Shown one piece after another: positions 1-64,000 of a DNA stretch of 64,000 bases. The DNA lies in assembly GCA_015709495.1 (NCBI GenBank), contig CP054189.1, forward strand, positions 1,736,001 to 1,800,000. Reading direction: 5' to 3'. Positions within the stretch are counted from its first letter, which is position 1. Each line of letters opens with the position of its first letter. A program made the translations under genes and the position numbers. Source of the stretch: Chthonomonadaceae bacterium (GTDB lineage Bacteria > Armatimonadota > Fimbriimonadia > Fimbriimonadales > Fimbriimonadaceae). A model generated the notes under the pieces. The model worked only from the letters and a program-made list of their open reading frames with translations. It did not search any database and was not told the DNA's origin.

Positions 1-1662
1 GATTTCGACGACCTGATCTACTGGGCCGTACGGCTCCTCGAACAACGCGCCGACGTACGGGAGCAGTATCAAAGCAGGTTTCAGCACGTTCTCGTGGACG
101 AGTACCAGGACGTCAACCTTTCTCAATATCGATTTGTGCAACTCATGGCCGAAAAGAGTCGCAATTTAGTCGTCGTTGGGGACGACGACCAAAGCATTTA
201 TCGGTGGCGCGGCGCCGACGTCAAGCTCATCCTCAGCTTCAAAGCCGACTGGCCCGACGCGACGATCATCAAGCTCCAGCAGAACTACCGATCGACCAAG
301 ACCATTTTGCGGGCCGCAAACGAGGTCATCCGAAACAACCGGTCGAGGGCGCACAAGGAACTCTGGACCGAGAACATCGAGGGCGCGCACATCCACCTCA
401 TCGAAGCCGGAACCGAACTCGACGAGGCGATGGCCGTCGCCGAAACCATCTTGCAAGACTCCTCGACGGGTCGAAGAAAATACGGCGAGTTCGCCGTGCT
501 TTACCGAACGAACGCGCAGAGCCGGGTGCTGGAAGAAGCCCTCCTGACGCTGCGGATTCCGCATGTGCTGATCGGCGGGCAGAGGTTTTATGAGCGGAAA
601 GAGATCAAGGACGCGGTGGCGTACTTACGGCTCGTGCTCAACTCTCAGGACGACGTTTCGTTTCGGCGGGTGATCAACGTTCCCACGAGGGGGATCGGGG
701 CTACCAGCCTCCAAGCGATCGAGCAGTTCGCCGCTGCCAATTCGATTTCGCTCCTCGACGCCTGCGCCACCGAGGAGTTCCTCCAACAGCTTTCGTCCCG
801 CGCCCGAAACCCCATCGGCGCGTTTTCAAAAGCGATTCTCGAAGCCCGGCACCTCTCGGAATCCGGCGGCGTCACGCAGGTGTTGAAATCCCTTCTTCAG
901 GCAAGCGGGTACCTCTCCTCGCTTCGCGAAGACCGCTCGCCCGACGCCCAATCGCGATTGGAGAACCTCCAGGAGTTGCTCAACGTCACCACGCAGTACG
1001 ACGCCTCAGCGGACGAGCCGACGCTCTCCGGGTTCCTCGAAAGCGTTGCGTTGGTGTCGGACGCTGATTCTATCGGCGAAGGCGGGGAGGCTGTCACGCT
1101 GATGACCCTCCACACGGCGAAAGGCCTGGAGTTTCCGGTCGTGTTCATCACGGGGTTGGAAGAGGGTGTGTTCCCGCATTCGAGGTCGATGCAAGATGAC
1201 GCGGAGCTCGAAGAGGAGCGAAGGCTCTGCTATGTGGGCATGACCCGCGCGCAACAAGAACTCTATCTCCTGAGGGCGCACCGGCGAAGCGTGTATGGAC
1301 AGCCTCAGTTCAACCGTCCCTCGCGATTTCTTGAGGAAATTCCGCGAGAACTTATACGCGTCATGGGTGGATCGCGTCCCGCGCCCGAGGGGCTCTCCAC
1401 GGTTTATCAGGAGCGCTCGGGCCGATATGGCGTGATCGAGCCTCGGGCCGCAGCCTCGCCGCCCCCGCGCACGGCCCTGCGCTCGCCGGACTGGAAACCG
1501 CCTTTCGACGTCGGGCAGACGGTGCGCCATGCGAAGTTTGGCGTCGGGGTCGTGGTGGCTTGCGTGCCGATCAAGGGAGACACCGAAGTGACCGTCGCGT
1601 TTCCGGGTGTCATTGGAGTCAAGAAATTGGTGCAAGGCCTTGCGAAGCTCGAACCTACTTAG
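1..1662 (+). CDS. pcrA: UvrD/PcrA-type superfamily 1 DNA helicase (5' end outside window)
   Basis: ATP-dependent 3'-5' DNA helicase of excision and recombination repair. The frame is open from base 1, so about 553 C-terminal residues are visible and the Walker A end is missing. Motif II appears as VDEYQD near residue 32, motif III as GDDDQSIYRWRG near 60, QNYRST follows, motif V is LHTAKGLEFP near 370 and motif VI is YVGMTRAQQELYL near 410. The last 50 residues (FDVGQTVRHAKFGVGVV) match the small Tudor-like tail of PcrA-type helicases. The C-terminus is complete and overlaps the likely start of the next gene by 23 bases. PcrA is preferred to UvrD because of that tail, but family members are hard to tell apart from a fragment. 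Confidence 0.93.
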   Translation, partial: DFDDLIYWAVRLLEQRADVREQYQSRFQHVLVDEYQDVNLSQYRFVQLMAEKSRNLVVVGDDDQSIYRWRGADVKLILSFKADWPDATIIKLQQNYRSTKTILRAANEVIRNNRSRAHKELWTENIEGAHIHLIEAGTELDEAMAVAETILQDSSTGRRKYGEFAVLYRTNAQSRVLEEALLTLRIPHVLIGGQRFYERKEIKDAVAYLRLVLNSQDDVSFRRVINVPTRGIGATSLQAIEQFAAANSISLLDACATEEFLQQLSSRARNPIGAFSKAILEARHLSESGGVTQVLKSLLQASGYLSSLREDRSPDAQSRLENLQELLNVTTQYDASADEPTLSGFLESVALVSDADSIGEGGEAVTLMTLHTAKGLEFPVVFITGLEEGVFPHSRSMQDDAELEEERRLCYVGMTRAQQELYLLRAHRRSVYGQPQFNRPSRFLEEIPRELIRVMGGSRPAPEGLSTVYQERSGRYGVIEPRAAASPPPRTALRSPDWKPPFDVGQTVRHAKFGVGVVVACVPIKGDTEVTVAFPGVIGVKKLVQGLAKLEPT

Positions 1663-2230
1663 CTGCGGTTTGGGGGCCGCGATGTCGCTCTTGGCGGCAG
1701 GCTGCGGCCCGAAGAACGAGTACTTCCCGCTCGATGTGGGAGACTCGTGGACGTTCGGAGTTCGAACGGGGTATGGGTCATTTTCCGAGTCCATTCGTGC
1801 GACGCGGGAAATCTCGGTCGGGGGCCACAAGGGCCTGGAACTGGTGAGTCGGGGAGGCACGTCGCGCCTGTATCAGGACGGCGGCGATCTTTACTTGTCG
1901 GAGGGCGCGGTCGGGAGGTTCGAACCTCCGATCCCCCTGCTCTCCGCGGACGAGGCTGAGTCGAGGCGGGCCTGGGAAGGCGTGGTCATCCTGCGTGGGG
2001 CCCAGAGGCGAGCGAAGGGCGTGTGGAGTCAGAGGTTCGAGAAGTCCCCTCTGCCTTCGTTTCCGTCGTCTCGTGTCTTGCGATCCACCTTCGTTTTCGA
2101 CTTGGGGACGCGCCATTTCGAACTCAACAGTTGGTTCGTGGCAGGCGAGGGCTTGATCCTACAGGAGCAACGGGCGAACGGAGAACTGGTGACTCGGCTC
2201 GAGCGCGTGGGCACCTCGCCCGCCAACTGA
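1640..2230 (+). CDS. Small lipoprotein of unknown function
   Basis: A 196-residue predicted lipoprotein. Starting at TTG 1640 gives a short basic n-region, a hydrophobic stretch and the lipobox LAAGC, with the lipidated Cys encoded at 1703. ATG 1682 would leave too short a signal peptide, and GTG 1607 would only lengthen the n-region. The mature part opens with FPLDVGDSWTFGV, a pattern common in exported proteins of unknown role whose start describes a property followed by beta strands. I recognise no family. It overlaps the helicase gene by 23 bases and ends just before a strong terminator, so it is probably co-transcribed with the helicase. The start codon is uncertain. Confidence 0.7.
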   Translation: MRSSNLLSCGLGAAMSLLAAGCGPKNEYFPLDVGDSWTFGVRTGYGSFSESIRATREISVGGHKGLELVSRGGTSRLYQDGGDLYLSEGAVGRFEPPIPLLSADEAESRRAWEGVVILRGAQRRAKGVWSQRFEKSPLPSFPSSRVLRSTFVFDLGTRHFELNSWFVAGEGLILQEQRANGELVTRLERVGTSPAN

Positions 2231-2246
2231 CTTAGGTTCAAAGAGA

Positions 2247-2279
2247 AAAAACCCGGCCGAAGGGCCGGGTTCTTCTTCC
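2247..2279. terminator. Bidirectional rho-independent terminator
   Basis: A perfect 9-bp stem (AACCCGGCC 2250-2258 with GGCCGGGTT 2263-2271) closes a GAAG tetraloop. An A-run lies on the left and a T-rich run on the right, so it can stop transcription from the lipoprotein gene on the plus strand and from the PEP-CTERM gene on the minus strand. Confidence 0.88.
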
Positions 2280-2296
2280 CTCATCGGTCGAGGAGC

Positions 2297-2941
2297 TTAT
2301 TTCTTGCGTCGTCGAACCACAGCGGCAAGGCCAAGCCCGAGGGCGGCCAGGGTCGCGGGCTCAGGAACCGCGCAGTAGGATGCTCCGGTGAGCGAGATCC
2401 GATATGCGCCAGTGAGCGTCGAAGCGGCAGTGCCGTTCCAATCGAAGATTGGGCTGCCCGCGCCAGGGCCGTCGGGTGCGCGCTCGACGTCGTACGGAGT
2501 GTCCAACCACAGTTCGGCGCCGGTCGCGTCTACGGGGTCGCGGTCATATCGGCTGATCGCGAGGTAGTAGTGGCCAGGTCCGGGCAAGAATGTGCCAGTG
2601 ATCGTCGACTGCAATACACTGCCACCGGGGTGATCGTCATTGAACGTCACGCCGAAGCCTCCCGTATTGAAGAGGAACAACTGCGTGTCGAGACTTGAGC
2701 CACCTACCGTCGTCGCCGAAAAGAGGGACGGGTCCGCGATATAAATGCAGTACATGTCCTTGTCGTTGCCGTCCGCGGCCGGGTTGTTGCCAATGAACCC
2801 ACTGATGAAATCCAGAGCGCCAGAGCCGACCGTGATTTGGGCAGTACCCGGCAGATCGCCAGCATCGCCCACTTCCGTCCAAAGTTGAGCCTGCGCAACG
2901 CCGAGCGACGCCGCCAAGCCCATCAATACGAGTTTCTTCAT
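2297..2941 (-). CDS. PEP-CTERM sorting-domain exported protein
   Basis: A 214-residue exported protein. ATG 2941 is preceded by GGAGGAAG at a proper distance and gives a clean signal peptide (MKKLVLMGLAASLGVAQAQ). A longer frame to 3049 has no such support. The C-terminus carries the tripartite PEP-CTERM signal: VPEPATL, a hydrophobic helix and RRRKK. This signal is cut by an exosortase (not in this window), after which the protein is surface-anchored or secreted. The middle (DKDMYCIYIADPSLF, LDTQLFLFN, GPGHYYLAISRYD) resembles the pre-peptidase-like beta domain often paired with PEP-CTERM. It is monocistronic between its own promoter and a terminator. Confidence 0.88.
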   Translation of the reverse strand: MKKLVLMGLAASLGVAQAQLWTEVGDAGDLPGTAQITVGSGALDFISGFIGNNPAADGNDKDMYCIYIADPSLFSATTVGGSSLDTQLFLFNTGGFGVTFNDDHPGGSVLQSTITGTFLPGPGHYYLAISRYDRDPVDATGAELWLDTPYDVERAPDGPGAGSPIFDWNGTAASTLTGAYRISLTGASYCAVPEPATLAALGLGLAAVVRRRKK

Positions 2942-3020
2942 CTTCGCTTCCTCCAAATGATTTGGGCCTTGAACTACAATGCAAACGATGGCTAGGTTTT
3001 GGGGCCCAAGTGCAAAATCC

Positions 3021-3049
3021 AATATACAAAGGTTTGTGCGGATTGCCAA
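3021..3049 (-). promoter_or_regulatory. Sigma-70-type promoter of the PEP-CTERM gene
   Basis: On the minus strand TTGGCA (3049-3044) and TATATT (3026-3021) are separated by exactly 17 bases, close to the sigma-70 consensus. A transcript from here would have a leader of about 70 nt before ATG 2941. Confidence 0.72.
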
Positions 3050-3152
3050 GGCATCCGGAAATAACCTGGTACGTTTACCTGGTCACGATTTGCCGAGTAT
3101 AAGATTGCGAACGGACGTCTTGAAGAATGGTTAGTACAAAAGGACTGAGATC

Positions 3153-3845
3153 ATGAGCGAGATAGCGGCCGCTTCGACGAGGAGACCCGTTACGCTCGGT
3201 GACGTGAAGAAGAGCCCGAGGGTGCGGGCGCTGATCGACGGCGCGAACGAAGTGATGAAGGCGATGGGATACACCGAGCACGGCCATCGCCACGCGGGGA
3301 TTGTCAGCAGCATCACCCGTTACTTGCTCGAGCAGCTTGGCGCGCCGCCGCGTGAGGTCGAACTTGGACAGATCGCGGCGTATCTCCACGACATCGGAAA
3401 CGTCATCAACCGGGAGAGCCATCCGATCAGCGGCGCCAACCTCGCGTATCCCATTCTCAGCGACTTGGGGATGCCCGAAGAGGAACTTGCTCCTATCCTC
3501 GGAGCTATCGGCAACCATGAGGAGCTTCACGGAACCCCCATCAACACGATTTCAGCCGCGTTGATCGTCGCCGACAAGAGCGACGTTCACTACAGCCGAG
3601 TCCAAAACCCCATTTTGGAGTCGTTCGATATTCACGACCGGGTGAACTATGCGGTGCAGAAGAGCCGAACGGTCATGGACCTAGCCGCGCAGAAGATCGA
3701 ACTGACCTTGGAGATCGACACGAGTTACGCCAGCGTCATGGAGTACTTCGAAATCTTCCTTTCGAGGATGGTGATGTGCCGCAAGGCCTGTGATACGTTC
3801 GGCTATCAGTTCGTCCTCAGCGTGAACGGCACGATTCTGGGGTAG
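3153..3845 (+). CDS. HD-domain metal-dependent phosphohydrolase
   Basis: A 230-residue cytoplasmic HD-superfamily protein. The metal ligands are visible in order: GHRH near residue 34, the HD pair in YLHDIGN near 77, NHEE near 110 and ADKSD near 133. This is the layout of nucleotide-phosphate hydrolases such as small YqeK- or RNase Y-like HD proteins. The substrate cannot be told from sequence. ATG 3153 follows AAAGGA about ten bases upstream. The C-terminal 70 residues (LEIDTSYASVMEYFEIF) have no catalytic motif and may mediate dimerisation. It stands alone and converges on pyrF with only 3 bases between the stop codons. Confidence 0.85.
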   Translation: MSEIAAASTRRPVTLGDVKKSPRVRALIDGANEVMKAMGYTEHGHRHAGIVSSITRYLLEQLGAPPREVELGQIAAYLHDIGNVINRESHPISGANLAYPILSDLGMPEEELAPILGAIGNHEELHGTPINTISAALIVADKSDVHYSRVQNPILESFDIHDRVNYAVQKSRTVMDLAAQKIELTLEIDTSYASVMEYFEIFLSRMVMCRKACDTFGYQFVLSVNGTILG

Positions 3846-3848
3846 ACG

Positions 3849-4607
3849 TTAGCGAACGGCGAGCGCGTCGGCGATTTCGGATTGGATTCGGTGGGCCGCG
3901 CCTTGAGGGTCCGAACTGAGCGTGATGGGCCTGCCCACCACGAGGAAGTCCGCTCCCCAGCCAAGTGCGGTGCGAGGGTCGGTCGATCTCCTGTGCTCGT
4001 CGGAAGATTCTCCCGCCGGTCGAATCCCTGGGCTCACGATCAACGGTTCGTCGCCCAACTTCTCTCGCAGCGTGCGAATCGCTTCACCGGAAGCGATCCA
4101 GCCGTCCGCACCGGCCTCACGCGTGGCCTGGGCTCGGTGGGTGAGGTAGTTCATGAGAAAGTCATCTGGCGCGCGGATTCCGTCGAGGCCGAGATTGTCC
4201 CTTAGTTCGTCTGGCCCCACGCTCGAAAGGAGAGGCACGGAGAGTAGGAGCGGGAGGGAGCGGGAGCCCCGCCCTCGGACCGCTGCGCGGATCGTCGCGG
4301 GGCCGCCATGAAGCGTCAGGAACCTCGCCCGGCCACCCAGGACCTCGACCGCGGTCGCAATCGTTGCGTCGATGTCGTCGAGTTTGAGGTCGAGGAACAC
4401 CTCCTTCCCGAGCGAGCGGAGCCTCTCGACCGCCGGCAAGCCTTCGGCAAAGAAGAGCCGGTACCCGACCTTATAGAACTGCACATCGTCGCCGAGGGCT
4501 TCGACGAGCTTGAGCGCGTCTTCGAGGCACGGAAGGTCCAGTGCGACGATGAGCCGAGATCGAGGGTCGGAGGGGCGATAAGGTGGGGGCGGCGCAGCTT
4601 CGGGCAT
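3849..4607 (-). CDS. pyrF: Orotidine 5'-phosphate decarboxylase
   Basis: Decarboxylates OMP to UMP, the last step of de novo pyrimidine synthesis. IVALD marks the first beta strand and QFYKVGYRLFF the substrate-binding Lys. FLDLKLDDIDATI carries the catalytic Asp-Lys-Asp array, with DDID where most relatives have HDIP. VSPGIRP and DFLVVGRPIT form the phosphate-binding end. The length of 252 residues from ATG 4607 is normal. An upstream GTG at 4649 would add 14 residues but lacks a ribosome site. It lies close downstream of the GGDEF gene on the same strand (stop 4654), so the two are probably co-transcribed. Confidence 0.92.
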   Translation of the reverse strand: MPEAAPPPPYRPSDPRSRLIVALDLPCLEDALKLVEALGDDVQFYKVGYRLFFAEGLPAVERLRSLGKEVFLDLKLDDIDATIATAVEVLGGRARFLTLHGGPATIRAAVRGRGSRSLPLLLSVPLLSSVGPDELRDNLGLDGIRAPDDFLMNYLTHRAQATREAGADGWIASGEAIRTLREKLGDEPLIVSPGIRPAGESSDEHRRSTDPRTALGWGADFLVVGRPITLSSDPQGAAHRIQSEIADALAVR

Positions 4608-4653
4608 TCCGCCGTGCAGTATGGCACCGAATGGACGCCGCGGCCGCACGTGG

Positions 4654-6600
4654 CTAGGCCGCTGATTCGAACCCAGCTATCGCGTCGAGAACCTCGGGGT
4701 CAAAGCGTCCCGGGTCGCGCGCTAGGGCCTGTTCGCCGTGAAGAACCCACTGCTCGAACACATCGTAGAGCCGCGCCAAGAACGGGATACGCGAGCCCGC
4801 GGTTCCCGTAGCGCCTTTGCCGTCGAATCTCTCGCCCAAGGCGTTGAGACTCGGCAACAAGATTCGCAGGTCGGGGCTCGCTTCCATCCTCTTGAGCTTG
4901 CTGGGAGATTGCGCGCTCCGGGCCCTCCGATACTCGCCCGCGACGACACCCAGGCACCTCAGCAGGTGGACTTGCGCCGAAGTGAGCCTCAGGTTCTGAG
5001 CCGTCTTCTCGATTGCGAGGTCCAACTCCGCGCAGAGCGCCTCCGTCTTGCTCTTGCGTCCCGCTGGAACCCACTCCCACAAGTCTTCGAGGGCGATCGC
5101 GAACCTCGTGCCGTCCCCAACCGGGCCGCCGGAATACAGCACCACGCGGTTACGTCCGGACCTCTTGGCTTCGAAGAGGGCGGTGTCGGCGGCTCGCAAG
5201 AGAGAAGAAGCTCCCTGCGCATGGCTTGGATACACCGCCACTCCGATGCTCACTGTTAGCGGGCGTTCCCGGCCCGAAGGCGTCTTGAGCCTGAGCGATT
5301 CGATTTTCGAACGAACCCGCTCGGCCGTCCCCAGGCTTTCTTCCTGATCGCTTCCCGGAAGAACGGCGGTGAACTCCTCGCCGCCGTATCTCGCGGCTAA
5401 GTCGTATTGGCGAACGCACTGCTTGAGCGCGAGCGCAACCTCTTGGAGGACGCCGTCTCCCACGTCATGCCCTTCCTCTTCGTTGAAGCTGCGGAAATGA
5501 TCGACGTCGATCATGAGCGCCCCGATCGGCTGTTCGGTTCGCTCAGCCTCGGCGATTCTCAAGTGGAGGAACTCCTGAAGCGTGCGATGGTTGGCGATGC
5601 CGGTCAGGGGATCGTTGCTCGCCAGCGATTTGAACCGCTCGAACAAGTACGCCTTGTTAAGCGCGAGGGCGAGGTGCTCGCTCAGCACTGAATGGAACTC
5701 TTGAAAGTCGCGGAAGTTCGCTTGATCGTGCTTGGCGACGATTTCGAGGACCCCCATCAGCGAGTCGCCCGCCATCAACGGCATCAGGCTCACCCCACCT
5801 GGCTTCAAGTAGCAAATCTCGGCTTCGAGCGACGCGCTCAGCGGGTTGTCGCCCACGCTGTCGAGGAAGAGCGGCTTGCGGCAGTCAGCGACGAGTTCAG
5901 CAAGGCAGGCGGCCCCTTTACTCGACTGAATCTGCTTCAGGGAATGGGCGCCCTTGCGATTGATTCCCGTGTGAGCGGCCAATCGGAGCGGGTTGGCGCC
6001 CTCTTCGGGAATCCAAAGCATGGCGGCGGCCGGATCGAGACGCGAGGCCAACGCGTGGATCGCCGCAGCGCACAACCCGTGGATCTCGGTATGCGCCGAA
6101 GTCACCGCCCCCAGTTCTTTGAGGAGGTCGGCTTCGAGCGAGCTTCGAGAGGCTCTTCCTCGGAAAACGCGCTCCTCTCGGGCGCAGGTTGCGAGCAAGA
6201 GGGCCTCTTGGGTGTTTCCGTAGGCGATCGGGGAGGCTAGAAAGCGGACGCCTTCGGTGTAGAGCGATCCTGATTGACCCCCCAGCGCGGACTCGACCAA
6301 GGGCCCGAACTCGCTGATCAGCAGGCTCTGCTTCCCCAACCGGTCGAAAAACGTTTCTGCGAGTCCCCAGGCCTTTCGCACGAATCCTAGGCCGTCGACC
6401 ACGGCCACGCCGACCTTCGCGGGATCGAGGTCAGCGATCAGAGCCGGCTCAGGAAGGTCGAGCACGAGCCTTCCGCCTTCTTTGAGCCGAAGTGCGAGCG
6501 GGAACCCAACTGCTGTAGAATCGCCCTGGGGGTCGAGAGTGTCGACGCCCAGCCTTTCGAGCAACTTAACCAACTGACAAAGGGAATCAGCCCAGCACAC
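4654..6600 (-). CDS. GAF-GGDEF diguanylate cyclase
   Basis: Makes cyclic di-GMP from two GTP. A GAF-like sensor region occupies roughly residues 165-320. The GGDEF domain follows (NDPLTGIANHR, MIDVDHF). Its active-site loop is RYGGEEF near residue 410, and RQYD precedes the loop by five residues, so the inhibitory I-site RxxD is intact. About 155 residues after the cyclase domain match nothing I know. No membrane segment is evident, so the protein looks cytoplasmic. The start is uncertain: GTG 6600 gives 648 residues and leaves promoter space for the divergent gene, while TTG 6675 would add 25 residues. Likely targets in this window are the PilB N-domain and the PilZ protein. Confidence 0.88.
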   Translation of the reverse strand: MCWADSLCQLVKLLERLGVDTLDPQGDSTAVGFPLALRLKEGGRLVLDLPEPALIADLDPAKVGVAVVDGLGFVRKAWGLAETFFDRLGKQSLLISEFGPLVESALGGQSGSLYTEGVRFLASPIAYGNTQEALLLATCAREERVFRGRASRSSLEADLLKELGAVTSAHTEIHGLCAAAIHALASRLDPAAAMLWIPEEGANPLRLAAHTGINRKGAHSLKQIQSSKGAACLAELVADCRKPLFLDSVGDNPLSASLEAEICYLKPGGVSLMPLMAGDSLMGVLEIVAKHDQANFRDFQEFHSVLSEHLALALNKAYLFERFKSLASNDPLTGIANHRTLQEFLHLRIAEAERTEQPIGALMIDVDHFRSFNEEEGHDVGDGVLQEVALALKQCVRQYDLAARYGGEEFTAVLPGSDQEESLGTAERVRSKIESLRLKTPSGRERPLTVSIGVAVYPSHAQGASSLLRAADTALFEAKRSGRNRVVLYSGGPVGDGTRFAIALEDLWEWVPAGRKSKTEALCAELDLAIEKTAQNLRLTSAQVHLLRCLGVVAGEYRRARSAQSPSKLKRMEASPDLRILLPSLNALGERFDGKGATGTAGSRIPFLARLYDVFEQWVLHGEQALARDPGRFDPEVLDAIAGFESAA

Positions 6601-6691
6601 GCTACGTTCGATTCTCGGTTGATTTCCCCGTCGAAACCAGCCTCGTTTGGAAACTTTTGCCCGGAAAGCCGTCAAAGAGGTAAGGCAAACG

Positions 6692-8470
6692 ATGATGCAA
6701 TCGCGTTCGAGGTTCTGGAGTTGGTTGAATGGGCCCGCGATCTTGGCTCTCCTCCTGGCAGGCTGGCTGTGCGTAGGCTGCGGCGGAGGGGGCGGCGCGA
6801 CTGAACTCCTTTATCAAACCGACTGGACCAACCGGGGGAGGGCGGTAACGGGACTCTCTCAGAGGGTTCGCCTCTACACGGCCTCGAATCAGCTCGTGCA
6901 AACCCTCGTCATGAACCAGGACGCCAACGGTTTGCAGGGCCTGACGATCCCCGTGTCCGGCAGCGGTGTGTACAGGCTTTACGTCGAACTGTATTCGCAG
7001 CGCGACTTGTTGGGCGTCCGGACCGGAGTCCTCGAAACGCTCGTTACGCTTTCCGGCCGGACGACGTTTTTGAGCGCCGTGGGCGAAGACCCCACGATGG
7101 TCAAGGTCACTCCCGAATCGGCCAGCGTCAAGGTTCAGCACAGCCGCCAATATTACGCTGCAGGGTACAGCGGTGCGAATCGGGCGGTTTTCGTCGAAGA
7201 CGAGGCCTTCGAGTGGTCGGCGCTCGGCGGCGTCGCAAGCGTCAATGAAACCGGAATCGCCCTTGGGCTGACGCCGGGAAGCGGGACCCTCCGAGCCACC
7301 CACAGTGACACCGGCCACCAAGGCAGTGGGCTGATCACGGTCGATCCGTTTCAGGCCACGCAGACGAAATGGACGGTCATGGTGTTCCTGAACGCAGCTA
7401 ACGATCTGTATACGTTCAGTACCCTCAACGTGAATCAGATGGAGTCTGTGGCGCAAAATCCCGACGTTCGATTCGTCGTACAGTGGAAGCAGTCCCAATC
7501 GGTTTGGCCCTCGTCGAGCTTCGACGGCACGCGCCGCTATCTGGTCAAGCCCGACACGACTTCGAGCATCGCGAGCGAGTTGATCCAAGACATGGGCCCT
7601 GGGGTCGATATGGGCCAAGCCTCAACACTTCTAGACTTCGTGAACTGGACGAAAACGTACTACCCCGCCGATCGCTACGTGCTCGTGGTGTGGAACCACG
7701 GCAACGGCTGGCGCAGGAAGCCGGAAGATACGTTGCCGACGCGGGCGGTCAGCTACGATGACGAAACGGGCAACGCAATCCAGACATGGCAGCTTTCGCA
7801 GGCCATCGGCAACAACGTTCTCGACATCATCGCATGGGACGCGAGCCTGATGCAGATGCTGGAAGTGGCGTACGAGTTGCAGGACCGCGCGCAGTTGATC
7901 GTCGGCAGTGAGGAGAGCCCTCCGGGCGAAGGCTATCCCTACGACCTCATCTTCGGCGAGTTTCGCGACAGCCCCGATGCCTCGACGGTGACGCTCTCCA
8001 AGGCGTTCGTCGATGGGATGCTCGCAGTGCCGGCGTACCAGACCCGGAAGATCACACAGAGCGTTCTCGACACCAGCAAATTGCCGGCTCTTGGGGCCTC
8101 CGTGAGCGAATTGGCTTCGCAACTCATCGCGAACGTCGGGTCGATTGGAACCGAGATTCAGTCGGTCCGCACGCAGGCCAAGAGCTACAGCCCGTCGGCG
8201 TTCCGAGTCTATCGCGACCTGTACCACGTGTGCGAACTGATCGAATCGCTCATCGGGATACCCGGCATTCAGACCGCCGCCGCCGATGTTCGCGCAAAGA
8301 TCGCCGACGCGGTGGTTTGGGAAGGGCACAACGTGAACTCGCTCAACAGCCACGGCGTCTCGATCGACTTTTCGTCTTCAGGCACGTATGCCGGGGTGGC
8401 GACGGATTACGCTCAGCTTCGATTCGCGCAAGAGACAATGTGGAACGAGTGGCTGTCCGTTGCCCCCTAG
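6692..8470 (+). CDS. Clostripain-like (peptidase C11 family) lipoprotein with Ser in place of the catalytic Cys
   Basis: A 592-residue predicted lipoprotein. The signal peptide ends in a Cys-containing lipobox (CVGC) followed by a glycine linker. Two beta-rich modules precede a C11-like domain starting near residue 225 (KWTVMVFLNAANDL). The histidine motif is VVWNHGNGW (His336). The usual DAC(L/M) nucleophile motif reads WDASLMQ, with Ser385 encoded by AGC. The protein may therefore be a binding pseudo-enzyme or, less likely, use serine. ATG 6692 follows AAGG and fits the signal peptide, whereas the longer frame from 6647 does not. It is divergent from the GGDEF gene. Confidence 0.82.
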   Translation: MMQSRSRFWSWLNGPAILALLLAGWLCVGCGGGGGATELLYQTDWTNRGRAVTGLSQRVRLYTASNQLVQTLVMNQDANGLQGLTIPVSGSGVYRLYVELYSQRDLLGVRTGVLETLVTLSGRTTFLSAVGEDPTMVKVTPESASVKVQHSRQYYAAGYSGANRAVFVEDEAFEWSALGGVASVNETGIALGLTPGSGTLRATHSDTGHQGSGLITVDPFQATQTKWTVMVFLNAANDLYTFSTLNVNQMESVAQNPDVRFVVQWKQSQSVWPSSSFDGTRRYLVKPDTTSSIASELIQDMGPGVDMGQASTLLDFVNWTKTYYPADRYVLVVWNHGNGWRRKPEDTLPTRAVSYDDETGNAIQTWQLSQAIGNNVLDIIAWDASLMQMLEVAYELQDRAQLIVGSEESPPGEGYPYDLIFGEFRDSPDASTVTLSKAFVDGMLAVPAYQTRKITQSVLDTSKLPALGASVSELASQLIANVGSIGTEIQSVRTQAKSYSPSAFRVYRDLYHVCELIESLIGIPGIQTAAADVRAKIADAVVWEGHNVNSLNSHGVSIDFSSSGTYAGVATDYAQLRFAQETMWNEWLSVAP

Positions 8471-8474
8471 GGGA

Positions 8475-9494
8475 TTAGCGGAGAAGCCTTTCTTTGAGAA
8501 AGCGGGCTCGCTGCTGCCCGGCCGCGACCTCGTCGGAAGGGCCGCGAAAATCGAGCGTTGCGAGCCACGTATCGACGTCGCGGTGGGTCACTCCGGACGT
8601 TTGCGCCGCCGCCGCCCCCCATCGAACCCACGCCAGGACCCTCAGGGCCTCGGAAAGTTGGACAGAACCGGAGGTCGCGACGTATTCGAGCCCGGACTGC
8701 ACCCGGTGTTCGAGTTCGGTCGTCGAAATGGACTCGCGGGCTCGGCGCTCTTCGTCGATGAGGTACTGGACCGCCCCCACGAACGCCTCGATGGCGCCGC
8801 TGACGATGCTGACTTGCAGGAACGCTCCTACGGCTCGGCTAGATTCTCCAAAGAGGCCCCGCGCCACCACTCCGCGGTCGGCCAAGGCGCGCAACACGTT
8901 GGGCAGGCGCTTGGCGTGAGCGAGGCCGATCAGATGCACCATCGAGGAAAGCCGGATACCTGAGCCGCAGTTGTAGGGGCTCGCGGAGAGATATCCGAAC
9001 CGAGGCGATTCGGCAAACTCGAGGTCGCGGGCGAGAGCGTCCAGCGTCTCCGAAGCGGCTTTCCGCGACTTGCGCAGCGACCACCCCGGCGAGAGCGATT
9101 GAATGCGCAGGTGGTCCTCTTCGTTAACCATGACGCTGCAGAGCCGCTTGGCCTCCAAAACGACCGCGCGTCCGGGTTGGTTGACCGGGAATCGGGGCGA
9201 GATCAGTCGGCAACCGATGAGATAGTCCCTTTCGGAAGGGGAAAGCTGAGAGAGGATGGTCCAATTCGGGAGGTTTTGGGAGGCTGAAGAGGAAACGCTC
9301 GCGAGGATTTGTTCGAGTTCGTCGGGAGGTGCGTTGTGGGGGAACCGAAAGCCGCGCAGGTTCCGCATCACCCGCGCGCGGGTACTGAGCACGACGTCGT
9401 CGTGGGGCGCGCCAGGCTTGAGCCAAGCAGGCGCAGACATCGATCGCATGACAAGCTCACGCCAGGAGTCGGCTTCTGGGGCGCCTGGGGGCAT
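8475..9494 (-). CDS. mcsB: Divergent protein-arginine kinase (McsB-like phosphagen kinase)
   Basis: Member of the ATP:guanido phosphotransferase family. In Firmicutes McsB phosphorylates arginine in proteins and marks them for ClpCP. Visible motifs are VVLSTRARVMRNL near residue 34, VNEEDHLRIQ near 123, FGYLSASPYNCGSG near 167 and GLFGESS near 213. The catalytic glutamates (within NEED and GES) remain. The active-site Cys expected in a CPxN motif is Ser172, and a Cys sits four residues later. Start ATG 9494 is supported by a TAGAAT hexamer six bases upstream. No mcsA, ctsR or clpC is nearby. It is 339 residues against about 350 for the family. Confidence 0.83.
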   Translation of the reverse strand: MPPGAPEADSWRELVMRSMSAPAWLKPGAPHDDVVLSTRARVMRNLRGFRFPHNAPPDELEQILASVSSSASQNLPNWTILSQLSPSERDYLIGCRLISPRFPVNQPGRAVVLEAKRLCSVMVNEEDHLRIQSLSPGWSLRKSRKAASETLDALARDLEFAESPRFGYLSASPYNCGSGIRLSSMVHLIGLAHAKRLPNVLRALADRGVVARGLFGESSRAVGAFLQVSIVSGAIEAFVGAVQYLIDEERRARESISTTELEHRVQSGLEYVATSGSVQLSEALRVLAWVRWGAAAAQTSGVTHRDVDTWLATLDFRGPSDEVAAGQQRARFLKERLLR

Positions 9495-9500
9495 GAGTGG

Positions 9501-9506
9501 ATTCTA
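9501..9506 (-). promoter_or_regulatory. -10 hexamer of a predicted leaderless transcript (mcsB-like gene)
   Basis: TAGAAT on the minus strand ends six bases before ATG 9494, and there is no Shine-Dalgarno sequence. The transcript would start at or next to the start codon. Confidence 0.5.
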
Positions 9507-9570
9507 CTCAGGGGTCGCGGATCGCAGCATTCCGACAAAGCTACGGGCATGGCGGCCCGCCGGAAGTGGA

Positions 9571-11334
9571 ATGAGTGTATCGGACCGTCCTCCGGAGGAC
9601 GCGTTAGGGCTGGCGATGCTTTCAGGCGAGGTTTTTGTTCAAGAGGGTTACATCAGCGAGGAGCAACTCCGCCTCGCGGAAGAAAAGCAGCGCGAGTTAG
9701 GGGGCGCGGACCCGATCGCGCGGGTCCTCGTCAACATGGGGCTGATTCAGGAGCGCGACCGCGTAAAGTGCCTCGGCAAGGTCTGGGGTCTCATGTTCGC
9801 CGAGGTCGCCGACGTTCGTCCGCCTGCGGATGTCCTCGCGCAGATTCCTCCTCAGACTGCGAAGCGGTTCAGGTGTTTGCCGATCGGGCGCAACGAAAGC
9901 AAGCTCGTTGTGGCGATGGCGAACCCGCTCGATGTGTTCGTGATCGACGAACTGAGGCTTGCGACAGGACTCGAAATCGAGCCCGTCATCGCCATCGAAG
10001 AGGACCTCAACACGGCCATCGGAGCGCTTTATAAGGTCGATGTCAACGTCAACGACGCGCTCGCGGGGGTCATGCGGGACTTCGATGGCGATATTGAACT
10101 CACGCAGGGCGCGGACGACGAACTGAGCGAGGCCGAACTCAGGGAGATGGGGGAGGACGCCCCGATCATCCGCCTGGCCAACCTCATCATTAACCAAGCC
10201 ATCCATGACCGTGCGAGCGACATCCACATTGAGCCGAATCGCGAAGGACTCCTGGTTCGGTACCGCATCGACGGCGTGATGATCGAGGGCATGAAGCTCC
10301 CCCGGAAAGTGGTGGCCCCGTTGTGCTCGCGGTTCAAGATCATGTCGAACATGGACATCGCCGAAAAGCGGGTCCCGCAGGACAACCGAATCGGCGTCAC
10401 GGTTGGAGGGAAGGAGTACGACCTTCGCGTTTCCACCTTGCCGGTCGTCTATGGCGAGAAGATCGTGTTGAGGGTTCTCGACAAAGGGGGCGTGATGGTG
10501 GGCCTGAGCCGCCTCGGGTTCCTGCCCCAAAACATGAAGAACCTCGAAGACGTTTGTTCGAGAAGTTACGGGATCATCCTCGTAACGGGTCCGACCGGGT
10601 CCGGGAAGTCGACGACGCTGTATTCGATCCTGAACAAGCTCAACGATGGCCAGGCGAACATTATCACCATCGAAGACCCCGTCGAATACGAGATTCAAGG
10701 GATCAACCAATGCAACGTGAACGTGCGCGCCGGTATGACCTTTGCGGCCGGACTCCGCGCGATGCTCCGGCAGGACCCCGATATCATCATGGTCGGCGAG
10801 ATGCGGGATACCGAAACGGCGACCATCGCCATGGAAGCCGCGCTGACAGGCCACCTCGTGCTTTCGACGCTTCACACCAACGATGCGCCGTCGGCGACCA
10901 CACGGCTCATCGAAATGGGCGTCGAGCCGTTCCTCATCTCCTCCTCGATCGTATGCGTGCTGGCTCAGCGTCTTGTGAGGCAAATCTGCCCGCGCTGCAA
11001 AGAGGCGTATGCGGGGACGCGAGAGGGCCTGATTCGGTATGGCTTCCCGGTGCCCGAAGAGATCGGCGCGGAGACGGGGGGTGAGGTGACTCTCTTCCGA
11101 GGAAAGGGATGCGACGCCTGTAAAGGCACCGGCTATAAGGGGCGCACGGGAATCCATGAACTGATGATGATGTCGGACGAAATCCGCGACCTGACGCTCC
11201 AGAAATCGCCTTCCCACTCGATTCGAGGCGTGGCCATCGAGCAAGGCATGAGATCGCTCCAGATGGACGCCGTGCAGAAGATCCTCATGGGGATCACTTC
11301 GGTCGACGAGACGCTGAGGGTGATCTATGCCTAG
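9571..11334 (+). CDS. pilB: Type IV pilus extension ATPase (PilB/GspE family)
   Basis: Cytoplasmic hexameric motor that powers pilin polymerisation. An N-terminal MshEN-type domain (EGYISEEQLRLAEEKQ near residue 28), a class that can bind c-di-GMP, precedes the secretion ATPase core. Walker A is GPTGSGKSTT near residue 340 and Walker B DPDIIMVGEMRD near 410. The zinc-binding tetracysteine pairs are CPRC near 473 and CDAC near 514. At 587 residues it is a typical PilB. ATG 9571 was chosen because the domain begins there. The longer open frame to 9256 is antisense to the mcsB-like gene and has no coding character. It heads a pilB-HDOD-pilT cluster. Confidence 0.93.
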   Translation: MSVSDRPPEDALGLAMLSGEVFVQEGYISEEQLRLAEEKQRELGGADPIARVLVNMGLIQERDRVKCLGKVWGLMFAEVADVRPPADVLAQIPPQTAKRFRCLPIGRNESKLVVAMANPLDVFVIDELRLATGLEIEPVIAIEEDLNTAIGALYKVDVNVNDALAGVMRDFDGDIELTQGADDELSEAELREMGEDAPIIRLANLIINQAIHDRASDIHIEPNREGLLVRYRIDGVMIEGMKLPRKVVAPLCSRFKIMSNMDIAEKRVPQDNRIGVTVGGKEYDLRVSTLPVVYGEKIVLRVLDKGGVMVGLSRLGFLPQNMKNLEDVCSRSYGIILVTGPTGSGKSTTLYSILNKLNDGQANIITIEDPVEYEIQGINQCNVNVRAGMTFAAGLRAMLRQDPDIIMVGEMRDTETATIAMEAALTGHLVLSTLHTNDAPSATTRLIEMGVEPFLISSSIVCVLAQRLVRQICPRCKEAYAGTREGLIRYGFPVPEEIGAETGGEVTLFRGKGCDACKGTGYKGRTGIHELMMMSDEIRDLTLQKSPSHSIRGVAIEQGMRSLQMDAVQKILMGITSVDETLRVIYA

Positions 11335-11411
11335 CGGCGGGTCTGTTGGAGCGGCGGGAAACTGCCGACAACTATGGAGGAACGCCCTTTGAGGGGAGGG
11401 GCCGAGAAACT

Positions 11412-12278
11412 ATGTCTGCCGTACCCGCTCCACAACCGATTGACCCGGTGAAGCCTTTGCTCGCGAAGGTTCGGGAAGTCGCCGTTTTGCCCCATGTCGT
11501 CTACAAAGTCGTAGAGCTGTCAGGTTCCGCCGAGTCATCGACCGGCCAAATCGAAAACGCGATTTCGGTCGATCCTGGGTTCAGCAGCCGTCTGCTGACC
11601 GTAGCGAACTCAGCCTATTACGCACTGCCGAAGAAGATCACGTCGATCAAGGACGCGATCATGTTCCTTGGGTTCAAGACGATTCGCCAGATCGCGATGA
11701 CGGTCGGCCTCTACGATATGTTCGTCGGAAAGACCGATAAGGAGTCGCTTCGCCGAAGGCAGTGGTGGCGGCGCTCGGTCGATACGGCGATTTGCTGCAA
11801 GTGGATCGCCAGGGAGACGCGCAAGCTCTCTCCCGAAGACGCCTATACTTGCGGGCTGCTGCACCTCATCGGCTGCACTCTGCTCGACCGCTTCGGTGAG
11901 GGCGACTATGAGAGAGTGGAGGCGCTCGCGGAGCACGGAATGCCGGTCTTCGAGGCCGAGCAGAAGGTGTTTGGCGCGCATCACGCCGACGTAGCCGTTG
12001 CCGCCGCGACGCAATGGGGATTTCCCGATGCGCTGGTGCAAGGATTGATGTACCACCAGCCTCCGGCCGATTCTGAAGACCCATACCTGATGCACCGCGC
12101 TTGCGTTGCCGTGGGGAGTTTGATCGCCAAGTGGGCGCTCGAAGGACTTCCGGAATCCGGCGACTACGATATTCCCCAGTGGGCTATGGAAGCGTTGGGA
12201 GTGACTGAGGAGTCGGTTCCGACTCTGGTCGAGCGGGCGATGAGCGTGATCGCTGAGGCAGCGGCCATGCAGATTTGA
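11412..12278 (+). CDS. HDOD-domain signalling protein
   Basis: A 288-residue protein that is almost entirely one HDOD domain, an HD-related output domain without catalytic metal ligands. Typical features are LPHVVYKVVEL near residue 28, ISVDPGFSSRLLTVANSAYY near 55, IMFLGFKTIRQIAM near 85 and GLLHLIGCTLLDRF near 150. ATG 11412 follows GGAGGGG, which excludes the longer frame to 11346. It sits 77 bases after pilB and 21 bases before pilT. HDOD proteins commonly relay second-messenger or kinase signals to motility machines, so control of the pilus motors is likely but unproven. Confidence 0.88.
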   Translation: MSAVPAPQPIDPVKPLLAKVREVAVLPHVVYKVVELSGSAESSTGQIENAISVDPGFSSRLLTVANSAYYALPKKITSIKDAIMFLGFKTIRQIAMTVGLYDMFVGKTDKESLRRRQWWRRSVDTAICCKWIARETRKLSPEDAYTCGLLHLIGCTLLDRFGEGDYERVEALAEHGMPVFEAEQKVFGAHHADVAVAAATQWGFPDALVQGLMYHQPPADSEDPYLMHRACVAVGSLIAKWALEGLPESGDYDIPQWAMEALGVTEESVPTLVERAMSVIAEAAAMQI

Positions 12279-12299
12279 TGGGTTCTGAGGAGTATCTGA

Positions 12300-13679
12300 A
12301 TGGCAGAGAGCTTTAGCTGGGATCGAGTCGTCAAGCAGTCCGAGGAAGGCGTCGCGCCGACCGAGCCAGTCAGCCCTCCGCCGGTCGAGGCGCCTAGTCA
12401 AGAAACCACTTCATCCGCTTCCGGCTGGCATGAAGGAGAAATCAGGTTGGAGGTGCAGTCCAACGAGGGCCCGCCGTCGACCGCCGAGCCGCATTATCGC
12501 CCCGCCCCGATTCCCGCCGAAGTCCACACGATGAAGCTCAATACGAGCAAGTTCGACATCAGTGAAGAGACTTCGAAGAATTCGACCTACCAAGCGACCG
12601 TCGATGCGAAGCCGATTGTCAGCACCCACCTAGACGAGATCGTGCGGGAGGCTGTCGAGCGGCGGGCGAGCGATATTCATTTCACGGTCGGCCTCCCCCC
12701 AATGGCGAGGGTGGATGGCGAGATCATGTCCTTGCCCTATGAGGTGCTCAGCCAAGAGGACACTCGTAGGCTTGTGTACGACATCCTCACAGATGAGCAC
12801 ATCCAGACGTTTGAAAACTCGCACGAGCTGGATTTCAGCTATGGGATCGCGGGCCTTTCCCGATTCCGCGTCAACGTCTTCATGCAGCGAGACAGCGTAG
12901 CTGCGGCGCTTCGGGCGATCCCGACGAAAATCCCGACCTTCGAGCAACTTGGGCTCCCTCCTGTGATTCGTGACCTCACGAACCGCCACTCCGGGCTCAT
13001 TCTTGTTACGGGTCCGACGGGCTCGGGAAAGTCGACGACCATCGCCACGATGATCGACGACATCAACTCCAACCGGGGCGGGCATATCGTCACCATCGAA
13101 GACCCTATCGAATACCTGCACGGACACAAGAAGTGCATCGTCAGCCAACGGGAGTTGCACTCGGATACGTTCTCGTTCCACAACGCCTTGCGAGCGGTCT
13201 TGCGCGAGGACCCCGACATCATCCTCGTGGGTGAGCTTCGGGACCTGGAGACCATCGAGGCGGCTTTGACCCTCGCCGAAACGGGCCACCTCGTCTTTGG
13301 AACCTTGCATACGCGAAACGCTCCAGCCACGATCGATCGAATCGTCGACGTCTTTCCTTCGGATCAGCAAGAGCAAATCCGCGTTCTCTTAGGGAACACC
13401 CTCGAAGCGGTCGTCTCGCAGCAGCTCCTACCCCGATTGGGGGGCGGCCGCGTGGCCTCGCTGGAGATCATGATCGGGGTCTCCGCCGTAAAGAACCTCA
13501 TCCGCGAGGGCAAAACTCACCAGATGTACTCGGTAATCGAGACGAATTCCAACATCGGGATGCAGACGATGGATCGCTCGCTTGCCGACCTCTTCCGGCG
13601 CGGCGCTTGCAGCTATGAGGAGTGCCTGATGCGCTGCGTCGACAAGGAAACCTTCACACGCCTCGCCAAGGGCGGCTAA
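12300..13679 (+). CDS. pilT: Type IV pilus retraction ATPase (PilT family) with N-terminal extension
   Basis: Motor that disassembles pilin and drives twitching. The PilT core begins near residue 105 (LDEIVREAVERRASDIHF). Walker A is GPTGSGKSTT near 238, IVTIEDPIEYLH lies near 262, Walker B DPDIILVGELRD near 303, and the AIRNLIR-like motif appears as AVKNLIREGK near 400. At 459 residues it is about 110 longer than standard PilT. The extra part is an acidic, proline-rich, probably disordered N-terminus (PTEPVSPPPVEAPSQE). ATG 12300 has TGAGGAGT just upstream. The tail could hold a localisation or regulatory site. PilU is less likely because the gene pairs directly with pilB. Confidence 0.92.
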   Translation: MAESFSWDRVVKQSEEGVAPTEPVSPPPVEAPSQETTSSASGWHEGEIRLEVQSNEGPPSTAEPHYRPAPIPAEVHTMKLNTSKFDISEETSKNSTYQATVDAKPIVSTHLDEIVREAVERRASDIHFTVGLPPMARVDGEIMSLPYEVLSQEDTRRLVYDILTDEHIQTFENSHELDFSYGIAGLSRFRVNVFMQRDSVAAALRAIPTKIPTFEQLGLPPVIRDLTNRHSGLILVTGPTGSGKSTTIATMIDDINSNRGGHIVTIEDPIEYLHGHKKCIVSQRELHSDTFSFHNALRAVLREDPDIILVGELRDLETIEAALTLAETGHLVFGTLHTRNAPATIDRIVDVFPSDQQEQIRVLLGNTLEAVVSQQLLPRLGGGRVASLEIMIGVSAVKNLIREGKTHQMYSVIETNSNIGMQTMDRSLADLFRRGACSYEECLMRCVDKETFTRLAKGG

Positions 13680-13693
13680 GGTCTCCCTCAGCT

Positions 13694-14620
13694 TCAGAAG
13701 TCGTCGACTGACCTGTAGGCGTCGATCAGCGCCCGCTCGCCTTCTTTGCCCGGCCTTGCGTTGCCATGCTCCATCCCCATAATTCCCTCGAAACGCTTGC
13801 CGTGGATGTGGCGGAACACGTTTCGGAAGTTGATTTCACCTGTGGTCGGCTCTCGTCTGCCCGGGTTGTCGCCGATCTGGAAGTAGGCGATCTCGGACCA
13901 CGCCTGGTCGAGATTCGGGATGAGGTTGCCTTCGTGGACTTGCTGGTGATAGAGGTCGTCCAATATCTTGCATGCGGGGCTGTTGACGGCGCGGCAAATC
14001 GCAAAAGCTTGCGCGATCTTGTTGAGGAACAGGTTGGGGTGATCGCGGAAGTTGAGAGGTTCGAGCACCATTACAAGGCCATGCGGCTCGAATACCTCAG
14101 CCCCTCGCCGAAGGGCATCGATCACGTTTGCGGTTTGGATCCCGTTCTCGAGGCGCGGCTCGACGGTCCCAGGAACCACCGTCATCCACTTCGCGTTGAC
14201 CCGCTTCGCGACTTCGACCGAGTCCCGAATGTCCTTGACGAACCGCTCCAAGTGGTCTTGGCGTCCGGTGGTGAGAGTGGGGTTCGTCCAGTCGATCGTA
14301 TTTGCGACGAATACTCCCATCGTGATCCCTAGGTCGCTCATGGTCTTGGCGATCTTCTCTTGTTCTTGCGGCGAACGGCCCTTCATGCCGTTGTCCTCCC
14401 ACGCCCTAAACCCCTCGTCCGCAGCAAACTTGAGTTGGTCGACGGGGTCAGAGCCCGCGTGGTTCTGGAACATGCCGAAGTGGGGGGCGTAGTTCAGGTG
14501 GAAGACTTTTCTCTGAGGTGAGGGCGTGGTTTCGTTGAGCGACATGGCTGAGCCTGATGCGAGGGTGAGGCCGGACGCTAATCCAGCCTTGAGAACATCC
14601 CGACGACTTTGATTCTGCAC
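13694..14620 (-). CDS. Tat-exported TIM-barrel sugar isomerase (hydroxypyruvate isomerase-like)
   Basis: A 308-residue xylose-isomerase-like TIM barrel. GTG 14620 is preceded by TAGGAGT at the right spacing and yields a Tat signal (SRRDVLKAGLASGLTLASG), so the product is exported folded. Metal-binding glutamates are seen in VLEPLNF near residue 180 and MGMEHGNA near 283. Its 5' end lies 10 bases after the Gfo/Idh gene, making a two-gene unit for periplasmic carbohydrate conversion. Hydroxypyruvate isomerase is the closest named family, but the true substrate is unknown. It converges with pilT across 14 bases. Confidence 0.83.
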   Translation of the reverse strand: MQNQSRRDVLKAGLASGLTLASGSAMSLNETTPSPQRKVFHLNYAPHFGMFQNHAGSDPVDQLKFAADEGFRAWEDNGMKGRSPQEQEKIAKTMSDLGITMGVFVANTIDWTNPTLTTGRQDHLERFVKDIRDSVEVAKRVNAKWMTVVPGTVEPRLENGIQTANVIDALRRGAEVFEPHGLVMVLEPLNFRDHPNLFLNKIAQAFAICRAVNSPACKILDDLYHQQVHEGNLIPNLDQAWSEIAYFQIGDNPGRREPTTGEINFRNVFRHIHGKRFEGIMGMEHGNARPGKEGERALIDAYRSVDDF

Positions 14621-14630
14621 GGTCAGACTC

Positions 14631-15887
<1,257 letters not shown>

Positions 15888-15893
15888 GCCATA

Positions 15894-15899
15894 AGCATA
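15894..15899 (-). promoter_or_regulatory. -10 hexamer of a predicted leaderless transcript (Gfo/Idh gene)
   Basis: TATGCT on the minus strand, six bases before ATG 15887, without a Shine-Dalgarno sequence. Confidence 0.5.
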
Positions 15900-15967
15900 G
15901 CGCGAATTTTCGGGCGATGGCGCGCAACTCCGCCAAGAAATATCAGCCGATGAAACGAGAAGCTCAG

Positions 15968-16996
15968 CTACGCCGGCACGGCCGTTTCCAATCCCGCCTC
16001 GACTAAGTACTGGGCCAGGTCGGCGATGCGGCAAGAGTAGCCCCACTCATTGTCATACCAAGCGACGACTTTGGCGAGGTCACCGATCACGACGGTATCG
16101 ACCGCCGAGAAGATCGAGGAATGCGAATCGCCGATCAGGTCGCTCGAAACCAACTCCTCATCGGAATAGCGAAGGATGCCCTTCATCGGGCCCTCGGCGT
16201 ACTCGCGCATGGCGGCGTTGATCTCGTCGACGGGGGCTTCGCGATTCAAGAGGGCGGTGAAGTCCACCACGCTCACCGTTCGAGTAGGGACGCGGAACGC
16301 CATGCCCGTAAACTTGCCCTTGAGTTCAGGAATCACGAGGCCCACAGCCTTCGCCGCGCCCGTACTCGAAGGAACGATGTTTTCGGCTGCCGCTCGTGCG
16401 TCGCGGAGGTTTTTGGCCGCCGTATCGACCGTTCGCTGGCTGTTGGTATAGGCATGGACGGTCGTCAGCAGACCTCGCGCAACGCCGAACCTTTCATGAA
16501 GCACCTTGGCCACAGGCGCAAGGCCGTTGGTCGTGCAGCTCGCATTCGAGATGACATGGTGCTCCTTGGGGTTGTACATCTGCTCGTTGACCCCAAGAAC
16601 GACGGTCAGGTCCTCGTTCTTCGCCGGCGCGGAGATGATCACCTTCTTAACGCCTCGCTCGCGGTGGGCGACGGCTTTCGTGGCATCTGTAAAAAGGCCC
16701 GTGCATTCGAGCACGATCTCAGCTCCCACTTGATCCCAAGGAATCTGAGCGGGGTCCTTTTGGGCGAACACCTGGAGACGGTCGCCGTCCACGGTGATCG
16801 AGCCTTCGTCGAACTCTACGGAGCCCTTATAGGGGCCATAGGTCGTGTCGTACTTGAACAGGTGGGCGTTCGTTCGGGTGTCTGTGAGGTCGTTGATGGC
16901 TACGACATCGAACTTGCCTCGGTACCGTTCGATGAGTGCGCGAAGCGTGAGTCTTCCGATCCGACCAAAACCGTTGATGCCTATGCGCGTTGCCAT
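15968..16996 (-). CDS. gap: Glyceraldehyde-3-phosphate dehydrogenase, type I
   Basis: Glycolytic enzyme that oxidises glyceraldehyde 3-phosphate with NAD. The nucleotide fold starts the protein ([13 protein letters not shown]). The catalytic Cys154 lies in SNASCTTN, the His in [12 protein letters not shown] near 180, and the C-terminal WYDNEWGYS motif is complete. The length of 342 residues is standard. ATG 16996 is chosen from the family start and AGAGGA upstream. Further upstream on the minus strand TACAAT at 17033-17028 may be the -10 box. It is monocistronic as far as can be seen, next to exported sugar enzymes that may feed it only indirectly. Confidence 0.96.
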
Positions 16997-17154
16997 GATG
17001 TTGTGCGTCCTCTGGAGATGATTGGATTGTACCTTTTGAGCCGTTAGGTCGGGAGTAGAGGTTGGAGCCCAAGGCAATAATGGAAGGAATCGTACAGAAT
17101 GGTACAGAAGTCAGAGAGAGGCAAGCGCTCCAGCGTCTTGCCCAAGGAGTTCGT

Positions 17155-17697
17155 ATGAGAAACTCGATTTTGAGTGTGTTGCTCGTGTTTTCCGCCGCGC
17201 TTTCCGTGGCGCAGGAAGACCCCTCCCTGATGATGCCCCCGCCCCCGGAATTGAACCAGTTATGGTTCCTTTTGGGGGATTTCGAGGGGCCGATCAAGAT
17301 GTCCATGAATCCAGGGGCTCCTCCGCTGGAGACTCAGGCCAAGGTGAAGGCCGTGAAGACTCTGGGCGGGATGTGGCTGGAGTTGTTCCACAGCTTCGAC
17401 ATGGAGGGCACCGAGATGACCGGTAGGATGCTGCTCACCTACGAGCCGTCCAAGAAGAAGTACGTCAGCTATTGGTTCGACTCGGCCGCGCCCGGAGCGA
17501 TGACGATGACCGGGTCGGTCAAGGGTCAAACGCTCATCATGATCAGCGACCCTGTCGAAATGCCGGGAATGCCCGGCAAGGTCACCTTCCGCGCGACCTG
17601 GTCGATGAAATCCGCGACCGATGTGAAGTTCGTCCTGGAGATGAAGACCGCCGGAAAGTGGGGGGTGTTCATCGAGAGCGTTTATTCTCGCAAGTAG
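17155..17697 (+). CDS. Exported DUF1579-type protein
   Basis: A 180-residue secreted protein. ATG 17155 has AAGGAGT at ideal spacing and gives a signal peptide (NSILSVLLVFSAALSVAQ). The mature part (LNQLWFLLGDFEG, LGGMWLELFHSFDMEG, GRMLLTYEPSKKKYVSYWFD) matches the DUF1579/THAP4-like beta-barrel pattern of small lipocalin-like folds. Function is unknown; ligand binding is possible. It is transcribed alone and ends at a bidirectional terminator. Confidence 0.78.
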   Translation: MRNSILSVLLVFSAALSVAQEDPSLMMPPPPELNQLWFLLGDFEGPIKMSMNPGAPPLETQAKVKAVKTLGGMWLELFHSFDMEGTEMTGRMLLTYEPSKKKYVSYWFDSAAPGAMTMTGSVKGQTLIMISDPVEMPGMPGKVTFRATWSMKSATDVKFVLEMKTAGKWGVFIESVYSRK

Positions 17698-17722
17698 CCC
17701 GGACTCCGTTCCGCGTGGGTTC

Positions 17723-17756
17723 AAGCCGAGGGAGAGTCGCCTCTTCCTCGGCTTTT
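17723..17756. terminator. Bidirectional rho-independent terminator
   Basis: AAGCCGAGG (17723-17731) pairs with CCTCGGCTT (17746-17754) and is followed by a short T-run. It separates the convergent DUF1579 and prepilin genes and can serve both. Confidence 0.78.
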
Positions 17757-17759
17757 GCG

Positions 17760-18584
17760 TCAATAGCTGGGGTAGATGTCCTTCCGGACCGAAAACCAGG
17801 GCCTTTTCAACTGGCCGTAGGTGATTCGCTTGGTGTGCCCGTCGGCCCAAATCGCGACCGCGCCTTCTCGGTGAAGGAAGTTCAGATGATCCCGGTAGAG
17901 GTTCGTGTCTGTGGGCGGGCTCGAAAACCAGTTCGGCCTCTGGAGAAAGTTGCAGAGTGGGGCGCGGAAGTGGTGTTCCCAAGCCACCAGCGTGGTCGAT
18001 GGTTCTTCGAGGTCGGAGTCGTAGGTGGCGAGCCCCACCATGATCCCGGTGTCGTCGATGAAGGCGTTTCTCGACCCCGGCCCATACTCGAGTCCGCGGG
18101 CATTCGGGTTCACGTCGTAATATTCCGAATCAAAGTTGCCGTTGAACCAGTTGTAGGCGATGGCCAGTTGCCATTCAGGGGGTTTCGCCGGGCAGGCCTT
18201 GACGCCCTCATTGCGAAGGTAGGCGTCAATGCATCCGGGGTTGACGGGGTTTACCGCGGGTTGGCTCACGTCGCCCCAGAAGCCCCCCAAGTTCGGCGCG
18301 TTGTTGTTGTCGAAGCCGATCCAAGGTCGTTGGGGCGCAAAACCGTTGCCTTCGTCATTGTGCGAACTACTCGGCGCCCAGGTGTCGTCGGCATCCATGC
18401 GGTACATGAGCAGGGCCATCCCGATCTGCCTCATTTGAGCGATGCAGACCGTCTGCTTGGCCGAATGCCTGGCTTGAGCGAACACGGGGAACAGGATCGC
18501 CGCGAGGATTGCGATGATCGCCATCACCACGAGAAGCTCGATCAGCGTGAATCCTCGGGCACGGACGAAGGGTTGCGGCGTCAT
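17760..18584 (-). CDS. Type IV prepilin-like protein with H-X9-DG C-terminal signature
   Basis: A prepilin of 274 residues. After a short leader, the prepilin peptidase site and helix read [19 protein letters not shown], and the C-terminus has the H-X9-DG motif ([13 protein letters not shown]). Proteins of this style are abundant in planctomycete- and armatimonad-like genomes, with pseudopilin-like surface roles. ATG 18584 follows AGAAG and gives a ten-residue leader. ATG 18596 would add four residues. The middle region is rich in Asn, Trp and Pro and matches no enzyme family. It may be a minor pilin moved by the pilB/pilT system. Confidence 0.85.
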
Positions 18585-18680
18585 GGTACTTCTCATGATA
18601 TACGACGATTTGAGAGGTACGACGCTTTGGCCGTCTGAAACCAGCCCCACTTTCGGACGGTCTGTCCGCTTCAGGACGAC

Positions 18681-20417
18681 TCAAGCGTTCAGTTCTTGCG
18701 CCTTGTCGACGTCCAATCGGATCGGGAGAGCTACCCAGAACGTCGAGCCCTTGCCGACTTCCGATTCGACCCAGATTCGGCCGAGGTGGACTCGTTCGAC
18801 CAAGTGCTTCACCAAATACAACCCGAGACCGGTTCCGTAGATCTTCCGGTTGTCTTCGTTGTGAACCCGGTGGAACTTATCGAAGACCTTGCTGAGGTGG
18901 TCCTTCGGAATGCCTATGCCTTCATCCTCGACTCCCACGAAGATCTCCTCGCCTTCGGTGCGGACGCGAACGGTAATGGTTCCCCCGCTGGGCGAGTACT
19001 TGATCGCGTTGTTGAGCAGGTTCGTCAGAATCTGATCCAGCTTGTCTTCGTCCCCGATGATGTTCGGAACTTCAGACTGAAAGTCCAGCGCAAGCGCGTG
19101 TCTTTGCGTGGACTGCTTTTGGATCATGACGACCTTCTCGATCAGGTCCTTGAATTCGACCTCTTGGTAGGAGGGCTTGAGGCTTTGATTCGATTCGATT
19201 CGCGCGGTGTTGAGCAAGTCGTTGATGAGCCTTGTCAGCCGATCGCACTCTTGATCGATGATCATGTAGAACTCGCGGCGGTCGTCCGCGCTGAAGCCCT
19301 CATCGACGAGCAGCGTGCTTACGAAGCCCTTGATCGCCGTCAGGGGAGTTCGGAGTTCATGCGAGGCCATCGCAACGAAAGAGCTCTTCATCCGGTCGAT
19401 GTTCTTAATCTCAGTCACGTCGCCAAGGATGAACACGGTGCCTAGGCTCTTGCCTTCCTCATTTCTCACCTCGGCGGCTTGGACTTGATACTCGCGCTCC
19501 ACTCCGGCGATGCTGACGATGATCTCAGCTCGCGGCAGGTCGGCGCCGTGGGAGAGCGTGTCATAAATCTCCTTGAAGGCGTCGTGCTGAATCACTTGGT
19601 CGTACTGCTTGCCGATACAGTCCGGCCCCACGCTGAAGATCGCGCGAGCCGCAGCGTTCATCTGGCTGATCTTGTGTTCGGCTGAAACCAGCACCAAACC
19701 CGCGGTGAGGGACTCGAAAGTTTGGAGAAGTTCTTCTCGCTCTTCGACGACCTCCCGATAGAGTTGGAGGTTCGCGATGATCGAGCCCACGTTCCTCGCC
19801 ATTCGCTCGAGCAGCCGCACGTCCTCTTCGTTGAAGTCGCCTCCATGCCGCTTGTTGAGGGCGTGGAGCACGCCGATGGTGGTGCGGTCGATCACGCGGT
19901 TCTGATCGTCGCGCCGCTCGATCACGAGAGGCACGGTAATCCCGTTCGTCACATGAAGCAAGGCAAAGGGGTCCCGATCCGTTCTCGAATCCGTGGTCGC
20001 GTCCAGAATGATGGCGGGTTCGCTGGTCCGGAAGACCTGGCCCGAGACGCCGTGTGTCGCTCGAACCTTGAACAGGTTGAGGTGCTCGTCGTCCACTCCG
20101 TAGGCAGGGGGGATCGCTCGAAGCTCGCCGGTTTCCCGGTCGTAGAACATGATCACGATCTTGTCGGCCTGCAAGATCATCGCGATCCTTTGGACGAGTC
20201 GTCTTAGGGTCGAATCGGCCTCGTTGATCGGGGTGAACTCTGCCTGGCTCTCGACAGATTGGCCCGCGCCCAAAGCGGCCTCGTCGGAGACTTGCTTTCG
20301 CTGCTCGAGTTCCAACTCGTGGATGCGTCGTAGGGCGTTGGCAAGCTGCTTCTGCAACTCGTCAACGTCGGTTGGGAGCTGCATTTCGCTCCAAGATGGG
20401 GTCGCTTCAATAGACAT
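18681..20417 (-). CDS. Cytoplasmic GAF-PAS sensor histidine kinase
   Basis: A 578-residue orphan kinase. An N-terminal coiled coil precedes a GAF domain (about residues 65-215), a PAS domain (about 225-340), HisKA with phospho-acceptor His353 in MASHELRTPL, and an HATPase domain with N-box LTNLLNNAIKYSP, G1 DEGIGIP, F-box FDKFHR and G2 GTGLGLY. There is no membrane segment, so it senses an internal ligand or redox state. No response regulator lies next to it, so its partner is elsewhere. It is divergent from the Lon N-domain gene with about 100 bases between starts. Confidence 0.93.
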   Translation of the reverse strand: MSIEATPSWSEMQLPTDVDELQKQLANALRRIHELELEQRKQVSDEAALGAGQSVESQAEFTPINEADSTLRRLVQRIAMILQADKIVIMFYDRETGELRAIPPAYGVDDEHLNLFKVRATHGVSGQVFRTSEPAIILDATTDSRTDRDPFALLHVTNGITVPLVIERRDDQNRVIDRTTIGVLHALNKRHGGDFNEEDVRLLERMARNVGSIIANLQLYREVVEEREELLQTFESLTAGLVLVSAEHKISQMNAAARAIFSVGPDCIGKQYDQVIQHDAFKEIYDTLSHGADLPRAEIIVSIAGVEREYQVQAAEVRNEEGKSLGTVFILGDVTEIKNIDRMKSSFVAMASHELRTPLTAIKGFVSTLLVDEGFSADDRREFYMIIDQECDRLTRLINDLLNTARIESNQSLKPSYQEVEFKDLIEKVVMIQKQSTQRHALALDFQSEVPNIIGDEDKLDQILTNLLNNAIKYSPSGGTITVRVRTEGEEIFVGVEDEGIGIPKDHLSKVFDKFHRVHNEDNRKIYGTGLGLYLVKHLVERVHLGRIWVESEVGKGSTFWVALPIRLDVDKAQELNA

Positions 20418-20505
20418 CGCAGATAAGAACTCGCAACAGATTACCTTGCTGGTGCGACGTTCGGCCCGCCGCTCCGAGAATTGGGCTCATTCCCCAGAAC
20501 CCAGC

Positions 20506-20511
20506 TATAAT
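20506..20511 (+). promoter_or_regulatory. -10 hexamer of a predicted leaderless transcript (Lon N-domain gene)
   Basis: A perfect TATAAT lies eight bases before ATG 20520. No ribosome-binding site fits between them. Confidence 0.55.
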
Positions 20512-20519
20512 GGGTGTGG

Positions 20520-21215
20520 ATGGCCGACCAACTCGAGGAACTGCCTCTCCTACCCTTATCGACAGTGCTGTTCCCTTACGGACAGGTTCGCCTTCACATC
20601 TTTGAAGAGCGGCACCAATCGATGGTTCGCGACTGCTTCGATTACGATCGCCCCTTCGGAATCGTGATGATTCGCAACGGGGACGAGTCGGACGAAAACC
20701 CGGAGCCTTACCTGGTCGGCACGGCCGTCCGCATCGACAACGTACACACATTCGCAGACGGTCGTTTGGACCTGAGGGTTCAGGGCGAGCGTAGATTTCG
20801 CATCCGGAAGCTTGAACGGACGACGCCCTACTGGGTCGGGAAGGTCGAGCCGGTCGTGGAGGAGGACCCGGAGAACGTCCCGAGGGTCTTTGCTCTTGCC
20901 AGCCGGGCGCGCGAGGATTTCGTCGATTTCATGAAGGGGGTGATCGGGGGAGCCGACTTGAACATTCAGGTGAGCTTCCCGAGCGATGCGACCGCCCTTT
21001 CGTTCATGATCGCGAGCTACTTGCCGATGGAGGAGATGACCAAGCAGAGGATGCTCGAAACGACCGACACAGGCGAGCGACTCGCTGAGTTGTTGCCGAT
21101 CTTGCAGGACCGGGTGCGGAGTCTCGACACCGCCTACCTGGAGATCATCGAGTCCAAGCCAATGGTGTGGCGGCACCATCCTTCCGAACTCAAGGACTGG
21201 ATCCTTCCGAATTAG
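20520..21215 (+). CDS. Stand-alone Lon substrate-binding (LON N-terminal) domain protein
   Basis: A 231-residue protein consisting only of the Lon N-domain, without the AAA or protease parts. Motifs are LPLLPLSTVLFPYGQVRLHIFE at the start, GTAVRIDN near residue 69, and the GERRFRI strand near 90. Known relatives include the YcaH/cereblon-like LON-domain proteins, which bind peptides or other ligands. It is not a remnant of a lon gene, because the frame ends cleanly and no ATPase sequence follows. Start ATG 20520 was chosen from the TATAAT box. The function is unknown beyond a likely role in proteostasis. Confidence 0.87.
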   Translation: MADQLEELPLLPLSTVLFPYGQVRLHIFEERHQSMVRDCFDYDRPFGIVMIRNGDESDENPEPYLVGTAVRIDNVHTFADGRLDLRVQGERRFRIRKLERTTPYWVGKVEPVVEEDPENVPRVFALASRAREDFVDFMKGVIGGADLNIQVSFPSDATALSFMIASYLPMEEMTKQRMLETTDTGERLAELLPILQDRVRSLDTAYLEIIESKPMVWRHHPSELKDWILPN

Positions 21216-21224
21216 GTCCTGAGG

Positions 21225-22379
21225 CTACGAGCGCTTCGCCGTGAGCGACCAGAGTTGAACGGTGCGGTCTTGCCCCGCAGTCACGAACTTCTTTCCGTCG
21301 GTGCTGAATGCGACTGCTGAGATCGGCTTGTGGCTCGCCCTAAGGTGAACCTCGCCCAGGCCGTCGGCCGCCGTCCAAAGCCCGGCCATCCCGTCCCTTC
21401 CGCCCGAGGCGAACAGCCATCCGTTGCCATGAAAAGCGAGAGTCTCGATCGGTTTCTGGTGTCCGAACAGCGTACGTTTAAGCGAGCCGTCGGCGAGACT
21501 GAAGACGCGAAGCGCGAGGTCGGCTGACGCTACGGCGAGGTACTGCCCGTCGCCGGAAAAGGCGAGCGCGGTCACGGTACCGCGAATCGAGCTCAAGGTG
21601 TGGAGCGGCCGTCCGGTCTTTGCTTCGCGGAGCCGAACCGTCGCGTCGCTCGATCCCGAGGCCAGGTACTTCCCGTCGGGGGACCAAGCCAGCGCCGTGA
21701 CCGAGCCATGATGATCGTGGACCGTATAGCGCGATTGGCCGGTCTTCGCGTCGAGGACCGTAAGCTCGTGGTCCACCTTGCCCAAGGCGACGCTTCGGCC
21801 TTCAGGGCTGAAGTCGAGGCATACGGTCCATTGGGCGGGCGTGGTCTTGATGTGGCTGGCTGAGTATTCGCGGACTTCGAACAGGCTCACGTAATTGTCC
21901 GAAGATCCCCCGCAGAGGATGCGCCCGTCGCCGAGGACCCTCATGCTCGAAACGACGCCCGATTCAATTCGCAGAGACTTCAGGCTCTCGCCGGAATCGG
22001 CGTCCCACCAATGCACCTCGTTATCGAACGAAACGGAGACCACTTGGCGCGAGTCGGGCGTAAAGCCAATCGCGTACACAGGGGTTCGATGGCCAGTCAG
22101 ACGATGGCCGATCCTGACTTGGATTGGGGCTCGGTTGCGGTAGCGTTTCGCTTCCGCGATCCGCCCGAAGCCCGCGCGCAGCATAGCGTCGTATTCGGTG
22201 CGGCGGTCCGGGTCGATCAGGGTGCGGAAAGCTTCATTGATCTGAGCCATCGACTCGTGGCTCGACCCTTCGGGGTTCACGTCGGGGTGGTGCCTTCTCG
22301 CGAGCTCGCGGTAAGCCTTCCTAAGCGCGTATGCGTCGGCATGGGGGTCCACGCCGAGGGTCTCGTAGTAGGTAGCCAA
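21225..22379 (-). CDS. J-domain protein fused to a WD40 beta-propeller
   Basis: A 384-residue fusion. Residues 1-70 are a J domain (YYETLGVDPHADAYALRKAY) with HPD at 31-33, so it should stimulate a DnaK-type chaperone. After a basic linker, residues 95-384 form about seven WD40 blades, for example SVTALAWSPDGKYLASGSSD and AVAFSTDGKKFVTAGQDRT. The usual DnaJ glycine-rich, zinc and C-terminal domains are absent, so the propeller probably chooses the client. TTG 22379 gives the canonical ATYYETLGV start, with GAAGG about nine bases upstream. It is monocistronic. The combination is unusual among J proteins I know. Confidence 0.9.
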   Translation of the reverse strand: MATYYETLGVDPHADAYALRKAYRELARRHHPDVNPEGSSHESMAQINEAFRTLIDPDRRTEYDAMLRAGFGRIAEAKRYRNRAPIQVRIGHRLTGHRTPVYAIGFTPDSRQVVSVSFDNEVHWWDADSGESLKSLRIESGVVSSMRVLGDGRILCGGSSDNYVSLFEVREYSASHIKTTPAQWTVCLDFSPEGRSVALGKVDHELTVLDAKTGQSRYTVHDHHGSVTALAWSPDGKYLASGSSDATVRLREAKTGRPLHTLSSIRGTVTALAFSGDGQYLAVASADLALRVFSLADGSLKRTLFGHQKPIETLAFHGNGWLFASGGRDGMAGLWTAADGLGEVHLRASHKPISAVAFSTDGKKFVTAGQDRTVQLWSLTAKRS

Positions 22380-22462
22380 ATCGGGGTGCCTTCGTAGGAT
22401 TCAACGCATATTTTGGCACCTTTGTCCCCAAGGAAAGGACGATTCGCCTAGGGATCGATCTC

Positions 22463-23212
22463 CTAGTGTTGATCCCGGTAAAACGCCTTGTCTTTCAGGG
22501 TCTTGGGTGTGACGATGCGCGATCCGCCGTCGACGAACGCCACGATCGCCATGCCCCTCGGCGTGACCGTCCGGGCCTCTTCGTCGATCAGGGGAGGGTC
22601 GCCGTGCCGAAAATGGACGTTCGGGTTGCCTTTCCAGAACTTAGGCGGGTCGATGAACCCGAAGTCATAGTATTGCCCATCGCCCTTGAGCCACCGCGCG
22701 AAGTAGTACACGCTCGTGGCGAAGGCGATCGTCTCGCTGGGATGGGTGATTTGCGCTCCTGTGGCCGGCCGCAGACAATTCGGAAACGCCGAGTAGTCGA
22801 GCGAGAGGTTGATGTCGCTTCCGAGGTAGCCCCAGTTGTAGCCGAAGCCCGACAGATTGCCCAAGTAAGGATGCGCCAGGTGAGTGGGGTCCTTCGGAGG
22901 GCTCTTGCCCCAATAAGGCGTGAGGATTCCGGAGCGGAGGTCCAGCACGTTGTCGTCCCGAAGAACGCCGAACCAGGCCCGCAATCCCCCTGTTTCCCGA
23001 TACATCGCTGGCGGGAAGGAATCGTCGGAATCGCTCTGGTACATCGCGAGGGCTTGGGGCATCTGCCGGATGGCCGACTTCGCGCTGTACCGCTTCGCCG
23101 CCCCCATCGCAGCCTGAACGACCGGCATGAACAACGCGTAGAGGATCGCGATGATGGCGATTACGTTCAGAAGCTCGACGAGCGTGAAGCCTCGTACTCT
23201 TGGTTGATGCAT
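22463..23212 (-). CDS. Type IV prepilin-like protein, second copy
   Basis: A 249-residue prepilin. The leader MHQPRVRG precedes FTLVELLNVIAIIAILYAL, and the Glu at position 5 of the mature protein is present. A His-rich segment (VHFRHGDP) and AIVAFVDGGS near the C-terminus resemble the H-X9-DG module, in a looser form than the 17.8-kb copy. It shares a Tyr/Asn-rich middle with that protein ([18 protein letters not shown]). ATG 23212 has AGGAGA upstream. It lies 46 bases downstream of the phosphohexomutase gene, possibly co-transcribed. The exact role, whether minor pilin or pseudopilin, is unknown. Confidence 0.83.
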   Translation of the reverse strand: MHQPRVRGFTLVELLNVIAIIAILYALFMPVVQAAMGAAKRYSAKSAIRQMPQALAMYQSDSDDSFPPAMYRETGGLRAWFGVLRDDNVLDLRSGILTPYWGKSPPKDPTHLAHPYLGNLSGFGYNWGYLGSDINLSLDYSAFPNCLRPATGAQITHPSETIAFATSVYYFARWLKGDGQYYDFGFIDPPKFWKGNPNVHFRHGDPPLIDEEARTVTPRGMAIVAFVDGGSRIVTPKTLKDKAFYRDQH

Positions 23213-23258
23213 CGGATCCCCAATCTCCTATACGGAATTGTCGGGGCAATCGGAGGGA

Positions 23259-24605
23259 TCATGAAGTGCGAATCAGGGCGAGAAGTTCGTCGGTCTTGGC
23301 TGCGAGCAGATCGCGATCGCCTCGGGTCTCTACGTTGAGCCGGATGACGGGTTCGGTGTTGGAGCCTCTCAGGTTGAACCTCCACTCGGGAAAGTCGATC
23401 GAAAGCCCGTCGATCTTGCTGACCTCGCCCCCGGAGTACTCCTTTTCGACCCGGGCGAGCACCTCCCCGACGTTTTCAACGGTGGAGTTGACCTCGCCGC
23501 TGCACGGGTAGCGCTCGATCATCTCGCCTACCAAACCAGCCAAGCTCGACCCGCTCGCCGACACGAGTTTCGCCACCCAAAGCAGTGGGATCATGCCGCT
23601 ATCGCAGTACCAGTGCTGCTTGAAGTAATGGTGTGCGCTCATTTCACCGCCGTAGGTTGCGTCAACCTCGCGCATCTTCTCCTTGATGAAGGCGTGGCCG
23701 CTCTTGCAGACGACCGCGCGGCCGCCGTAGCGCTTCACGATGTCGAGCGTGTTCCAATAGAGCCTCGGGTCGTAGACGATCGTGTGGTTGGGGCTCGCCG
23801 AAAGTAGCGCCTGCGCCAGGAGCCCCACGATGTAATAGCCCTCGATGAACCGCCCCGCGCCATCCAAAAAGAAGCAGCGGTCGTAGTCGCCGTCCCAAGC
23901 GACCCCAAAATCGAAATCGCCGGCTCGCAGCCGTTCTTCCGTGGATGCCCGAGATTCTTCGAGGATCGGGTTGGGAACGCCGTTGGGAAAGTGGCCGTCG
24001 GGTTCGAATTGCATCCGTTCGACCTGAAAGGGAAGGTGAGGCAGCAAAGCTTCGAGAGCGACCCCCGCTGCGCCGTTCCCTGGGTTGAGGAGCAATTTGA
24101 GCGGACTCAGATCGAACCCTTCGAGGAGCCCCAAGAGATGAGCGACGAAGTCGGCATAGACGTCTTTGGGGGAAGTCGCGCCCGCCCCGGAGCGGGTGAA
24201 CGCGCCTTCGGCGGCGATCCTCTCGATCTCGTCGAGTCCGGAGTCCGTGCTGATCGGCCGGCTCTCCTGGCGGACCATCTTCATGCCGTTGTATTCGGGC
24301 GGGTTGTGGCTGGCCGTGACCATCACGCCCCCATCAAAGCCATAACTCGCGGTCGCAAAGTACACCATCTCGGTCCCGACCATCCCGAGATCGGCAACAT
24401 CGACCCCGGCATCGTTGAAACCTCTGGCGAGCGCGGTCGCCAGGCTCGGCCCGGACAGGCGGATGTCGTAACCCACGCAAACGCTGCGGGCGCCCGTGGT
24501 GTCGGCGTAGGCCCGCCCGATTCGATACGCGAGGTCTTCGTCGAGTTCCGAGGGGACCTTCCCCCGCACGTCGTACGCCTTGAAGCAGGCGAGCAGCTTG
24601 CCCAT
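23259..24605 (-). CDS. manB: Phosphomannomutase/phosphoglucomutase
   Basis: Alpha-D-phosphohexomutase that moves phosphate between C1 and C6 of mannose or glucose, feeding sugar nucleotide synthesis. The phosphoserine loop is TASHNPPEYNGMKM near residue 100, the metal loop WDGDYDRCFF near 235, the sugar-binding loop GEMSAHHYF near 325, and the phosphate-binding loop RGSNTEPVIRLN near 415. FKAYDVRGKVP is the typical start, giving 448 residues from ATG 24605. No clear ribosome site is seen. The nearby glycosyltransferases at 60 kb are plausible consumers. ManB/AlgC-type activity is likely dual-specific. Confidence 0.92.
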   Translation of the reverse strand: MGKLLACFKAYDVRGKVPSELDEDLAYRIGRAYADTTGARSVCVGYDIRLSGPSLATALARGFNDAGVDVADLGMVGTEMVYFATASYGFDGGVMVTASHNPPEYNGMKMVRQESRPISTDSGLDEIERIAAEGAFTRSGAGATSPKDVYADFVAHLLGLLEGFDLSPLKLLLNPGNGAAGVALEALLPHLPFQVERMQFEPDGHFPNGVPNPILEESRASTEERLRAGDFDFGVAWDGDYDRCFFLDGAGRFIEGYYIVGLLAQALLSASPNHTIVYDPRLYWNTLDIVKRYGGRAVVCKSGHAFIKEKMREVDATYGGEMSAHHYFKQHWYCDSGMIPLLWVAKLVSASGSSLAGLVGEMIERYPCSGEVNSTVENVGEVLARVEKEYSGGEVSKIDGLSIDFPEWRFNLRGSNTEPVIRLNVETRGDRDLLAAKTDELLALIRTS

Positions 24606-24668
24606 GGGACGCAGGTTTACCCGAAACAGGCGTCCTCGAACCCGTGAGTCGTGACCAGGCGCGGGTGG

Positions 24669-24704
24669 CCCTGACAAGCGGAGGGATTGTGCCGTTTGTC
24701 AGGG
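24669..24704. repeat. Hairpin repeat, copy 1
   Basis: CCCTGACAA (24669-24677) and TTGTCAGGG (24696-24704) are perfect 9-bp inverted arms around an 18-base loop beginning GCGGA. A second element with the same arm core, the same loop length and 13 of 18 identical loop bases lies at 32144-32175. Confidence 0.65.
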
Positions 24705-25010
24705 AAGGGCTGATGGCGAGAATTCGATTGGGTCGACCAAGTGGCTAGGGTGAGGGCACCCAGGCTTATTCTCGCCGGTACGTCCTTTCGTGTACTCCGA
24801 GCAGGGGGTCTCTCATTCCTCCCGGACAAACGGCTCGATCAGCCGCCTGTCCGGGGCACCCGGGGCTCCAAACACATTGCAGGAGACGGAAGAACTAGAA
24901 CTCCAACCCGGTAAGTATTTGGGGGACCAAGAAGTGGGTCTCCGTTGCACTCCGAGATCTATTTCGAGCCTCCCGACAAGCCGGGACATCCGCCCCGAGG
25001 GTCGGAGCAA

Positions 25011-25103
25011 GTCGACAATATGGCGGACTGAGTGATCGACCTCGGTCCTGAGGGAGGAAACGGAAACGTCACGGCAATGGGGACTCCGGTCGAATACTCC
25101 GAC
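25011..25103 (+). pseudogene. Decayed fragment of the uvrA 3' end, copy 1
   Basis: Reading from 25011 gives VDNMAD, a stop at 25029-25031, then VIDLGPEGGNG and AMGTPVE. This is the conserved C-terminal end of UvrA (family pattern VIKTADWVIDLGPEGG followed by GTPEEVA). The stop replaces the Trp of ADW by a single change from TGG to TGA. The signature cysteines and ATPase motifs are absent, so it cannot be functional. It shares its orientation with the second fragment at 25.8 kb. Confidence 0.65.
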
Positions 25104-25195
25104 GATCGGAGAGGAGGTAGCTTTGAATCCCGACAGCTATTCCAGTCGGTACCAACAGGAACGCCTCGCGCGAGCGTAGGGTTCAAACTAGTACC

Positions 25196-25777
25196 ATGAA
25201 CAATGCGGCAGAGAAGTTGCTCCGGGCCTTAGAAACCCTAATCGGGATATCTGAGAAGCAAGGCCTGGGTTTGGCGGAAGCGCGCTCGGAAGCTGCGCAA
25301 GTCGAGGACGAGTTTGAGACTCAACTGCGGTCGCGAATCGAAGGTTTGCCGACTTCGGCTCCCTTTCAATTGCCAGACGTGACACAAGGGCTGCCGAGGA
25401 TCCAGAACCAGCACGCACAGCATCTCAAACGAGAAACGGCGTTCTTGGATGCCTTCGGTGCCCTTATGCCCCTTTGGGCCGAACCCGCGACGCGGGAGTG
25501 TGCCGAGCAGGTTCACCAACTGTTGCGCTCCGTTCGACTTATCGACTTAGGAGCCGACCCGGCGCGGTTCGCCCAAGAAATGCCTCCGTTTCCTGAGCGA
25601 GATCCTTTGCCGGGGTCCGGGCTTCGGCGCCAGGATATCTTTGGCGCAATGCTCGGCTACCAGCAGCGAATGCGCGAGTTCATGCAAAAGCACCAAGAGG
25701 ACATGGACAGGAAGCTTCAGGAGTCGGATAGGCTATTGAAGGAGGCTTTGGAGATTGCTCGTTCGATGGTTGCTTAG
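25196..25777 (+). CDS. Hypothetical coiled-coil protein
   Basis: A 193-residue protein I do not recognise. It is rich in Glu, Gln, Arg and Leu with long helical stretches (LLRALETLIGISEKQ near the start, QQRMREFMQKHQEDMD near the end) that look like coiled coils, and a short proline-rich segment in the middle. There is no signal peptide or membrane helix. It is flanked on both sides by decayed uvrA fragments, which suggests an inserted or passenger gene. ATG 25196 lacks a clear ribosome site; CAAACT six bases upstream is a weak match to the leaderless pattern seen elsewhere. Confidence 0.6.
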   Translation: MNNAAEKLLRALETLIGISEKQGLGLAEARSEAAQVEDEFETQLRSRIEGLPTSAPFQLPDVTQGLPRIQNQHAQHLKRETAFLDAFGALMPLWAEPATRECAEQVHQLLRSVRLIDLGADPARFAQEMPPFPERDPLPGSGLRRQDIFGAMLGYQQRMREFMQKHQEDMDRKLQESDRLLKEALEIARSMVA

Positions 25778-25790
25778 ATCAGACAAGTCT

Positions 25791-25985
25791 CTTTGGGTCC
25801 TCCACCGCCTGGTGGACCAGGGGAACACGATCTCGATGTCATCAAGACCACCGACTGGGCGATCGACCTCGACCCCGAAGGCGGCACCGGCAGCGGCAAA
25901 CTCGTGGCAATGGGAACGCCGGAGGAAGTCGCGGCGGTGGGTGGAAGTTGGACGGGAAGGTTTCGTGCAAACATGGTTGGCAAGA
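25791..25985 (+). pseudogene. Decayed fragment of the uvrA 3' end, copy 2
   Basis: One frame reads [13 protein letters not shown] up to 25829. A second frame continues as [32 protein letters not shown] and SWTGRF. Together they are the last part of UvrA ([25 protein letters not shown] in relatives) with about 18 bases missing. The hexamer GAACAC at 25823-25828 is read in both frames, as expected if the deletion occurred between two GAACAC copies. It starts within 15 bases of the end of the coiled-coil gene. Confidence 0.75.
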
Positions 25986-26034
25986 GAACGACGGGGCGAA
26001 AACGAAGCGCCGGCAGCCGCTTCAAAGAACCGAC

Positions 26035-26257
26035 TTGCACGACACCCGGATCGAGGGGCACCGAAGTCAGATCGAGGGGCTCCGAAAGTTGCCGCCCGAG
26101 GAGAAATTCCGTCGCTACAAGGGGATGAGGGACTCCAGCCGCCTACTCAAGCGCGCTGCACATGCGCATGAACGACCTTCAGACCATCGCGGCGGTGGAC
26201 GGGCAGTCGGACTGGGAGGTATTTGAGGGGAATGCTGGCGTGAACAGTTGGAGATAG
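26035..26257 (+). pseudogene. Frameshifted small gene of unknown function
   Basis: Two overlapping frames have good coding character in succession. The first is [20 protein letters not shown] up to about 26125 and the second MRMNDLQTIAAVDGQSDWEV up to the stop at 26255-26257. A one-base slip near 26126-26135 would join them. The parent protein is unknown, and the gene may have been truncated at its 5' side by the uvrA fragment. If real, it would end just upstream of the FRG gene. Confidence 0.35.
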
Positions 26258-26263
26258 AGAGAA

Positions 26264-27139
26264 TTGGCTGACAACGCAACAAAGGGCATCGTCGAGATTC
26301 GATGCGAAACGTGGCTCGACTTCCTCACCGAAGTGGAGAAGCGCAGGTCGACCCGAGGGGCGTTCTACCGGGGCCACCGGGAGGCATGCTGGCGAACGGA
26401 ATCGACGCTTCTGAGGGAAACGAGAAGGCATCTACTGCACAGCCACCCAGATTGGAACGACCAACAGCTGGGAAACGTGCTGCAACGCAAAGAGACTTCG
26501 AACGGCGGCAAGGTGATGCAGTCCTATGCCTCCCATTTTGAGGAGCGAGAGGGCACGGAACTGACCGATCGGAGGCTCTTCATGATGGGCCGGCATCAAG
26601 GTCTGTTGACCCCTTTCGTGGACTGGACCCGAAGCCCGTTCATTGCCGCGTTCTTTGGTGCGGTCGAAGTTGTCGAGCTATTGGAGCAGAACAGCGGCCG
26701 TGACTTTGCGATTCTGCAAGTCAGTTCTTGGCTGTTTCCTTTTGAACTCGATAATCGTACTTGTGACAACGAGCAACTCAAGCGCCACGCGCTCCAAGTG
26801 AACGCCGCTTATTTCGGGAATCAACGTGGCATAGCCCAGCGAGGAGTGGCAACCTATCTCCATCCCCAAACCGACATTGAGTCCTTCGTCTTGGAAGTTG
26901 CCGCCGAGAGTGATACGTATGACCAGGCTCTGCTTAAGTTCATCATTCCCCATTCCCGGTCGGAAGACGCGCTAAACAACCTGCACCGGATGAACATAAA
27001 TTACGTGACGCTCTTTCCCGACCCCTATGGTCTCGCGAAGCAAGCCAACCTCAATCTGTACATGCACTTGGAGGGAATGGGCAACTGGATGAAGCCGCCT
27101 GGCTTCGAAACGCTGATGCCCGCCAACGACAATGGGTGA
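26264..27139 (+). CDS. FRG-domain protein
   Basis: A 291-residue protein with the FRG domain, named for its Phe-Arg-Gly motif: FYRGHRE near residue 34, WRTESTLLRE near 43, GRHQGLLTPFVDWTRSPFIAAFF near 109-131, and a C-terminal RMNINYVTLFPDPYGLAKQAN. Domains of this family are scattered through bacteria and phages and are often seen in defence-related neighbourhoods. Its biochemical activity is not established to my knowledge. TTG 26264 is the only in-frame start before the domain, with GGAG about ten bases upstream. The base composition is slightly less GC-rich than its neighbours, which fits horizontal gain. Confidence 0.83.
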   Translation: MADNATKGIVEIRCETWLDFLTEVEKRRSTRGAFYRGHREACWRTESTLLRETRRHLLHSHPDWNDQQLGNVLQRKETSNGGKVMQSYASHFEEREGTELTDRRLFMMGRHQGLLTPFVDWTRSPFIAAFFGAVEVVELLEQNSGRDFAILQVSSWLFPFELDNRTCDNEQLKRHALQVNAAYFGNQRGIAQRGVATYLHPQTDIESFVLEVAAESDTYDQALLKFIIPHSRSEDALNNLHRMNINYVTLFPDPYGLAKQANLNLYMHLEGMGNWMKPPGFETLMPANDNG

Positions 27140-27398
27140 GCCCGGCGGGTGGACTCCATTCCCTGCAACCCCTCTTCCCTCTGACTCCCGGGGGACGCAA
27201 TGCGGGTGCCATGCAAAACTTGCTTTTGCGTGCCTCCCCGGCATCGTGTGAATCCACAGGTTCTCAATGTCCGACGATCCGGTTTTCTGCACAATCTTCG
27301 AATGAGCGGCGGCGAGCGTGTTCGCAGGGCCGATCCCTGGCTGGCAGGAGTACGCCGGGCTCTCGGAGAACTCTGCTATCGCATCCGCAGCGAACCTT

Positions 27399-28658
27399 AT
27401 GGACACCCCGAGCCCCCCGCCAAAGAAGAAGGGCGCCCCCTTTTGGGGACCCCTCGCGCTCGCGGCGGGCTTTTTCTTGGGGGCGATGGCGCACGGCTCG
27501 GGTTATGCCGCCCTGACACCCTTCACGGACGCCCTTGGCACGATCTGGGTGCAGGCCCTTCAACTCGTCGTGATCCCGCTTTCGGTCAGCCTGATCGTCA
27601 CCGGATTGCAGGTCATCCCTTCGGGCAAGGAGATGGGCAAGTGGGGATTCGCTTCGCTCGCTGTCTTTGCGGGTTTGCTGCTCGGCGCGGCCGCCCTCGC
27701 CTTGGGGATCGGACTGCCGTACATCCACGCCTTTGGACCGGAGCCGACTCTCGCTGCCCGAATCGAACCGTCTGCGGCTGTGCCTCCCGCGGACTTCTCA
27801 ATTTGGCTCGAATCCCTCGTTCCGCGCAACTTCTTCGCCTCGCTCGCGAGCGGAGACCTCCTCCCGATCATCGTCGTTTCGATGCTGTTCGGCGGGACGA
27901 TTCGCGGCCTTTCGGACGAATCGCGGACCTTGCTCGTGAAGTTCTTTTCCGCGATCCGCGAAGCCTGCACGGCGTACGTGAGGTACGTGGTCGTGCTGCT
28001 GCCGCTTGGGGCGTTTTGCCCGGCGTACTCCTTCGCTTCGGAATCCGGCATCGCGGTCGCCTATTCCGCGCTTAACTTCGTGCTGTTCGTGTTCGGAATC
28101 CTCGTCCTCTACCTGCTGCTCTTGCTGATCGTTGCCTCGTGGGCTGGTCGCCTTCGCTTGCGAGCGGTGCTGCGTGAACTTTGGCCCGCCTTGGAGATCG
28201 CCATAGGTTCGCGGTCGTCGTTGGCGACCCTTCCTACCCTCGTCGAAGGGGCCAGAAACCTCGATCTTCCTGAACCCGCACGGGCCGCCGTGCTGCCTCT
28301 GGCCGGCGCGGTGCTGAAGGCCAACCGGCCGTTATCGGCGGTCGCCAAGCTGCTCTTCGTCGCAACGCTGTACGGTATCACCCTCGATACGGCGAGGATC
28401 GTGACGTTTCTGGCGACCATTTTCGTCTTGAGCGTCGCGACGCCTGGAATCCCCAGCAATTCGAGTTCAATCTCGCTCGGCGCTTACCTCGCCGCGGGCT
28501 TGCCGCTCGAAGGCGTCGTGCTTTTTGACGCCACCGACCCGCTTACGGACATCCCCAAGACGGCGGTCAATACCACCGGTTACTTCGCCTCCTCGGTCCT
28601 CGCCTCGCGCGTGGCCGGATCGAGCGATGAGCCCTCGTGCGCCCTTCAGGAGGCCTGA
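27399..28658 (+). CDS. DAACS-family dicarboxylate/amino-acid:cation symporter
   Basis: An inner-membrane carrier of 419 residues with about eight helices and two re-entrant hairpins, like GltP/DctA. The first hairpin is SRSSLATLPTL near residue 270 and TM8 carries FDATDPLTDIPKTAVNTTG near 375, which is the substrate and sodium site. The strictly conserved NMDGT of TM7 is not evident, so substrate choice may differ from aspartate or glutamate. ATG 27399 removes 27 uncharacteristic residues of the longer frame. It lies next to unrelated genes, so the substrate cannot be inferred from context. Confidence 0.88.
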   Translation: MDTPSPPPKKKGAPFWGPLALAAGFFLGAMAHGSGYAALTPFTDALGTIWVQALQLVVIPLSVSLIVTGLQVIPSGKEMGKWGFASLAVFAGLLLGAAALALGIGLPYIHAFGPEPTLAARIEPSAAVPPADFSIWLESLVPRNFFASLASGDLLPIIVVSMLFGGTIRGLSDESRTLLVKFFSAIREACTAYVRYVVVLLPLGAFCPAYSFASESGIAVAYSALNFVLFVFGILVLYLLLLLIVASWAGRLRLRAVLRELWPALEIAIGSRSSLATLPTLVEGARNLDLPEPARAAVLPLAGAVLKANRPLSAVAKLLFVATLYGITLDTARIVTFLATIFVLSVATPGIPSNSSSISLGAYLAAGLPLEGVVLFDATDPLTDIPKTAVNTTGYFASSVLASRVAGSSDEPSCALQEA

Positions 28659-28700
28659 TCCGGACGCCCCGCATGCCCCAGGGCGTATGCTTGTAAGCGG

Positions 28701-29669
28701 ATGGTCGTTTTCGTTACGCTGCCCGTCGGCGCAGGCCACGTGGGTTACTTCCTGAACCGGTATGGTAGGAGCCACTCGCGCCACCTTACCGAGACTACCT
28801 ACTTCGACCTTGCAAGGAAGGGTAGGGCCCTCGCGGCGGCGTACGTGTTTTGCGACGTTCAGCGAATGAACTGGGCGCAGCGAGCGCTCGCAGTCGGGCT
28901 CTGGAGGCGTCTCTCTGCGATCGGAGATTCGGTGCGGCTGTATAACGACCCCCGGCACCAACTGGGACGTTACGAGTTCCTCCGGGCGGCCTTCGCTGAA
29001 GGGTGGAACCGCTTCAACGTTTACCAGGTCGATGAAATCCCCGAGTCGGTTCGCTGGCCCGTGTTCCTTCGGATCGAAAGCGACCACTCCGGGCCGAAGT
29101 CCGACCTGATCGACACCTCGGAACGCCTCTGGAAGTCGGTCGCCGAACTGGTGCTCGCGGGCGCGCGGCTCAAGGACCTCCTCGTCGTCGAGTTTCTCGA
29201 TACCAGGTCCCCCGACGGGTGCTATCGCAAGTACGGAGCGTTTCGAATCGGGCGCAGGGTGTTCGGCCAGCACCTCTTTCTCTGCACCGAATGGACCGCC
29301 AAGGCATCGAACCGCCTGAGGTCGGAGTCGGCCCTTGCAGAGGGCAAGAACTACTTCCTCACGAATCCCCACGCCGAGCTGCTCTTGCCGTTTTTCGAAC
29401 TCGCTCAGATCGAATATGGCCGAATCGACTACGCGCTGGTGGACGGCAAGGTGCAAGCGTGGGAAATCAACGACAACCCCCAGTTCGTCCGCGCCAAGCC
29501 GCTCCGAATGGGCACTGAGGGCAAGGAGAAGATCTACTTGGAGTGCCTGGACGAGCTTTCGCAAGGCCTCGATCCCCGAACGCAGTTCGAGTTCGACGCG
29601 CTGGACGGTTGGGAGGACGCCCCCTGGCTGGAGGGCGTCGCCCCGGCAGGCTCCGAGGTGGCGCGGTGA
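28701..29669 (+). CDS. ATP-grasp-like protein, first gene of an overlapping pair
   Basis: A 322-residue cytoplasmic protein with ATP-grasp style features: an N-terminal pre-ATP-grasp region with NDPRHQLGRYEFL near residue 80, FPVFLRIES-like VFLRIESDHSG near 117, VVEFLDT and YRKYGAFRIGRRVFGQHLF near 175, and the metal-binding DGKVQAWEINDNPQF near 250. The class joins a carboxylate to an amine or thiol through an acyl-phosphate. Substrates are unknown. A TATGCT box nine bases before ATG 28701 may be its promoter. Its stop overlaps the next gene, a likely partner with similar motifs. Confidence 0.65.
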   Translation: MVVFVTLPVGAGHVGYFLNRYGRSHSRHLTETTYFDLARKGRALAAAYVFCDVQRMNWAQRALAVGLWRRLSAIGDSVRLYNDPRHQLGRYEFLRAAFAEGWNRFNVYQVDEIPESVRWPVFLRIESDHSGPKSDLIDTSERLWKSVAELVLAGARLKDLLVVEFLDTRSPDGCYRKYGAFRIGRRVFGQHLFLCTEWTAKASNRLRSESALAEGKNYFLTNPHAELLLPFFELAQIEYGRIDYALVDGKVQAWEINDNPQFVRAKPLRMGTEGKEKIYLECLDELSQGLDPRTQFEFDALDGWEDAPWLEGVAPAGSEVAR

Positions 29670-30556
29670 TTTTCGTCGTCGTCCCCCTCAGCGCGCTCGC
29701 GACTTCCGCCAAGTCGCTTTCGGATGGATTTCCCGAGCTTGTCCCGACGGTCCGGCTAGTCTCCTACCCGGAACTCTTGCGCCTTGAGAAGGTCCCTTGC
29801 GGCGCGTGGGTTCTCACCTCGCTCTCTACGCTCTCGAACGAACAGCTCTCCCTGCTCCGAGAGTTCGAATCCGCCGTGATTGCACACGGCTCCGGCATTC
29901 GGCTCCTCGGAAGCCCCTCGCGAACGCTCTCGCGGGATGCTTTTTTTGAGGAAGCGGAGAAGATCGGAGTGCAGAGCGCCCGGACATGCTCCCTCGCGTC
30001 CCTCGAAAGCTCGCTTCCCGACTGGGCGGTCCTACGGTGGGAGCACCAAGGGGACTGGGCCGAGTCTGAGGCGATCTCCGAAAGGCACGACCTACGCGAG
30101 GTCCTCTCCCGGATGGTCTTCGAGGGGCTCGACCCTGAGCACATTCGGGGGGTAACGGTCCCGGGAGCGAGCCCCTACCTCGAACCCATGGGACACTACT
30201 TTCAGATCGGGGGCGAATCCCTCGTGAGCGACTCGCTCGCGGAGTTTTGGAAGGGCACGGATCGCGAATCTGTCTCGCGGGGACTCTCCGAACTCCTCGA
30301 CCGATTTGGCTGGGGGTGGGCGCGGTTCGACTTCGCCCGAACGCCCCGAGGACCTGCGTTGTGGAGGATCGAAGACGGCCCTGGGTTCATTCCCCATTTC
30401 GACAGCAAGAGTCTCGGAATCCCCGGCGCGGCCGAGCTTCGGTCTTGGTTTTTGCGGACCCTTCGCGCCCTCAACTCTTCTGAGGCGGGCGATATCTCCC
30501 TCGAAATCGCCCCCACGCGCCTCCAAAGCCTGCTGCTCGAACGCCCGCCGCCCTGA
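29666..30556 (+). CDS. ATP-grasp-like protein, second gene of an overlapping pair
   Basis: A 296-residue protein beginning at GTG 29666 in a GTGA overlap with the previous gene, so translation is coupled. The C-terminal half (GWGWARFDFARTP, ALWRIEDGPGFIPHF) parallels YGRIDYALVDG and AWEINDNPQF of its neighbour, suggesting divergent paralogues. The N-terminal half is not obviously similar, and the catalytic Glu-Asn pair is Glu-Asp here, so it may be a non-catalytic partner. No signal peptide is seen. The longer frame upstream to 29543 is arginine-rich shadow. Function unknown. Confidence 0.6.
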   Translation: MIFVVVPLSALATSAKSLSDGFPELVPTVRLVSYPELLRLEKVPCGAWVLTSLSTLSNEQLSLLREFESAVIAHGSGIRLLGSPSRTLSRDAFFEEAEKIGVQSARTCSLASLESSLPDWAVLRWEHQGDWAESEAISERHDLREVLSRMVFEGLDPEHIRGVTVPGASPYLEPMGHYFQIGGESLVSDSLAEFWKGTDRESVSRGLSELLDRFGWGWARFDFARTPRGPALWRIEDGPGFIPHFDSKSLGIPGAAELRSWFLRTLRALNSSEAGDISLEIAPTRLQSLLLERPPP

Positions 30557-30780
30557 ATCCATTAAGGCGCGCACGACGTTCCCGTGCGGCGTTGGCGTGC
30601 AAGAGCGACACGGGGTGCCGCCGACTTCCCTGCGGGGAGAACCAGCCACGAAATGCGTCAACGCGAGACTGCCCTGTAAGGCGCGGAGTCAACGGGGCAG
30701 GCGAGGAGGCACTTGACGAGGGATTCTATGGCGGCGCGGTCGGTGGCTAGCTCGCCAACACTGACGGAGGGGATTAGGCC

Positions 30781-32028
30781 TTGGCTTCCGGAGCAGCAAT
30801 CCTCCATACTGAGTATGTGGACGAGCCAACCAAGAGTAAGAGTCCGTTCTTCCCTGGTCAGCCAGTTCCAGTTGAGTTCTTCGTGGGGCGTGCGGACCAA
30901 GTCAATCGTATCCTGCAGCGTGGGGCGGGCCAGGTTGCGAGCGGAAAGCCCGTTTCGATCTTCGTGGAAGGCGAGTACGGGATCGGGAAGAGTTCTCTAG
31001 TCACCTTCACCCAACGGCTCGCCGAAAAAAAGTACAAGCTGCTCCCGATTTACGTCACCTTGGGAGGCTGCAAGTCGATGGACGATGTCGCAGCCCGCAC
31101 GGTCGAATGTACTTTGATAGCTGGGGGTCACGAATCCACCAGGGGCGAAAAACTGCGCAATTGGCTCGCCAAATATGTTGGCGAACAGGGCTTGTTTGGA
31201 TTCAAGATTAACTTGCAGGCCCTGAAGACGGACGCTCCCGACTTTTCCTCACCTCAAGGGATGCTGGCATTCTTCGAAGAGGCCGTAAAGAGGTTGTCTG
31301 ACGAAGGCGTCGCCGGGATATTCCTTGTCTTTGACGAGATCAATGGTATCGTTGGCGATCCCGGTTTCTCTATGTTCCTGAAGAGCTTCGTCGACGAGAA
31401 CGGTGTGAGACGAGAGCCCGTTCCCCTACTCCTCGCGCTCTGCGGCACTGATGACAAGCGTCGCGAGATGATCCAGCGGCACAAGCCAGTTGATAGGATT
31501 TTCGATGTTATTCACGTCGATGCAATGAGCGATTCCGAAATGGACGAGTTCTTCACAAGTGCATTCAAGAGCGTCGGGATCAGCGTCGAGCCTGGGGCCC
31601 TAGTGCTGTTCAGAGTGTTCTCCGCCGGGTTGCCGAAGATCATGCAGATGCTCGGCGATTCCGCGTACTGGATCGACCGTGACGCGAACATTGATCGCGA
31701 AGACGTGGGGCAAGCGGCATTTGCAACTGCTGAGGACGTGGGACGCAAGTTCGTGGACCAGCAAGTTTTCAACGCGCTACGTAGCGAGAAGTACCAGGCG
31801 ATTCTCGATATTATTGGCCAACAGGCTCCGCTTGAAATGTCGTTCGTTCGCGGGGACATTATGGCTTCCCTTTCGGATGTCCAGCAAAAGGTGTTCGACA
31901 ACTTTCTGCAGCGTATGCGGCAACTAAACGTAATTCGCCAAGGCGAGCGAAAGGGCGAGTATGTGTTCAACGTGCTGATGGTGCGGTACTACATTTACAT
32001 CACAGCTCAGCGGCGCAAGGCACAGTAG
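30781..32028 (+). CDS. Orc1/Cdc6- or STAND-like P-loop ATPase
   Basis: A 415-residue AAA-type ATPase. EFFVGRADQVNRIL near residue 32 is the usual entry motif, Walker A is GEYGIGKSS near 64-72, Walker B FLVFDEINGI near 181-190, and LLALCGTDDKR near 218 is sensor-like. A winged-helix-like C-terminus follows (DIMASLSDVQQKVFDNFLQRM). TTG 30781 has GGAGGGG eight bases upstream. It is preceded by 224 bases without genes. Relatives occur as lone ATPases near mobile or defence genes. No effector domain is fused and none lies directly beside it, so the role stays open. Confidence 0.83.
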   Translation: MASGAAILHTEYVDEPTKSKSPFFPGQPVPVEFFVGRADQVNRILQRGAGQVASGKPVSIFVEGEYGIGKSSLVTFTQRLAEKKYKLLPIYVTLGGCKSMDDVAARTVECTLIAGGHESTRGEKLRNWLAKYVGEQGLFGFKINLQALKTDAPDFSSPQGMLAFFEEAVKRLSDEGVAGIFLVFDEINGIVGDPGFSMFLKSFVDENGVRREPVPLLLALCGTDDKRREMIQRHKPVDRIFDVIHVDAMSDSEMDEFFTSAFKSVGISVEPGALVLFRVFSAGLPKIMQMLGDSAYWIDRDANIDREDVGQAAFATAEDVGRKFVDQQVFNALRSEKYQAILDIIGQQAPLEMSFVRGDIMASLSDVQQKVFDNFLQRMRQLNVIRQGERKGEYVFNVLMVRYYIYITAQRRKAQ

Positions 32029-32143
32029 GTCCGCCCTGCCTCAGCGTTTGCTGCCCAGGTTCCTACTTGGCAAGTCATTCGTCGATGTTCGGGACTTCGT
32101 TTTAGCGACGAGGGACCGGAATCGATGAAGTGCAGGGTTGGTT

Positions 32144-32175
32144 CTGACAGGCGGATGGGTCGTGCTGACTGTCAG
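32144..32175. repeat. Hairpin repeat, copy 2
   Basis: CTGACAG (32144-32150) and CTGTCAG (32169-32175) are 7-bp inverted arms around an 18-base loop starting GCGGA. Arm core, loop length and most loop bases match the element at 24669-24704, so the two belong to one REP-like family. Confidence 0.6.
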
Positions 32176-32273
32176 GGTTCCAGGGGAAGCCCTTGCAAGT
32201 CCCCGCGGACCCCGCACTAACTCCGCGCGAGCCCTCGGAGCCTGCAGGGCCATTCGTCACTCGATCGATCGCT

Positions 32274-33401
32274 TCACCGCCAAAGCCCAACGGTTCCGCC
32301 CATGTGCGGGTTCCTTGCAGGGCCGCGGGATCTATAGTAGGCCCTCAGCGACTCTGCATGGCTTTGGAGCAGGGATCGGCTGAACCAAAACACATGCCCG
32401 GATTCAGTTTGGGCCAAGAGATCGAGGTTGGCGCGCACATCCTCCCAAGGTACGGTTCCTTGGGACCCGTCCACCATGACCCCCGCGGCCAGCCTCGAAC
32501 CCGGATTCACAAATAACTCGAATTGCGACTTCCAGTCCCGTGCGAAATCGGCCGCCGTTTGGCGGTAGACCTGAGGCACGAATTCGGTCATCCATCCGTT
32601 CCGGAGCCACTTGGGCCAGTCGCAAGCGTAATTCTCAAGGGACCACGGGTAGACGGCAGGGCTGATGCTCACGATGAGGTTCGGGCGAATGGCCTTGAGC
32701 TCCCTGCTCAGCCGCTCGGCGAACTCGGTGACTCGCTCAGCCCGCCACCGAACCCATGCGGGGTCCTTCGCGTTCTGGGGAGGCGAAGCGCCTTCGTGAG
32801 CCCTTGCGTAAGCTGCCACGGTAAAAGGGTCATATCCCATCGAGGTGGGCCAGGCGATTCGGTCATCGAGTTGAATGCCGTCGATCGGGTAGTTTCGAAC
32901 CGCCTCCTTGATGAGTTTGAGCAAGAACTCTTGGCACTCCGGCCTTGACGGGTTCATCCAGACGAAGGGGTTTTGTTCGGAGATGAGGCTGCCGTCCGAG
33001 GTGGCCGTCATCCAGTGGCGTCGCTTTTCAAGGAGTTCGTTCTGCGTGCCCTCGTGAGCGGCCATGAACCCGTACTCGAACCAGGCGATGTAGGTGAGGC
33101 CGTTGCGATGGGCTTCGCGAAGCGTCTCGTCCAGGAGATCCCGGCTCTTACCGAGATTCGGGTGCCGATCGACTCCCGTTACCGCCGAAAGGGCTCGCGA
33201 GGGAAACTGGGTGTAGCCGTTCTTCCAGACCTCCACGTACACCGTATTGAGTCCGATGTCTTTGAGCCTTCGCAGGGTGCTCTCGGTCTTTGCCGGCGTT
33301 TGCAGGGCATCGTTGGCGGTGGTCGTAAGCCACACGCCGCGCAATTCGGCCTTCGGTGGGGAGAGCGGCATCGTGAGAAGGGTGGCAAGAGCCCCGAGCA
33401 T
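32274..33401 (-). CDS. GHL10/FenI-type glycosyl hydrolase-like exported protein
   Basis: A 375-residue protein with a weak signal sequence from ATG 33401. The family entry motif RGVWLTT lies near residue 21. TIM-barrel strands with catalytic-style acids follow: TVYVEVWKNG near 52, IAWFEYGFMA near 104, YPIDGIQLDDRIAWP near 171 and LIVSISPAVYPWS near 240. GHL10 proteins are predicted to cut bacterial or host glycans, and few are characterised. A TACAAT hexamer lies nine bases before the start. The longer frame to 33578 runs across the neighbouring promoter and was rejected. It is divergent from the beta-lactamase-like gene. Confidence 0.85.
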   Translation of the reverse strand: MLGALATLLTMPLSPPKAELRGVWLTTTANDALQTPAKTESTLRRLKDIGLNTVYVEVWKNGYTQFPSRALSAVTGVDRHPNLGKSRDLLDETLREAHRNGLTYIAWFEYGFMAAHEGTQNELLEKRRHWMTATSDGSLISEQNPFVWMNPSRPECQEFLLKLIKEAVRNYPIDGIQLDDRIAWPTSMGYDPFTVAAYARAHEGASPPQNAKDPAWVRWRAERVTEFAERLSRELKAIRPNLIVSISPAVYPWSLENYACDWPKWLRNGWMTEFVPQVYRQTAADFARDWKSQFELFVNPGSRLAAGVMVDGSQGTVPWEDVRANLDLLAQTESGHVFWFSRSLLQSHAESLRAYYRSRGPARNPHMGGTVGLWR

Positions 33402-33485
33402 CAAGGTTAGATTGTACGTGTCGGTCGGGGGAATTTCAAGCCGAAGCTTGCTAGGCAAGGCTCCAGTTCGTTCTTGAATTCCATG

Positions 33486-33491
33486 TAGAAT
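33486..33491 (+). promoter_or_regulatory. -10 hexamer of a predicted leaderless transcript (serine hydrolase gene)
   Basis: TAGAAT lies seven bases before ATG 33499. No ribosome site fits in between. Confidence 0.5.
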
Positions 33492-33498
33492 CGCCCGT

Positions 33499-34446
33499 AT
33501 GTCGCTACTGACCTCCGCCTTTGTTGCCGTTTGCGCGCTGCAAGCGGCGCCGAAAGCTACCGACCTGCAAGCTCTCAAGCCGAAGCTCGATGCGATCTCG
33601 AAGTCGTTTCATGGCCGGTTAGGCTACTACGTCAAGCGGCTGGACAACGGCGAGGAGATCGGGATTCGGGACACGGAACGATTCCCGAGCGCGAGCACGA
33701 TCAAGACCGCGATCATGGTGGAGTGTTTCCGGCAGATCGAGCGCGGGGAATTGGCATGGGACGAGCGCTTGCAGACGCCGCCTGTCGACAAACGAAGCGA
33801 AAGCCTGTGGGTGGCCTTCCTCGCCGAAGGCGTCAAGATCAACATCGATGGCCTGATCCACCTCATGATGAACGTGAGCGACAACACGGCGACTGTGATG
33901 CTGGCCGACCGAGTGGGGATCAACAGTATCGAGCAACTGATGCTGTCGTGGGGATTGCGAGACACCGCCTGTACGATACATGTCGACGAGAAAGACAACC
34001 TCAGACTCTACCGCTTGCGCCAGATCTTCGCGAACATGGGTGTGACATCGCCGCGCGACATGGGTTTTCTCTTGGAGCAGATCTACCGGAGTAAGGCCGC
34101 TTCGCCCGCCGCCTGCCAGAAGATGATCCGGATTCTCTCGCATCAGTACTGGGACGACTTTCTGAGCTACGCCATCCCTCCGACCGTTGGGGTCGCATCG
34201 AAGGTCGGCGCTCTGAACCGCAGCCGCTCCGATTCGGCGATCGTCTTCGGTCCCCGACCCTACATCGTTACGGTCTATACCGACCACCAGAAGGACCAGC
34301 GCTGGGAGGATGACAACGAGGGGAACGTCGCGATTCGCCGTATTTCGGGGCTGATATGGAACCACCTCCACCCGGAGCGCCCGTACAACCCGCCACCCGA
34401 CGCGCGCAAGTGGTATCCAACTGGTGGAGGGGTCGAGGGGGGATAG
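33499..34446 (+). CDS. Exported class A beta-lactamase-related serine hydrolase
   Basis: A 315-residue exported protein of the penicillin-recognising fold. The signal peptide runs over about residues 1-16. The nucleophile motif SxxK is SASTIK near residue 64, SDN occurs in VSDNTATVML near 126, and the third motif reads KVG near 235 in place of KTG. The general-base Glu region of true class A enzymes is not evident, so hydrolysis of antibiotics is doubtful; a role in peptidoglycan or peptide metabolism is as likely. It stands alone between its own promoter and the pentapeptide-repeat gene, with a Pro/Gly-rich tail. Confidence 0.86.
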   Translation: MSLLTSAFVAVCALQAAPKATDLQALKPKLDAISKSFHGRLGYYVKRLDNGEEIGIRDTERFPSASTIKTAIMVECFRQIERGELAWDERLQTPPVDKRSESLWVAFLAEGVKINIDGLIHLMMNVSDNTATVMLADRVGINSIEQLMLSWGLRDTACTIHVDEKDNLRLYRLRQIFANMGVTSPRDMGFLLEQIYRSKAASPAACQKMIRILSHQYWDDFLSYAIPPTVGVASKVGALNRSRSDSAIVFGPRPYIVTVYTDHQKDQRWEDDNEGNVAIRRISGLIWNHLHPERPYNPPPDARKWYPTGGGVEGG

Positions 34447-34502
34447 GTCGGCAAACCTGGGGCCGAGTTCCGCACTTAGGGGGACCTTCGGACTTTTGGC
34501 GC

Positions 34503-34508
34503 TATCAT
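34503..34508 (+). promoter_or_regulatory. -10 hexamer of a predicted leaderless transcript (pentapeptide-repeat gene)
   Basis: TATCAT lies six bases before GTG 34515 with no ribosome site. It is the main reason for choosing that start. Confidence 0.48.
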
Positions 34509-34514
34509 AGATTT

Positions 34515-36263
34515 GTGGCAGGGTTGAACCAACCAGAAGGAAAGGACGAGGGTTTAAGATCGCGGTTTCGGTGCTTTTTCTTTCCGGAGACCCATGCGAA
34601 CCAGAAGCCCGAATACTGGAAACGCCCTAGGCTTTATGTGCCGCTCTCCATCCTTTTGTTCGCAATTCTCAGCGCTGACTACCTCTTCGCCGTAGCGGGA
34701 GTCGGCTTCTTCGACTTCCGCCCCCTGGTGTGGATTCGCGTCGATCCCGTGGATGCATCGGCGGCAGGACTAGTAATCGGCGCTGCGGCGGCGTCGATGG
34801 GAGGAGCGGTCGCCCTCATCACGCTCTACGTGAACCTCTGCGAAAAGAGGTTTGCCCAGGAGCAAACGCTGGAAAAGGACCGAAGGATCGCTCGGGACCA
34901 ACGAGAGAACGAGCGGAACATTGCGGAACTCCAGCGCTTAGAAGAGCAGTTCAACCAGCTTTCCGCCGACTTTGCGGGCGCGGAATTGCTGGCGCGAGTC
35001 AACGCGGGGATCGGGCTCGCGCACATCGCGACAACCCACAGGCCCGGCATCAGCGACACAGAGGCCGACGCTCGAACGGAGCAGAACTACCCGTTCTACC
35101 GGCGGGCGGCCAACCAGCTTGCCGCGGCCTTGCACCTCTACAAGGAGCAGCCGGCTCGCGACGAGGTGCGCAAGGCGATTCGGCATATGGGGCAGTTCGA
35201 CACGAGCGAAGATCTGCCGCTTCTGCACCTGCTTCTCAATTCCCTGGGGGAGGCGAACCGCACGGCCTTCCGCGCGTTCCTCGATACCCTCGCAGAAGGG
35301 GCAGCATGCAAGACCCCTTCCTTCTGCAAAACGTGTTGCCTTGCCGTGCGAATCTGCTCGGACGACGGCAAGAACCAACAGTTGCTGAAGGCGGTGGTCG
35401 AGTCTGAGGGCTGCCAAGCGCTCCTCCCCTTGAAGAAGCATTTGGCGACGCTGCCAGGCAATACGGGAAAGAAACAAGCCGCCGGTGCGATCGACGGAGC
35501 TTATCTCGGCAGGCTGGAGACCGCTTGGCAGAGCCTCGCCGACACCAGGGACGCGATCGCAGAACTCTTGAGAGTGCGTTGGCCCCCGCCTGGCATGCGG
35601 GAAGCGTTAGCGAAGACGGAGAACACGGTTGGTCCAAGTGAATGGAAGGAACTGGTTAGGGAGATCAATCAGGCCGCCACCAGGAACCCGGACCTCTCGG
35701 ATTGCTTTCTGCAGGGGGCGGAACTCTGGGGGGCGCAGATGCAGGGGGCGGACCTCTCTAGGGCGCAGATGCAGGGGGCGAACCTCTCTAGGGCGCAGAT
35801 GCAGGGGGCGGACCTCTCTACGGCGCAGATGCAGAGGGCGGACCTCTATAGGGCGCAGATGCAGGGGGCGGACCTCTCTAGGGCGCAGATGCAGGGGGCG
35901 AGATTGCGCGCCACAAACTTCGGACAAGCCCTGGGCAAAGAGGAGTGGGCTCGCCTGACGTCCTGTGAACTCGGCCTTCCCGACTTTCGCCGATGGGACT
36001 GGGACCCTTCGAGCGAAAAGGTGCGTCCCACCGACATAGAGGACACCGCACTCATTGACTGGCTGAAGGCCAACTTCCCGGGAGAGTCCGCATCCATCCC
36101 AGACGACGCAGGAGAGAGGTTTAACGAATACCGTAAGTGGGACGAGGCTGCCGGCGTCACGATGTGGGTACTTGGGGATCAAGCCATGGAGACATCGGCC
36201 GCAGAGTCAACAGCGTCGGAAATCGTCGATGCAGAACCTGATGAGTCAGACGCCGACCAATGA
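34515..36263 (+). CDS. Membrane-anchored coiled-coil protein with pentapeptide repeats
   Basis: A 582-residue protein. Two membrane helices lie near residues 40-65 and 78-103, followed by a charged coiled coil (EKDRRIARDQRENERN) near 115-145, a helical middle, and about 13 pentapeptides at 400-462 of the form ADLSR-AQMQG. Pentapeptide repeats fold as a right-handed quadrilateral helix. Some mimic DNA, but most are scaffolds. The GTG 34515 start is six bases from a TATCAT box. A longer frame reaching back into the upstream hydrolase gene was rejected. The acidic tail (VDAEPDESDADQ) ends the protein. The role is unknown; surface sensing or scaffolding at the inner membrane is possible. Confidence 0.78.
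   Translation: MAGLNQPEGKDEGLRSRFRCFFFPETHANQKPEYWKRPRLYVPLSILLFAILSADYLFAVAGVGFFDFRPLVWIRVDPVDASAAGLVIGAAAASMGGAVALITLYVNLCEKRFAQEQTLEKDRRIARDQRENERNIAELQRLEEQFNQLSADFAGAELLARVNAGIGLAHIATTHRPGISDTEADARTEQNYPFYRRAANQLAAALHLYKEQPARDEVRKAIRHMGQFDTSEDLPLLHLLLNSLGEANRTAFRAFLDTLAEGAACKTPSFCKTCCLAVRICSDDGKNQQLLKAVVESEGCQALLPLKKHLATLPGNTGKKQAAGAIDGAYLGRLETAWQSLADTRDAIAELLRVRWPPPGMREALAKTENTVGPSEWKELVREINQAATRNPDLSDCFLQGAELWGAQMQGADLSRAQMQGANLSRAQMQGADLSTAQMQRADLYRAQMQGADLSRAQMQGARLRATNFGQALGKEEWARLTSCELGLPDFRRWDWDPSSEKVRPTDIEDTALIDWLKANFPGESASIPDDAGERFNEYRKWDEAAGVTMWVLGDQAMETSAAESTASEIVDAEPDESDADQ
35711..35909 (+). repeat. Tandem 30-bp repeat inside the pentapeptide-repeat gene
   Basis: About 6.5 near-identical copies of a 30-base unit beginning GCAGGGGGCGGACCTC, each encoding two pentapeptides. 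Copies at 35741, 35771, 35801, 35831 and 35861 differ by only a few bases. Confidence 0.95.
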
Positions 36264-36267
36264 ACTC

Positions 36268-36307
36268 CTGCGGCTCCCCGCAGTCCTTGACTGCGTCGAG
36301 GACGCAG
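36268..36307 (+). terminator. Tandem stem-loops after the pentapeptide-repeat gene
   Basis: CTGCGG (36268-36273) pairs with CCGCAG (36278-36283), and CTGCGTC (36291-36297) with GACGCAG (36301-36307). They follow the stop codon directly but lack a T-run, so an intrinsic terminator is only possible. Confidence 0.35.
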
Positions 36308-36455
36308 CGCCGACTCCCTCTGGGGGCCTATCGAATTCAGCGAGCCTGAATCGAAGGCTGTCCATACCGTGTCGATTACTTCCGGTCCGAACGCTGGTAG
36401 AAATGCTGGGAATCTCGAAACAGGTCCATTCTGAGTATTGCTTTGCGCCGAAGGT

Positions 36456-36464
36456 TGATACAAT
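36456..36464 (+). promoter_or_regulatory. Extended -10 promoter of the second PEP-CTERM gene
   Basis: TGATACAAT gives a TG-extended -10 box about 47 bases before ATG 36512. A weak -35-like TTGCTT lies 15 bases further up. Confidence 0.45.
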
Positions 36465-36511
36465 TCGAGAGACGGAGCCCTCGTTTTGGGGTGCGTTCGA
36501 GGAGGGTCATT

Positions 36512-37459
36512 ATGGTGTTCGCTTATTTGGGGCATGGTCCCCGCTCGCCTGAAAACTACCGGCAACGCCCTTTGCGATCAATGCGGTTCGCTGGGGTACT
36601 TCACGGGGCAGGATTGGCTGGACTTCTTGTCGTTTCTGCGGTTGCCCAAGCCGACATCGCAAACGGCTTTGCCGAATTTCTGCACGATGTCAACGCCAAG
36701 TTTCAGGTTGATTCATTTCCTCCGGGCTTCACAGTAGCTGAAAACGGCAGTGTCGGGGAGGGCGTACTCTGGTCCAACGCATACCACGGTGCGCACGACT
36801 TCAAGCTGTTTCCGACCACACCGGCTTACGACAAGTCGACGGCTTCAAACGGCGACTTCGAGAACTCCCACAACAGAGTGAAATACGAGTTCTTACCGAA
36901 CTTTCCCACGTACGTCTCGGTGTCCGCAGGGACGCAGTCGGACAGTCAGGCCGCCTCGGGGGAGTTCAAGCTTCATTATTCCGAATCCTACGCGCGGACG
37001 TCGGTGCTTCAAAAACTCGGAGTGACCCGTTCGGGCGCGGGAATCGCAGACCCGCCCATCTTCGGAGTTCTCATTCGGGCGGATGCTGACGCGGTCCACC
37101 TCAAGGCCAGGAAAGAAGGAAACGCACATGCCATTTCCTCCGTCTCCATTAACCTCATCGGAACGATCAAGAACAACAAGGTGGCTGGCGCGCCGGCCGA
37201 GAACCTGTTGGGGAAGCAGGTCCTGAGCAAACGCATTACGGCGAACGACGAGTGGTTCTCTCCGCTCATCAACCAGTCCATGTGGCTGGACTTGCCCGAT
37301 TGGACTCGCTTGTCCGGGGCGGATTTCGACCTGAATCTTGGGCTGGAATTGAGGATGGTCACTTATGCCGAAGTCGTGCCAGAACCAGGGACGCTTGGAG
37401 CCCTATGCCTAGGCCTGCTCGCCCTGCGCGCAAGCCGAAAACGCTGCCGGAAGGGCTGA
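36512..37459 (+). CDS. PEP-CTERM sorting-domain exported protein, second copy
   Basis: A 315-residue exported protein ending in the PEP-CTERM signal (VPEPGTL, hydrophobic helix, RASRKRCRKG). ATG 36512 has GGAGGG five bases upstream and so beats ATG 36581, although it gives an unusually long basic n-region before the hydrophobic segment (GLAGLLVVSAVAQA). The mature part is beta-rich (FLHDVNAKFQVDSF, HAISSVSINLIGT) and matches no enzyme. An exosortase elsewhere in the genome would process it. It may be an extracellular matrix component. It converges on the sulfatase gene. Confidence 0.85.
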   Translation: MVFAYLGHGPRSPENYRQRPLRSMRFAGVLHGAGLAGLLVVSAVAQADIANGFAEFLHDVNAKFQVDSFPPGFTVAENGSVGEGVLWSNAYHGAHDFKLFPTTPAYDKSTASNGDFENSHNRVKYEFLPNFPTYVSVSAGTQSDSQAASGEFKLHYSESYARTSVLQKLGVTRSGAGIADPPIFGVLIRADADAVHLKARKEGNAHAISSVSINLIGTIKNNKVAGAPAENLLGKQVLSKRITANDEWFSPLINQSMWLDLPDWTRLSGADFDLNLGLELRMVTYAEVVPEPGTLGALCLGLLALRASRKRCRKG

Positions 37460-37504
37460 TCGCCTGATCTTGGGCGGCAAGGGGAGGAGGCGGGGCGCGC
37501 TCCG

Positions 37505-40027
37505 TTACCTCCCGGCGCTCTCGATCGCGAGCCGGTCGAGTTCAGTAAGTTTGAACCGAACGCTGACAATATAGGGAGGTTTACCGGCTTCCCAATGGCC
37601 ATACGTAGTGCAAACGAAGGTTCCGTCAGGCAGAACCTCGACGCCAGGGTAGGCGCAATCGGCGCCTTGGAGGTTGTCCATGAGACGAACCCGGTACTGC
37701 CCCGGCTTGCCGGATTCAATATCTTCGAACCTCCCCACCCAGGCCACCCAGTCGCCGTGGGTCGGGCTTCCCGAAGCCATGTCGCGGAAGCTGATGACCA
37801 GGCGGCCGTCCGGCCCGTACTTCGCAGTATGACGGTCCCCCGTAAGTTCCCTTGCAACCTCTCGCGGCTCAGACCAGGAGGCTCCTTCGTCCTCGGAGAC
37901 GATCACGAACGAGTTCTTCAGGCGGCGGTTTTCGCGAAGCAAGACGGCCATGCGTTTCCCATCGGGCGAGCGCACCAGGCCTGGTTCGCAAAGGTGGACG
38001 TCGGATCGGCTCAGGACCTCCTCGGGGAAGGACCACGATAAACCACCGTCGCTTGAGAAGGTCTTATAGAGCGTGAACGTCCCGGCCGCCTTGCCGCCTG
38101 CTCGAAAGAACCTGCCATCGTCGTGGAACATTGCCAAATAGCGTCCGTCCGAGAGCCTTTCGACGAAACCCATGACGACGATTCCGCCCCAATCGCCTGC
38201 GGGCTTGAGCGGAGTCCAATTCGCGCCGTCGTCTTCGCTGAACGAAAGCCTCGCCGGGTACAAACCAGACCACAGGATGAGGCGCTTCTTGCCGGAAGGG
38301 TCGATCGTTCGAAAGACCGTGGGGGTCTCCAGGCTCGTCGCCCAGTTCTCAGGGACCGGGAGCCTACCGCTCCAAGTGAGCCCGCCGTTCGTGCTCTTCT
38401 TGAGGACGATCGGGCCTTTGCCGTGGCCTCGGGGGTAGGTGGCAAGAATCGTGCGCTGGTCTTCGAGCAGCAGAGTCGACACGTGGCCGAGGTACTGGCC
38501 CTCCTCTCGATCGACGACGACCTGCCTTCCTCGATCCTGCGAGAGGTCGAGCCACTTCGCCTGGGCCCCCTGATCGAGAGCCTGAATCGGGAAGTCCCGC
38601 GAGGGAAGATGCTCGCGCTCGGCAAGGGCCAGGAGTTCCCGGACGGCTTGGGGACGTTGCTTGGCGAGGTCGTTCGATTCCGTTGGGTCAGCGGAAAGGT
38701 CATAGAGTTCAACCGCTTCAGGAGCGTTCTTTAGGTTCGGCCGAACGATCTTTAGGTCGCCTCGAATCACGGCCTGCTGCTGCGTGCCTTCCGGGTACTC
38801 GAAATAGAGAAAGTCGTGTTTCCTCACTTGGGATAGGCCGAGCAACGTTGGCGCGAAGCTGATCCCGTCGAGACCGGTTGGGACGCTCGCGCCGCAGATC
38901 TCTGCGATCGTGGGGAACAGGTCATACGTTGCCCACATCGAGTTCTCAACCCTAGCGGGCCGGATTCTTGACTTCCAACGAGCCAGGAAGGGAACCCGAA
39001 TCCCGCCCTCATACAGGTTCGTTTTCATGCCGCGCAACTCGCCCAGCGAAGCGAAGAACTGCCGGTCGACGCCTCCGTTTGGCGCGGTTCCATTGTCGGA
39101 CTTGAATATGAAAAGGGTGTCGTCCGCAAGGCCCAAACCCTCGACGAGGTCGACGAGCCTCCCGACCGAGTGGTCGAGGTACGAGATCATCGCTGCGTAG
39201 GTGGCGCGGGGCCTCTCGCTGGGAAGGTAGCCGTTTTGACCGAGGTAAGGCGCAGGGTCCCACTCCCTCGGAAAACGCTCCACCCAGTCTTTGGGTGCTT
39301 GCAGTGCTGCGTGGGGAATCGTGGACGCAAAGTACAAGAAGAACGGCTTGTCCTTGCTCCTTGTGACGAACTCTTCTGCTTGTTCGAGCATGAGTTCGGG
39401 CGCATACTGCTCTCCCATAAACGAATCATAGGTTTCTGGCGGGGAACTGAGCCGCTGGTGGGCGCCGAAGTACCGATTGTTCTCGAGCAGAAACACGTCG
39501 TGGTTGCGCCAGAGGTGGGTGGGAGTGTAGTTGTGGGCTTGCCGCTGGCACAGGTACCCGAAGAAGAAGTCGAAGCCCTGCCGAAGGGGATGGCCCTCCG
39601 AACCGGGACCTCCCAGCCCCCACTTGCCTACGCAGGCCGTCGCGTAGCCCTTCTGTCGAAGCACCTCTGCGAGAGTGACCTCTTCGTCGGGCAGGGGGTG
39701 TTGCCCTTCACCTTGGTTGAGCCCCCAACCACCGACCTCCTTGTTCCCTCGAATCGAGGCGTGGCCGGTGTGCTTTCCCGTAAGCAGCGAACACCGTGTA
39801 GGGGCGCAAACGGTGCTGGCCGAGTAGAACCTCGTGAACCGAACCCCCTCTTCGGCAAAGGCATCGAGGCGGGGCGTGGCCATTCGCTGTTGCCCATAGG
39901 AGCCCAGCTCACCGATGCCGAGGTCGTCGGCCATGATCAGGATCACGTTGGGCGGCCGGGAGCCTTGGAGCGGGGCGCCGGGTTCGATCGCCGAAAACGC
40001 AAGGAGAGTCGTCAGGGCCCCGAGCAT
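37505..40027 (-). CDS. Exported sulfatase fused to a sialidase-fold domain
   Basis: An 840-residue two-domain exported protein. Residues 25-460 are an arylsulfatase: NVILIMADDLGIGELGSYG binds metal, and CAPTR (Cys74) is the CxPxR site converted to formylglycine. LYFEYPEGTQQQAV ends that part. Residues from about 490 form a BNR/sialidase-like propeller with four Asp-box motifs of the SxDxGxxW type (STNGGLTW, SEDDGANW, SSDGGLSW, SEDEGASW). Start ATG 40027 sits six bases after a TAAAGT hexamer. The fusion suggests removal of sulfate and then cleavage of a terminal sugar from the same sulfated glycan. The sialidase catalytic residues were not all located. Confidence 0.9.
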   Translation of the reverse strand: MLGALTTLLAFSAIEPGAPLQGSRPPNVILIMADDLGIGELGSYGQQRMATPRLDAFAEEGVRFTRFYSASTVCAPTRCSLLTGKHTGHASIRGNKEVGGWGLNQGEGQHPLPDEEVTLAEVLRQKGYATACVGKWGLGGPGSEGHPLRQGFDFFFGYLCQRQAHNYTPTHLWRNHDVFLLENNRYFGAHQRLSSPPETYDSFMGEQYAPELMLEQAEEFVTRSKDKPFFLYFASTIPHAALQAPKDWVERFPREWDPAPYLGQNGYLPSERPRATYAAMISYLDHSVGRLVDLVEGLGLADDTLFIFKSDNGTAPNGGVDRQFFASLGELRGMKTNLYEGGIRVPFLARWKSRIRPARVENSMWATYDLFPTIAEICGASVPTGLDGISFAPTLLGLSQVRKHDFLYFEYPEGTQQQAVIRGDLKIVRPNLKNAPEAVELYDLSADPTESNDLAKQRPQAVRELLALAEREHLPSRDFPIQALDQGAQAKWLDLSQDRGRQVVVDREEGQYLGHVSTLLLEDQRTILATYPRGHGKGPIVLKKSTNGGLTWSGRLPVPENWATSLETPTVFRTIDPSGKKRLILWSGLYPARLSFSEDDGANWTPLKPAGDWGGIVVMGFVERLSDGRYLAMFHDDGRFFRAGGKAAGTFTLYKTFSSDGGLSWSFPEEVLSRSDVHLCEPGLVRSPDGKRMAVLLRENRRLKNSFVIVSEDEGASWSEPREVARELTGDRHTAKYGPDGRLVISFRDMASGSPTHGDWVAWVGRFEDIESGKPGQYRVRLMDNLQGADCAYPGVEVLPDGTFVCTTYGHWEAGKPPYIVSVRFKLTELDRLAIESAGR

Positions 40028-40033
40028 GGGCAC

Positions 40034-40039
40034 ACTTTA
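40034..40039 (-). promoter_or_regulatory. -10 hexamer of a predicted leaderless transcript (sulfatase gene)
   Basis: TAAAGT on the minus strand lies six bases before ATG 40027, with no ribosome site. Confidence 0.48.
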
Positions 40040-40107
40040 CCGCAGACAAAATTGCCGACGGCTCGGGACGGAAGTTCGTAGACGTTCGCAAGGAGACCCG
40101 CCGCGCA

Positions 40108-41016
40108 ATGTCCATCCGACCCGTCAAGCGAATCGCCAAGGCTAAGCCGACCCTCGAAGGAGCCGGGGTCCACCTCCACCGCGCGTTTGGCTTCGGGGCG
40201 ACGAGGGAATTCGATCCTTTCTTGCTGCTCGACGACTTTCGCAACGAGAGCCCCGAGAACTACTTGGCGGGGTTCCCCTGGCACCCTCACCGCGGAATTG
40301 AGACGATCACTTATGTTCTAGCGGGGACGGTTCAGCACGGCGACAGCATCGGCAACTCGGGCGTGATCGGCCCTGGTGATGTGCAGTGGATGACCGCAGG
40401 AAGCGGGATTATCCACCAGGAAATGCCCAAAGGCGATGCGCTCGGCAAGATGCACGGATTCCAGCTTTGGGGCAACCTGCCGAGTTCGCTCAAGATGACC
40501 GCGCCGCATTATCAGGAGGTGCAGTCTGCGGCGATCCCGGTGGTCGTTGAAGACGATGGTGTGGCGGCGAGGGTCGTTTGCGGAGAGTTTTGGGGGGCGA
40601 ATGGGCCGGTGGACGGTCTCGCCGCGGAGCCGATTTATCTGGACCTATCGGTTCCCGCTGGACGCCGAAGGACATTTCGGGTGGACACCAGCCGCAACGC
40701 GTTCGCTTACGTGTTTGAGGGCGCGGCCAAGTTCTGCAACGCCTCCGAGCCGTTTGCCGTCCCGACCGAGAGCATGGGATGGCATGAAACGAACGCTCCC
40801 ACGCAGGCCGACAACCGAACTCTCGTGCTGTTTGATTCGGGCGACGAGGTGACGGTCGAGGCGGGTGAAGAGGGCGTGCGGTTTCTGTTCGTGTCCGGTA
40901 AGCCTCTCAGGGAGCCGGTCGCTTGGTATGGCCCGATCGTGATGAACACAGCGGAGGAACTGAAGGCGGCGTTCGACGAGTTGCAGCAGGGTACGTTTTT
41001 GAAGCATCCGGACTAG
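40108..41016 (+). CDS. Pirin-family bicupin protein
   Basis: A 302-residue cupin pair. The metal ligands are FPWHPHRGIETITYV near residue 57 and SGIIHQEMP near 99, as in pirin and bacterial quercetinase-like YhhW. These bind iron or a similar metal in the cytoplasm; some cleave quercetin, and others act as redox-sensing regulators. The second cupin (FAYVFEGAAKF) is poorer in ligands. AAGGAG lies about 12 bases upstream of ATG 40108. It is followed after 42 bases by a flavin reductase gene, which suggests a shared redox role. Confidence 0.92.
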   Translation: MSIRPVKRIAKAKPTLEGAGVHLHRAFGFGATREFDPFLLLDDFRNESPENYLAGFPWHPHRGIETITYVLAGTVQHGDSIGNSGVIGPGDVQWMTAGSGIIHQEMPKGDALGKMHGFQLWGNLPSSLKMTAPHYQEVQSAAIPVVVEDDGVAARVVCGEFWGANGPVDGLAAEPIYLDLSVPAGRRRTFRVDTSRNAFAYVFEGAAKFCNASEPFAVPTESMGWHETNAPTQADNRTLVLFDSGDEVTVEAGEEGVRFLFVSGKPLREPVAWYGPIVMNTAEELKAAFDELQQGTFLKHPD

Positions 41017-41058
41017 GGCAGAAGAACGGGTCGGCAAAAGCAGAAGGAGTCGGAGTTC

Positions 41059-41613
41059 ATGAGATCGCAGGTTATTGCATTCGCGGGTTCGCTGCGGAAG
41101 GGCTCGTATAACCGATGTCTCATCGAAAATTCGAAGCGGCTCGCTCCCGAGGGGATGGAGATTGACCACGTGGTTCTGGACGACGTTCCGCTTTACAACA
41201 CTGATGTCGAAACCGAGAAGTTCCCCGAAGCGGTCGTCCGACTCAAGGAGCAGATACGCGCCGCTGACGGAGTATTGATGGCAGTACCTGAGCACAATTT
41301 CTCGTTTTCAGCGGTACTGAAGAACGTCACCGAATGGCTATCCCGCCCGCCGCGGGAGAATTCCGTACTCGAAAACAAGCCGGTGATTCTCCAGTCGGCC
41401 TCGACTTCTTGGTCGGGTGGCCTTCGGGCTCAACTCCAGCTACACCAAACCTTGAACTACTTCCTGGTGCGCCTCATGCGGTTTCCTGAGGTGTGTGTAG
41501 GGAACTGCGCGACGAAATTCGACGACGCAGGAATCCTGATCGATGAACCCACAGTCAAGCGGATCCAGACTCAGTTAGAATCGTTTCAGCAATTCATGCG
41601 AGGCGAGGGATGA
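41059..41613 (+). CDS. NADPH-dependent FMN reductase
   Basis: A 184-residue flavodoxin-like quinone or chromate reductase. GSLRKGSYNR near residue 10 binds the FMN phosphate, PEHNFSFSAVLKNVTEWLSRP near 77-97 is the family signature around the flavin, and STSWSGG lies near 114. AAGGAG lies about eight bases before ATG 41059. It probably reduces quinones or metals and protects against oxidative stress. It is co-oriented with the pirin gene. Confidence 0.92.
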   Translation: MRSQVIAFAGSLRKGSYNRCLIENSKRLAPEGMEIDHVVLDDVPLYNTDVETEKFPEAVVRLKEQIRAADGVLMAVPEHNFSFSAVLKNVTEWLSRPPRENSVLENKPVILQSASTSWSGGLRAQLQLHQTLNYFLVRLMRFPEVCVGNCATKFDDAGILIDEPTVKRIQTQLESFQQFMRGEG

Positions 41614-41622
41614 GGGCCGGAC

Positions 41623-42354
41623 TTATTCCGCGATCCCCATGGACTCCTCAAACCCGGCCATCAGGTTGAGGGCGTGGACGAGTTGGGCTGCGCCGCATTT
41701 GCCGTTGCGATCGGCGATCACGCGGACGGCCACCAAGCACGTTGGCTCGTCGCTCGCGCTCACTTCAACCGAATAGAATGCGTAGGGAGACCCCTCGACC
41801 TCGTCCCAGGGCAAGGTCGGTCCGGGCCTCTCCCAGACGAAGAACGACCGGCCGAAGGACTCTTCATACAGGGACCGGACCTCCTCTGGAGAATCGGGCG
41901 TCCGGACGACCGCCATGCCCGTGCAGGCGAGGACCGTTCCCGCATCGACGGGCTCGTAAACGCAATGTGCTTCGCCCGTCCAAGACTCGGTCGCCAGCCA
42001 CGCGGCGACGTCTTCCCCCGAGTCTTCGAAGGAGAAGGCGATGCTCGGAGGCTCAAGGGGCGCGCCCGCGCGGAGCAGCGGCCCGACCGCAATCAGGGCA
42101 AGGGTGGAGGCGGATCCAGGGACCGACATTTCGTCGGCGCATACGATCGGGTTGTTGTCCATCAACTCGATCAGTCCCTTGACCGGGAGGTCGGGACGAT
42201 CCACCTCGATGCGGCGTTCCCAAGCGCCTTGCTGGAACCGAATGCCGGAGGTCGCTTCTTCCATCCACTCGATATGCGGATGGCGAGACAGAAGGCGCGA
42301 CAGCCCCTCGATTGGGGCGGCCCACACCTGCACCGTCGAAGTAGCGACTTCCAT
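41623..42354 (-). CDS. Degenerate semialdehyde-dehydrogenase-like protein (no catalytic Cys)
   Basis: A 243-residue protein that resembles the second domain of aspartate-semialdehyde dehydrogenase or ArgC. SVPGSASTLALIAVGPLLRAG near 77-97 aligns with the family's PxCST or PGCYPT active-site helix, but the Cys is Ser81. VRVIADRNGKCGAAQ near 211 aligns with the conserved DNxRKGAA motif. The NAD-binding Rossmann domain is largely missing, since only about 70 residues precede the active-site motif. It is therefore unlikely to be a working dehydrogenase. GGAGGGG precedes ATG 42354. It is the third gene after alanine dehydrogenase, with 13-base spacing. Confidence 0.68.
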   Translation of the reverse strand: MEVATSTVQVWAAPIEGLSRLLSRHPHIEWMEEATSGIRFQQGAWERRIEVDRPDLPVKGLIELMDNNPIVCADEMSVPGSASTLALIAVGPLLRAGAPLEPPSIAFSFEDSGEDVAAWLATESWTGEAHCVYEPVDAGTVLACTGMAVVRTPDSPEEVRSLYEESFGRSFFVWERPGPTLPWDEVEGSPYAFYSVEVSASDEPTCLVAVRVIADRNGKCGAAQLVHALNLMAGFEESMGIAE

Positions 42355-42367
42355 GCGCCCCCCTCCG

Positions 42368-43060
42368 TCACACCCTCTTGACGGTGACGGTCGAGTTCAG
42401 TTTCATGGGTTTTCCGCCGTTCTGGCCGGGCATCGTGACGGTCATCTTGATGTTCGACGATTGCAGCGAGCCGTCGGAAAGGCGAAGCATCGACTCGCCT
42501 GAGCCGGTGATCGTCATGCCGCTTCCGCCACCCTTGACCGTTGAGGAGACCACGGCGACGTCGAGGTTGCCGACTTTCTTGACGGCGACCAGCTTATAGG
42601 TTGCGGTGAGTTTGCCGCCCGCTCCCATCTGCCCTGGACCCGCCATCTCGCCGCTCCACGTGCCTCCGATGCCGACCGGCTTGTCAGGGAACGTAATGTT
42701 CGAAACCTGCTGAGAAGCAGACCCTCCCACGATCTTGCCTTTGCTATCGAGCTTGAGCGTCTGGATGGTCGGTTTGCCTTGCGCCTGGCCGTTCACAACC
42801 GGCGGGCCGACGGTGAACTCGACGGTGGCGACTCCATTTGCGACCGAAAGGACTTTCTGGCTGAACGGGGTACTGAAGGGCATTGAACCGCCGGTGGGCA
42901 GGGACGTCGTTGCCGTCATCTGGTACTTGGAGATCACGCCCTTGGTGAACTTCATGCGGAAGAGATAACCGTTGCCGCTCTTGCTGATTTGGGGTAGCGC
43001 CGCCGTAGCTGAGAAACCGAGCAGCAGCGCCGCGGGGATGACCTTTCGCAATGTTTTCAT
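42368..43060 (-). CDS. Exported protein of unknown function
   Basis: A 230-residue secreted protein. AAGGAG is six bases before ATG 43060, and the signal peptide is MKTLRKVIPAALLLGFSATA. The mature part is beta-rich, glycine- and serine-rich, with two similar halves (VLSVANGVATVEFTV, KGGGSGMTITGSGESMLRL) and a repeated TVT pattern. I recognise no family with certainty; it looks like a periplasmic beta-sandwich. It lies 9 bases after alanine dehydrogenase and so belongs to that operon. Confidence 0.75.
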   Translation of the reverse strand: MKTLRKVIPAALLLGFSATAALPQISKSGNGYLFRMKFTKGVISKYQMTATTSLPTGGSMPFSTPFSQKVLSVANGVATVEFTVGPPVVNGQAQGKPTIQTLKLDSKGKIVGGSASQQVSNITFPDKPVGIGGTWSGEMAGPGQMGAGGKLTATYKLVAVKKVGNLDVAVVSSTVKGGGSGMTITGSGESMLRLSDGSLQSSNIKMTVTMPGQNGGKPMKLNSTVTVKRV

Positions 43061-43069
43061 CTTGTCTCC

Positions 43070-44197
43070 TTATACGTTGACGGTTCGGGGCAGGTTGAGG
43101 TACTCGATTGCCGGGACGAACGGGTACCCAAACTGCTCGGCGATAGGCTGCAGCGTGACCGCGCCCTCGGCGACGTTGAGTCCCTTTCGGAGCGCCTCGT
43201 CTTGCCGGAGGGCGTCGAGTCCGTGGTCGGCGATTCTGAGCACGTAGGGAAGGGTGGCGTTTGTGAGGGCATAGGTGCTGGTGTGGGCCACCGCGCCGGG
43301 CATATTGGCCACCGCATAATGAACGACCCCGTCCACGGTATACACCGGGTTCCCGTGCGTGGTGGCTTTCGTCGTTTCAAAACAGCCGCCTTGGTCGACG
43401 CTGACGTCCACCATCACGGAACCCTGCTTCATGGAACTCAGCATGTCTCGGCGGATCAGTACGGGCGCGCGCGCCCCCACAAGGTAAACGGCGCCCACCA
43501 CGAGGTCGGCTTCTTGAATGACGTCCGCGATCGTTCCGGGGTTGCTGTGGAGGGTGATGACGTTGTTCGGGAAGATGTCGTCGAAGTAGCGAAGCCGGTC
43601 TAAGTTCACGTCGAGAACGTACACCGTCGCCCCAAGGCCAGCGGCGAGCTTCACTGCGTTGATCCCGACGATCCCTCCGCCGATCACGGCAACGATGCCC
43701 GGCCGGACTCCCGGCACGCCGGAGAGAAGCACGCCGCGTCCGCCCATGGGCCTTTCGAGGTATTTCGCGCCCTGCTGGATGCTCAGCCGGCCGGCAACTT
43801 CGCTCATCGGCGTCAGCAGCGGCAGGGTCCCATGCAACTCGACTGTCTCGTAGGCGATGCAGACCGCCTGGCTCTCGACCATCCCCCGCATGAGCGTTTC
43901 CGAGGCCGCGAAGTGGAAGTAGGTGAAGATGACCTGCTTGGGGCGGGTTCGCGGGAACTCGACGGACTGGGGCTCCTTCACCTTCACGATCAGGTCGGCT
44001 TGGCTCCACACCTCGTCGACCGGCGCGATTTCTGCGCCCGCCGCTCGGTAGTCGGAATCGGGAATGTGCGTGCCTTCGCCAGCGCCTTGCTCGACCACGA
44101 CACGGTGCCCGTGTTGGGTCAAGAGGAGGACTCCGGCAGGGGTCATGGCGACGCGGTATTCGTCAGGTTTGATCTCTTTGGGGACGCCGACAACCAT
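43070..44197 (-). CDS. ald: Alanine dehydrogenase
   Basis: NAD-dependent reversible deamination of L-alanine to pyruvate and ammonium. The length of 375 residues is standard. PKEIKPDEYRVAMTP marks the N-terminus. The pyruvate and catalytic residues lie in IVKVKEPQ near 72 and TYFHFA near 93. VAVIGGGIVGINAVKLA near 168 is the nucleotide fold, and VDVSVDQGGCFET near 266 is the family signature with the catalytic Asp. It is the first gene of a three-gene unit with two genes of unknown function. GGAG lies about 13 bases upstream of ATG 44197, rather far. Confidence 0.96.
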   Translation of the reverse strand: MVVGVPKEIKPDEYRVAMTPAGVLLLTQHGHRVVVEQGAGEGTHIPDSDYRAAGAEIAPVDEVWSQADLIVKVKEPQSVEFPRTRPKQVIFTYFHFAASETLMRGMVESQAVCIAYETVELHGTLPLLTPMSEVAGRLSIQQGAKYLERPMGGRGVLLSGVPGVRPGIVAVIGGGIVGINAVKLAAGLGATVYVLDVNLDRLRYFDDIFPNNVITLHSNPGTIADVIQEADLVVGAVYLVGARAPVLIRRDMLSSMKQGSVMVDVSVDQGGCFETTKATTHGNPVYTVDGVVHYAVANMPGAVAHTSTYALTNATLPYVLRIADHGLDALRQDEALRKGLNVAEGAVTLQPIAEQFGYPFVPAIEYLNLPRTVNV

Positions 44198-44287
44198 AGG
44201 TTCGTGAACTCCGAATCGAGAAGTCAGAAAGCCCCACGAGTGTACCTTCGCGGGGTAGCCGCAGGGGCGGTCCAGCGCGCCCGCGAG

Positions 44288-45067
44288 CTACTCGATGGAC
44301 TTGAGCTCGATTTCGAAGAACAGCAGGCTTTCGCCGGGGATGAAACCGGTCCCGCTCCTTCCGAAGGCGGTTTCTGGCGGAAGTCGCAGGCGACGCTTGC
44401 CGCCAACCTTCATGCCGATCATTCCCGCGTCCACTCCCTTGAGCGCTTGCCCGACGCCCAATGTGAAGCTGACCGGCTGCTTCTTCTTGTAAGTCGAATC
44501 GACCAGCTTCCCGTTGGCTAAGGTGCAAATGTATTCGACCGTGACGTGGTCGCCTTTTTGGGCCTCGCGACCCGATCCCGCGACGAGGTCTTGCTGGTCG
44601 AAAACTCGCTCCTCGCCCTTTTTCACGATCTCGTCGAGCCGCACCTCGAACTCGAGGTCGCTGTTTGCGGGGATGGGCCCGAGTTCCATGTCGCCGTAGG
44701 CAAGGCGGGACGGGATCCTCAGCTTGCGAACTCCCCCCACCTTCATCCCCATGATGCCGAGCCTCCAGCCTTCGATGACCTGATCCCGCAAGCCAAGGTC
44801 AAACGTGAACGGCATCGCTTCGGGCTTGTCGTTCGATTCAAACACGGTGCCGTCCATCAGCCTGCCCGTGTAGGTGATATAGACGCGGTCGCCCTCTTCG
44901 GCGAGTTGCCCGGTGCCTACCTTGAGGTCGGACGTTTCCAACTCCTTGAGACCCTTCGTATCGGGTTGGGAGGCGTCGCCCGAGGCGCTCGGCGAAGCTG
45001 AACTCCCGCATCCCACGACGAACGCGAGGGCAGGCACGACAAAAAAGGCGCAAAGGGTGGCGCGCAT
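44288..45067 (-). CDS. Lipoprotein with two FKBP-type peptidyl-prolyl isomerase domains
   Basis: A 259-residue lipoprotein. The lipobox is FVVGC in the first 20 residues. Two FKBP domains follow: residues about 45-150 (VYITYTGRLMDGTVFESN, VIEGWRLGIMGMKVGG, RLAYGDM) and about 160-259 (VTVEYICTLANGKLVDST, LKGVDAGMIGMKVGGKR, ETAFGRSG). Both keep most of the hydrophobic pocket, though the second has ETAFGRSG instead of the usual YG. It would help fold periplasmic or outer-membrane proteins. A TAAATT hexamer six bases before ATG 45067 suggests a leaderless mRNA; AGAGGT is present but 13 bases away. Confidence 0.9.
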   Translation of the reverse strand: MRATLCAFFVVPALAFVVGCGSSASPSASGDASQPDTKGLKELETSDLKVGTGQLAEEGDRVYITYTGRLMDGTVFESNDKPEAMPFTFDLGLRDQVIEGWRLGIMGMKVGGVRKLRIPSRLAYGDMELGPIPANSDLEFEVRLDEIVKKGEERVFDQQDLVAGSGREAQKGDHVTVEYICTLANGKLVDSTYKKKQPVSFTLGVGQALKGVDAGMIGMKVGGKRRLRLPPETAFGRSGTGFIPGESLLFFEIELKSIE

Positions 45068-45073
45068 AGCAGC

Positions 45074-45079
45074 AATTTA
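45074..45079 (-). promoter_or_regulatory. -10 hexamer of a predicted leaderless transcript (FKBP gene)
   Basis: TAAATT on the minus strand lies six bases before ATG 45067. A distant AGAGGT could instead serve as ribosome site, so the call is tentative. Confidence 0.4.
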
Positions 45080-45127
45080 CCTCTAACAACAGGCGATTCG
45101 CCCCAGTTCCCAAGGCGCTTGAACCGG

Positions 45128-45133
45128 TACAAT
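45128..45133 (+). promoter_or_regulatory. -10 hexamer of a predicted leaderless transcript (smpB)
   Basis: TACAAT lies eight bases before ATG 45142. The spacer (TCCGCCCC) is C-rich and cannot act as a Shine-Dalgarno sequence. Confidence 0.52.
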
Positions 45134-45141
45134 TCCGCCCC

Positions 45142-45624
45142 ATGTCGGGCAAAGCCAAAGCCAAGAGCGAGCCTGCCGGGCCCAAGGCGATCGAGAATCG
45201 CCGGAGCCGCCACGACTACGAGTTCGTCGAGACCTTCGAAGCTGGGATCGCGCTGGTCGGTTCGGAGGTCAAGAGCCTCTATCTGGGCAGGGCCAACCTC
45301 ACCGACGCTTATTGCAAGGTGGAGAACGGCGAACTATGGCTCCATGAGTTCGACATCGAGCCTTACAAGTTCTCGACGGCGTATTCGACCGCGCGCAGAC
45401 GGGAAAGGAAGCTCCTCATGCACCGCAAGGAGATCGATACGTTGGAGCGCAAAGTGCAAGAAAAGGGCCTGACGCTCATTCCTTTCAAAGTTTATTTCAA
45501 GAACGGGCGCGCCAAGGTGGCTCTTGCGCTTGCACGAGGGAAAAGGCAATACGATAAGCGCAAGCAGATCGCGGACCGCGAACAGCGCCGCGAGGTCGAG
45601 CGGCTTCAAGGTCGAAGAAAGTAG
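45142..45624 (+). CDS. smpB: SsrA-binding protein SmpB
   Basis: Binds tmRNA and delivers it to stalled ribosomes for trans-translation. Typical motifs are NRRSRHDYEFVETFEAGIAL near residue 19, GSEVKSLYLGRANLTDAY near 41, and RKLLMHRKEID near 93. The basic tail ends in ERLQGRRK. The length of 160 residues is normal. The tmRNA gene itself was not found in the window. It is monocistronic, with a PilZ gene downstream in the same direction after 58 bases. Confidence 0.97.
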   Translation: MSGKAKAKSEPAGPKAIENRRSRHDYEFVETFEAGIALVGSEVKSLYLGRANLTDAYCKVENGELWLHEFDIEPYKFSTAYSTARRRERKLLMHRKEIDTLERKVQEKGLTLIPFKVYFKNGRAKVALALARGKRQYDKRKQIADREQRREVERLQGRRK

Positions 45625-45682
45625 CCGCTGAACGTCTGAGTTTCTCGCCTAAGCCTGCCGATACTGTACGTGGGAGAACCCG

Positions 45683-46288
45683 ATGCAGACAGGCCCGCTT
45701 GAACCTGACGTTACCACCGCTTCGCTCGTTTGCTACATTGACGGCGAACCTCGCTGCGTGGATTCGGAGATCGTGCAGTTCGACCCGATCGTGGTGCGTT
45801 GCCCGAGAGCTTCGCTTCACGACGTTCCACAATCTGGCCGAATTATGGCGATTATTGGTGAAGGTTATGACCCTAAGAGGGTGGACTTTCATGTGAACCG
45901 GGTGTGGACGGAGCACGGCGCGACCTTGATCGAAGGGCGCAACGCCTCATGGTCCACGGTGGACCGCCGCCGATTCCCCCGTTACGAGCTTCGGATTCCG
46001 CTCTCCTTGAGAGTCGTTTCGAGCGAGGCCGACGGCATTAAGATGAAGGAATGGCACGGCGAAACCATCGATATCAGCATGGGCGGTGCGTGGCTTTCGG
46101 GGGATGTGGACGTCAACAAGGGCACTTTGGTGCAGACGCAAATCCAACTTGGCGGCTCAGAACCTCTACGCGTGCTCTCGATGGTGGCGTGGAAAGAGGA
46201 CGATCGTTCCAGCTTCGGAATTACGTTCCTCGACTTCATCGGAGCGGGCAGCTACGTTTTGCACCAATACTTGAATACAGCCGCTTGA
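45683..46288 (+). CDS. PilZ-domain c-di-GMP receptor
   Basis: A 201-residue cytoplasmic protein. The N-terminal 90 residues resemble a YcgR-type accessory barrel. The PilZ domain then carries both c-di-GMP motifs: RRRFPRYELR near residue 93 (RxxxR) and DISMGGAWL near 132 (D/NxSxxG). It should bind c-di-GMP made by enzymes such as the GGDEF protein at 4.6-6.6 kb. Targets are unknown; pilus or polysaccharide control is plausible. GGGAG lies about eight bases before ATG 45683. It converges on dapF with 3 bases between the stops. Confidence 0.9.
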   Translation: MQTGPLEPDVTTASLVCYIDGEPRCVDSEIVQFDPIVVRCPRASLHDVPQSGRIMAIIGEGYDPKRVDFHVNRVWTEHGATLIEGRNASWSTVDRRRFPRYELRIPLSLRVVSSEADGIKMKEWHGETIDISMGGAWLSGDVDVNKGTLVQTQIQLGGSEPLRVLSMVAWKEDDRSSFGITFLDFIGAGSYVLHQYLNTAA

Positions 46289-46291
46289 GCC

Positions 46292-47128
46292 TTAGCGCTC
46301 ATCGGGCTCGAGCCATCCGCCCTCGAACACGAACTCGGCGGGTCCGGCCATGAACACGTGTCCCGAAGGGGCATATTCGATCTTCAGGTTTCCGCCCGGA
46401 AGTTCCACGGTTACTGCAGAATCCGCGCGCCCAGTGACGTGCGCCGCAACTGTCGCCGCGCAAGCTCCCGTTCCGCATGCGAGCGTCGCTCCAGCGGCCC
46501 TTTCCCAGGTTCTTTGACGTAGCGTTGTGGGTGAGAGAACCTGCACGAAATGGACGTTGACCCGGTTCGGGAAGAGTGAGTGCGCCTCCAATTCGGGCCC
46601 CCAGACCTCGAGCGGGACCGCCTGGACATCGTCCACGATCACGACCAGGTGGGGGTTGCCCATCGAAACCGCGGTTCCGTTGAGGCCGGACGAGTGCGCG
46701 AGAGGCTCGTCGACGAACTTAGCCTGGGGGTCGCCCGACATCCCGATTTCACCGCGCAAGAGCCTCGCGGGCCCCATGTCCACCCGAACCCAGCCGTTGG
46801 AGGAAATTTCAAGTTGCAGGACTCCCGCGCCGGTCTCCAATGAAACGACAGGCTCTTGGGTCCATCCTTCGCGGTGCAGCCAGCGCAGGACGCACCGGAC
46901 CCCATTGCCGCACATTTCGCTTTCGGATCCGTCGGGGTTCAGCATCCGCATCTGAAAATCCGCGTTCGTGGCGCGGCCTATCAGAAGCAAGCCATCCGAG
47001 CCAACGCCGAACCTGCGGTCGCACATCGCACGGGCAAGATTGGGCCACCCAGACTCGGGGCCGCAACGTTCGGCGTCAGCAACCACGAAGTCGTTGCCGA
47101 TGCCGTGCATCTTAGTGAATCGAATCAC
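46292..47128 (-). CDS. dapF: Diaminopimelate epimerase
   Basis: Converts LL- to meso-diaminopimelate for lysine and peptidoglycan. The two catalytic cysteines are in EMCGNGVRC near residue 72 and [10 protein letters not shown] near 218. [10 protein letters not shown] opens the protein. The length of 278 residues is standard. GTG 47128 overlaps the stop of hfq (GTGA), so translation is coupled. It ends the miaA-hfq-dapF operon. Joining DapF with Hfq in this way is not the usual E. coli layout. Confidence 0.95.
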
Positions 47129-47391
47129 TCCCCTTCAGAACTCGACGCGCCCTCAGACTCGCCATGAGGCCGATAGGTGGCGATTTGCTTGTTGGGAACG
47201 ATGCTTGCGACCGCGTGCTTGTAAACGAGCTGAGTCGGCTTGCCCGGTGAGTCGAGGAGCACCGTGAATGCGTCGAATCCACGAACGTGGCCGCGAAGCT
47301 GAACGCTGTTGGTGAGGTAGATGGTGACTCCGATGCCATCTTTTCTCACCTGGTTCAGAAACATATCCTGCAGGTTGATCGATTTTGCCAT
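47125..47391 (-). CDS. hfq: RNA chaperone Hfq
   Basis: Sm-like hexameric RNA chaperone that pairs small RNAs with mRNAs. The 88-residue sequence has the Sm1 motif [15 protein letters not shown] with [21 protein letters not shown]. The Sm2 motif reads [12 protein letters not shown], with KHA where KHA or KHS is usual. The C-terminal tail ([12 protein letters not shown]) is acidic, like the tails of several Hfq proteins. ATG 47391 lies 9 bases after the miaA stop. The miaA-hfq order is conserved in many bacteria, supporting the assignment. Confidence 0.95.
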
Positions 47392-47400
47392 TGCCCTAAA

Positions 47401-48282
47401 TCACACAGTAGTAAGGTACGGCATGCTTTGCTCCAGCCAACCCTCCACCTCCTCGGATGCGGAAACGGGGATCAGGCCCGACTCGGCTTTCAGCCAAGTT
47501 AACTGCCGCTTTGCGTACCTTAGCGTATCTGCTTCAATTTCTGCCACGGTTTCGGGCCACGAAGTTCGTCCTTGAAGGTGTCGCAGGATCGGAAAATATC
47601 CTATCGCCCGCAGAGCAGGGTAGGACTCATCGACGCCGGCGCGCACAAGAGACTCCACTTCCTCTCGCCAGCCTCTTGCGATCATTTCCGCAATCCTTTG
47701 CCGTATGCGCTCCTTTCGATCTTCGGGGCTCCGCCGGACTTCGAACTTGATTTTCCGGAACGGCGGGACCTCGAACTGGATCGGCTCGGAGGTTTCTTCG
47801 AGCCTTTCGAGCGCGCGGCAGACTCGGACCGGGTTCTTCAGGTCGATCCGCGAAGCTACCTCCGGTGCTCTCCTGAGAAGATCGGTTGCAAGAGCTTCGA
47901 TGCCTTCCTCCCGAAGTCTCGCCTGAAGGCGCTTCCGAAGTTCGGGGTCGGGGGCGGTGTGAAGCTCGCGAAACTCCTCGAAAAGCGCCCGAACGTACTG
48001 GCCGGTACCGCCGACGACGATGACATGCCGCCGCTCGCTCCAGAGGGCGCGCAGTTCTTCGGTTGCACGAAGCACCCAATCGCCTACGCCGAACGGCTCG
48101 CTGGGGTTGAGGATGTCGATCAGCCGGTATCGCTCGCGATGCTCGGGCTTGGCCGTGCCGATGTCGAGGCCCCTATAAACCTGAAACGCATCGGCGTTGA
48201 CGAGAACTGCGCCGAGGCGGTCGGCGAGCCTCTCAGCGGCCTCGGTTTTCCCCGACGCGGTCACGCCCATCACGGCGATCAA
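47401..48282 (-). CDS. miaA: tRNA dimethylallyltransferase
   Basis: Adds a dimethylallyl group to A37 of tRNAs reading U-initial codons. Walker A is GVTASGKTEAAE, followed by VNADAFQVYRGLDIGTAKP near residue 28, YRLIDILNPSEPF near 53 and VGGTGQYVRAL near 92. The family tail RYAKRQLTWLK is present near the C-terminus. The start is uncertain: TTG 48282 (four residues before the P-loop glycine strand) is my choice; GTG 48273 and TTG 48348 are alternatives, and the last would overlap the upstream OB-fold gene. It is first in the miaA-hfq-dapF run and may be co-transcribed with apt. Confidence 0.93.
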   Translation of the reverse strand: MIAVMGVTASGKTEAAERLADRLGAVLVNADAFQVYRGLDIGTAKPEHRERYRLIDILNPSEPFGVGDWVLRATEELRALWSERRHVIVVGGTGQYVRALFEEFRELHTAPDPELRKRLQARLREEGIEALATDLLRRAPEVASRIDLKNPVRVCRALERLEETSEPIQFEVPPFRKIKFEVRRSPEDRKERIRQRIAEMIARGWREEVESLVRAGVDESYPALRAIGYFPILRHLQGRTSWPETVAEIEADTLRYAKRQLTWLKAESGLIPVSASEEVEGWLEQSMPYLTTV

Positions 48283-48299
48283 CCAGGGCGTTTCGGGCT

Positions 48300-48710
48300 C
48301 TACTTCGCTTCCTTGATCCCGAACGGCTTGTCTTTCTTGACCGTGCAATCGATTTCGTTCTTGTACGTGAAGTCGCCGATGACCTTTTCCTTGCGATACG
48401 TTCCGGTCACCGTCACCTTCAATCCGTCCTTCAACTCGAACGTGGGTTCGTTTTGGCCGTAGATATTGGCCGACGCCGACTCCGACGATCCCTTGACGGA
48501 CCTTAGGATGAACTTGAAGTACTTGTTGCCCCGCTGGGAGGTCTTCTGTTGGAAACTGGCCACAAAGCCCGTGACTTCCACGACCTTCTCGTTGTATTTG
48601 TCCTGGTCCTTCTTGAGCGCGTCGAGCGTGATCTTCTCGACTTCAGCGAGCGAAGCGGCCAAGCTGAGCGCGGCCATCAAAACGAGTGAAAAGCTGAGGA
48701 GTTTCTTCAT
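48300..48710 (-). CDS. Exported OB-fold-like small protein
   Basis: A 136-residue secreted protein. A signal peptide (MKKLLSFSLVLMAALSLAAS) precedes an OB-like barrel: EKVVEVTGFVASFQQ, NKYFKFILRS and GLKVTVTGTYRKEK. This pattern fits bacterial OB-fold/tRNA_anti-like domains. The start codon lies one base after the apt stop codon, so translation is coupled to apt. Ligand and role are unknown. Confidence 0.75.
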   Translation of the reverse strand: MKKLLSFSLVLMAALSLAASLAEVEKITLDALKKDQDKYNEKVVEVTGFVASFQQKTSQRGNKYFKFILRSVKGSSESASANIYGQNEPTFELKDGLKVTVTGTYRKEKVIGDFTYKNEIDCTVKKDKPFGIKEAK

Positions 48711-48711
48711 G

Positions 48712-49233
48712 TCAATACTCGAGCAAAGTGTACACCGGATATTCGAGGAGGTTCTGCCGTCCTGAAAGAAAAGTGAGCTCGACCATGAATCCGAACCCCG
48801 CGACCTTGCCTTGGAGTCTCTCGACCAGGCGCGCCGCCGCCGCCGCCGTGCCGCCCGTTGCGAGGAGGTCGTCTACGATGTACACGCGTTGGCCCGGGTT
48901 GACGGCGTCGATGTGCATCTCCACGGTGTTGGTGGCGTATTCGAGAGCGTACTCTTCGGAAATTCGGTCGAAGGGAAGTTTGCCGAGCTTCCGAGCCATC
49001 GAAAACGGCAGGCCCAATTCCAGGGCGATCGGCGCGCCGAACACGAACCCACGGCTTTCGATCCCCACGATCACATCGGCTTCCTGCTGCCGGGCGTCGT
49101 CAGCGAGCATTCCCACGACTTCAGCGAAGGCCGCAGGACTCTGAAGGACGGGGTGGATGTCCTTGAACTGAATCCCTTGGTGAGGGAAGTCCGGTACGTT
49201 GCGAATCAGCGAAGCTGCAAGAAGCTCGGGCAT
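48712..49233 (-). CDS. apt: Adenine phosphoribosyltransferase
   Basis: Salvages adenine with PRPP to AMP. RNVPDFPHQGIQFKDI near residue 11 and IESRGFVFGAPIA near 59 are typical of Apt, and VDDLLATGGTAAAA near 119 is the PRPP loop. The length of 173 residues from ATG 49233 is standard, so the longer frame to 49260 was not used. A TATAGT box ten bases upstream may be the promoter, giving a leader of only a few bases. The downstream gene encodes an exported OB-fold protein, an unexpected partner. Confidence 0.95.
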   Translation of the reverse strand: MPELLAASLIRNVPDFPHQGIQFKDIHPVLQSPAAFAEVVGMLADDARQQEADVIVGIESRGFVFGAPIALELGLPFSMARKLGKLPFDRISEEYALEYATNTVEMHIDAVNPGQRVYIVDDLLATGGTAAAAARLVERLQGKVAGFGFMVELTFLSGRQNLLEYPVYTLLEY

Positions 49234-49282
49234 ACCGGGCGTCACTATACCCGCGCCCAAGCAATCCCGCCAGAAAGCTCGT

Positions 49283-49870
49283 TCAGCTTGAATGGACCTG
49301 CGTGACGTCCGGCGCGTCTCGCTGACTGGGGAGATCGACTTCGAAGAACTCCGCGGACTCGAAGTTGCCTAGGGACGCGACGAGGTTGCTTGGAAACGAC
49401 TCGATCTTGGTGTTGTAGTCCCGGACGCACGCGTTGAAGTACTGCCGAGCTGAGGCGATGAGGCGCTCAGATTCGGCAAGCTCCGTTTGCAGCGAGGCGA
49501 AGTTCTTGTTGGCCTTTAGTTCGGGATAGGCCTCCGCGAGCGCGACGACTCTCACGAGGCTTTCGCCCAGTTGAGTCTCCGCTTGTGCGTGCTGTGCGGT
49601 GGGCCCTACCAGAGCCGTGGCGCGCGCGCGAGCTTCGGCAACGGCTTTCAGCACGGTCTTTTCGTGCTGCGCGTACGCTCGAACGGTCTCGACGACGTTC
49701 GGGACTAGTTCGGCCCGCCTTTTCAGGTACACGTCCACGTCGGCCCAAGCGCTCTTGACCAACTGCCGCAAGCGCACCAACCCGTTGTAGGAAACGATGA
49801 GCGCGACGAGCAGCGCACCGCCCACAACTGCGATTCCCCAAACCACGAGCGAACCCGATCCGCCGATCAT
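49283..49870 (-). CDS. lemA: LemA-family membrane protein
   Basis: A 195-residue inner-membrane protein. One N-terminal helix (VVWGIAVVGGALLVALIVSY) is followed by the LemA bundle with YNGLVRLRQLVKSAWADVDV, RRAELVPNVVETVRAYAQHE and YNTKIESFPSNLVA. Function is poorly known across bacteria; it may be linked to envelope integrity. It lies 49 bases upstream of apt on the same strand. No clear ribosome site is visible before ATG 49870. Confidence 0.93.
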   Translation of the reverse strand: MIGGSGSLVVWGIAVVGGALLVALIVSYNGLVRLRQLVKSAWADVDVYLKRRAELVPNVVETVRAYAQHEKTVLKAVAEARARATALVGPTAQHAQAETQLGESLVRVVALAEAYPELKANKNFASLQTELAESERLIASARQYFNACVRDYNTKIESFPSNLVASLGNFESAEFFEVDLPSQRDAPDVTQVHSS

Positions 49871-49942
49871 TCGACATTACGACGGAACATCCCGCCGGGG
49901 GGATTCAAGGGAGTCGATTCCTGTGGGGTCGGCCTGGTTAGC

Positions 49943-49948
49943 TACAAT
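49943..49948 (+). promoter_or_regulatory. -10 hexamer of a predicted leaderless transcript (M20 peptidase gene)
   Basis: TACAAT lies six bases before ATG 49955. The spacer GGAGCC contains GGAG but too close to the start to work as a normal ribosome site. Confidence 0.45.
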
Positions 49949-49954
49949 GGAGCC

Positions 49955-51100
49955 ATGATCAACGAAGAACGATTGATCGACCTGTTTTTGAGCCTCTGCA
50001 ATATCAACTCGCCTGCGCTTCAAGAGAGGGAAATCGTCGACTGGGTGACGGGTTATCTTGAGAGTCAGGGGATCGAGGCGGCTGAAGACGACGCCGGAAG
50101 ACGTATCGGCGGAAACGCGAACAACGTGATCGCTTGGCTTCGGGGCGACCCTTCGCTGCCTAAGGTGTTTCTCTCGGCCCATTTCGACACGGTTGAGCCT
50201 ACAGCCGGGCTGGTGATCGAAGAGGTGGAGGGGGTGTTTCGCAGCGCCAGCGACACCATTCTTGGGGCCGACGACAAGGGCGGAATGGCGCCCGCGATTG
50301 AAGCTCTGCTTTCACTGAAGGAATCCGGGAAGCCGCATGGCGACGTGGCCTTGCTGCTTTCGTGCGCGGAGGAGATTGGGCTCAAGGGGGCCGAAGCCCT
50401 CGACATTCAGTCGCTCGGGTTGGACTTCGGCTACGTTCTGGACACTGGCCCCCCCGTGGGCTCTTTCGTCACGCGGACCGCAACTCACGACAAGCTGGAC
50501 GTCAAGATCGTTGGGAAACCCGCCCACGCAGGCAAGGACCCAGAGCATGGAATCAACGCCATTCAGGTGCTGTCCGAAGCCGTTCACGGAATGAGACTGG
50601 GGAGGATCGGACCGGAAACTACGGCCAACATCGGGCTGATTCAAGGAGGAACGGCCGTCAATGTGGTGTGTCCGTTCGTCACCGTCCGCGCCGAAGCCCG
50701 TTCGACCGACGTGAAGGCGCTGGAGGCGCAGATCGACCACATGATCCGTCAGTTCGAAGAGGCCGCCGCAGCTTGGGGAGCGAATGTAGAGATCGAGCAC
50801 GAGCGCCACTACGAGGCCTATCAGATTCCCGAGGACTCCGAGGTGGTTGCGGTGGCCGTCGAAGCGAGTAAGTCGTTGGGATTCGATCCGACCCTCCGGG
50901 TGACTCTGGGAGGGAGCGACGCCAACGTGTACAACTCCAAACAAACGCCGTGCATCGTGATGGCGACGGCAATGGACAAGATTCACACTCACGACGAGCA
51001 GATTTCGCGGCAAGGTCTCATCGACACGGCCCGGCTTGCTTTGAAGGTCCTCGAAGTGGCTGCGGAGAGGGCGACGAGGAAGAAGCTTGAGTTCGTTTGA
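49955..51100 (+). CDS. M20-family metallopeptidase, PepT/tripeptidase-like
   Basis: A 381-residue di-zinc peptidase. Metal ligands appear in order: LSAHFDTVEP near residue 74, LGADDKGGMAP near 105, CAEEIGLKGAE near 135 and IHTHDEQIS near 343. The dimerisation domain lies between (GKPAHAGKDPEHGINA). It fits PepT-like tripeptidases better than carboxypeptidase G2, but the substrate is not proven. The protein lacks a signal peptide and is cytoplasmic. It is transcribed alone, with a stem-loop after its stop. Confidence 0.9.
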   Translation: MINEERLIDLFLSLCNINSPALQEREIVDWVTGYLESQGIEAAEDDAGRRIGGNANNVIAWLRGDPSLPKVFLSAHFDTVEPTAGLVIEEVEGVFRSASDTILGADDKGGMAPAIEALLSLKESGKPHGDVALLLSCAEEIGLKGAEALDIQSLGLDFGYVLDTGPPVGSFVTRTATHDKLDVKIVGKPAHAGKDPEHGINAIQVLSEAVHGMRLGRIGPETTANIGLIQGGTAVNVVCPFVTVRAEARSTDVKALEAQIDHMIRQFEEAAAAWGANVEIEHERHYEAYQIPEDSEVVAVAVEASKSLGFDPTLRVTLGGSDANVYNSKQTPCIVMATAMDKIHTHDEQISRQGLIDTARLALKVLEVAAERATRKKLEFV

Positions 51101-51142
51101 TGCGAGAGGGCGCTCCGACGCGGTAGCATCTGCCAGCATCGG

Positions 51143-51165
51143 AACGGACCTGAAACACGTCCGTT
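51143..51165. terminator. Stem-loop in the intergenic region after the M20 peptidase gene
   Basis: AACGGAC (51143-51149) and GTCCGTT (51159-51165) form a 7-bp stem with a 9-base loop. There is no T-run, so it may be a weak terminator or a 5'-leader structure of the next gene. Confidence 0.35.
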
Positions 51166-51190
51166 CTAAGGACAAGGAGGCAAGGAAGCA

Positions 51191-51694
51191 GTGAAACGAA
51201 GTATTTGGATGGGGCTCGCGCTGCTCGCGCTATCAGGCTCGGCCTTAGCCCAAGGCGACCGTTCCTACGCTGGCACGTTTCGGATTGGGCAGTTCCAGCC
51301 CAACTCGGAACCGGCTCGATCGGAAGGGAAGACTTGGACTCTGGTTGGCGTGGATTTCAAAGTGGCCCGACTGGGCGGGAACGGAGCGAACCTAACGCTG
51401 TCGATCGACAACTACACGAAGGGCGACTACTCCGTCAGTCCGGCGCTCTTGAACGTTCTGTGGCAGCGTGACGACGTGTATTTCTCGATGGGCGTTGGCG
51501 CATCGTTCAACCGGGAGTATCGAATCGTGGGCGGCCAGCGGGATCGGTTCAACAAGATGCGCTTCGCGTACCAGATCGGTGGCGGCTGGGCTTTTCAGGG
51601 CGACAAGTCCCCCCTCGTCGTCGAGGCGCACTTTTTCGGAAACGAACAGGAGCACTTAGGCGGCTTCGCGGTGGTTGCAGGTCTCCGGTTCTAG
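51191..51694 (+). CDS. Exported beta-barrel-like protein
   Basis: A 167-residue secreted protein. GTG 51191 has AAGGAGG about ten bases upstream. The signal peptide ends at SGSALAQ. Alternating polar and aromatic strands (VYFSMGVGASFNREYRI, AYQIGGGWAFQG, PLVVEAHFFGNEQ) and a final Phe (GGFAVVAGLRF) are typical of small outer-membrane barrels, as Bam-recognised proteins often end in Phe. No family name is offered. It is the only gene between the peptidase and the sigma factor. Confidence 0.75.
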   Translation: MKRSIWMGLALLALSGSALAQGDRSYAGTFRIGQFQPNSEPARSEGKTWTLVGVDFKVARLGGNGANLTLSIDNYTKGDYSVSPALLNVLWQRDDVYFSMGVGASFNREYRIVGGQRDRFNKMRFAYQIGGGWAFQGDKSPLVVEAHFFGNEQEHLGGFAVVAGLRF

Positions 51695-51774
51695 CGCCCT
51701 GAACGAATCCCCGAAGATTACTGGCCCTTCCCGGTGAACACTGGGAGGGCTGGGTCGTATATGCCTATACCGCT

Positions 51775-52398
51775 ATGGAGCTTTGCCTTGACATGGCCAT
51801 GAGACGCAGTCCGCAGCTCGACCCTTCTGCGGAGCTTGCGCTTGTGGAGCGCTGCCGGTCCAATGACGCTGAAGCGTTCGCTCAGATCATTGACCGTTAT
51901 CAAGGACGGCTGTTCGGGTTCGTCAAGCGGATGGTGGCCGACCCGGAAGACGCCGCCGACCTCACGCAAGAGGCCTTTATCCGAGCGTACCAAGCGATCG
52001 GCCGATTCGACGGCAGGTCGTCGGTGAGGACCTGGCTTTTCCGAATCGCGCACAACCTCTGCATCGACCGAGCGCGGAGAAACGAAAGGCGACTGGCAGA
52101 GACTCGGCTCGACGCGGCCTTCGACGATGCTGAGGAACTGCAAGTCAGCGACGAGCGGTGGGACCCTGAGCGCTTGGTGATTGAAGAAGAACTCCGTCAG
52201 GTCATTGAATCCGCGATCTCCACCATGAGCGCAAAACTCAAATCGGTTCTGTTGCTCCACGATAAGGAGGATATGTCGTATGAGGAGATCTCGGCCGCCC
52301 TGGAAATACCGGTCGGAACCGTAAAGAGCCGCCTGTTCTTGGCTCGTTTGCACGTTCAAAAGGCCGTCAGCCCTTACATCGATGGGGGGGCAACTTAA
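51775..52398 (+). CDS. ECF RNA polymerase sigma factor (RpoE-like)
   Basis: A 207-residue extracytoplasmic-function sigma factor. Region 2 spans DRYQGRLFGFVKRMVADPEDAADLTQEAFIRAY (about 38-72), and SVRTWLFRIAHNLCIDRARR follows. Region 4 is MSYEEISAALEIPVGTVKSRLFLARL (about 168-193). There is no region 1 or 3, as usual for ECF factors. Two more ATG codons lie close downstream (51793, 51799), so the start is open. It is followed after one base by a membrane protein gene of anti-sigma type and then an RseB-like gene, the usual envelope-stress arrangement. Confidence 0.93.
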   Translation: MELCLDMAMRRSPQLDPSAELALVERCRSNDAEAFAQIIDRYQGRLFGFVKRMVADPEDAADLTQEAFIRAYQAIGRFDGRSSVRTWLFRIAHNLCIDRARRNERRLAETRLDAAFDDAEELQVSDERWDPERLVIEEELRQVIESAISTMSAKLKSVLLLHDKEDMSYEEISAALEIPVGTVKSRLFLARLHVQKAVSPYIDGGAT

Positions 52399-52399
52399 A

Positions 52400-52852
52400 A
52401 TGAAGAGATTTCGAATTGCGCAACGACAAGAGGCCAAGCTGGACGCTTCGCTCGAAACCCAAGCTCAGAAGACGGTCGCCCGCCTTGTCTCCCAACTGGA
52501 AGACGAGACTCCGACTCTTGCTTGGCGAAGCGAGCTCAACGAAAGGCTGTTGACGGTCGGCCGCTCGCGCCCAAGGCAGCAGACTTTGATCTGGAAGACC
52601 GCGTTTGGGTTGGGATTGGCAGCTTCTCTGGCATGGGTCGCGCTGACGGTTCGGCCCCTGCCGATGGGCCCGGCCGCCATCGCCTCGCCTTCGCCCCAGT
52701 CGCTCGAAGCTCAGTTGCTGGAGGTTCACGAGCAGCACGTCAACGTCAGGTTGGTCGCGGGTTCGGGGCTGCTGAATCACATCGAGTCCGAGCCTGCTCC
52801 AGACCCGTCGGCTGCGATTCAATGGAGCGAGTCGGACCTGGGAGTGTATTGA
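52400..52852 (+). CDS. Putative anti-sigma factor, single membrane helix
   Basis: A 150-residue protein: a charged cytoplasmic N-terminus (about residues 1-65), one helix (TAFGLGLAASLAWVALTV), and a short periplasmic tail. The topology and position directly after the sigma gene (one-base gap, ATG 52400) are those of an anti-sigma factor. The zinc motif HxxxCxxC is absent, so it is not of the ZAS type. A G-run upstream may serve as ribosome site. The assignment rests mainly on context. Confidence 0.72.
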   Translation: MKRFRIAQRQEAKLDASLETQAQKTVARLVSQLEDETPTLAWRSELNERLLTVGRSRPRQQTLIWKTAFGLGLAASLAWVALTVRPLPMGPAAIASPSPQSLEAQLLEVHEQHVNVRLVAGSGLLNHIESEPAPDPSAAIQWSESDLGVY

Positions 52853-52854
52853 GG

Positions 52855-53841
52855 ATGAAGCCCGTTTTCCGACACTCTCTTGCCTTCGTGGCGCTCGTGG
52901 CGATCTCGGCCTCGGTTCCTGCGCAGGGTCCCGCGCGCCAAGGCCAGACGGCTCCGGGCAACCACCCTCTGATGAGGAAGATGTTTGAGGCTGCCGGAAC
53001 GGCCACTTACTCCGGCAGGCGCGTCATCGAGTTCAAGCGCGGGGTTGAGCGCATGAGGCACGAAGAGCTCGTCCTGAAGTCAGGCCCCCGAATGAGGATC
53101 GAGTTTCCGCGCGGCTCCGCGTTCGAGGGGCAGGTGATCGTGGAAACGGGCGCTGAGAGGCGGCATTACTACCCAGGCCGCAACGAGATTCACGTGCTTC
53201 CGGCCCGCAAAGATGAGGCGCTCGAACGGCTTCGCGGGTTGATCGCGCGCTTGGGCCCCCAGGGCCTTTCCGTCGCATTGGAAGGCCAGGCGAAAGTCGC
53301 CAAGCAAGACACTTCGATCCTTTCGCTCCGCGACGGCCGGGGAAACCCCTTGATGCGGCTCTGGATTCAACCGAGCACTGGCGTCGTCCTGAAGCGGGAG
53401 CTGTACGACGAAGTGGGGGCCATCGTTGGACTGTTCGAGTTCACTGAGTACAACCCAAGCCCCCTGATCCGCCGAACCGATTTCGTATTGCAGCGGGAGG
53501 GAGCGACAATCGTGACTCCCATGGATATCGCCCAGCGCCTGATCCGGGAGCACAAGTTCGAGCCGGTGTTTCTACCTGCCGAGGGCGGGTTCCGCCTCGA
53601 TACCGCTCAACTGGTCGAGAACCTGCCTGTCCCTGTGCTGTTGCTCCTGTACCAGAGCCCGCACGGTCCGATCTCGTTCTATCAGGTAGCGGGAAAGGTC
53701 AATCCTGAACGGCTTGCACGTCTCTCGGGCGCAGGCTTCAAGAGCTTCGCATGGACCAAGGGGTCTAGGTCGTTTGTCCTAGTTGGCTCCCTTGAAGCAA
53801 GGCAGCTTCAGCAACTGGCTGCTCGCGTTCAGAACCCCTAA
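52855..53841 (+). CDS. Exported RseB/LolA-like protein
   Basis: A 328-residue secreted protein. The signal peptide ends near SASVPAQ. The fold-like pattern ATYSGRRVIEFKRGVERMRHE, EIHVLPARKDEA, RLWIQPSTGVVLKRELYDE and VGLFEFTEYNPS matches the RseB/MucB and LolA lipoprotein-binding half-barrel. A second domain starts near residue 235. In E. coli RseB protects the anti-sigma factor and senses mislocalised lipopolysaccharide or lipoproteins. Here it lies two bases after the putative anti-sigma gene, which supports the same logic. ATG 52855 is the only start consistent with the signal peptide. Confidence 0.82.
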   Translation: MKPVFRHSLAFVALVAISASVPAQGPARQGQTAPGNHPLMRKMFEAAGTATYSGRRVIEFKRGVERMRHEELVLKSGPRMRIEFPRGSAFEGQVIVETGAERRHYYPGRNEIHVLPARKDEALERLRGLIARLGPQGLSVALEGQAKVAKQDTSILSLRDGRGNPLMRLWIQPSTGVVLKRELYDEVGAIVGLFEFTEYNPSPLIRRTDFVLQREGATIVTPMDIAQRLIREHKFEPVFLPAEGGFRLDTAQLVENLPVPVLLLLYQSPHGPISFYQVAGKVNPERLARLSGAGFKSFAWTKGSRSFVLVGSLEARQLQQLAARVQNP

Positions 53842-53866
53842 GAAACCTCGAAGGGCTTCAGGGCGT

Positions 53867-53872
53867 TATACT
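53867..53872 (+). promoter_or_regulatory. -10 hexamer of a predicted leaderless transcript (PBP1A-type gene)
   Basis: TATACT lies six bases before GTG 53879 and 25 bases after the RseB-like stop. It suggests separate transcription of the penicillin-binding proteins and supports that start codon. Confidence 0.5.
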
Positions 53873-53878
53873 TGCGTT

Positions 53879-56167
53879 GTGGCTGTCAAAGCAGCTCGCA
53901 GAGCCGCTTCGAAGGAACGGGTTAGCGCGACGGCTAAGCGCTCGCCGTGGAAACGCCGCGTTAAGCTCGCGGTTTCGTTCCTCTTTATCGCCCTAACCGT
54001 ATCTTTCCTCTACTTCGGATTCCGGTTCTACCGTGAGTTGGAGTGGGCGGCGGGCATCGTTCCCAACCTCGACGAAGAGATTAGCAAGATTTCGACGAAC
54101 CCGAGCGTGATCGTGAGCGCGGACGGAAAGACGCTGTACCGGGTTCAGACGGAGTACCGAAAACCCGCCGACTTCGGCGACATCCCTCAGATCGTCCGAG
54201 ACGCCACCCTTGCGGCCGAGGACCACAGGTTCTATGACCACTCCGGGGTCGATTGGCTCGGGCTTGCGAGGGCCGCGTTCGTGAACGCGAAGGAGGGCCG
54301 AAGCGCCCAAGGCGCGAGCACGATCACGATGCAATTGGCCAAGCGGCTGTACACCGGAACTCAGCGGACGTTCGATCGCAAGCTCAAGGATATGGCGCTT
54401 GCGGTTCAGATCGAAAGATACAGCACGAAGGACCAGATACTCACCACGTACCTGAACCAGGTCTATTACGGTTCTGGCGCGTATGGCGTCCGGGCGGCTG
54501 CGGATGTTTACTTCGGCAAGTCGCTTGACGAGTTGAGTTTGGGCGAAGCCGCGATGCTGGCTCGGATGGTCCGGAGGCCCAGTCACGACAACCCGTTCGA
54601 CGACCTCGATCGGGCGATCCGGAACCGCAACCTCGTGTTGCAGAGGATGCTGGAGTACGGGATGATCGCGCAGGATCAGTATGAGGCCGCCTCCCAGGAG
54701 GAGGTCAAGCTGGCGCCGCGTAGGTTTGGCAGCGGGGCTCGAACCCTTGCTGCGTCGTACTTCACGGACTGGGTGCTGGAGACTCTCAAGAAGGAGTTCC
54801 CGGACCTCGATATCACGAAGGGCGGATACCGCATCGAGACCACGCTCGACCTCGAACTCCAAGAATATGCCGAGAAGCAGGTGGCTGAGGTCATCGAGAA
54901 GTTCCGCAAGCAGAAGCTCACGACCGGAGCGTTCGTCCTGCTCAACGATTCGGGCCAAGTCCTCGCTATGGTCGGGGGGGCGGACTACGACCGGAACCAG
55001 TTCAACGTCATCACGCACGGAGTTCGGCAACCCGGTTCTTCGTTCAAGCCGTTCGTCTACGCCACTGCCTTGTCGTCCGGAGTCATCGACACCCACTCCC
55101 GAATCTCCAATGAGCCGCTGTCAATCGAAGACCCTGTCAAGGGGAGGGTGACCTGGCCCAAAAATGCCAACGGCAAGTACGGCGGTGAGGTGAGCGTCCG
55201 AACGGCGCTGGCTTCTTCGATCAACGTTCCGGCCGCGCGGGTTTGCATCGACGTGGGACCGCAGACGGTGTCCAACTTCGCAAGGGATGTTTTCGGCATC
55301 CGATCCCCGATGGCGCCCGTACCCTCATTGGCGTTGGGTTCGAGTGGCCTCTCACTGATGGAGATGGCAGAGGGGTACAGCGTCTTCATGCTCAAGGGCG
55401 ACCGGCTCCGTCCCTATGGGATCGTGCGAATCGTGGGCCCGGAGGGCGAGGTCGTCAGGTCGTATTCGCCGAAGTTCCAAAGGGGCGTGCTCGACCGCCG
55501 CGTCGCCGAAGCGATGGATGGGTTCTTGAGGGCGGTCATCACCGGCGGCACTGGCACCCGCGCGAGAACGGTGGAGAACGCTCGCGGAAAGACGGGCACG
55601 ACGTCCGACCACAGGGACGCCTGGTTCTGCGGGTACACGAACAGCCTCCTTGGGATCGGCTGGGTTGCGAGTGAGAAGCGGGTCAACGGCCGTTGGGAAT
55701 ACGATCCGATGTCACGAGTTTTCGGCGGACAGGTTACGATCCAGATTTGGGAAGGCGTGATGAAGGAAGCCGTCAAGAAGTACAAGGCACGCGAAGATGT
55801 GCTCCCAGGACCTTCCAGCATCCCGGCATCGGCGGACCCCGATCCGGACCCTGACGAGCCTCCCGTCGACGATGCCGCCGGTCACGGAGAAGACCCACTT
55901 GCCGCTCTGCCCGAAAACCCTGCCGCTGGCGATACGGCTGCCCCGCTTCCAGGTACCTCCGAGCGAGCCACCGACGCGGTGCCCTCGCCGATCGTTCCGG
56001 GCCAATCTGAATCCGGGCCGACCGGCGAACGAAACGCGATTCGCTTGGAAATCTGCGTCGATAGCGGCCTAATCGCCAATCGGTATTGCCCCGAAACGGT
56101 GCGCCGTCGGTTCGACCGAGGCGCCGAACCCCGCAACGTCTGCCCGCTTCACGGCCCCCACCCCTAG
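53879..56167 (+). CDS. Class A penicillin-binding protein (PBP1A type)
   Basis: Bifunctional glycosyltransferase/transpeptidase of 762 residues. A basic N-terminus and one membrane helix (VSFLFIALTVSFLYFGF) anchor it. The GT51 site is AAEDHRFYDHSGVDWLG near residue 105 with ASTITMQLAKRLYTG near 143. The transpeptidase has SSFK in QPGSSFKPF near 383, SIN near 446 and KTG in RGKTGTTSDH near 572. The C-terminal 120 residues are proline- and acid-rich, then end with a cysteine pair segment. GTG 53879 was chosen from the TATACT box and the basic start. PBP2 follows after 3 bases. Confidence 0.95.
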   Translation: MAVKAARRAASKERVSATAKRSPWKRRVKLAVSFLFIALTVSFLYFGFRFYRELEWAAGIVPNLDEEISKISTNPSVIVSADGKTLYRVQTEYRKPADFGDIPQIVRDATLAAEDHRFYDHSGVDWLGLARAAFVNAKEGRSAQGASTITMQLAKRLYTGTQRTFDRKLKDMALAVQIERYSTKDQILTTYLNQVYYGSGAYGVRAAADVYFGKSLDELSLGEAAMLARMVRRPSHDNPFDDLDRAIRNRNLVLQRMLEYGMIAQDQYEAASQEEVKLAPRRFGSGARTLAASYFTDWVLETLKKEFPDLDITKGGYRIETTLDLELQEYAEKQVAEVIEKFRKQKLTTGAFVLLNDSGQVLAMVGGADYDRNQFNVITHGVRQPGSSFKPFVYATALSSGVIDTHSRISNEPLSIEDPVKGRVTWPKNANGKYGGEVSVRTALASSINVPAARVCIDVGPQTVSNFARDVFGIRSPMAPVPSLALGSSGLSLMEMAEGYSVFMLKGDRLRPYGIVRIVGPEGEVVRSYSPKFQRGVLDRRVAEAMDGFLRAVITGGTGTRARTVENARGKTGTTSDHRDAWFCGYTNSLLGIGWVASEKRVNGRWEYDPMSRVFGGQVTIQIWEGVMKEAVKKYKAREDVLPGPSSIPASADPDPDPDEPPVDDAAGHGEDPLAALPENPAAGDTAAPLPGTSERATDAVPSPIVPGQSESGPTGERNAIRLEICVDSGLIANRYCPETVRRRFDRGAEPRNVCPLHGPHP

Positions 56168-56170
56168 TCC

Positions 56171-58021
56171 ATGTCCGTCATCCATGCCCCTCGCGAACAG
56201 GAAGTCGAATGGAGGCACTGGGCGTTGCTTGCGGTCGTGCTCGTGGTGCTCGTGACCCTATTCTTGAAGCTGTGGTACCTGCAGGTCGTCCGGTCCGACG
56301 AACTAGCCTCCAAAGCTGAGTCGTATCGAACCGTCAGCGTCAGCAAGTTGGCGCCGAGGGGACTGGTATTCGACCGCAACCGGAAGTTGCTTGCGGGAGT
56401 CGAACCGAGGATCATCCTGACCGCTGTGCCGGCGCGAGTAAGGAGCGAGCCCTGGGTACTCGATAAAGTCGCGGCGATGCTCGGCGTGCCCGTAGAGGGT
56501 CTCAAGGCGAAGGTGGACGAGGCGCTTTGGCGGCCGTTTCTCCCCGCGCCCCTTTACATCGGGGTTCCCATCGACGTCGCGACAAGGATCGCAGAGTCCG
56601 GAGAGCACCTTCCCGGAATCGGCGTCGAGACGCTGCCTTTGCGAAGCGTGTCCGATCCGGTCGCGTACTCCCACGTGATTGGATATGTGTGGACCCCGAG
56701 CGGTGAGGATGTCGAGAGGCTGGAAGCGTTGGGCGTGGGAGCCCCCGAATACGTGGGCAAGACCGGGATCGAACGAATCTATGAGCTTGAATTGATGGGG
56801 AAGGCTGGCGTCGAGAGGTTGGAAGTCGATGTCCACCGAAGGCCGTTGCGGGTTGCAGGGCGTGACGCGCCTTCGCCGGGTTCGAAGCTCGTCCTTGGGA
56901 TCGACGACGGCTTGCAGGCGCTTGCCGCGCAACTCCTCGAAGGCAAACGGGGCGCTGCGGTCGCCGTCGATCCCGCAACGGGCGAGGTTCTGTGCTTGGT
57001 CAGCAGCCCCGCCTACGATTCGTCGCTGTTCGCAAGCGGAATCTCGAAGGCCGATTGGAGCCGGCTGCAATCCGATCCGAACGTTCCTCTGATGAACCGG
57101 GCTATCGCCGCCCGATACGCGCCAGGATCGACCTTCAAAATCGTCACTACGCTCGCTGCCTATAGGCAGGGCGTTTTCAGCGAGAGCCGAACCACGTTTT
57201 GCCCTGGGTTCTTCAAGCTCGGAAATCAGCAATATCGGTGTCTGGGCAAGCACGGCGCGGTGTCGTATCGGACGGCGATCTCCAAGTCCTGCAATACCTA
57301 CTTTTGCGACCTGGCGCATCGGGCTGGGTACGAAGCCATGATCCAAGCCGCCCTCGACCTGGGGCTGGGCCAACCTACCGGAATCGACCTACCTAGTGAA
57401 TCCAGGGGGCTGGTACCTACGCGCGATTGGCTGCAAAGCTTCGATCCGCCTCGGCCTTGGTATCCCGGCAACACGGTTCTGCTCGGCATCGGCCAGGGAG
57501 AGATCGCGGCGACCCCCATTCAAATGGCGACCCTCCTTTCGCTCGTGGCCAACCGTGGGACGTCGTATAAGCCGCACCTCGTGAAGGCTATTGAGTCGTC
57601 GACCGGGGATCGGAAACTCGTCGCCGTCGAGCCGGAGGTATACCACCGCGTCGAAGCCGACGACAGGCTTTGGGATGCGCTGATCGGGGGCCTGAACGAG
57701 GTGATGTTGAGCGGAACGGCCTCGTACGCAGGGAGAATCGAGGGCCTCAACTGGGCAGGCAAGACCGGCAGCGCAGAGCACCGAAGAGACGAACTGACTC
57801 ACAGTTGGTTTGTGGGCTTTGCACCTGTCGAGTCCCCTCGAATCGCGGTCGCCGTCGTCGTCGAAGCCGCGGGACACGGAAGCGAAGTTGCCGCGCCGAT
57901 CGCGCGTCAGCTTGTGAGCCACTACTTGGGGTTCGACAGGAAGCCTGCCCTGGACGACGCGAATTCGCCAGCCGCCTCGAGGGCTTCCCCTGCTAGCTCC
58001 GGGTCGCCGAACTCTCGATAA
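56171..58021 (+). CDS. mrdA: Class B penicillin-binding protein 2 (transpeptidase)
   Basis: Cell-elongation type transpeptidase of 616 residues. A membrane helix (ALLAVVLVVLVTLFLKLW) is followed by the pedestal region APRGLVFDRNRKLLA near 56. The catalytic motifs are STFK in APGSTFKIVT near 318, SCN in KSCNTYFC near 375 and KTG in WAGKTGSAE near 530. A PBP2 rather than FtsI/PBP3 role is inferred from the pedestal and overall length. The last 30 residues are Ser/Pro/Ala-rich and overlap the end of the opposite gene by 100 bases. It forms a transcription unit with the class A PBP. Confidence 0.93.
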   Translation: MSVIHAPREQEVEWRHWALLAVVLVVLVTLFLKLWYLQVVRSDELASKAESYRTVSVSKLAPRGLVFDRNRKLLAGVEPRIILTAVPARVRSEPWVLDKVAAMLGVPVEGLKAKVDEALWRPFLPAPLYIGVPIDVATRIAESGEHLPGIGVETLPLRSVSDPVAYSHVIGYVWTPSGEDVERLEALGVGAPEYVGKTGIERIYELELMGKAGVERLEVDVHRRPLRVAGRDAPSPGSKLVLGIDDGLQALAAQLLEGKRGAAVAVDPATGEVLCLVSSPAYDSSLFASGISKADWSRLQSDPNVPLMNRAIAARYAPGSTFKIVTTLAAYRQGVFSESRTTFCPGFFKLGNQQYRCLGKHGAVSYRTAISKSCNTYFCDLAHRAGYEAMIQAALDLGLGQPTGIDLPSESRGLVPTRDWLQSFDPPRPWYPGNTVLLGIGQGEIAATPIQMATLLSLVANRGTSYKPHLVKAIESSTGDRKLVAVEPEVYHRVEADDRLWDALIGGLNEVMLSGTASYAGRIEGLNWAGKTGSAEHRRDELTHSWFVGFAPVESPRIAVAVVVEAAGHGSEVAAPIARQLVSHYLGFDRKPALDDANSPAASRASPASSGSPNSR

Positions 58022-60069
58022 GCCGCCGCGAGCAACTGAGCGCAGGTTTCGGCGTCAGAAAGCACCTCAGCCACTTCTTCAGGCGTCATACCGCCGATCC
58101 GGACAGGAGGATCAGCTTCGTTCGCTCGCTTCGCCTCAGGTACGGTCAGAGCAAGGTAGCTCGTGTAGCCTTCGAGCGCGGGCTTCAGCAAGTCGATCTT
58201 TTGCTTCCAGGTCGGAGCTTCTTGGGCGAGGAACATCCGTGCCGCGTAGGTCTCTGTGGGCACCAACTGAGGCAAGGCGCGAACGGTGAAGTAGGGCTTG
58301 CTTTCCACCTCGATCATCGACTGAGCGGTAGCGAGCGCCTCCTCTCGGTTTCCTTGCGACTGATAGAGCTCCAAGAGTTGCTTGAGGGCGAGGAGGTTGT
58401 TCGGGTCCCATTTGAGCGATCGTTTCAGCGAGGTGATCGCTCCCGACGGGTTCTTCGCAGCGAGTTGTTCTCGTGCGAGAGCGCGGAGGTGCTTTGGGGT
58501 CGGGGTCAGTTCAGCGGCCCGTTCGAGAAGCTGCAGACGTTCCTGACTCTGAGGAGTGTAGAGGGCAAGCAGGTAACTCGCCTCGCCGTCTCCAGGAGTC
58601 AGTTCTTGGGCGCTCTTGGCCGCCTTACAGGCGCCGACGACCTCGCCTTCGCTCGCGAGGGTATAGGCAGTCCACTTGCTCGCTTCCGATGCCGCCTGCC
58701 AGATCAGAACGAGCCAGATAGCGGCCGCGAGCCCAGCGCAGATGCGGCGAAGCCCGGCTCCCATCTGCTCCGGCGTAATCCCATCGGCTGCCATCGCTAG
58801 ACCGACTCCCATCAGCAAGAAGAACGAGAACCCGGTGCCGAAGACGTGGAGGTCGCTATCGAACAGCGAGTGAGTGGCGAGGGCGAACACGCCGGCCCAA
58901 ACCCCGATCCTCAGCGACAGATTCTCTCCGGCCAGTCGTCTTGCGCCTCGCCAAACGTCGATGCACCACCTTACGAACAGCGCCAAAAGCGCGAGCAGCC
59001 CGAGCGCCCCGATTTCGACCCCGATCTGAAGGAGCGAGTTGTGCGCCATGTGGGTGGGCGGTACGATTCCGGGCGCGGACGACACGGCGCGGAAGGTCCC
59101 CATCCCGTAGCCGACAGGTTGGGAAGCGATGAGAGCGACGGAGGACTTCCAAAGGAGAAGCCTGAATCCAAAGGACTGGGCTTGCCGACCGCTGGAGTCG
59201 GAAACCCTTTGCATGAGCCCCGATCCACCGGGTTCCGCTGAAGAAGGCGCGCTCCTCGCGGAGAGGGTCACCAGGCTCAGGGCAAGGCCCGCCAGCAGCA
59301 ACGGCGCCAGGGCAGGCTTCCAGCCCGATCGTGCGCCGATCCATACAAGCGATGCGAGCGCGAAGGCAACGACGCCTACCGCAAGGCTGAGCAGCCCTGC
59401 CGTCGACTGCGTGAACATGAGGGCGAGCAGAATCATCAACGAGAGGGCCCATAGAGCCAACGCGACGTGGCGCTTGGCCCGGAGAGCCAAACCGCACCCC
59501 ACGAACACGGCCGGAAGCAGCATTCCCGCTAGAGCATTGGGGTTCACCCACGTGGAAAAGACCCGCCAGGAAGGATCGACGGGCCTCATTTGGCCGTATT
59601 CGATGACGCCCAGAGCCGCCACGATGGCGCAGCCGGAGACAAACGCCGCCAGGACCGCCACCGGTCCTCCCTTGCGGCCCGAGACCGCAACGGCCGTCAA
59701 GAAGGCGATAAGGTAGGTCAGCCATTCTGCTGTTGCAGGAAGCGTATAGGATCGAAAGCTGGAAACTGCAATCGATCCTATCGACAGCACGGCAAGGACG
59801 AGCAGCGGCAACACGAGCCTTCCGAAGGGGATTTGGACAACTTTACGCGTCAAGAGGTGTATCGCAATGGCCAGAATGAGGGGAAGAGAAATCAACGCGT
59901 GAGCCAGTAACGGGGGAAGTCCTTGCGTGAGGACGGAACCCATCATCGATCCGTCCAAGATCATGGCGTCAACGCTGACGTTTCCCCCAAGGATGGGCGC
60001 AAGGAACGCGCTCAGGCAAACGAGTGCCAGCGGGAGGTTCATCGGGTTGGAATGCGAATCCGAGGTCAT
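57922..60069 (-). CDS. O-antigen ligase/polymerase-like membrane protein with TPR tail
   Basis: A 715-residue protein. About ten membrane helices occupy residues 10-480. The Wzy/WaaL signature THMAHNSLLQIGVEIG lies near 350, with STWVNPNALAGMLLPAVF near 170 typical of WaaL. From about 500 a cytoplasmic or periplasmic TPR-like helical tail follows (PKHLRALAREQLAAKNP, NLLALKQLLELYQSQGN). It would join or polymerise surface polysaccharide. ATG 60069 overlaps the upstream glycosyltransferase stop (ATGA), so the genes are coupled. Its 3' end is antisense to the PBP2 end. Confidence 0.88.
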   Translation of the reverse strand: MTSDSHSNPMNLPLALVCLSAFLAPILGGNVSVDAMILDGSMMGSVLTQGLPPLLAHALISLPLILAIAIHLLTRKVVQIPFGRLVLPLLVLAVLSIGSIAVSSFRSYTLPATAEWLTYLIAFLTAVAVSGRKGGPVAVLAAFVSGCAIVAALGVIEYGQMRPVDPSWRVFSTWVNPNALAGMLLPAVFVGCGLALRAKRHVALALWALSLMILLALMFTQSTAGLLSLAVGVVAFALASLVWIGARSGWKPALAPLLLAGLALSLVTLSARSAPSSAEPGGSGLMQRVSDSSGRQAQSFGFRLLLWKSSVALIASQPVGYGMGTFRAVSSAPGIVPPTHMAHNSLLQIGVEIGALGLLALLALFVRWCIDVWRGARRLAGENLSLRIGVWAGVFALATHSLFDSDLHVFGTGFSFFLLMGVGLAMAADGITPEQMGAGLRRICAGLAAAIWLVLIWQAASEASKWTAYTLASEGEVVGACKAAKSAQELTPGDGEASYLLALYTPQSQERLQLLERAAELTPTPKHLRALAREQLAAKNPSGAITSLKRSLKWDPNNLLALKQLLELYQSQGNREEALATAQSMIEVESKPYFTVRALPQLVPTETYAARMFLAQEAPTWKQKIDLLKPALEGYTSYLALTVPEAKRANEADPPVRIGGMTPEEVAEVLSDAETCAQLLAAAYREFGDPELAGEALEAAGEFASSRAGFLSNPK

Positions 60070-60965
60070 TTTCTGAGTTTGCGCATCATTGCGTCGTAGA
60101 GGTTCTTGCCGAGGAAGATCGAGGCCCGAAGCGCAAGCGCTCCGGCGGCACAAAGATACAAGAAAGGACGCCAAAGCAGAAAAACTCGCGGCAGCATCCT
60201 GAGTCGATAGAACCGGAGCATCGAACGATGGAATCGAACGATCATCTGATTGGCGATCCGATCGGTGCTGCGGCCGATTGCGTGAGTGACGACCGAGGTC
60301 GGCAAATACACGATCTCCCAGCCGTTTTCACGGGCTCTCCAGCACCAAGCGACGTCTTCGCAATACATGAAGTACCCCTCATCCATGACCCCCACCGATT
60401 CGATCATCGCCTCGCTGGCGAGCATCGCCGCGCCGGAAACCCAATCGACGGGACGTGGCGCGTCGTGCTCCCAGTCGGTCATGAGGTATTCACGAGTGAA
60501 CCTGTTGTGCGGAAAGAGCTTCCCAAGCGGGGTGTTGCGAAACATTGCGGCGACGGGGTTGGGAAAGCGGCGGCAACTGTACTGCAGCGATCCGTCTGGG
60601 TTCAGTATTTTCGGGCCCACGATTCCGACGCTTGGGTGAGCTTCCACGTATTCGGCCAAAGTTCGCAAGGCGCCGGCGTGGACGTATGCGTCGGAGTTGA
60701 GCAGGAAAGCGTGTTTACCTTTACGATTTCGAATCGCAAGATTGTGCCCTCCCGCAAATCCCAAGTTCACCGATTGCCGCATCAGCCGCACCCAAGGGAA
60801 CTCGCGTTCGACCATTTCAGGCGACCCATCCTCAGAAGCGTTATCGACAACGATCGCTTCGAAGGACGTCTCCGCGCGAACGTCTTCCAGGCTCTGCAGG
60901 CATTTGCGCAGGTCCCCCGCTGTGTTCCAGCTACAGATCGTCACGCTAAGCTCGAAATCCCACAT
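60066..60965 (-). CDS. GT2-family glycosyltransferase, rhamnosyltransferase-like
   Basis: A 299-residue GT-A enzyme. It starts with SVTICSWNTAGDL, then VVDNASEDGS near residue 40, FLLNSDAYV near 87 carrying the metal-binding acids, and CEDVAWCWRARENGW near 210, as in WbbL-type rhamnosyltransferases. A C-terminal hydrophobic segment (VFLLWRPFLYLCAAGALAL) suggests membrane association. Its start overlaps the end of the preceding glycosyltransferase by 20 bases and its stop overlaps the ligase start, so the three form one operon for surface polysaccharide. Confidence 0.93.
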   Translation of the reverse strand: MWDFELSVTICSWNTAGDLRKCLQSLEDVRAETSFEAIVVDNASEDGSPEMVEREFPWVRLMRQSVNLGFAGGHNLAIRNRKGKHAFLLNSDAYVHAGALRTLAEYVEAHPSVGIVGPKILNPDGSLQYSCRRFPNPVAAMFRNTPLGKLFPHNRFTREYLMTDWEHDAPRPVDWVSGAAMLASEAMIESVGVMDEGYFMYCEDVAWCWRARENGWEIVYLPTSVVTHAIGRSTDRIANQMIVRFHRSMLRFYRLRMLPRVFLLWRPFLYLCAAGALALRASIFLGKNLYDAMMRKLRK

Positions 60966-61815
60966 CGTATCCTCGGGCTCGGAGTAGTGCGCCGAGCCAA
61001 ATCAGTGCCGCGACCACCGGAAAGACCATTCGGCTACCCAGGGAACGGCTGTGTTTACGTAGGAACCGAATCAGGCTCCGATGGGATTCCCAGATCATCG
61101 TCTTTCGAACTTGCTTCGTGCTCGCACCGCCGTGATGCAGGATTCTGATGTCCGGCACGTAGAGGCACTTCCCGCCATGTTGCGCGAGGCGAAGCAGCAG
61201 GTCGACCTCATTAAAGAAGATCGGGAACTGCGGGTCGAACGGACGCTGCGGATCGCCGATCGCGCTGACGGCGCTTTGCCGATAGAGCAGGAACGTCCCC
61301 ATCGGCTGAGGGGCGCACTGTTCGGTTTCATAGTCGAACGCGGTGAGCCTGTAGCTATCGAGCAAGCTTCCTGGGAACAACTTGCCGAGTCCAGAGAGGT
61401 CACCGAGAATCCCCCAAATAGTGGGAAACCCGCGCACCGACTTCTGGGTCAGTCCGTCGGGCCCGATGAGTCTGGGCGCAAGAACGGCGCAATCGAGGCT
61501 CGCCTCGAGCTTGGCTACTGCTGCGTCGATCGCTCCTGGCGGGACTTCGGTGTCGGGGTTGAGGGAGAGCCGCCACTCGCCTTGCGCGCGAGACCAGGCT
61601 TCGTTGTTTCCTTCGGCGTATCCGAGGTTCCTGGGAGAGGCCACGAGGGTGACTTGGGGGAACTCGGCGCGAACCATATCTGCGGACCCGTCGCTGGACG
61701 CGTTGTCGACGACGATGACCTCTTGCGGGGACTTGGGAGGGTTCGAAAGAAGCGATTTCAGGCACGCGCGCAAGAGTTCTCGTGTGTTCCAATTGACTAC
61801 GAGAACGCTAACCAT
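60946..61815 (-). CDS. GT2-family glycosyltransferase
   Basis: A 289-residue relative of the adjacent glycosyltransferase. MVSVLVVNWNTRELL is the usual entry, VVDNASSDGSADM lies near residue 36, LSLNPDTEVPPG near 84 carries the DxD-like metal site, and FFNEVDLLLRL near 200 corresponds to the acceptor motif. A C-terminal hydrophobic patch is present. ATG 61815 has TAGGAT ten bases upstream and no strong ribosome site. It is the first gene of the operon. The sugars transferred are unknown. Confidence 0.93.
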   Translation of the reverse strand: MVSVLVVNWNTRELLRACLKSLLSNPPKSPQEVIVVDNASSDGSADMVRAEFPQVTLVASPRNLGYAEGNNEAWSRAQGEWRLSLNPDTEVPPGAIDAAVAKLEASLDCAVLAPRLIGPDGLTQKSVRGFPTIWGILGDLSGLGKLFPGSLLDSYRLTAFDYETEQCAPQPMGTFLLYRQSAVSAIGDPQRPFDPQFPIFFNEVDLLLRLAQHGGKCLYVPDIRILHHGGASTKQVRKTMIWESHRSLIRFLRKHSRSLGSRMVFPVVAALIWLGALLRARGYDVGFRA

Positions 61816-61938
61816 GCCGGAGGCAATCCTACCTGAGCGCGTGATTTTGCGCGTTTCCTGGAAACTTTGCTAGGGGATTCGTTCGTAAGTTCCCATATAG
61901 AAGAAGGCGCTGTCCGAGCGGGTCCGTTGGCCTTGGGG

Positions 61939-61968
61939 TTGACTCTTTTGAATCTGATTCGGTAGGAT
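61939..61968 (+). promoter_or_regulatory. Sigma-70-type promoter of the LysM/NlpC gene
   Basis: TTGACT (61939-61944) and TAGGAT (61963-61968) are 18 bases apart. The leader to ATG 62056 is about 80 nt and contains AGGCA-T7-G-TGCCT, a small T-loop hairpin of uncertain meaning. Confidence 0.55.
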
Positions 61969-62055
61969 AGTGCGGTGCGCCGAACGATCGTGTAGGCATT
62001 TTTTTGTGCCTCCCAACGTTCAGGCGAAGGACGATACGGAGGGGGAAGGACCGGA

Positions 62056-63468
62056 ATGCTGATTGCAATCGCCGCAGGGGTTCTGCTGGCTACGAACATT
62101 TCCACATCGCCGACAACGTATTCCATCAAGGAGGGTGACACGCTTTCTCTGATCGCGGCGCGACACAACGTCACCGTCAATGCCCTCGTCGAGTTCAATC
62201 ATCTGGAGAATCCCCACAAGTTGGCCTTGGGGACCCGAATCAATATCCCGACTCCGAAGAAATCTCCATCCGTTTCGTTGCCGACCGGCAAGTACCGCGT
62301 GTCGGAGGGCGAGAACGACTGGACCATCGCCCGCAAGTTCGGCGCTTCCGTTTCAGAAATCCATCGACTCAACCCCGGCGTGAAGTGGACGAAGCTGCAA
62401 CTCGGGCAGATTCTGAGCGTCCCCACGGTGAAATCGGTCGCAGGCATGGCCCTCGCCAGCGCGAACAAGGCGAAAAAACCTACGAGCTACTCGGTCGTGC
62501 AAGGCGACAACGATTGGATCATCGCGCGAAAGCTGGGGTCGACGCCCTCGAAATTGCGAGCGGCGAATCCCGGAGTCGAATGGACGCGTCTGCAAATCGG
62601 CCAAAAGCTCAACCTTCCGGGCGGTGTGACGGCGGTTTCGCTCAAGAGCCCCGCGATCAACACCCGCCACGCCAAGATCATTCGAGATTCTGTCAACATT
62701 CGCCGAGGGCCCGGCACGCAACACGCTACGGTCACGATCGTAGGCAGTGGAACGCAAGTCACAGTGCTCGACCGGGACGGAGATTGGTATAAGCTCAAGT
62801 TTCCCAAGGGCACGGTCGGCTGGGTGCGTGGGGATATGCTGAAACCCCTCAGCGCCACGGCGGTCGCGCGAAGCTCCTCGACGCGCAACCCACGATCGAT
62901 CGTCGCCAAGTCGGCGAGTTCTGCCAAGCCCGTCGCCTACAACGCCAAAACGGGGAACTCCCTCGTAGACAAGGCCCTTTCGCTTCAGGGAATTCGGTAT
63001 CGGTACGGCGGCATGTCCCGGTCCGGAACGGACTGCTCCGGCTTCACCTCGATGGTCTTCGCCGAGCATGGGATCAAGCTCCCTCGCACGAGCGGCTCAC
63101 AGGCGGGCGCGGGCTCAAAGGTCGACAAGGGTTCGCTCAAGCCGGGCGATCTGGTGTTTTTCAAGACGAGCCGGTCCTCGCGCATCAACCACGTCGGCAT
63201 CTACATCGGCAGCGGGAAGTTCGTCCATGCGAGCAGCGCGAAGGGCCGAGTCCGCACCGACAGCTTGAGCGACGGCTATTATTCGAATCGGTACGTGACG
63301 GCCCGGCGAGTCGCGGGTGGGAGCGTGGCCGCCAAAGAGGAGGCGAAGCCCGCCGCGAAACCCGAATCTGCGGCGACGGACGAGCCTGAGTCCGCATCCA
63401 AGCCGCCAGTCAAGCCTGAAGAGAAGCCCGCTTCGACGGGGATCGGCGCGGACCCGGTGAGCGGCTAG
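62056..63468 (+). CDS. Cell-wall hydrolase with three LysM modules, SH3 and NlpC/P60 domain
   Basis: A 470-residue exported peptidoglycan hydrolase. After the signal segment come LysM 1 (TYSIKEGDTLSLIAARHN, near 22), then LysM 2 and 3 with the variant NDWTIARKFG and NDWIIARKLG, an SH3 module (NIRRGPGTQHATVTIVGSG near 215), and NlpC/P60 with Cys in GTDCSGFTSMVF near 320, His in INHVGIYIG near 377 and HASS near 390. It likely cuts stem peptides. The C-terminus is an Ala/Pro/Lys/Glu tail. ATG 62056 has GGGGAAGGA six bases upstream. Confidence 0.94.
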   Translation: MLIAIAAGVLLATNISTSPTTYSIKEGDTLSLIAARHNVTVNALVEFNHLENPHKLALGTRINIPTPKKSPSVSLPTGKYRVSEGENDWTIARKFGASVSEIHRLNPGVKWTKLQLGQILSVPTVKSVAGMALASANKAKKPTSYSVVQGDNDWIIARKLGSTPSKLRAANPGVEWTRLQIGQKLNLPGGVTAVSLKSPAINTRHAKIIRDSVNIRRGPGTQHATVTIVGSGTQVTVLDRDGDWYKLKFPKGTVGWVRGDMLKPLSATAVARSSSTRNPRSIVAKSASSAKPVAYNAKTGNSLVDKALSLQGIRYRYGGMSRSGTDCSGFTSMVFAEHGIKLPRTSGSQAGAGSKVDKGSLKPGDLVFFKTSRSSRINHVGIYIGSGKFVHASSAKGRVRTDSLSDGYYSNRYVTARRVAGGSVAAKEEAKPAAKPESAATDEPESASKPPVKPEEKPASTGIGADPVSG

Positions 63469-63561
63469 CTTTTCGGTGCGTCTGGGGCGAGGAGGGGCGA
63501 GTCGCTCGGACCTACTGACCTCAACCTGTTCGGGTATCCTTCAAGCTCATCGGAAGCTTCC

Positions 63562-63637
63562 GGCCCGGTCGTCTAGTGGTTAGGATGCCGCCCTTTCAAG
63601 GCGGAGGTCGCGGGTTCGAGTCCCGTCCGGGCTACCA
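63562..63637 (+). tRNA. tRNA-Glu (anticodon TTC)
   Basis: A 76-base tRNA with an encoded CCA end. Acceptor arms are GGCCCGG and CCGGGCT, with a G-U pair at position 1. The anticodon stem GCCGCC closes the loop CTTTCAA with TTC at 34-36. The T arm has GGGTTCGAGTCCC. The D arm GTCTAGTGGTTAGGAT is typical of tRNA-Glu. Confidence 0.96.
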
Positions 63638-63729
63638 CAATTTCATTGTGAACTCCGCCAGGTGGCAAAGGTAAGCGCTCCGACACGTTCCCTTTTGGCC
63701 GGGTTGCGGGAAGCAAGGCTGGATGGCGG

Positions 63730-64000
63730 TCAGGCCGGGCGCCCTTTCAGCGCCATGCGCACGAAATCGCAGAGATAACAGTTGGCGTTCCCGCCGCGCA
63801 CGATCGGAAGGAACGAATACCACGCCAAGAGGCTCACGGATAGCATCTCGCCTCCTCCCTCCAAGAATTCCAGAACGAGACTGGCTGCCCTGCCCATATC
63901 GAGGGCCGCATGCACCATATCGACGACAACACCGAAGAACACTAGGAGAAGGGTGAGAAGGGAAAGGTCTTTGGACGTTCTCTTGAAATCGACAGAGCCG
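63730..64000 (-). CDS. Small membrane protein, 5' end outside window
   Basis: The frame is open from the window edge, with about 90 residues visible. It shows KRTSKDLSLLTLLLVFFGVV, a hydrophobic segment, an amphipathic middle (HAALDMGRAASLVLEF), a second hydrophobic stretch (MLSVSLLAWYSFLPIV), and a C-terminus with two cysteines in NANCYLCDFV. GTG 63942 could be a start but the frame runs beyond it, so the true start is likely to the right. No family is recognised. It lies opposite and downstream of tRNA-Glu. Confidence 0.5.
   Translation of the reverse strand, partial: GSVDFKRTSKDLSLLTLLLVFFGVVVDMVHAALDMGRAASLVLEFLEGGGEMLSVSLLAWYSFLPIVRGGNANCYLCDFVRMALKGRPA

Follow-up and report, generated by a model that had tools for sequence, protein, structure and literature searches.

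The question raised by this locus is why a bacterium keeps a short gene that resembles a dehydrogenase from which most of the cofactor-binding domain is missing. The gene lies in a 64,000-nucleotide stretch of DNA from a Chthonomonadaceae bacterium (the whole stretch being referred to here as the window), and the earlier note had taken it for the remnant of a semialdehyde dehydrogenase kept within an alanine dehydrogenase operon. An open frame was indeed found where that note had placed it. This frame, its parts and its neighbours are listed below, with the evidence for each in brackets.

41623..42354, minus strand: short ArgC-derived gene, 243 amino acids plus stop, ATG start (window ORF listing, TIGR01850, PDB profile search, hhalign, VIA-align, orthologues)
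42362..42366, minus strand: Shine-Dalgarno-like GGAGG (sequence)
42184..42354, minus strand: residues 1-57, what is left of the Rossmann (NADP) domain, much reduced and without a conserved glycine loop (AlphaFold and alignment)
42139..42159, minus strand: residues 66-72, D-N-N-P-x-V-C, not in ArgC (50/50 rows covering the motif)
42070..42114, minus strand: residues 81-95, former nucleophile helix, helical over 81-95 in the model (hhalign, AlphaFold, residue counts)
41641..41712, minus strand: residues 215-238, D-x-x-G-K-x-G-x-x-Q-x-x-H-x-x-N-x-M-x-G-x-E-E, largely kept from ArgC (alignments)
42368..43060, minus strand: DUF6263-like protein of 230 amino acids directly upstream, with a start that looks by eye like a signal peptide (Pfam E 0.00026)
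43070..44197, minus strand: alanine dehydrogenase, a non-constant neighbour (TIGR00518, 489.9 bits)
44288..45067, minus strand: FKBP-like exported protein, labelled by eye and not by family search (17/41 loci)

The short gene is genuine, and purifying selection acts on it. The ribosome site and the tight spacing that had been claimed for it were both found, GGAGG standing at 42362-42366 and the start codon lying 13 nt past the stop of the upstream gene. In four pairs of close orthologues, substitutions pile up mostly at the third codon position (changes at positions 1/2/3 of 5/3/12, 18/13/66, 32/14/101 and 59/53/132), and dN/dS, a comparison proposed in advance, is far from neutral at 0.174, 0.191, 0.102 and 0.204 (dS < 1.5). 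Eleven further pairs with more than 55% identity gave 0.16-0.20 in four cases (dS 2.1-2.5) and were saturated in the other seven. This selection agrees with the view that the gene has been retained and is probably expressed in a new role. An antisense ORF at 41674-42381 on the plus strand was considered as the true gene and ruled out, because in each of the four close pairs the sense frame was better conserved than any antisense frame, and most antisense frames contain stops (one is open in both members of the window's own species pair). No signal peptide was seen in the short protein when it was judged by eye.

The short protein is derived from ArgC, and aspartate-semialdehyde dehydrogenase (ASADH) is a more distant relative. 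This follows from the lead that ArgC takes in the profile, hhalign, Foldseek and VIA-align matches, with GAPDH and ASADH entries near Z 16 in the last of these. With TIGR01850, the NCBIfam model for ArgC, the window protein scores 32.2 bits (E 6.4e-8), short of the curated cut-off of 233.6 bits. Of the 41 rows of the alignment, 40 match this model at E <= 0.1; the window protein is present twice in that alignment, which thus holds 40 distinct rows. When a profile of the aligned rows was compared with the PDB, ArgC and LysY structures came top (best E 6.7e-8), and hhalign, run against 19 aligned ArgC-type proteins of this phylum, gave 98.7% and E 2.3e-16, so that the likeness to the semialdehyde-dehydrogenase superfamily stands. 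Two other searches with the window protein by itself were less telling: Pfam gave no match at E <= 1, and in the PDB the single sequence found ArgC only in third place (E 0.53), with an unrelated peptidase ahead at 0.029. An AlphaFold model built from six sequences only reached pLDDT 82.3 and pTM 0.85, falling below pLDDT 50 at residues 65-68 (the DNNP loop) and at the last residues, 235-243. Foldseek with this model placed Mycobacterium tuberculosis (Mtb) ArgC first (E 9.7e-12, with a moderate TM-score of 0.62 by query length), and VIA-align matched the same protein at Z 19.7 and rmsd 2.9 over 223 residues, so that the overall ArgC fold is present; the structural check proposed beforehand, a match to the ASADH/ArgC family, thus had a clear outcome. 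Alignment to ASADH/ArgC had been claimed, and it holds for ArgC; ASADH was the top match neither by sequence nor by fold, ArgC and LysY leading the profile search, Foldseek and VIA-align. The Pfam dimerisation domain PF22698 was matched in only 13/41 rows (best E 3.9e-4).

Much of what makes ArgC an enzyme has been lost, and labelling the short protein ArgC would be wrong. Residue 58 aligns by hhalign with approximately residue 127 of ArgC, and the Rossmann domain has therefore been reduced from about 126 to 57 residues, in agreement with the original observation that most of the NAD-binding domain is missing. AlphaFold predicts within these 57 residues strands at 8-12, 28-32, 37-42 and 45-51 and a helix at 18-23; residues 12-17 are variable and contain no conserved glycine in the 52-row alignment, so that the NADP glycine loop is absent. 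The catalytic His segment is gone too, the ArgC HRHTPE sequence (His208/His210) lying opposite a gap when the two profiles are aligned, and Arg239 of the ArgC RGI sequence aligns with Thr140. A serine in place of the catalytic cysteine had been noticed, and Ser81 does align with that Cys by hhalign; the serine itself is not conserved, since among 51 orthologues with a letter at this position 36 have Pro, 11 Ala, three Ser and one Gln, and none has Cys. We take the ArgC Cys, His and Arg positions named here to be catalytic or substrate-binding. The Asn of the ArgC D-N-L segment, presumably a nicotinamide contact after the example of GAPDH, corresponds to a variable position.

Other parts of the protein are strictly conserved. 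D66, N67, N68, P69, V71 and C72 of the DNNPxVC motif are identical in all 50 covering rows of the 52-row alignment, in which the two divergent copies are incomplete, L121 being present from the C-terminal part only and L122 without its N-terminal part. Towards the C-terminus, K219 (50/52), G221 (52/52), N230 (51/51), M232 (50/51), G234 (51/51) and E237 (51/51) are invariant or nearly so; most of the residues conserved in this segment align with like residues of ArgC, whereas DNNPxVC does not. His227 is present in 49/52 rows, opposite a glutamine (Gln324) that is invariant in the ArgC alignment, and His25 in 50/50 rows with a letter there. Of the two divergent copies, L121 (genome G028) reads DNNPLLC, and L122:6921-7691 (genome G163) has neither DNNP nor a normal C-terminus. 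The latter is perhaps a gene being lost; G024 and G162, from the same genus, have no match.

The short gene is a family of its own and not, as the word 'remnant' would have it, a relic in one operon. Of 291 genomes from the phylum, 81 have full-length orthologues (E 2.3e-63 or better), namely 73 of 85 members of the host's family (f1) and all eight of a second family (f5). The other 198 genomes yielded no orthologue, their best matches being E 3.4e-13 or weaker and, among the matches listed, mostly confined to the C-terminal portion of longer frames with the length of ArgC. Two more f1 genomes hold the divergent copies (G028 and G163), and three genomes with a similar gene order (G006, G032 and G035) gave no short-gene match better than E 5 in the 8-11 kb read; absence from family members such as these means that the gene is not universally required. 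Among named contigs, those that carry the gene bear the titles Fimbriimonadaceae, Fimbriimonadia, Armatimonadetes or Chthonomonas sp. Beyond the phylum set, a peptide-pattern scan of genome contigs confirmed five loci, all titled Armatimonadota, the patterns being such as to detect close relatives only and hence implying no absence outside the phylum. The same kind of pattern occurred in 15 stretches of viral contigs, none of them a relative, and no relative was found on plasmids. In a tree made by a quick method, which omits L121 and L122 and in which the named contigs L039 and L041 were assigned to f1 by the analyst, six of 47 inner branches were strongly supported and 25 were left open; f5 forms one side of a branch with SH-aLRT 98, which fits what vertical descent would produce.

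The neighbourhood of the gene differs between genomes. Placement in an alanine dehydrogenase operon is correct for the host genome; over the set of loci compared, ald was seen near the short gene in at least 7 of 41 (many of them with only ~1.5 kb of flank), and alanine dehydrogenase as a constant neighbour is not supported. The usual neighbour is instead the DUF6263-like gene. Outside f5 it stands immediately upstream in 36 of 44 loci, as judged with a profile built from BLAST-found members at 24 of the same loci (the two weakest of the 36 matches being E 0.0018 and 1.1e-6), and in most cases it either stops within ~35 nt of where the aligned part of the short gene begins or overlaps that point. 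The Pfam match of the window's own upstream protein scores 21.1 bits, under the cut-off of 26.7. Its model (pLDDT 78.7) consists almost wholly of beta structure, and Foldseek finds in it a weak likeness to LmcA and to exported proteins of the YmcC type (E 1.1e-4 and weaker). A DUF6263-like gene also adjoins the divergent copy of G028. None of the eight f5 loci has one upstream, homologues being located elsewhere in those genomes; seven of these loci have two conserved exported- or membrane-looking genes in its place, and three proteins of these genes had no Pfam match at E <= 0.1. The order smpB-like, FKBP-like, DUF6263-like, short gene is partly conserved (17/41 loci). Further along the window, positions 45070-49368 hold smpB together with PilZ-like, dapF-like, hfq-like, miaA-like and apt-like genes (by eye), in an order partly conserved among relatives, and positions 37505-40033 on the minus strand hold an 842-aa ORF in which an arylsulfatase is joined to a sialidase/BNR-repeat-like half (by eye).

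Arginine genes were surveyed in 61 relatives, 38 of which (the host included) have the full short gene; the remaining nine short-gene matches in this set fall in the C-terminal part of longer f2 frames, five of which were read and proved to be ArgC. ArgC-type genes were over the cut-off in 40 of the 61, ArgB in 40 and ArgJ in 25. The ArgC-type gene is present in 23 of the 38 carriers, 21 times over the cut-off and twice (G022 and G036) as sub-cut-off pieces at contig edges that were counted as positive; the host has argC with argJ and argB ~1.2 Mb from the short gene. The other 15 carriers, namely seven of f1 and all eight of f5, have no ArgC over the cut-off, no ArgB at E <= 1e-12 and no ArgJ at E <= 1e-20, and eight of them are 97-99% complete. 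The short protein is thus kept without arginine synthesis by argC/argB/argJ, and it need not serve that pathway. In f5, where ArgB, ArgJ and ArgC over the cut-off are lacking from every genome (G040, G042, G044, G046, G048, G050, G052 and G054), the family as a whole is apparently auxotrophic for arginine, to judge from gene content. Separately, some f1 genomes (e.g. G004, G006, G011, G012 and G018) have ArgC-type and ArgB genes with no ArgJ match, a hint of a route that does without ArgJ, with LysW as carrier or otherwise.

With confidence a little above even, we take the short protein to be a small pseudoenzyme derived from ArgC, probably dimeric, that acts as a putative sensor or adaptor for a ligand or partner through DNNPxVC, outside arginine synthesis. 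Its ancestry, the lost ArgC residues, the purifying selection and its presence in genomes without the arginine genes searched for are the observed part of this explanation. In an ancestor of the host lineage, as we see it, the substrate Arg, the catalytic Cys and His and the greater part of the NADP-binding domain would have disappeared from an ArgC-type reductase, leaving the small pseudoenzyme. The C-terminal domain, which has been retained and is present in the model, probably still mediates dimerisation. The newly fixed DNNPxVC loop may act with the C-terminal helix, likewise retained, to bind a small ligand or a protein partner, giving a role as sensor or adaptor that would not serve arginine synthesis. 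Pseudoenzymes that arise from central metabolic enzymes often remain tied to the parent; the short protein persists in genomes that seem to have lost the parent pathway, and therefore probably has a job of its own.

The main rival to the pseudoenzyme reading is a displaced active site: the invariant Cys and Asp and the near-invariant His could equally constitute a new one. This would be a new enzyme on the ArgC scaffold, with Cys72 and Asp66, Asn67/68, His227 or Lys219 as candidate catalytic residues. The conservation of DNNPxVC (50/50), His227 (49/52), Lys219 (50/52) and His25 (50/50), and the alignment of position 227 with ArgC Gln324, speak for it; however, the DNNP loop is modelled at pLDDT < 50 and the neighbours examined by Pfam give no pathway context, and we consider it unlikely. 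A broader proposal, advanced tentatively and with slightly more hope of being right than the new enzyme by itself, is that a lineage-specific family has rebuilt the ArgC scaffold, without its cofactor domain and nucleophile, around the fixed DNNPxVC, either as a displaced-site enzyme or as a dedicated sensor that has outlived arginine synthesis.

Function alongside the neighbouring gene seems more doubtful still. The short protein would then be the cytoplasmic partner of the exported DUF6263-like protein, translated together with it and concerned with envelope or lipid handling, as the 36/44 upstream placements, the placement beside the divergent copy of G028 and the faint likeness to LmcA and YmcC-like exported proteins would allow. 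Against this, the upstream gene is missing from all f5 loci (0/8), it is retained without the short gene in G006, G032 and G035, and the two proteins differ when judged by eye, the upstream one looking exported and the short one lacking a signal peptide. An ArgC or LysY subunit with a regulatory or accessory role could be expected to have the fold of those enzymes, as the short protein does, together with the PF22698 matches (13/41 rows, best E 3.9e-4), and 23/38 carriers do have an ArgC-type gene; the role is nevertheless disfavoured by the 15/38 carriers without argC over the cut-off, argB or argJ, eight of them 97-99% complete, and by the ~1.2 Mb that separate the gene from the host argC, argJ and argB, and we think it very improbable. 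That the gene can be lost is evident from the divergent copies (G028, G163) and the losses (G006, G032, G035). A decaying pseudogene or chance ORF can nonetheless be rejected with near certainty, there being neither neutral evolution (dN/dS 0.10-0.20) nor a broken frame, and the third-position bias, the lesser conservation of the antisense and the 81 full-length orthologues tell against it as well. Preferring the pseudoenzyme reading, we see here, in a phylum that has received little study, a testable case of a dehydrogenase that lost cofactor binding and chemistry and fixed a new motif. Literature searches found nothing on ArgC pseudoenzymes, Fimbriimonas ginsengisoli ArgC, DUF6263 or catalytically inactive semialdehyde dehydrogenase homologs.

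Amongst known systems, the closest comparison is with ArgC itself (N-acetyl-gamma-glutamyl-phosphate reductase; TIGR01850; Mtb Rv1652, PDB 2i3a), with which the short protein has a common fold over 223 residues, a G-L-x-E-L segment, the nucleophile helix and the C-terminal K/Q/N/M/G/E pattern. Unlike ArgC, it is ~100 residues shorter and has no catalytic Cys, His, substrate Arg or NADP glycine loop. LysY of Thermus (PDB 5ein/5eio) was the top PDB match by sequence profile (E 6.7e-8; Z 18.7), and the short protein differs from it in the same ways as from ArgC. ASADH and GAPDH have the same superfamily fold, at Z ~16 a weaker match than ArgC, and the asd-like gene of the host (by eye) is a separate one at G000:C1:2197888. 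A diverged relative of ASADH also exists in E. coli in the form of Usg, for which we know of no activity; Usg is full length.
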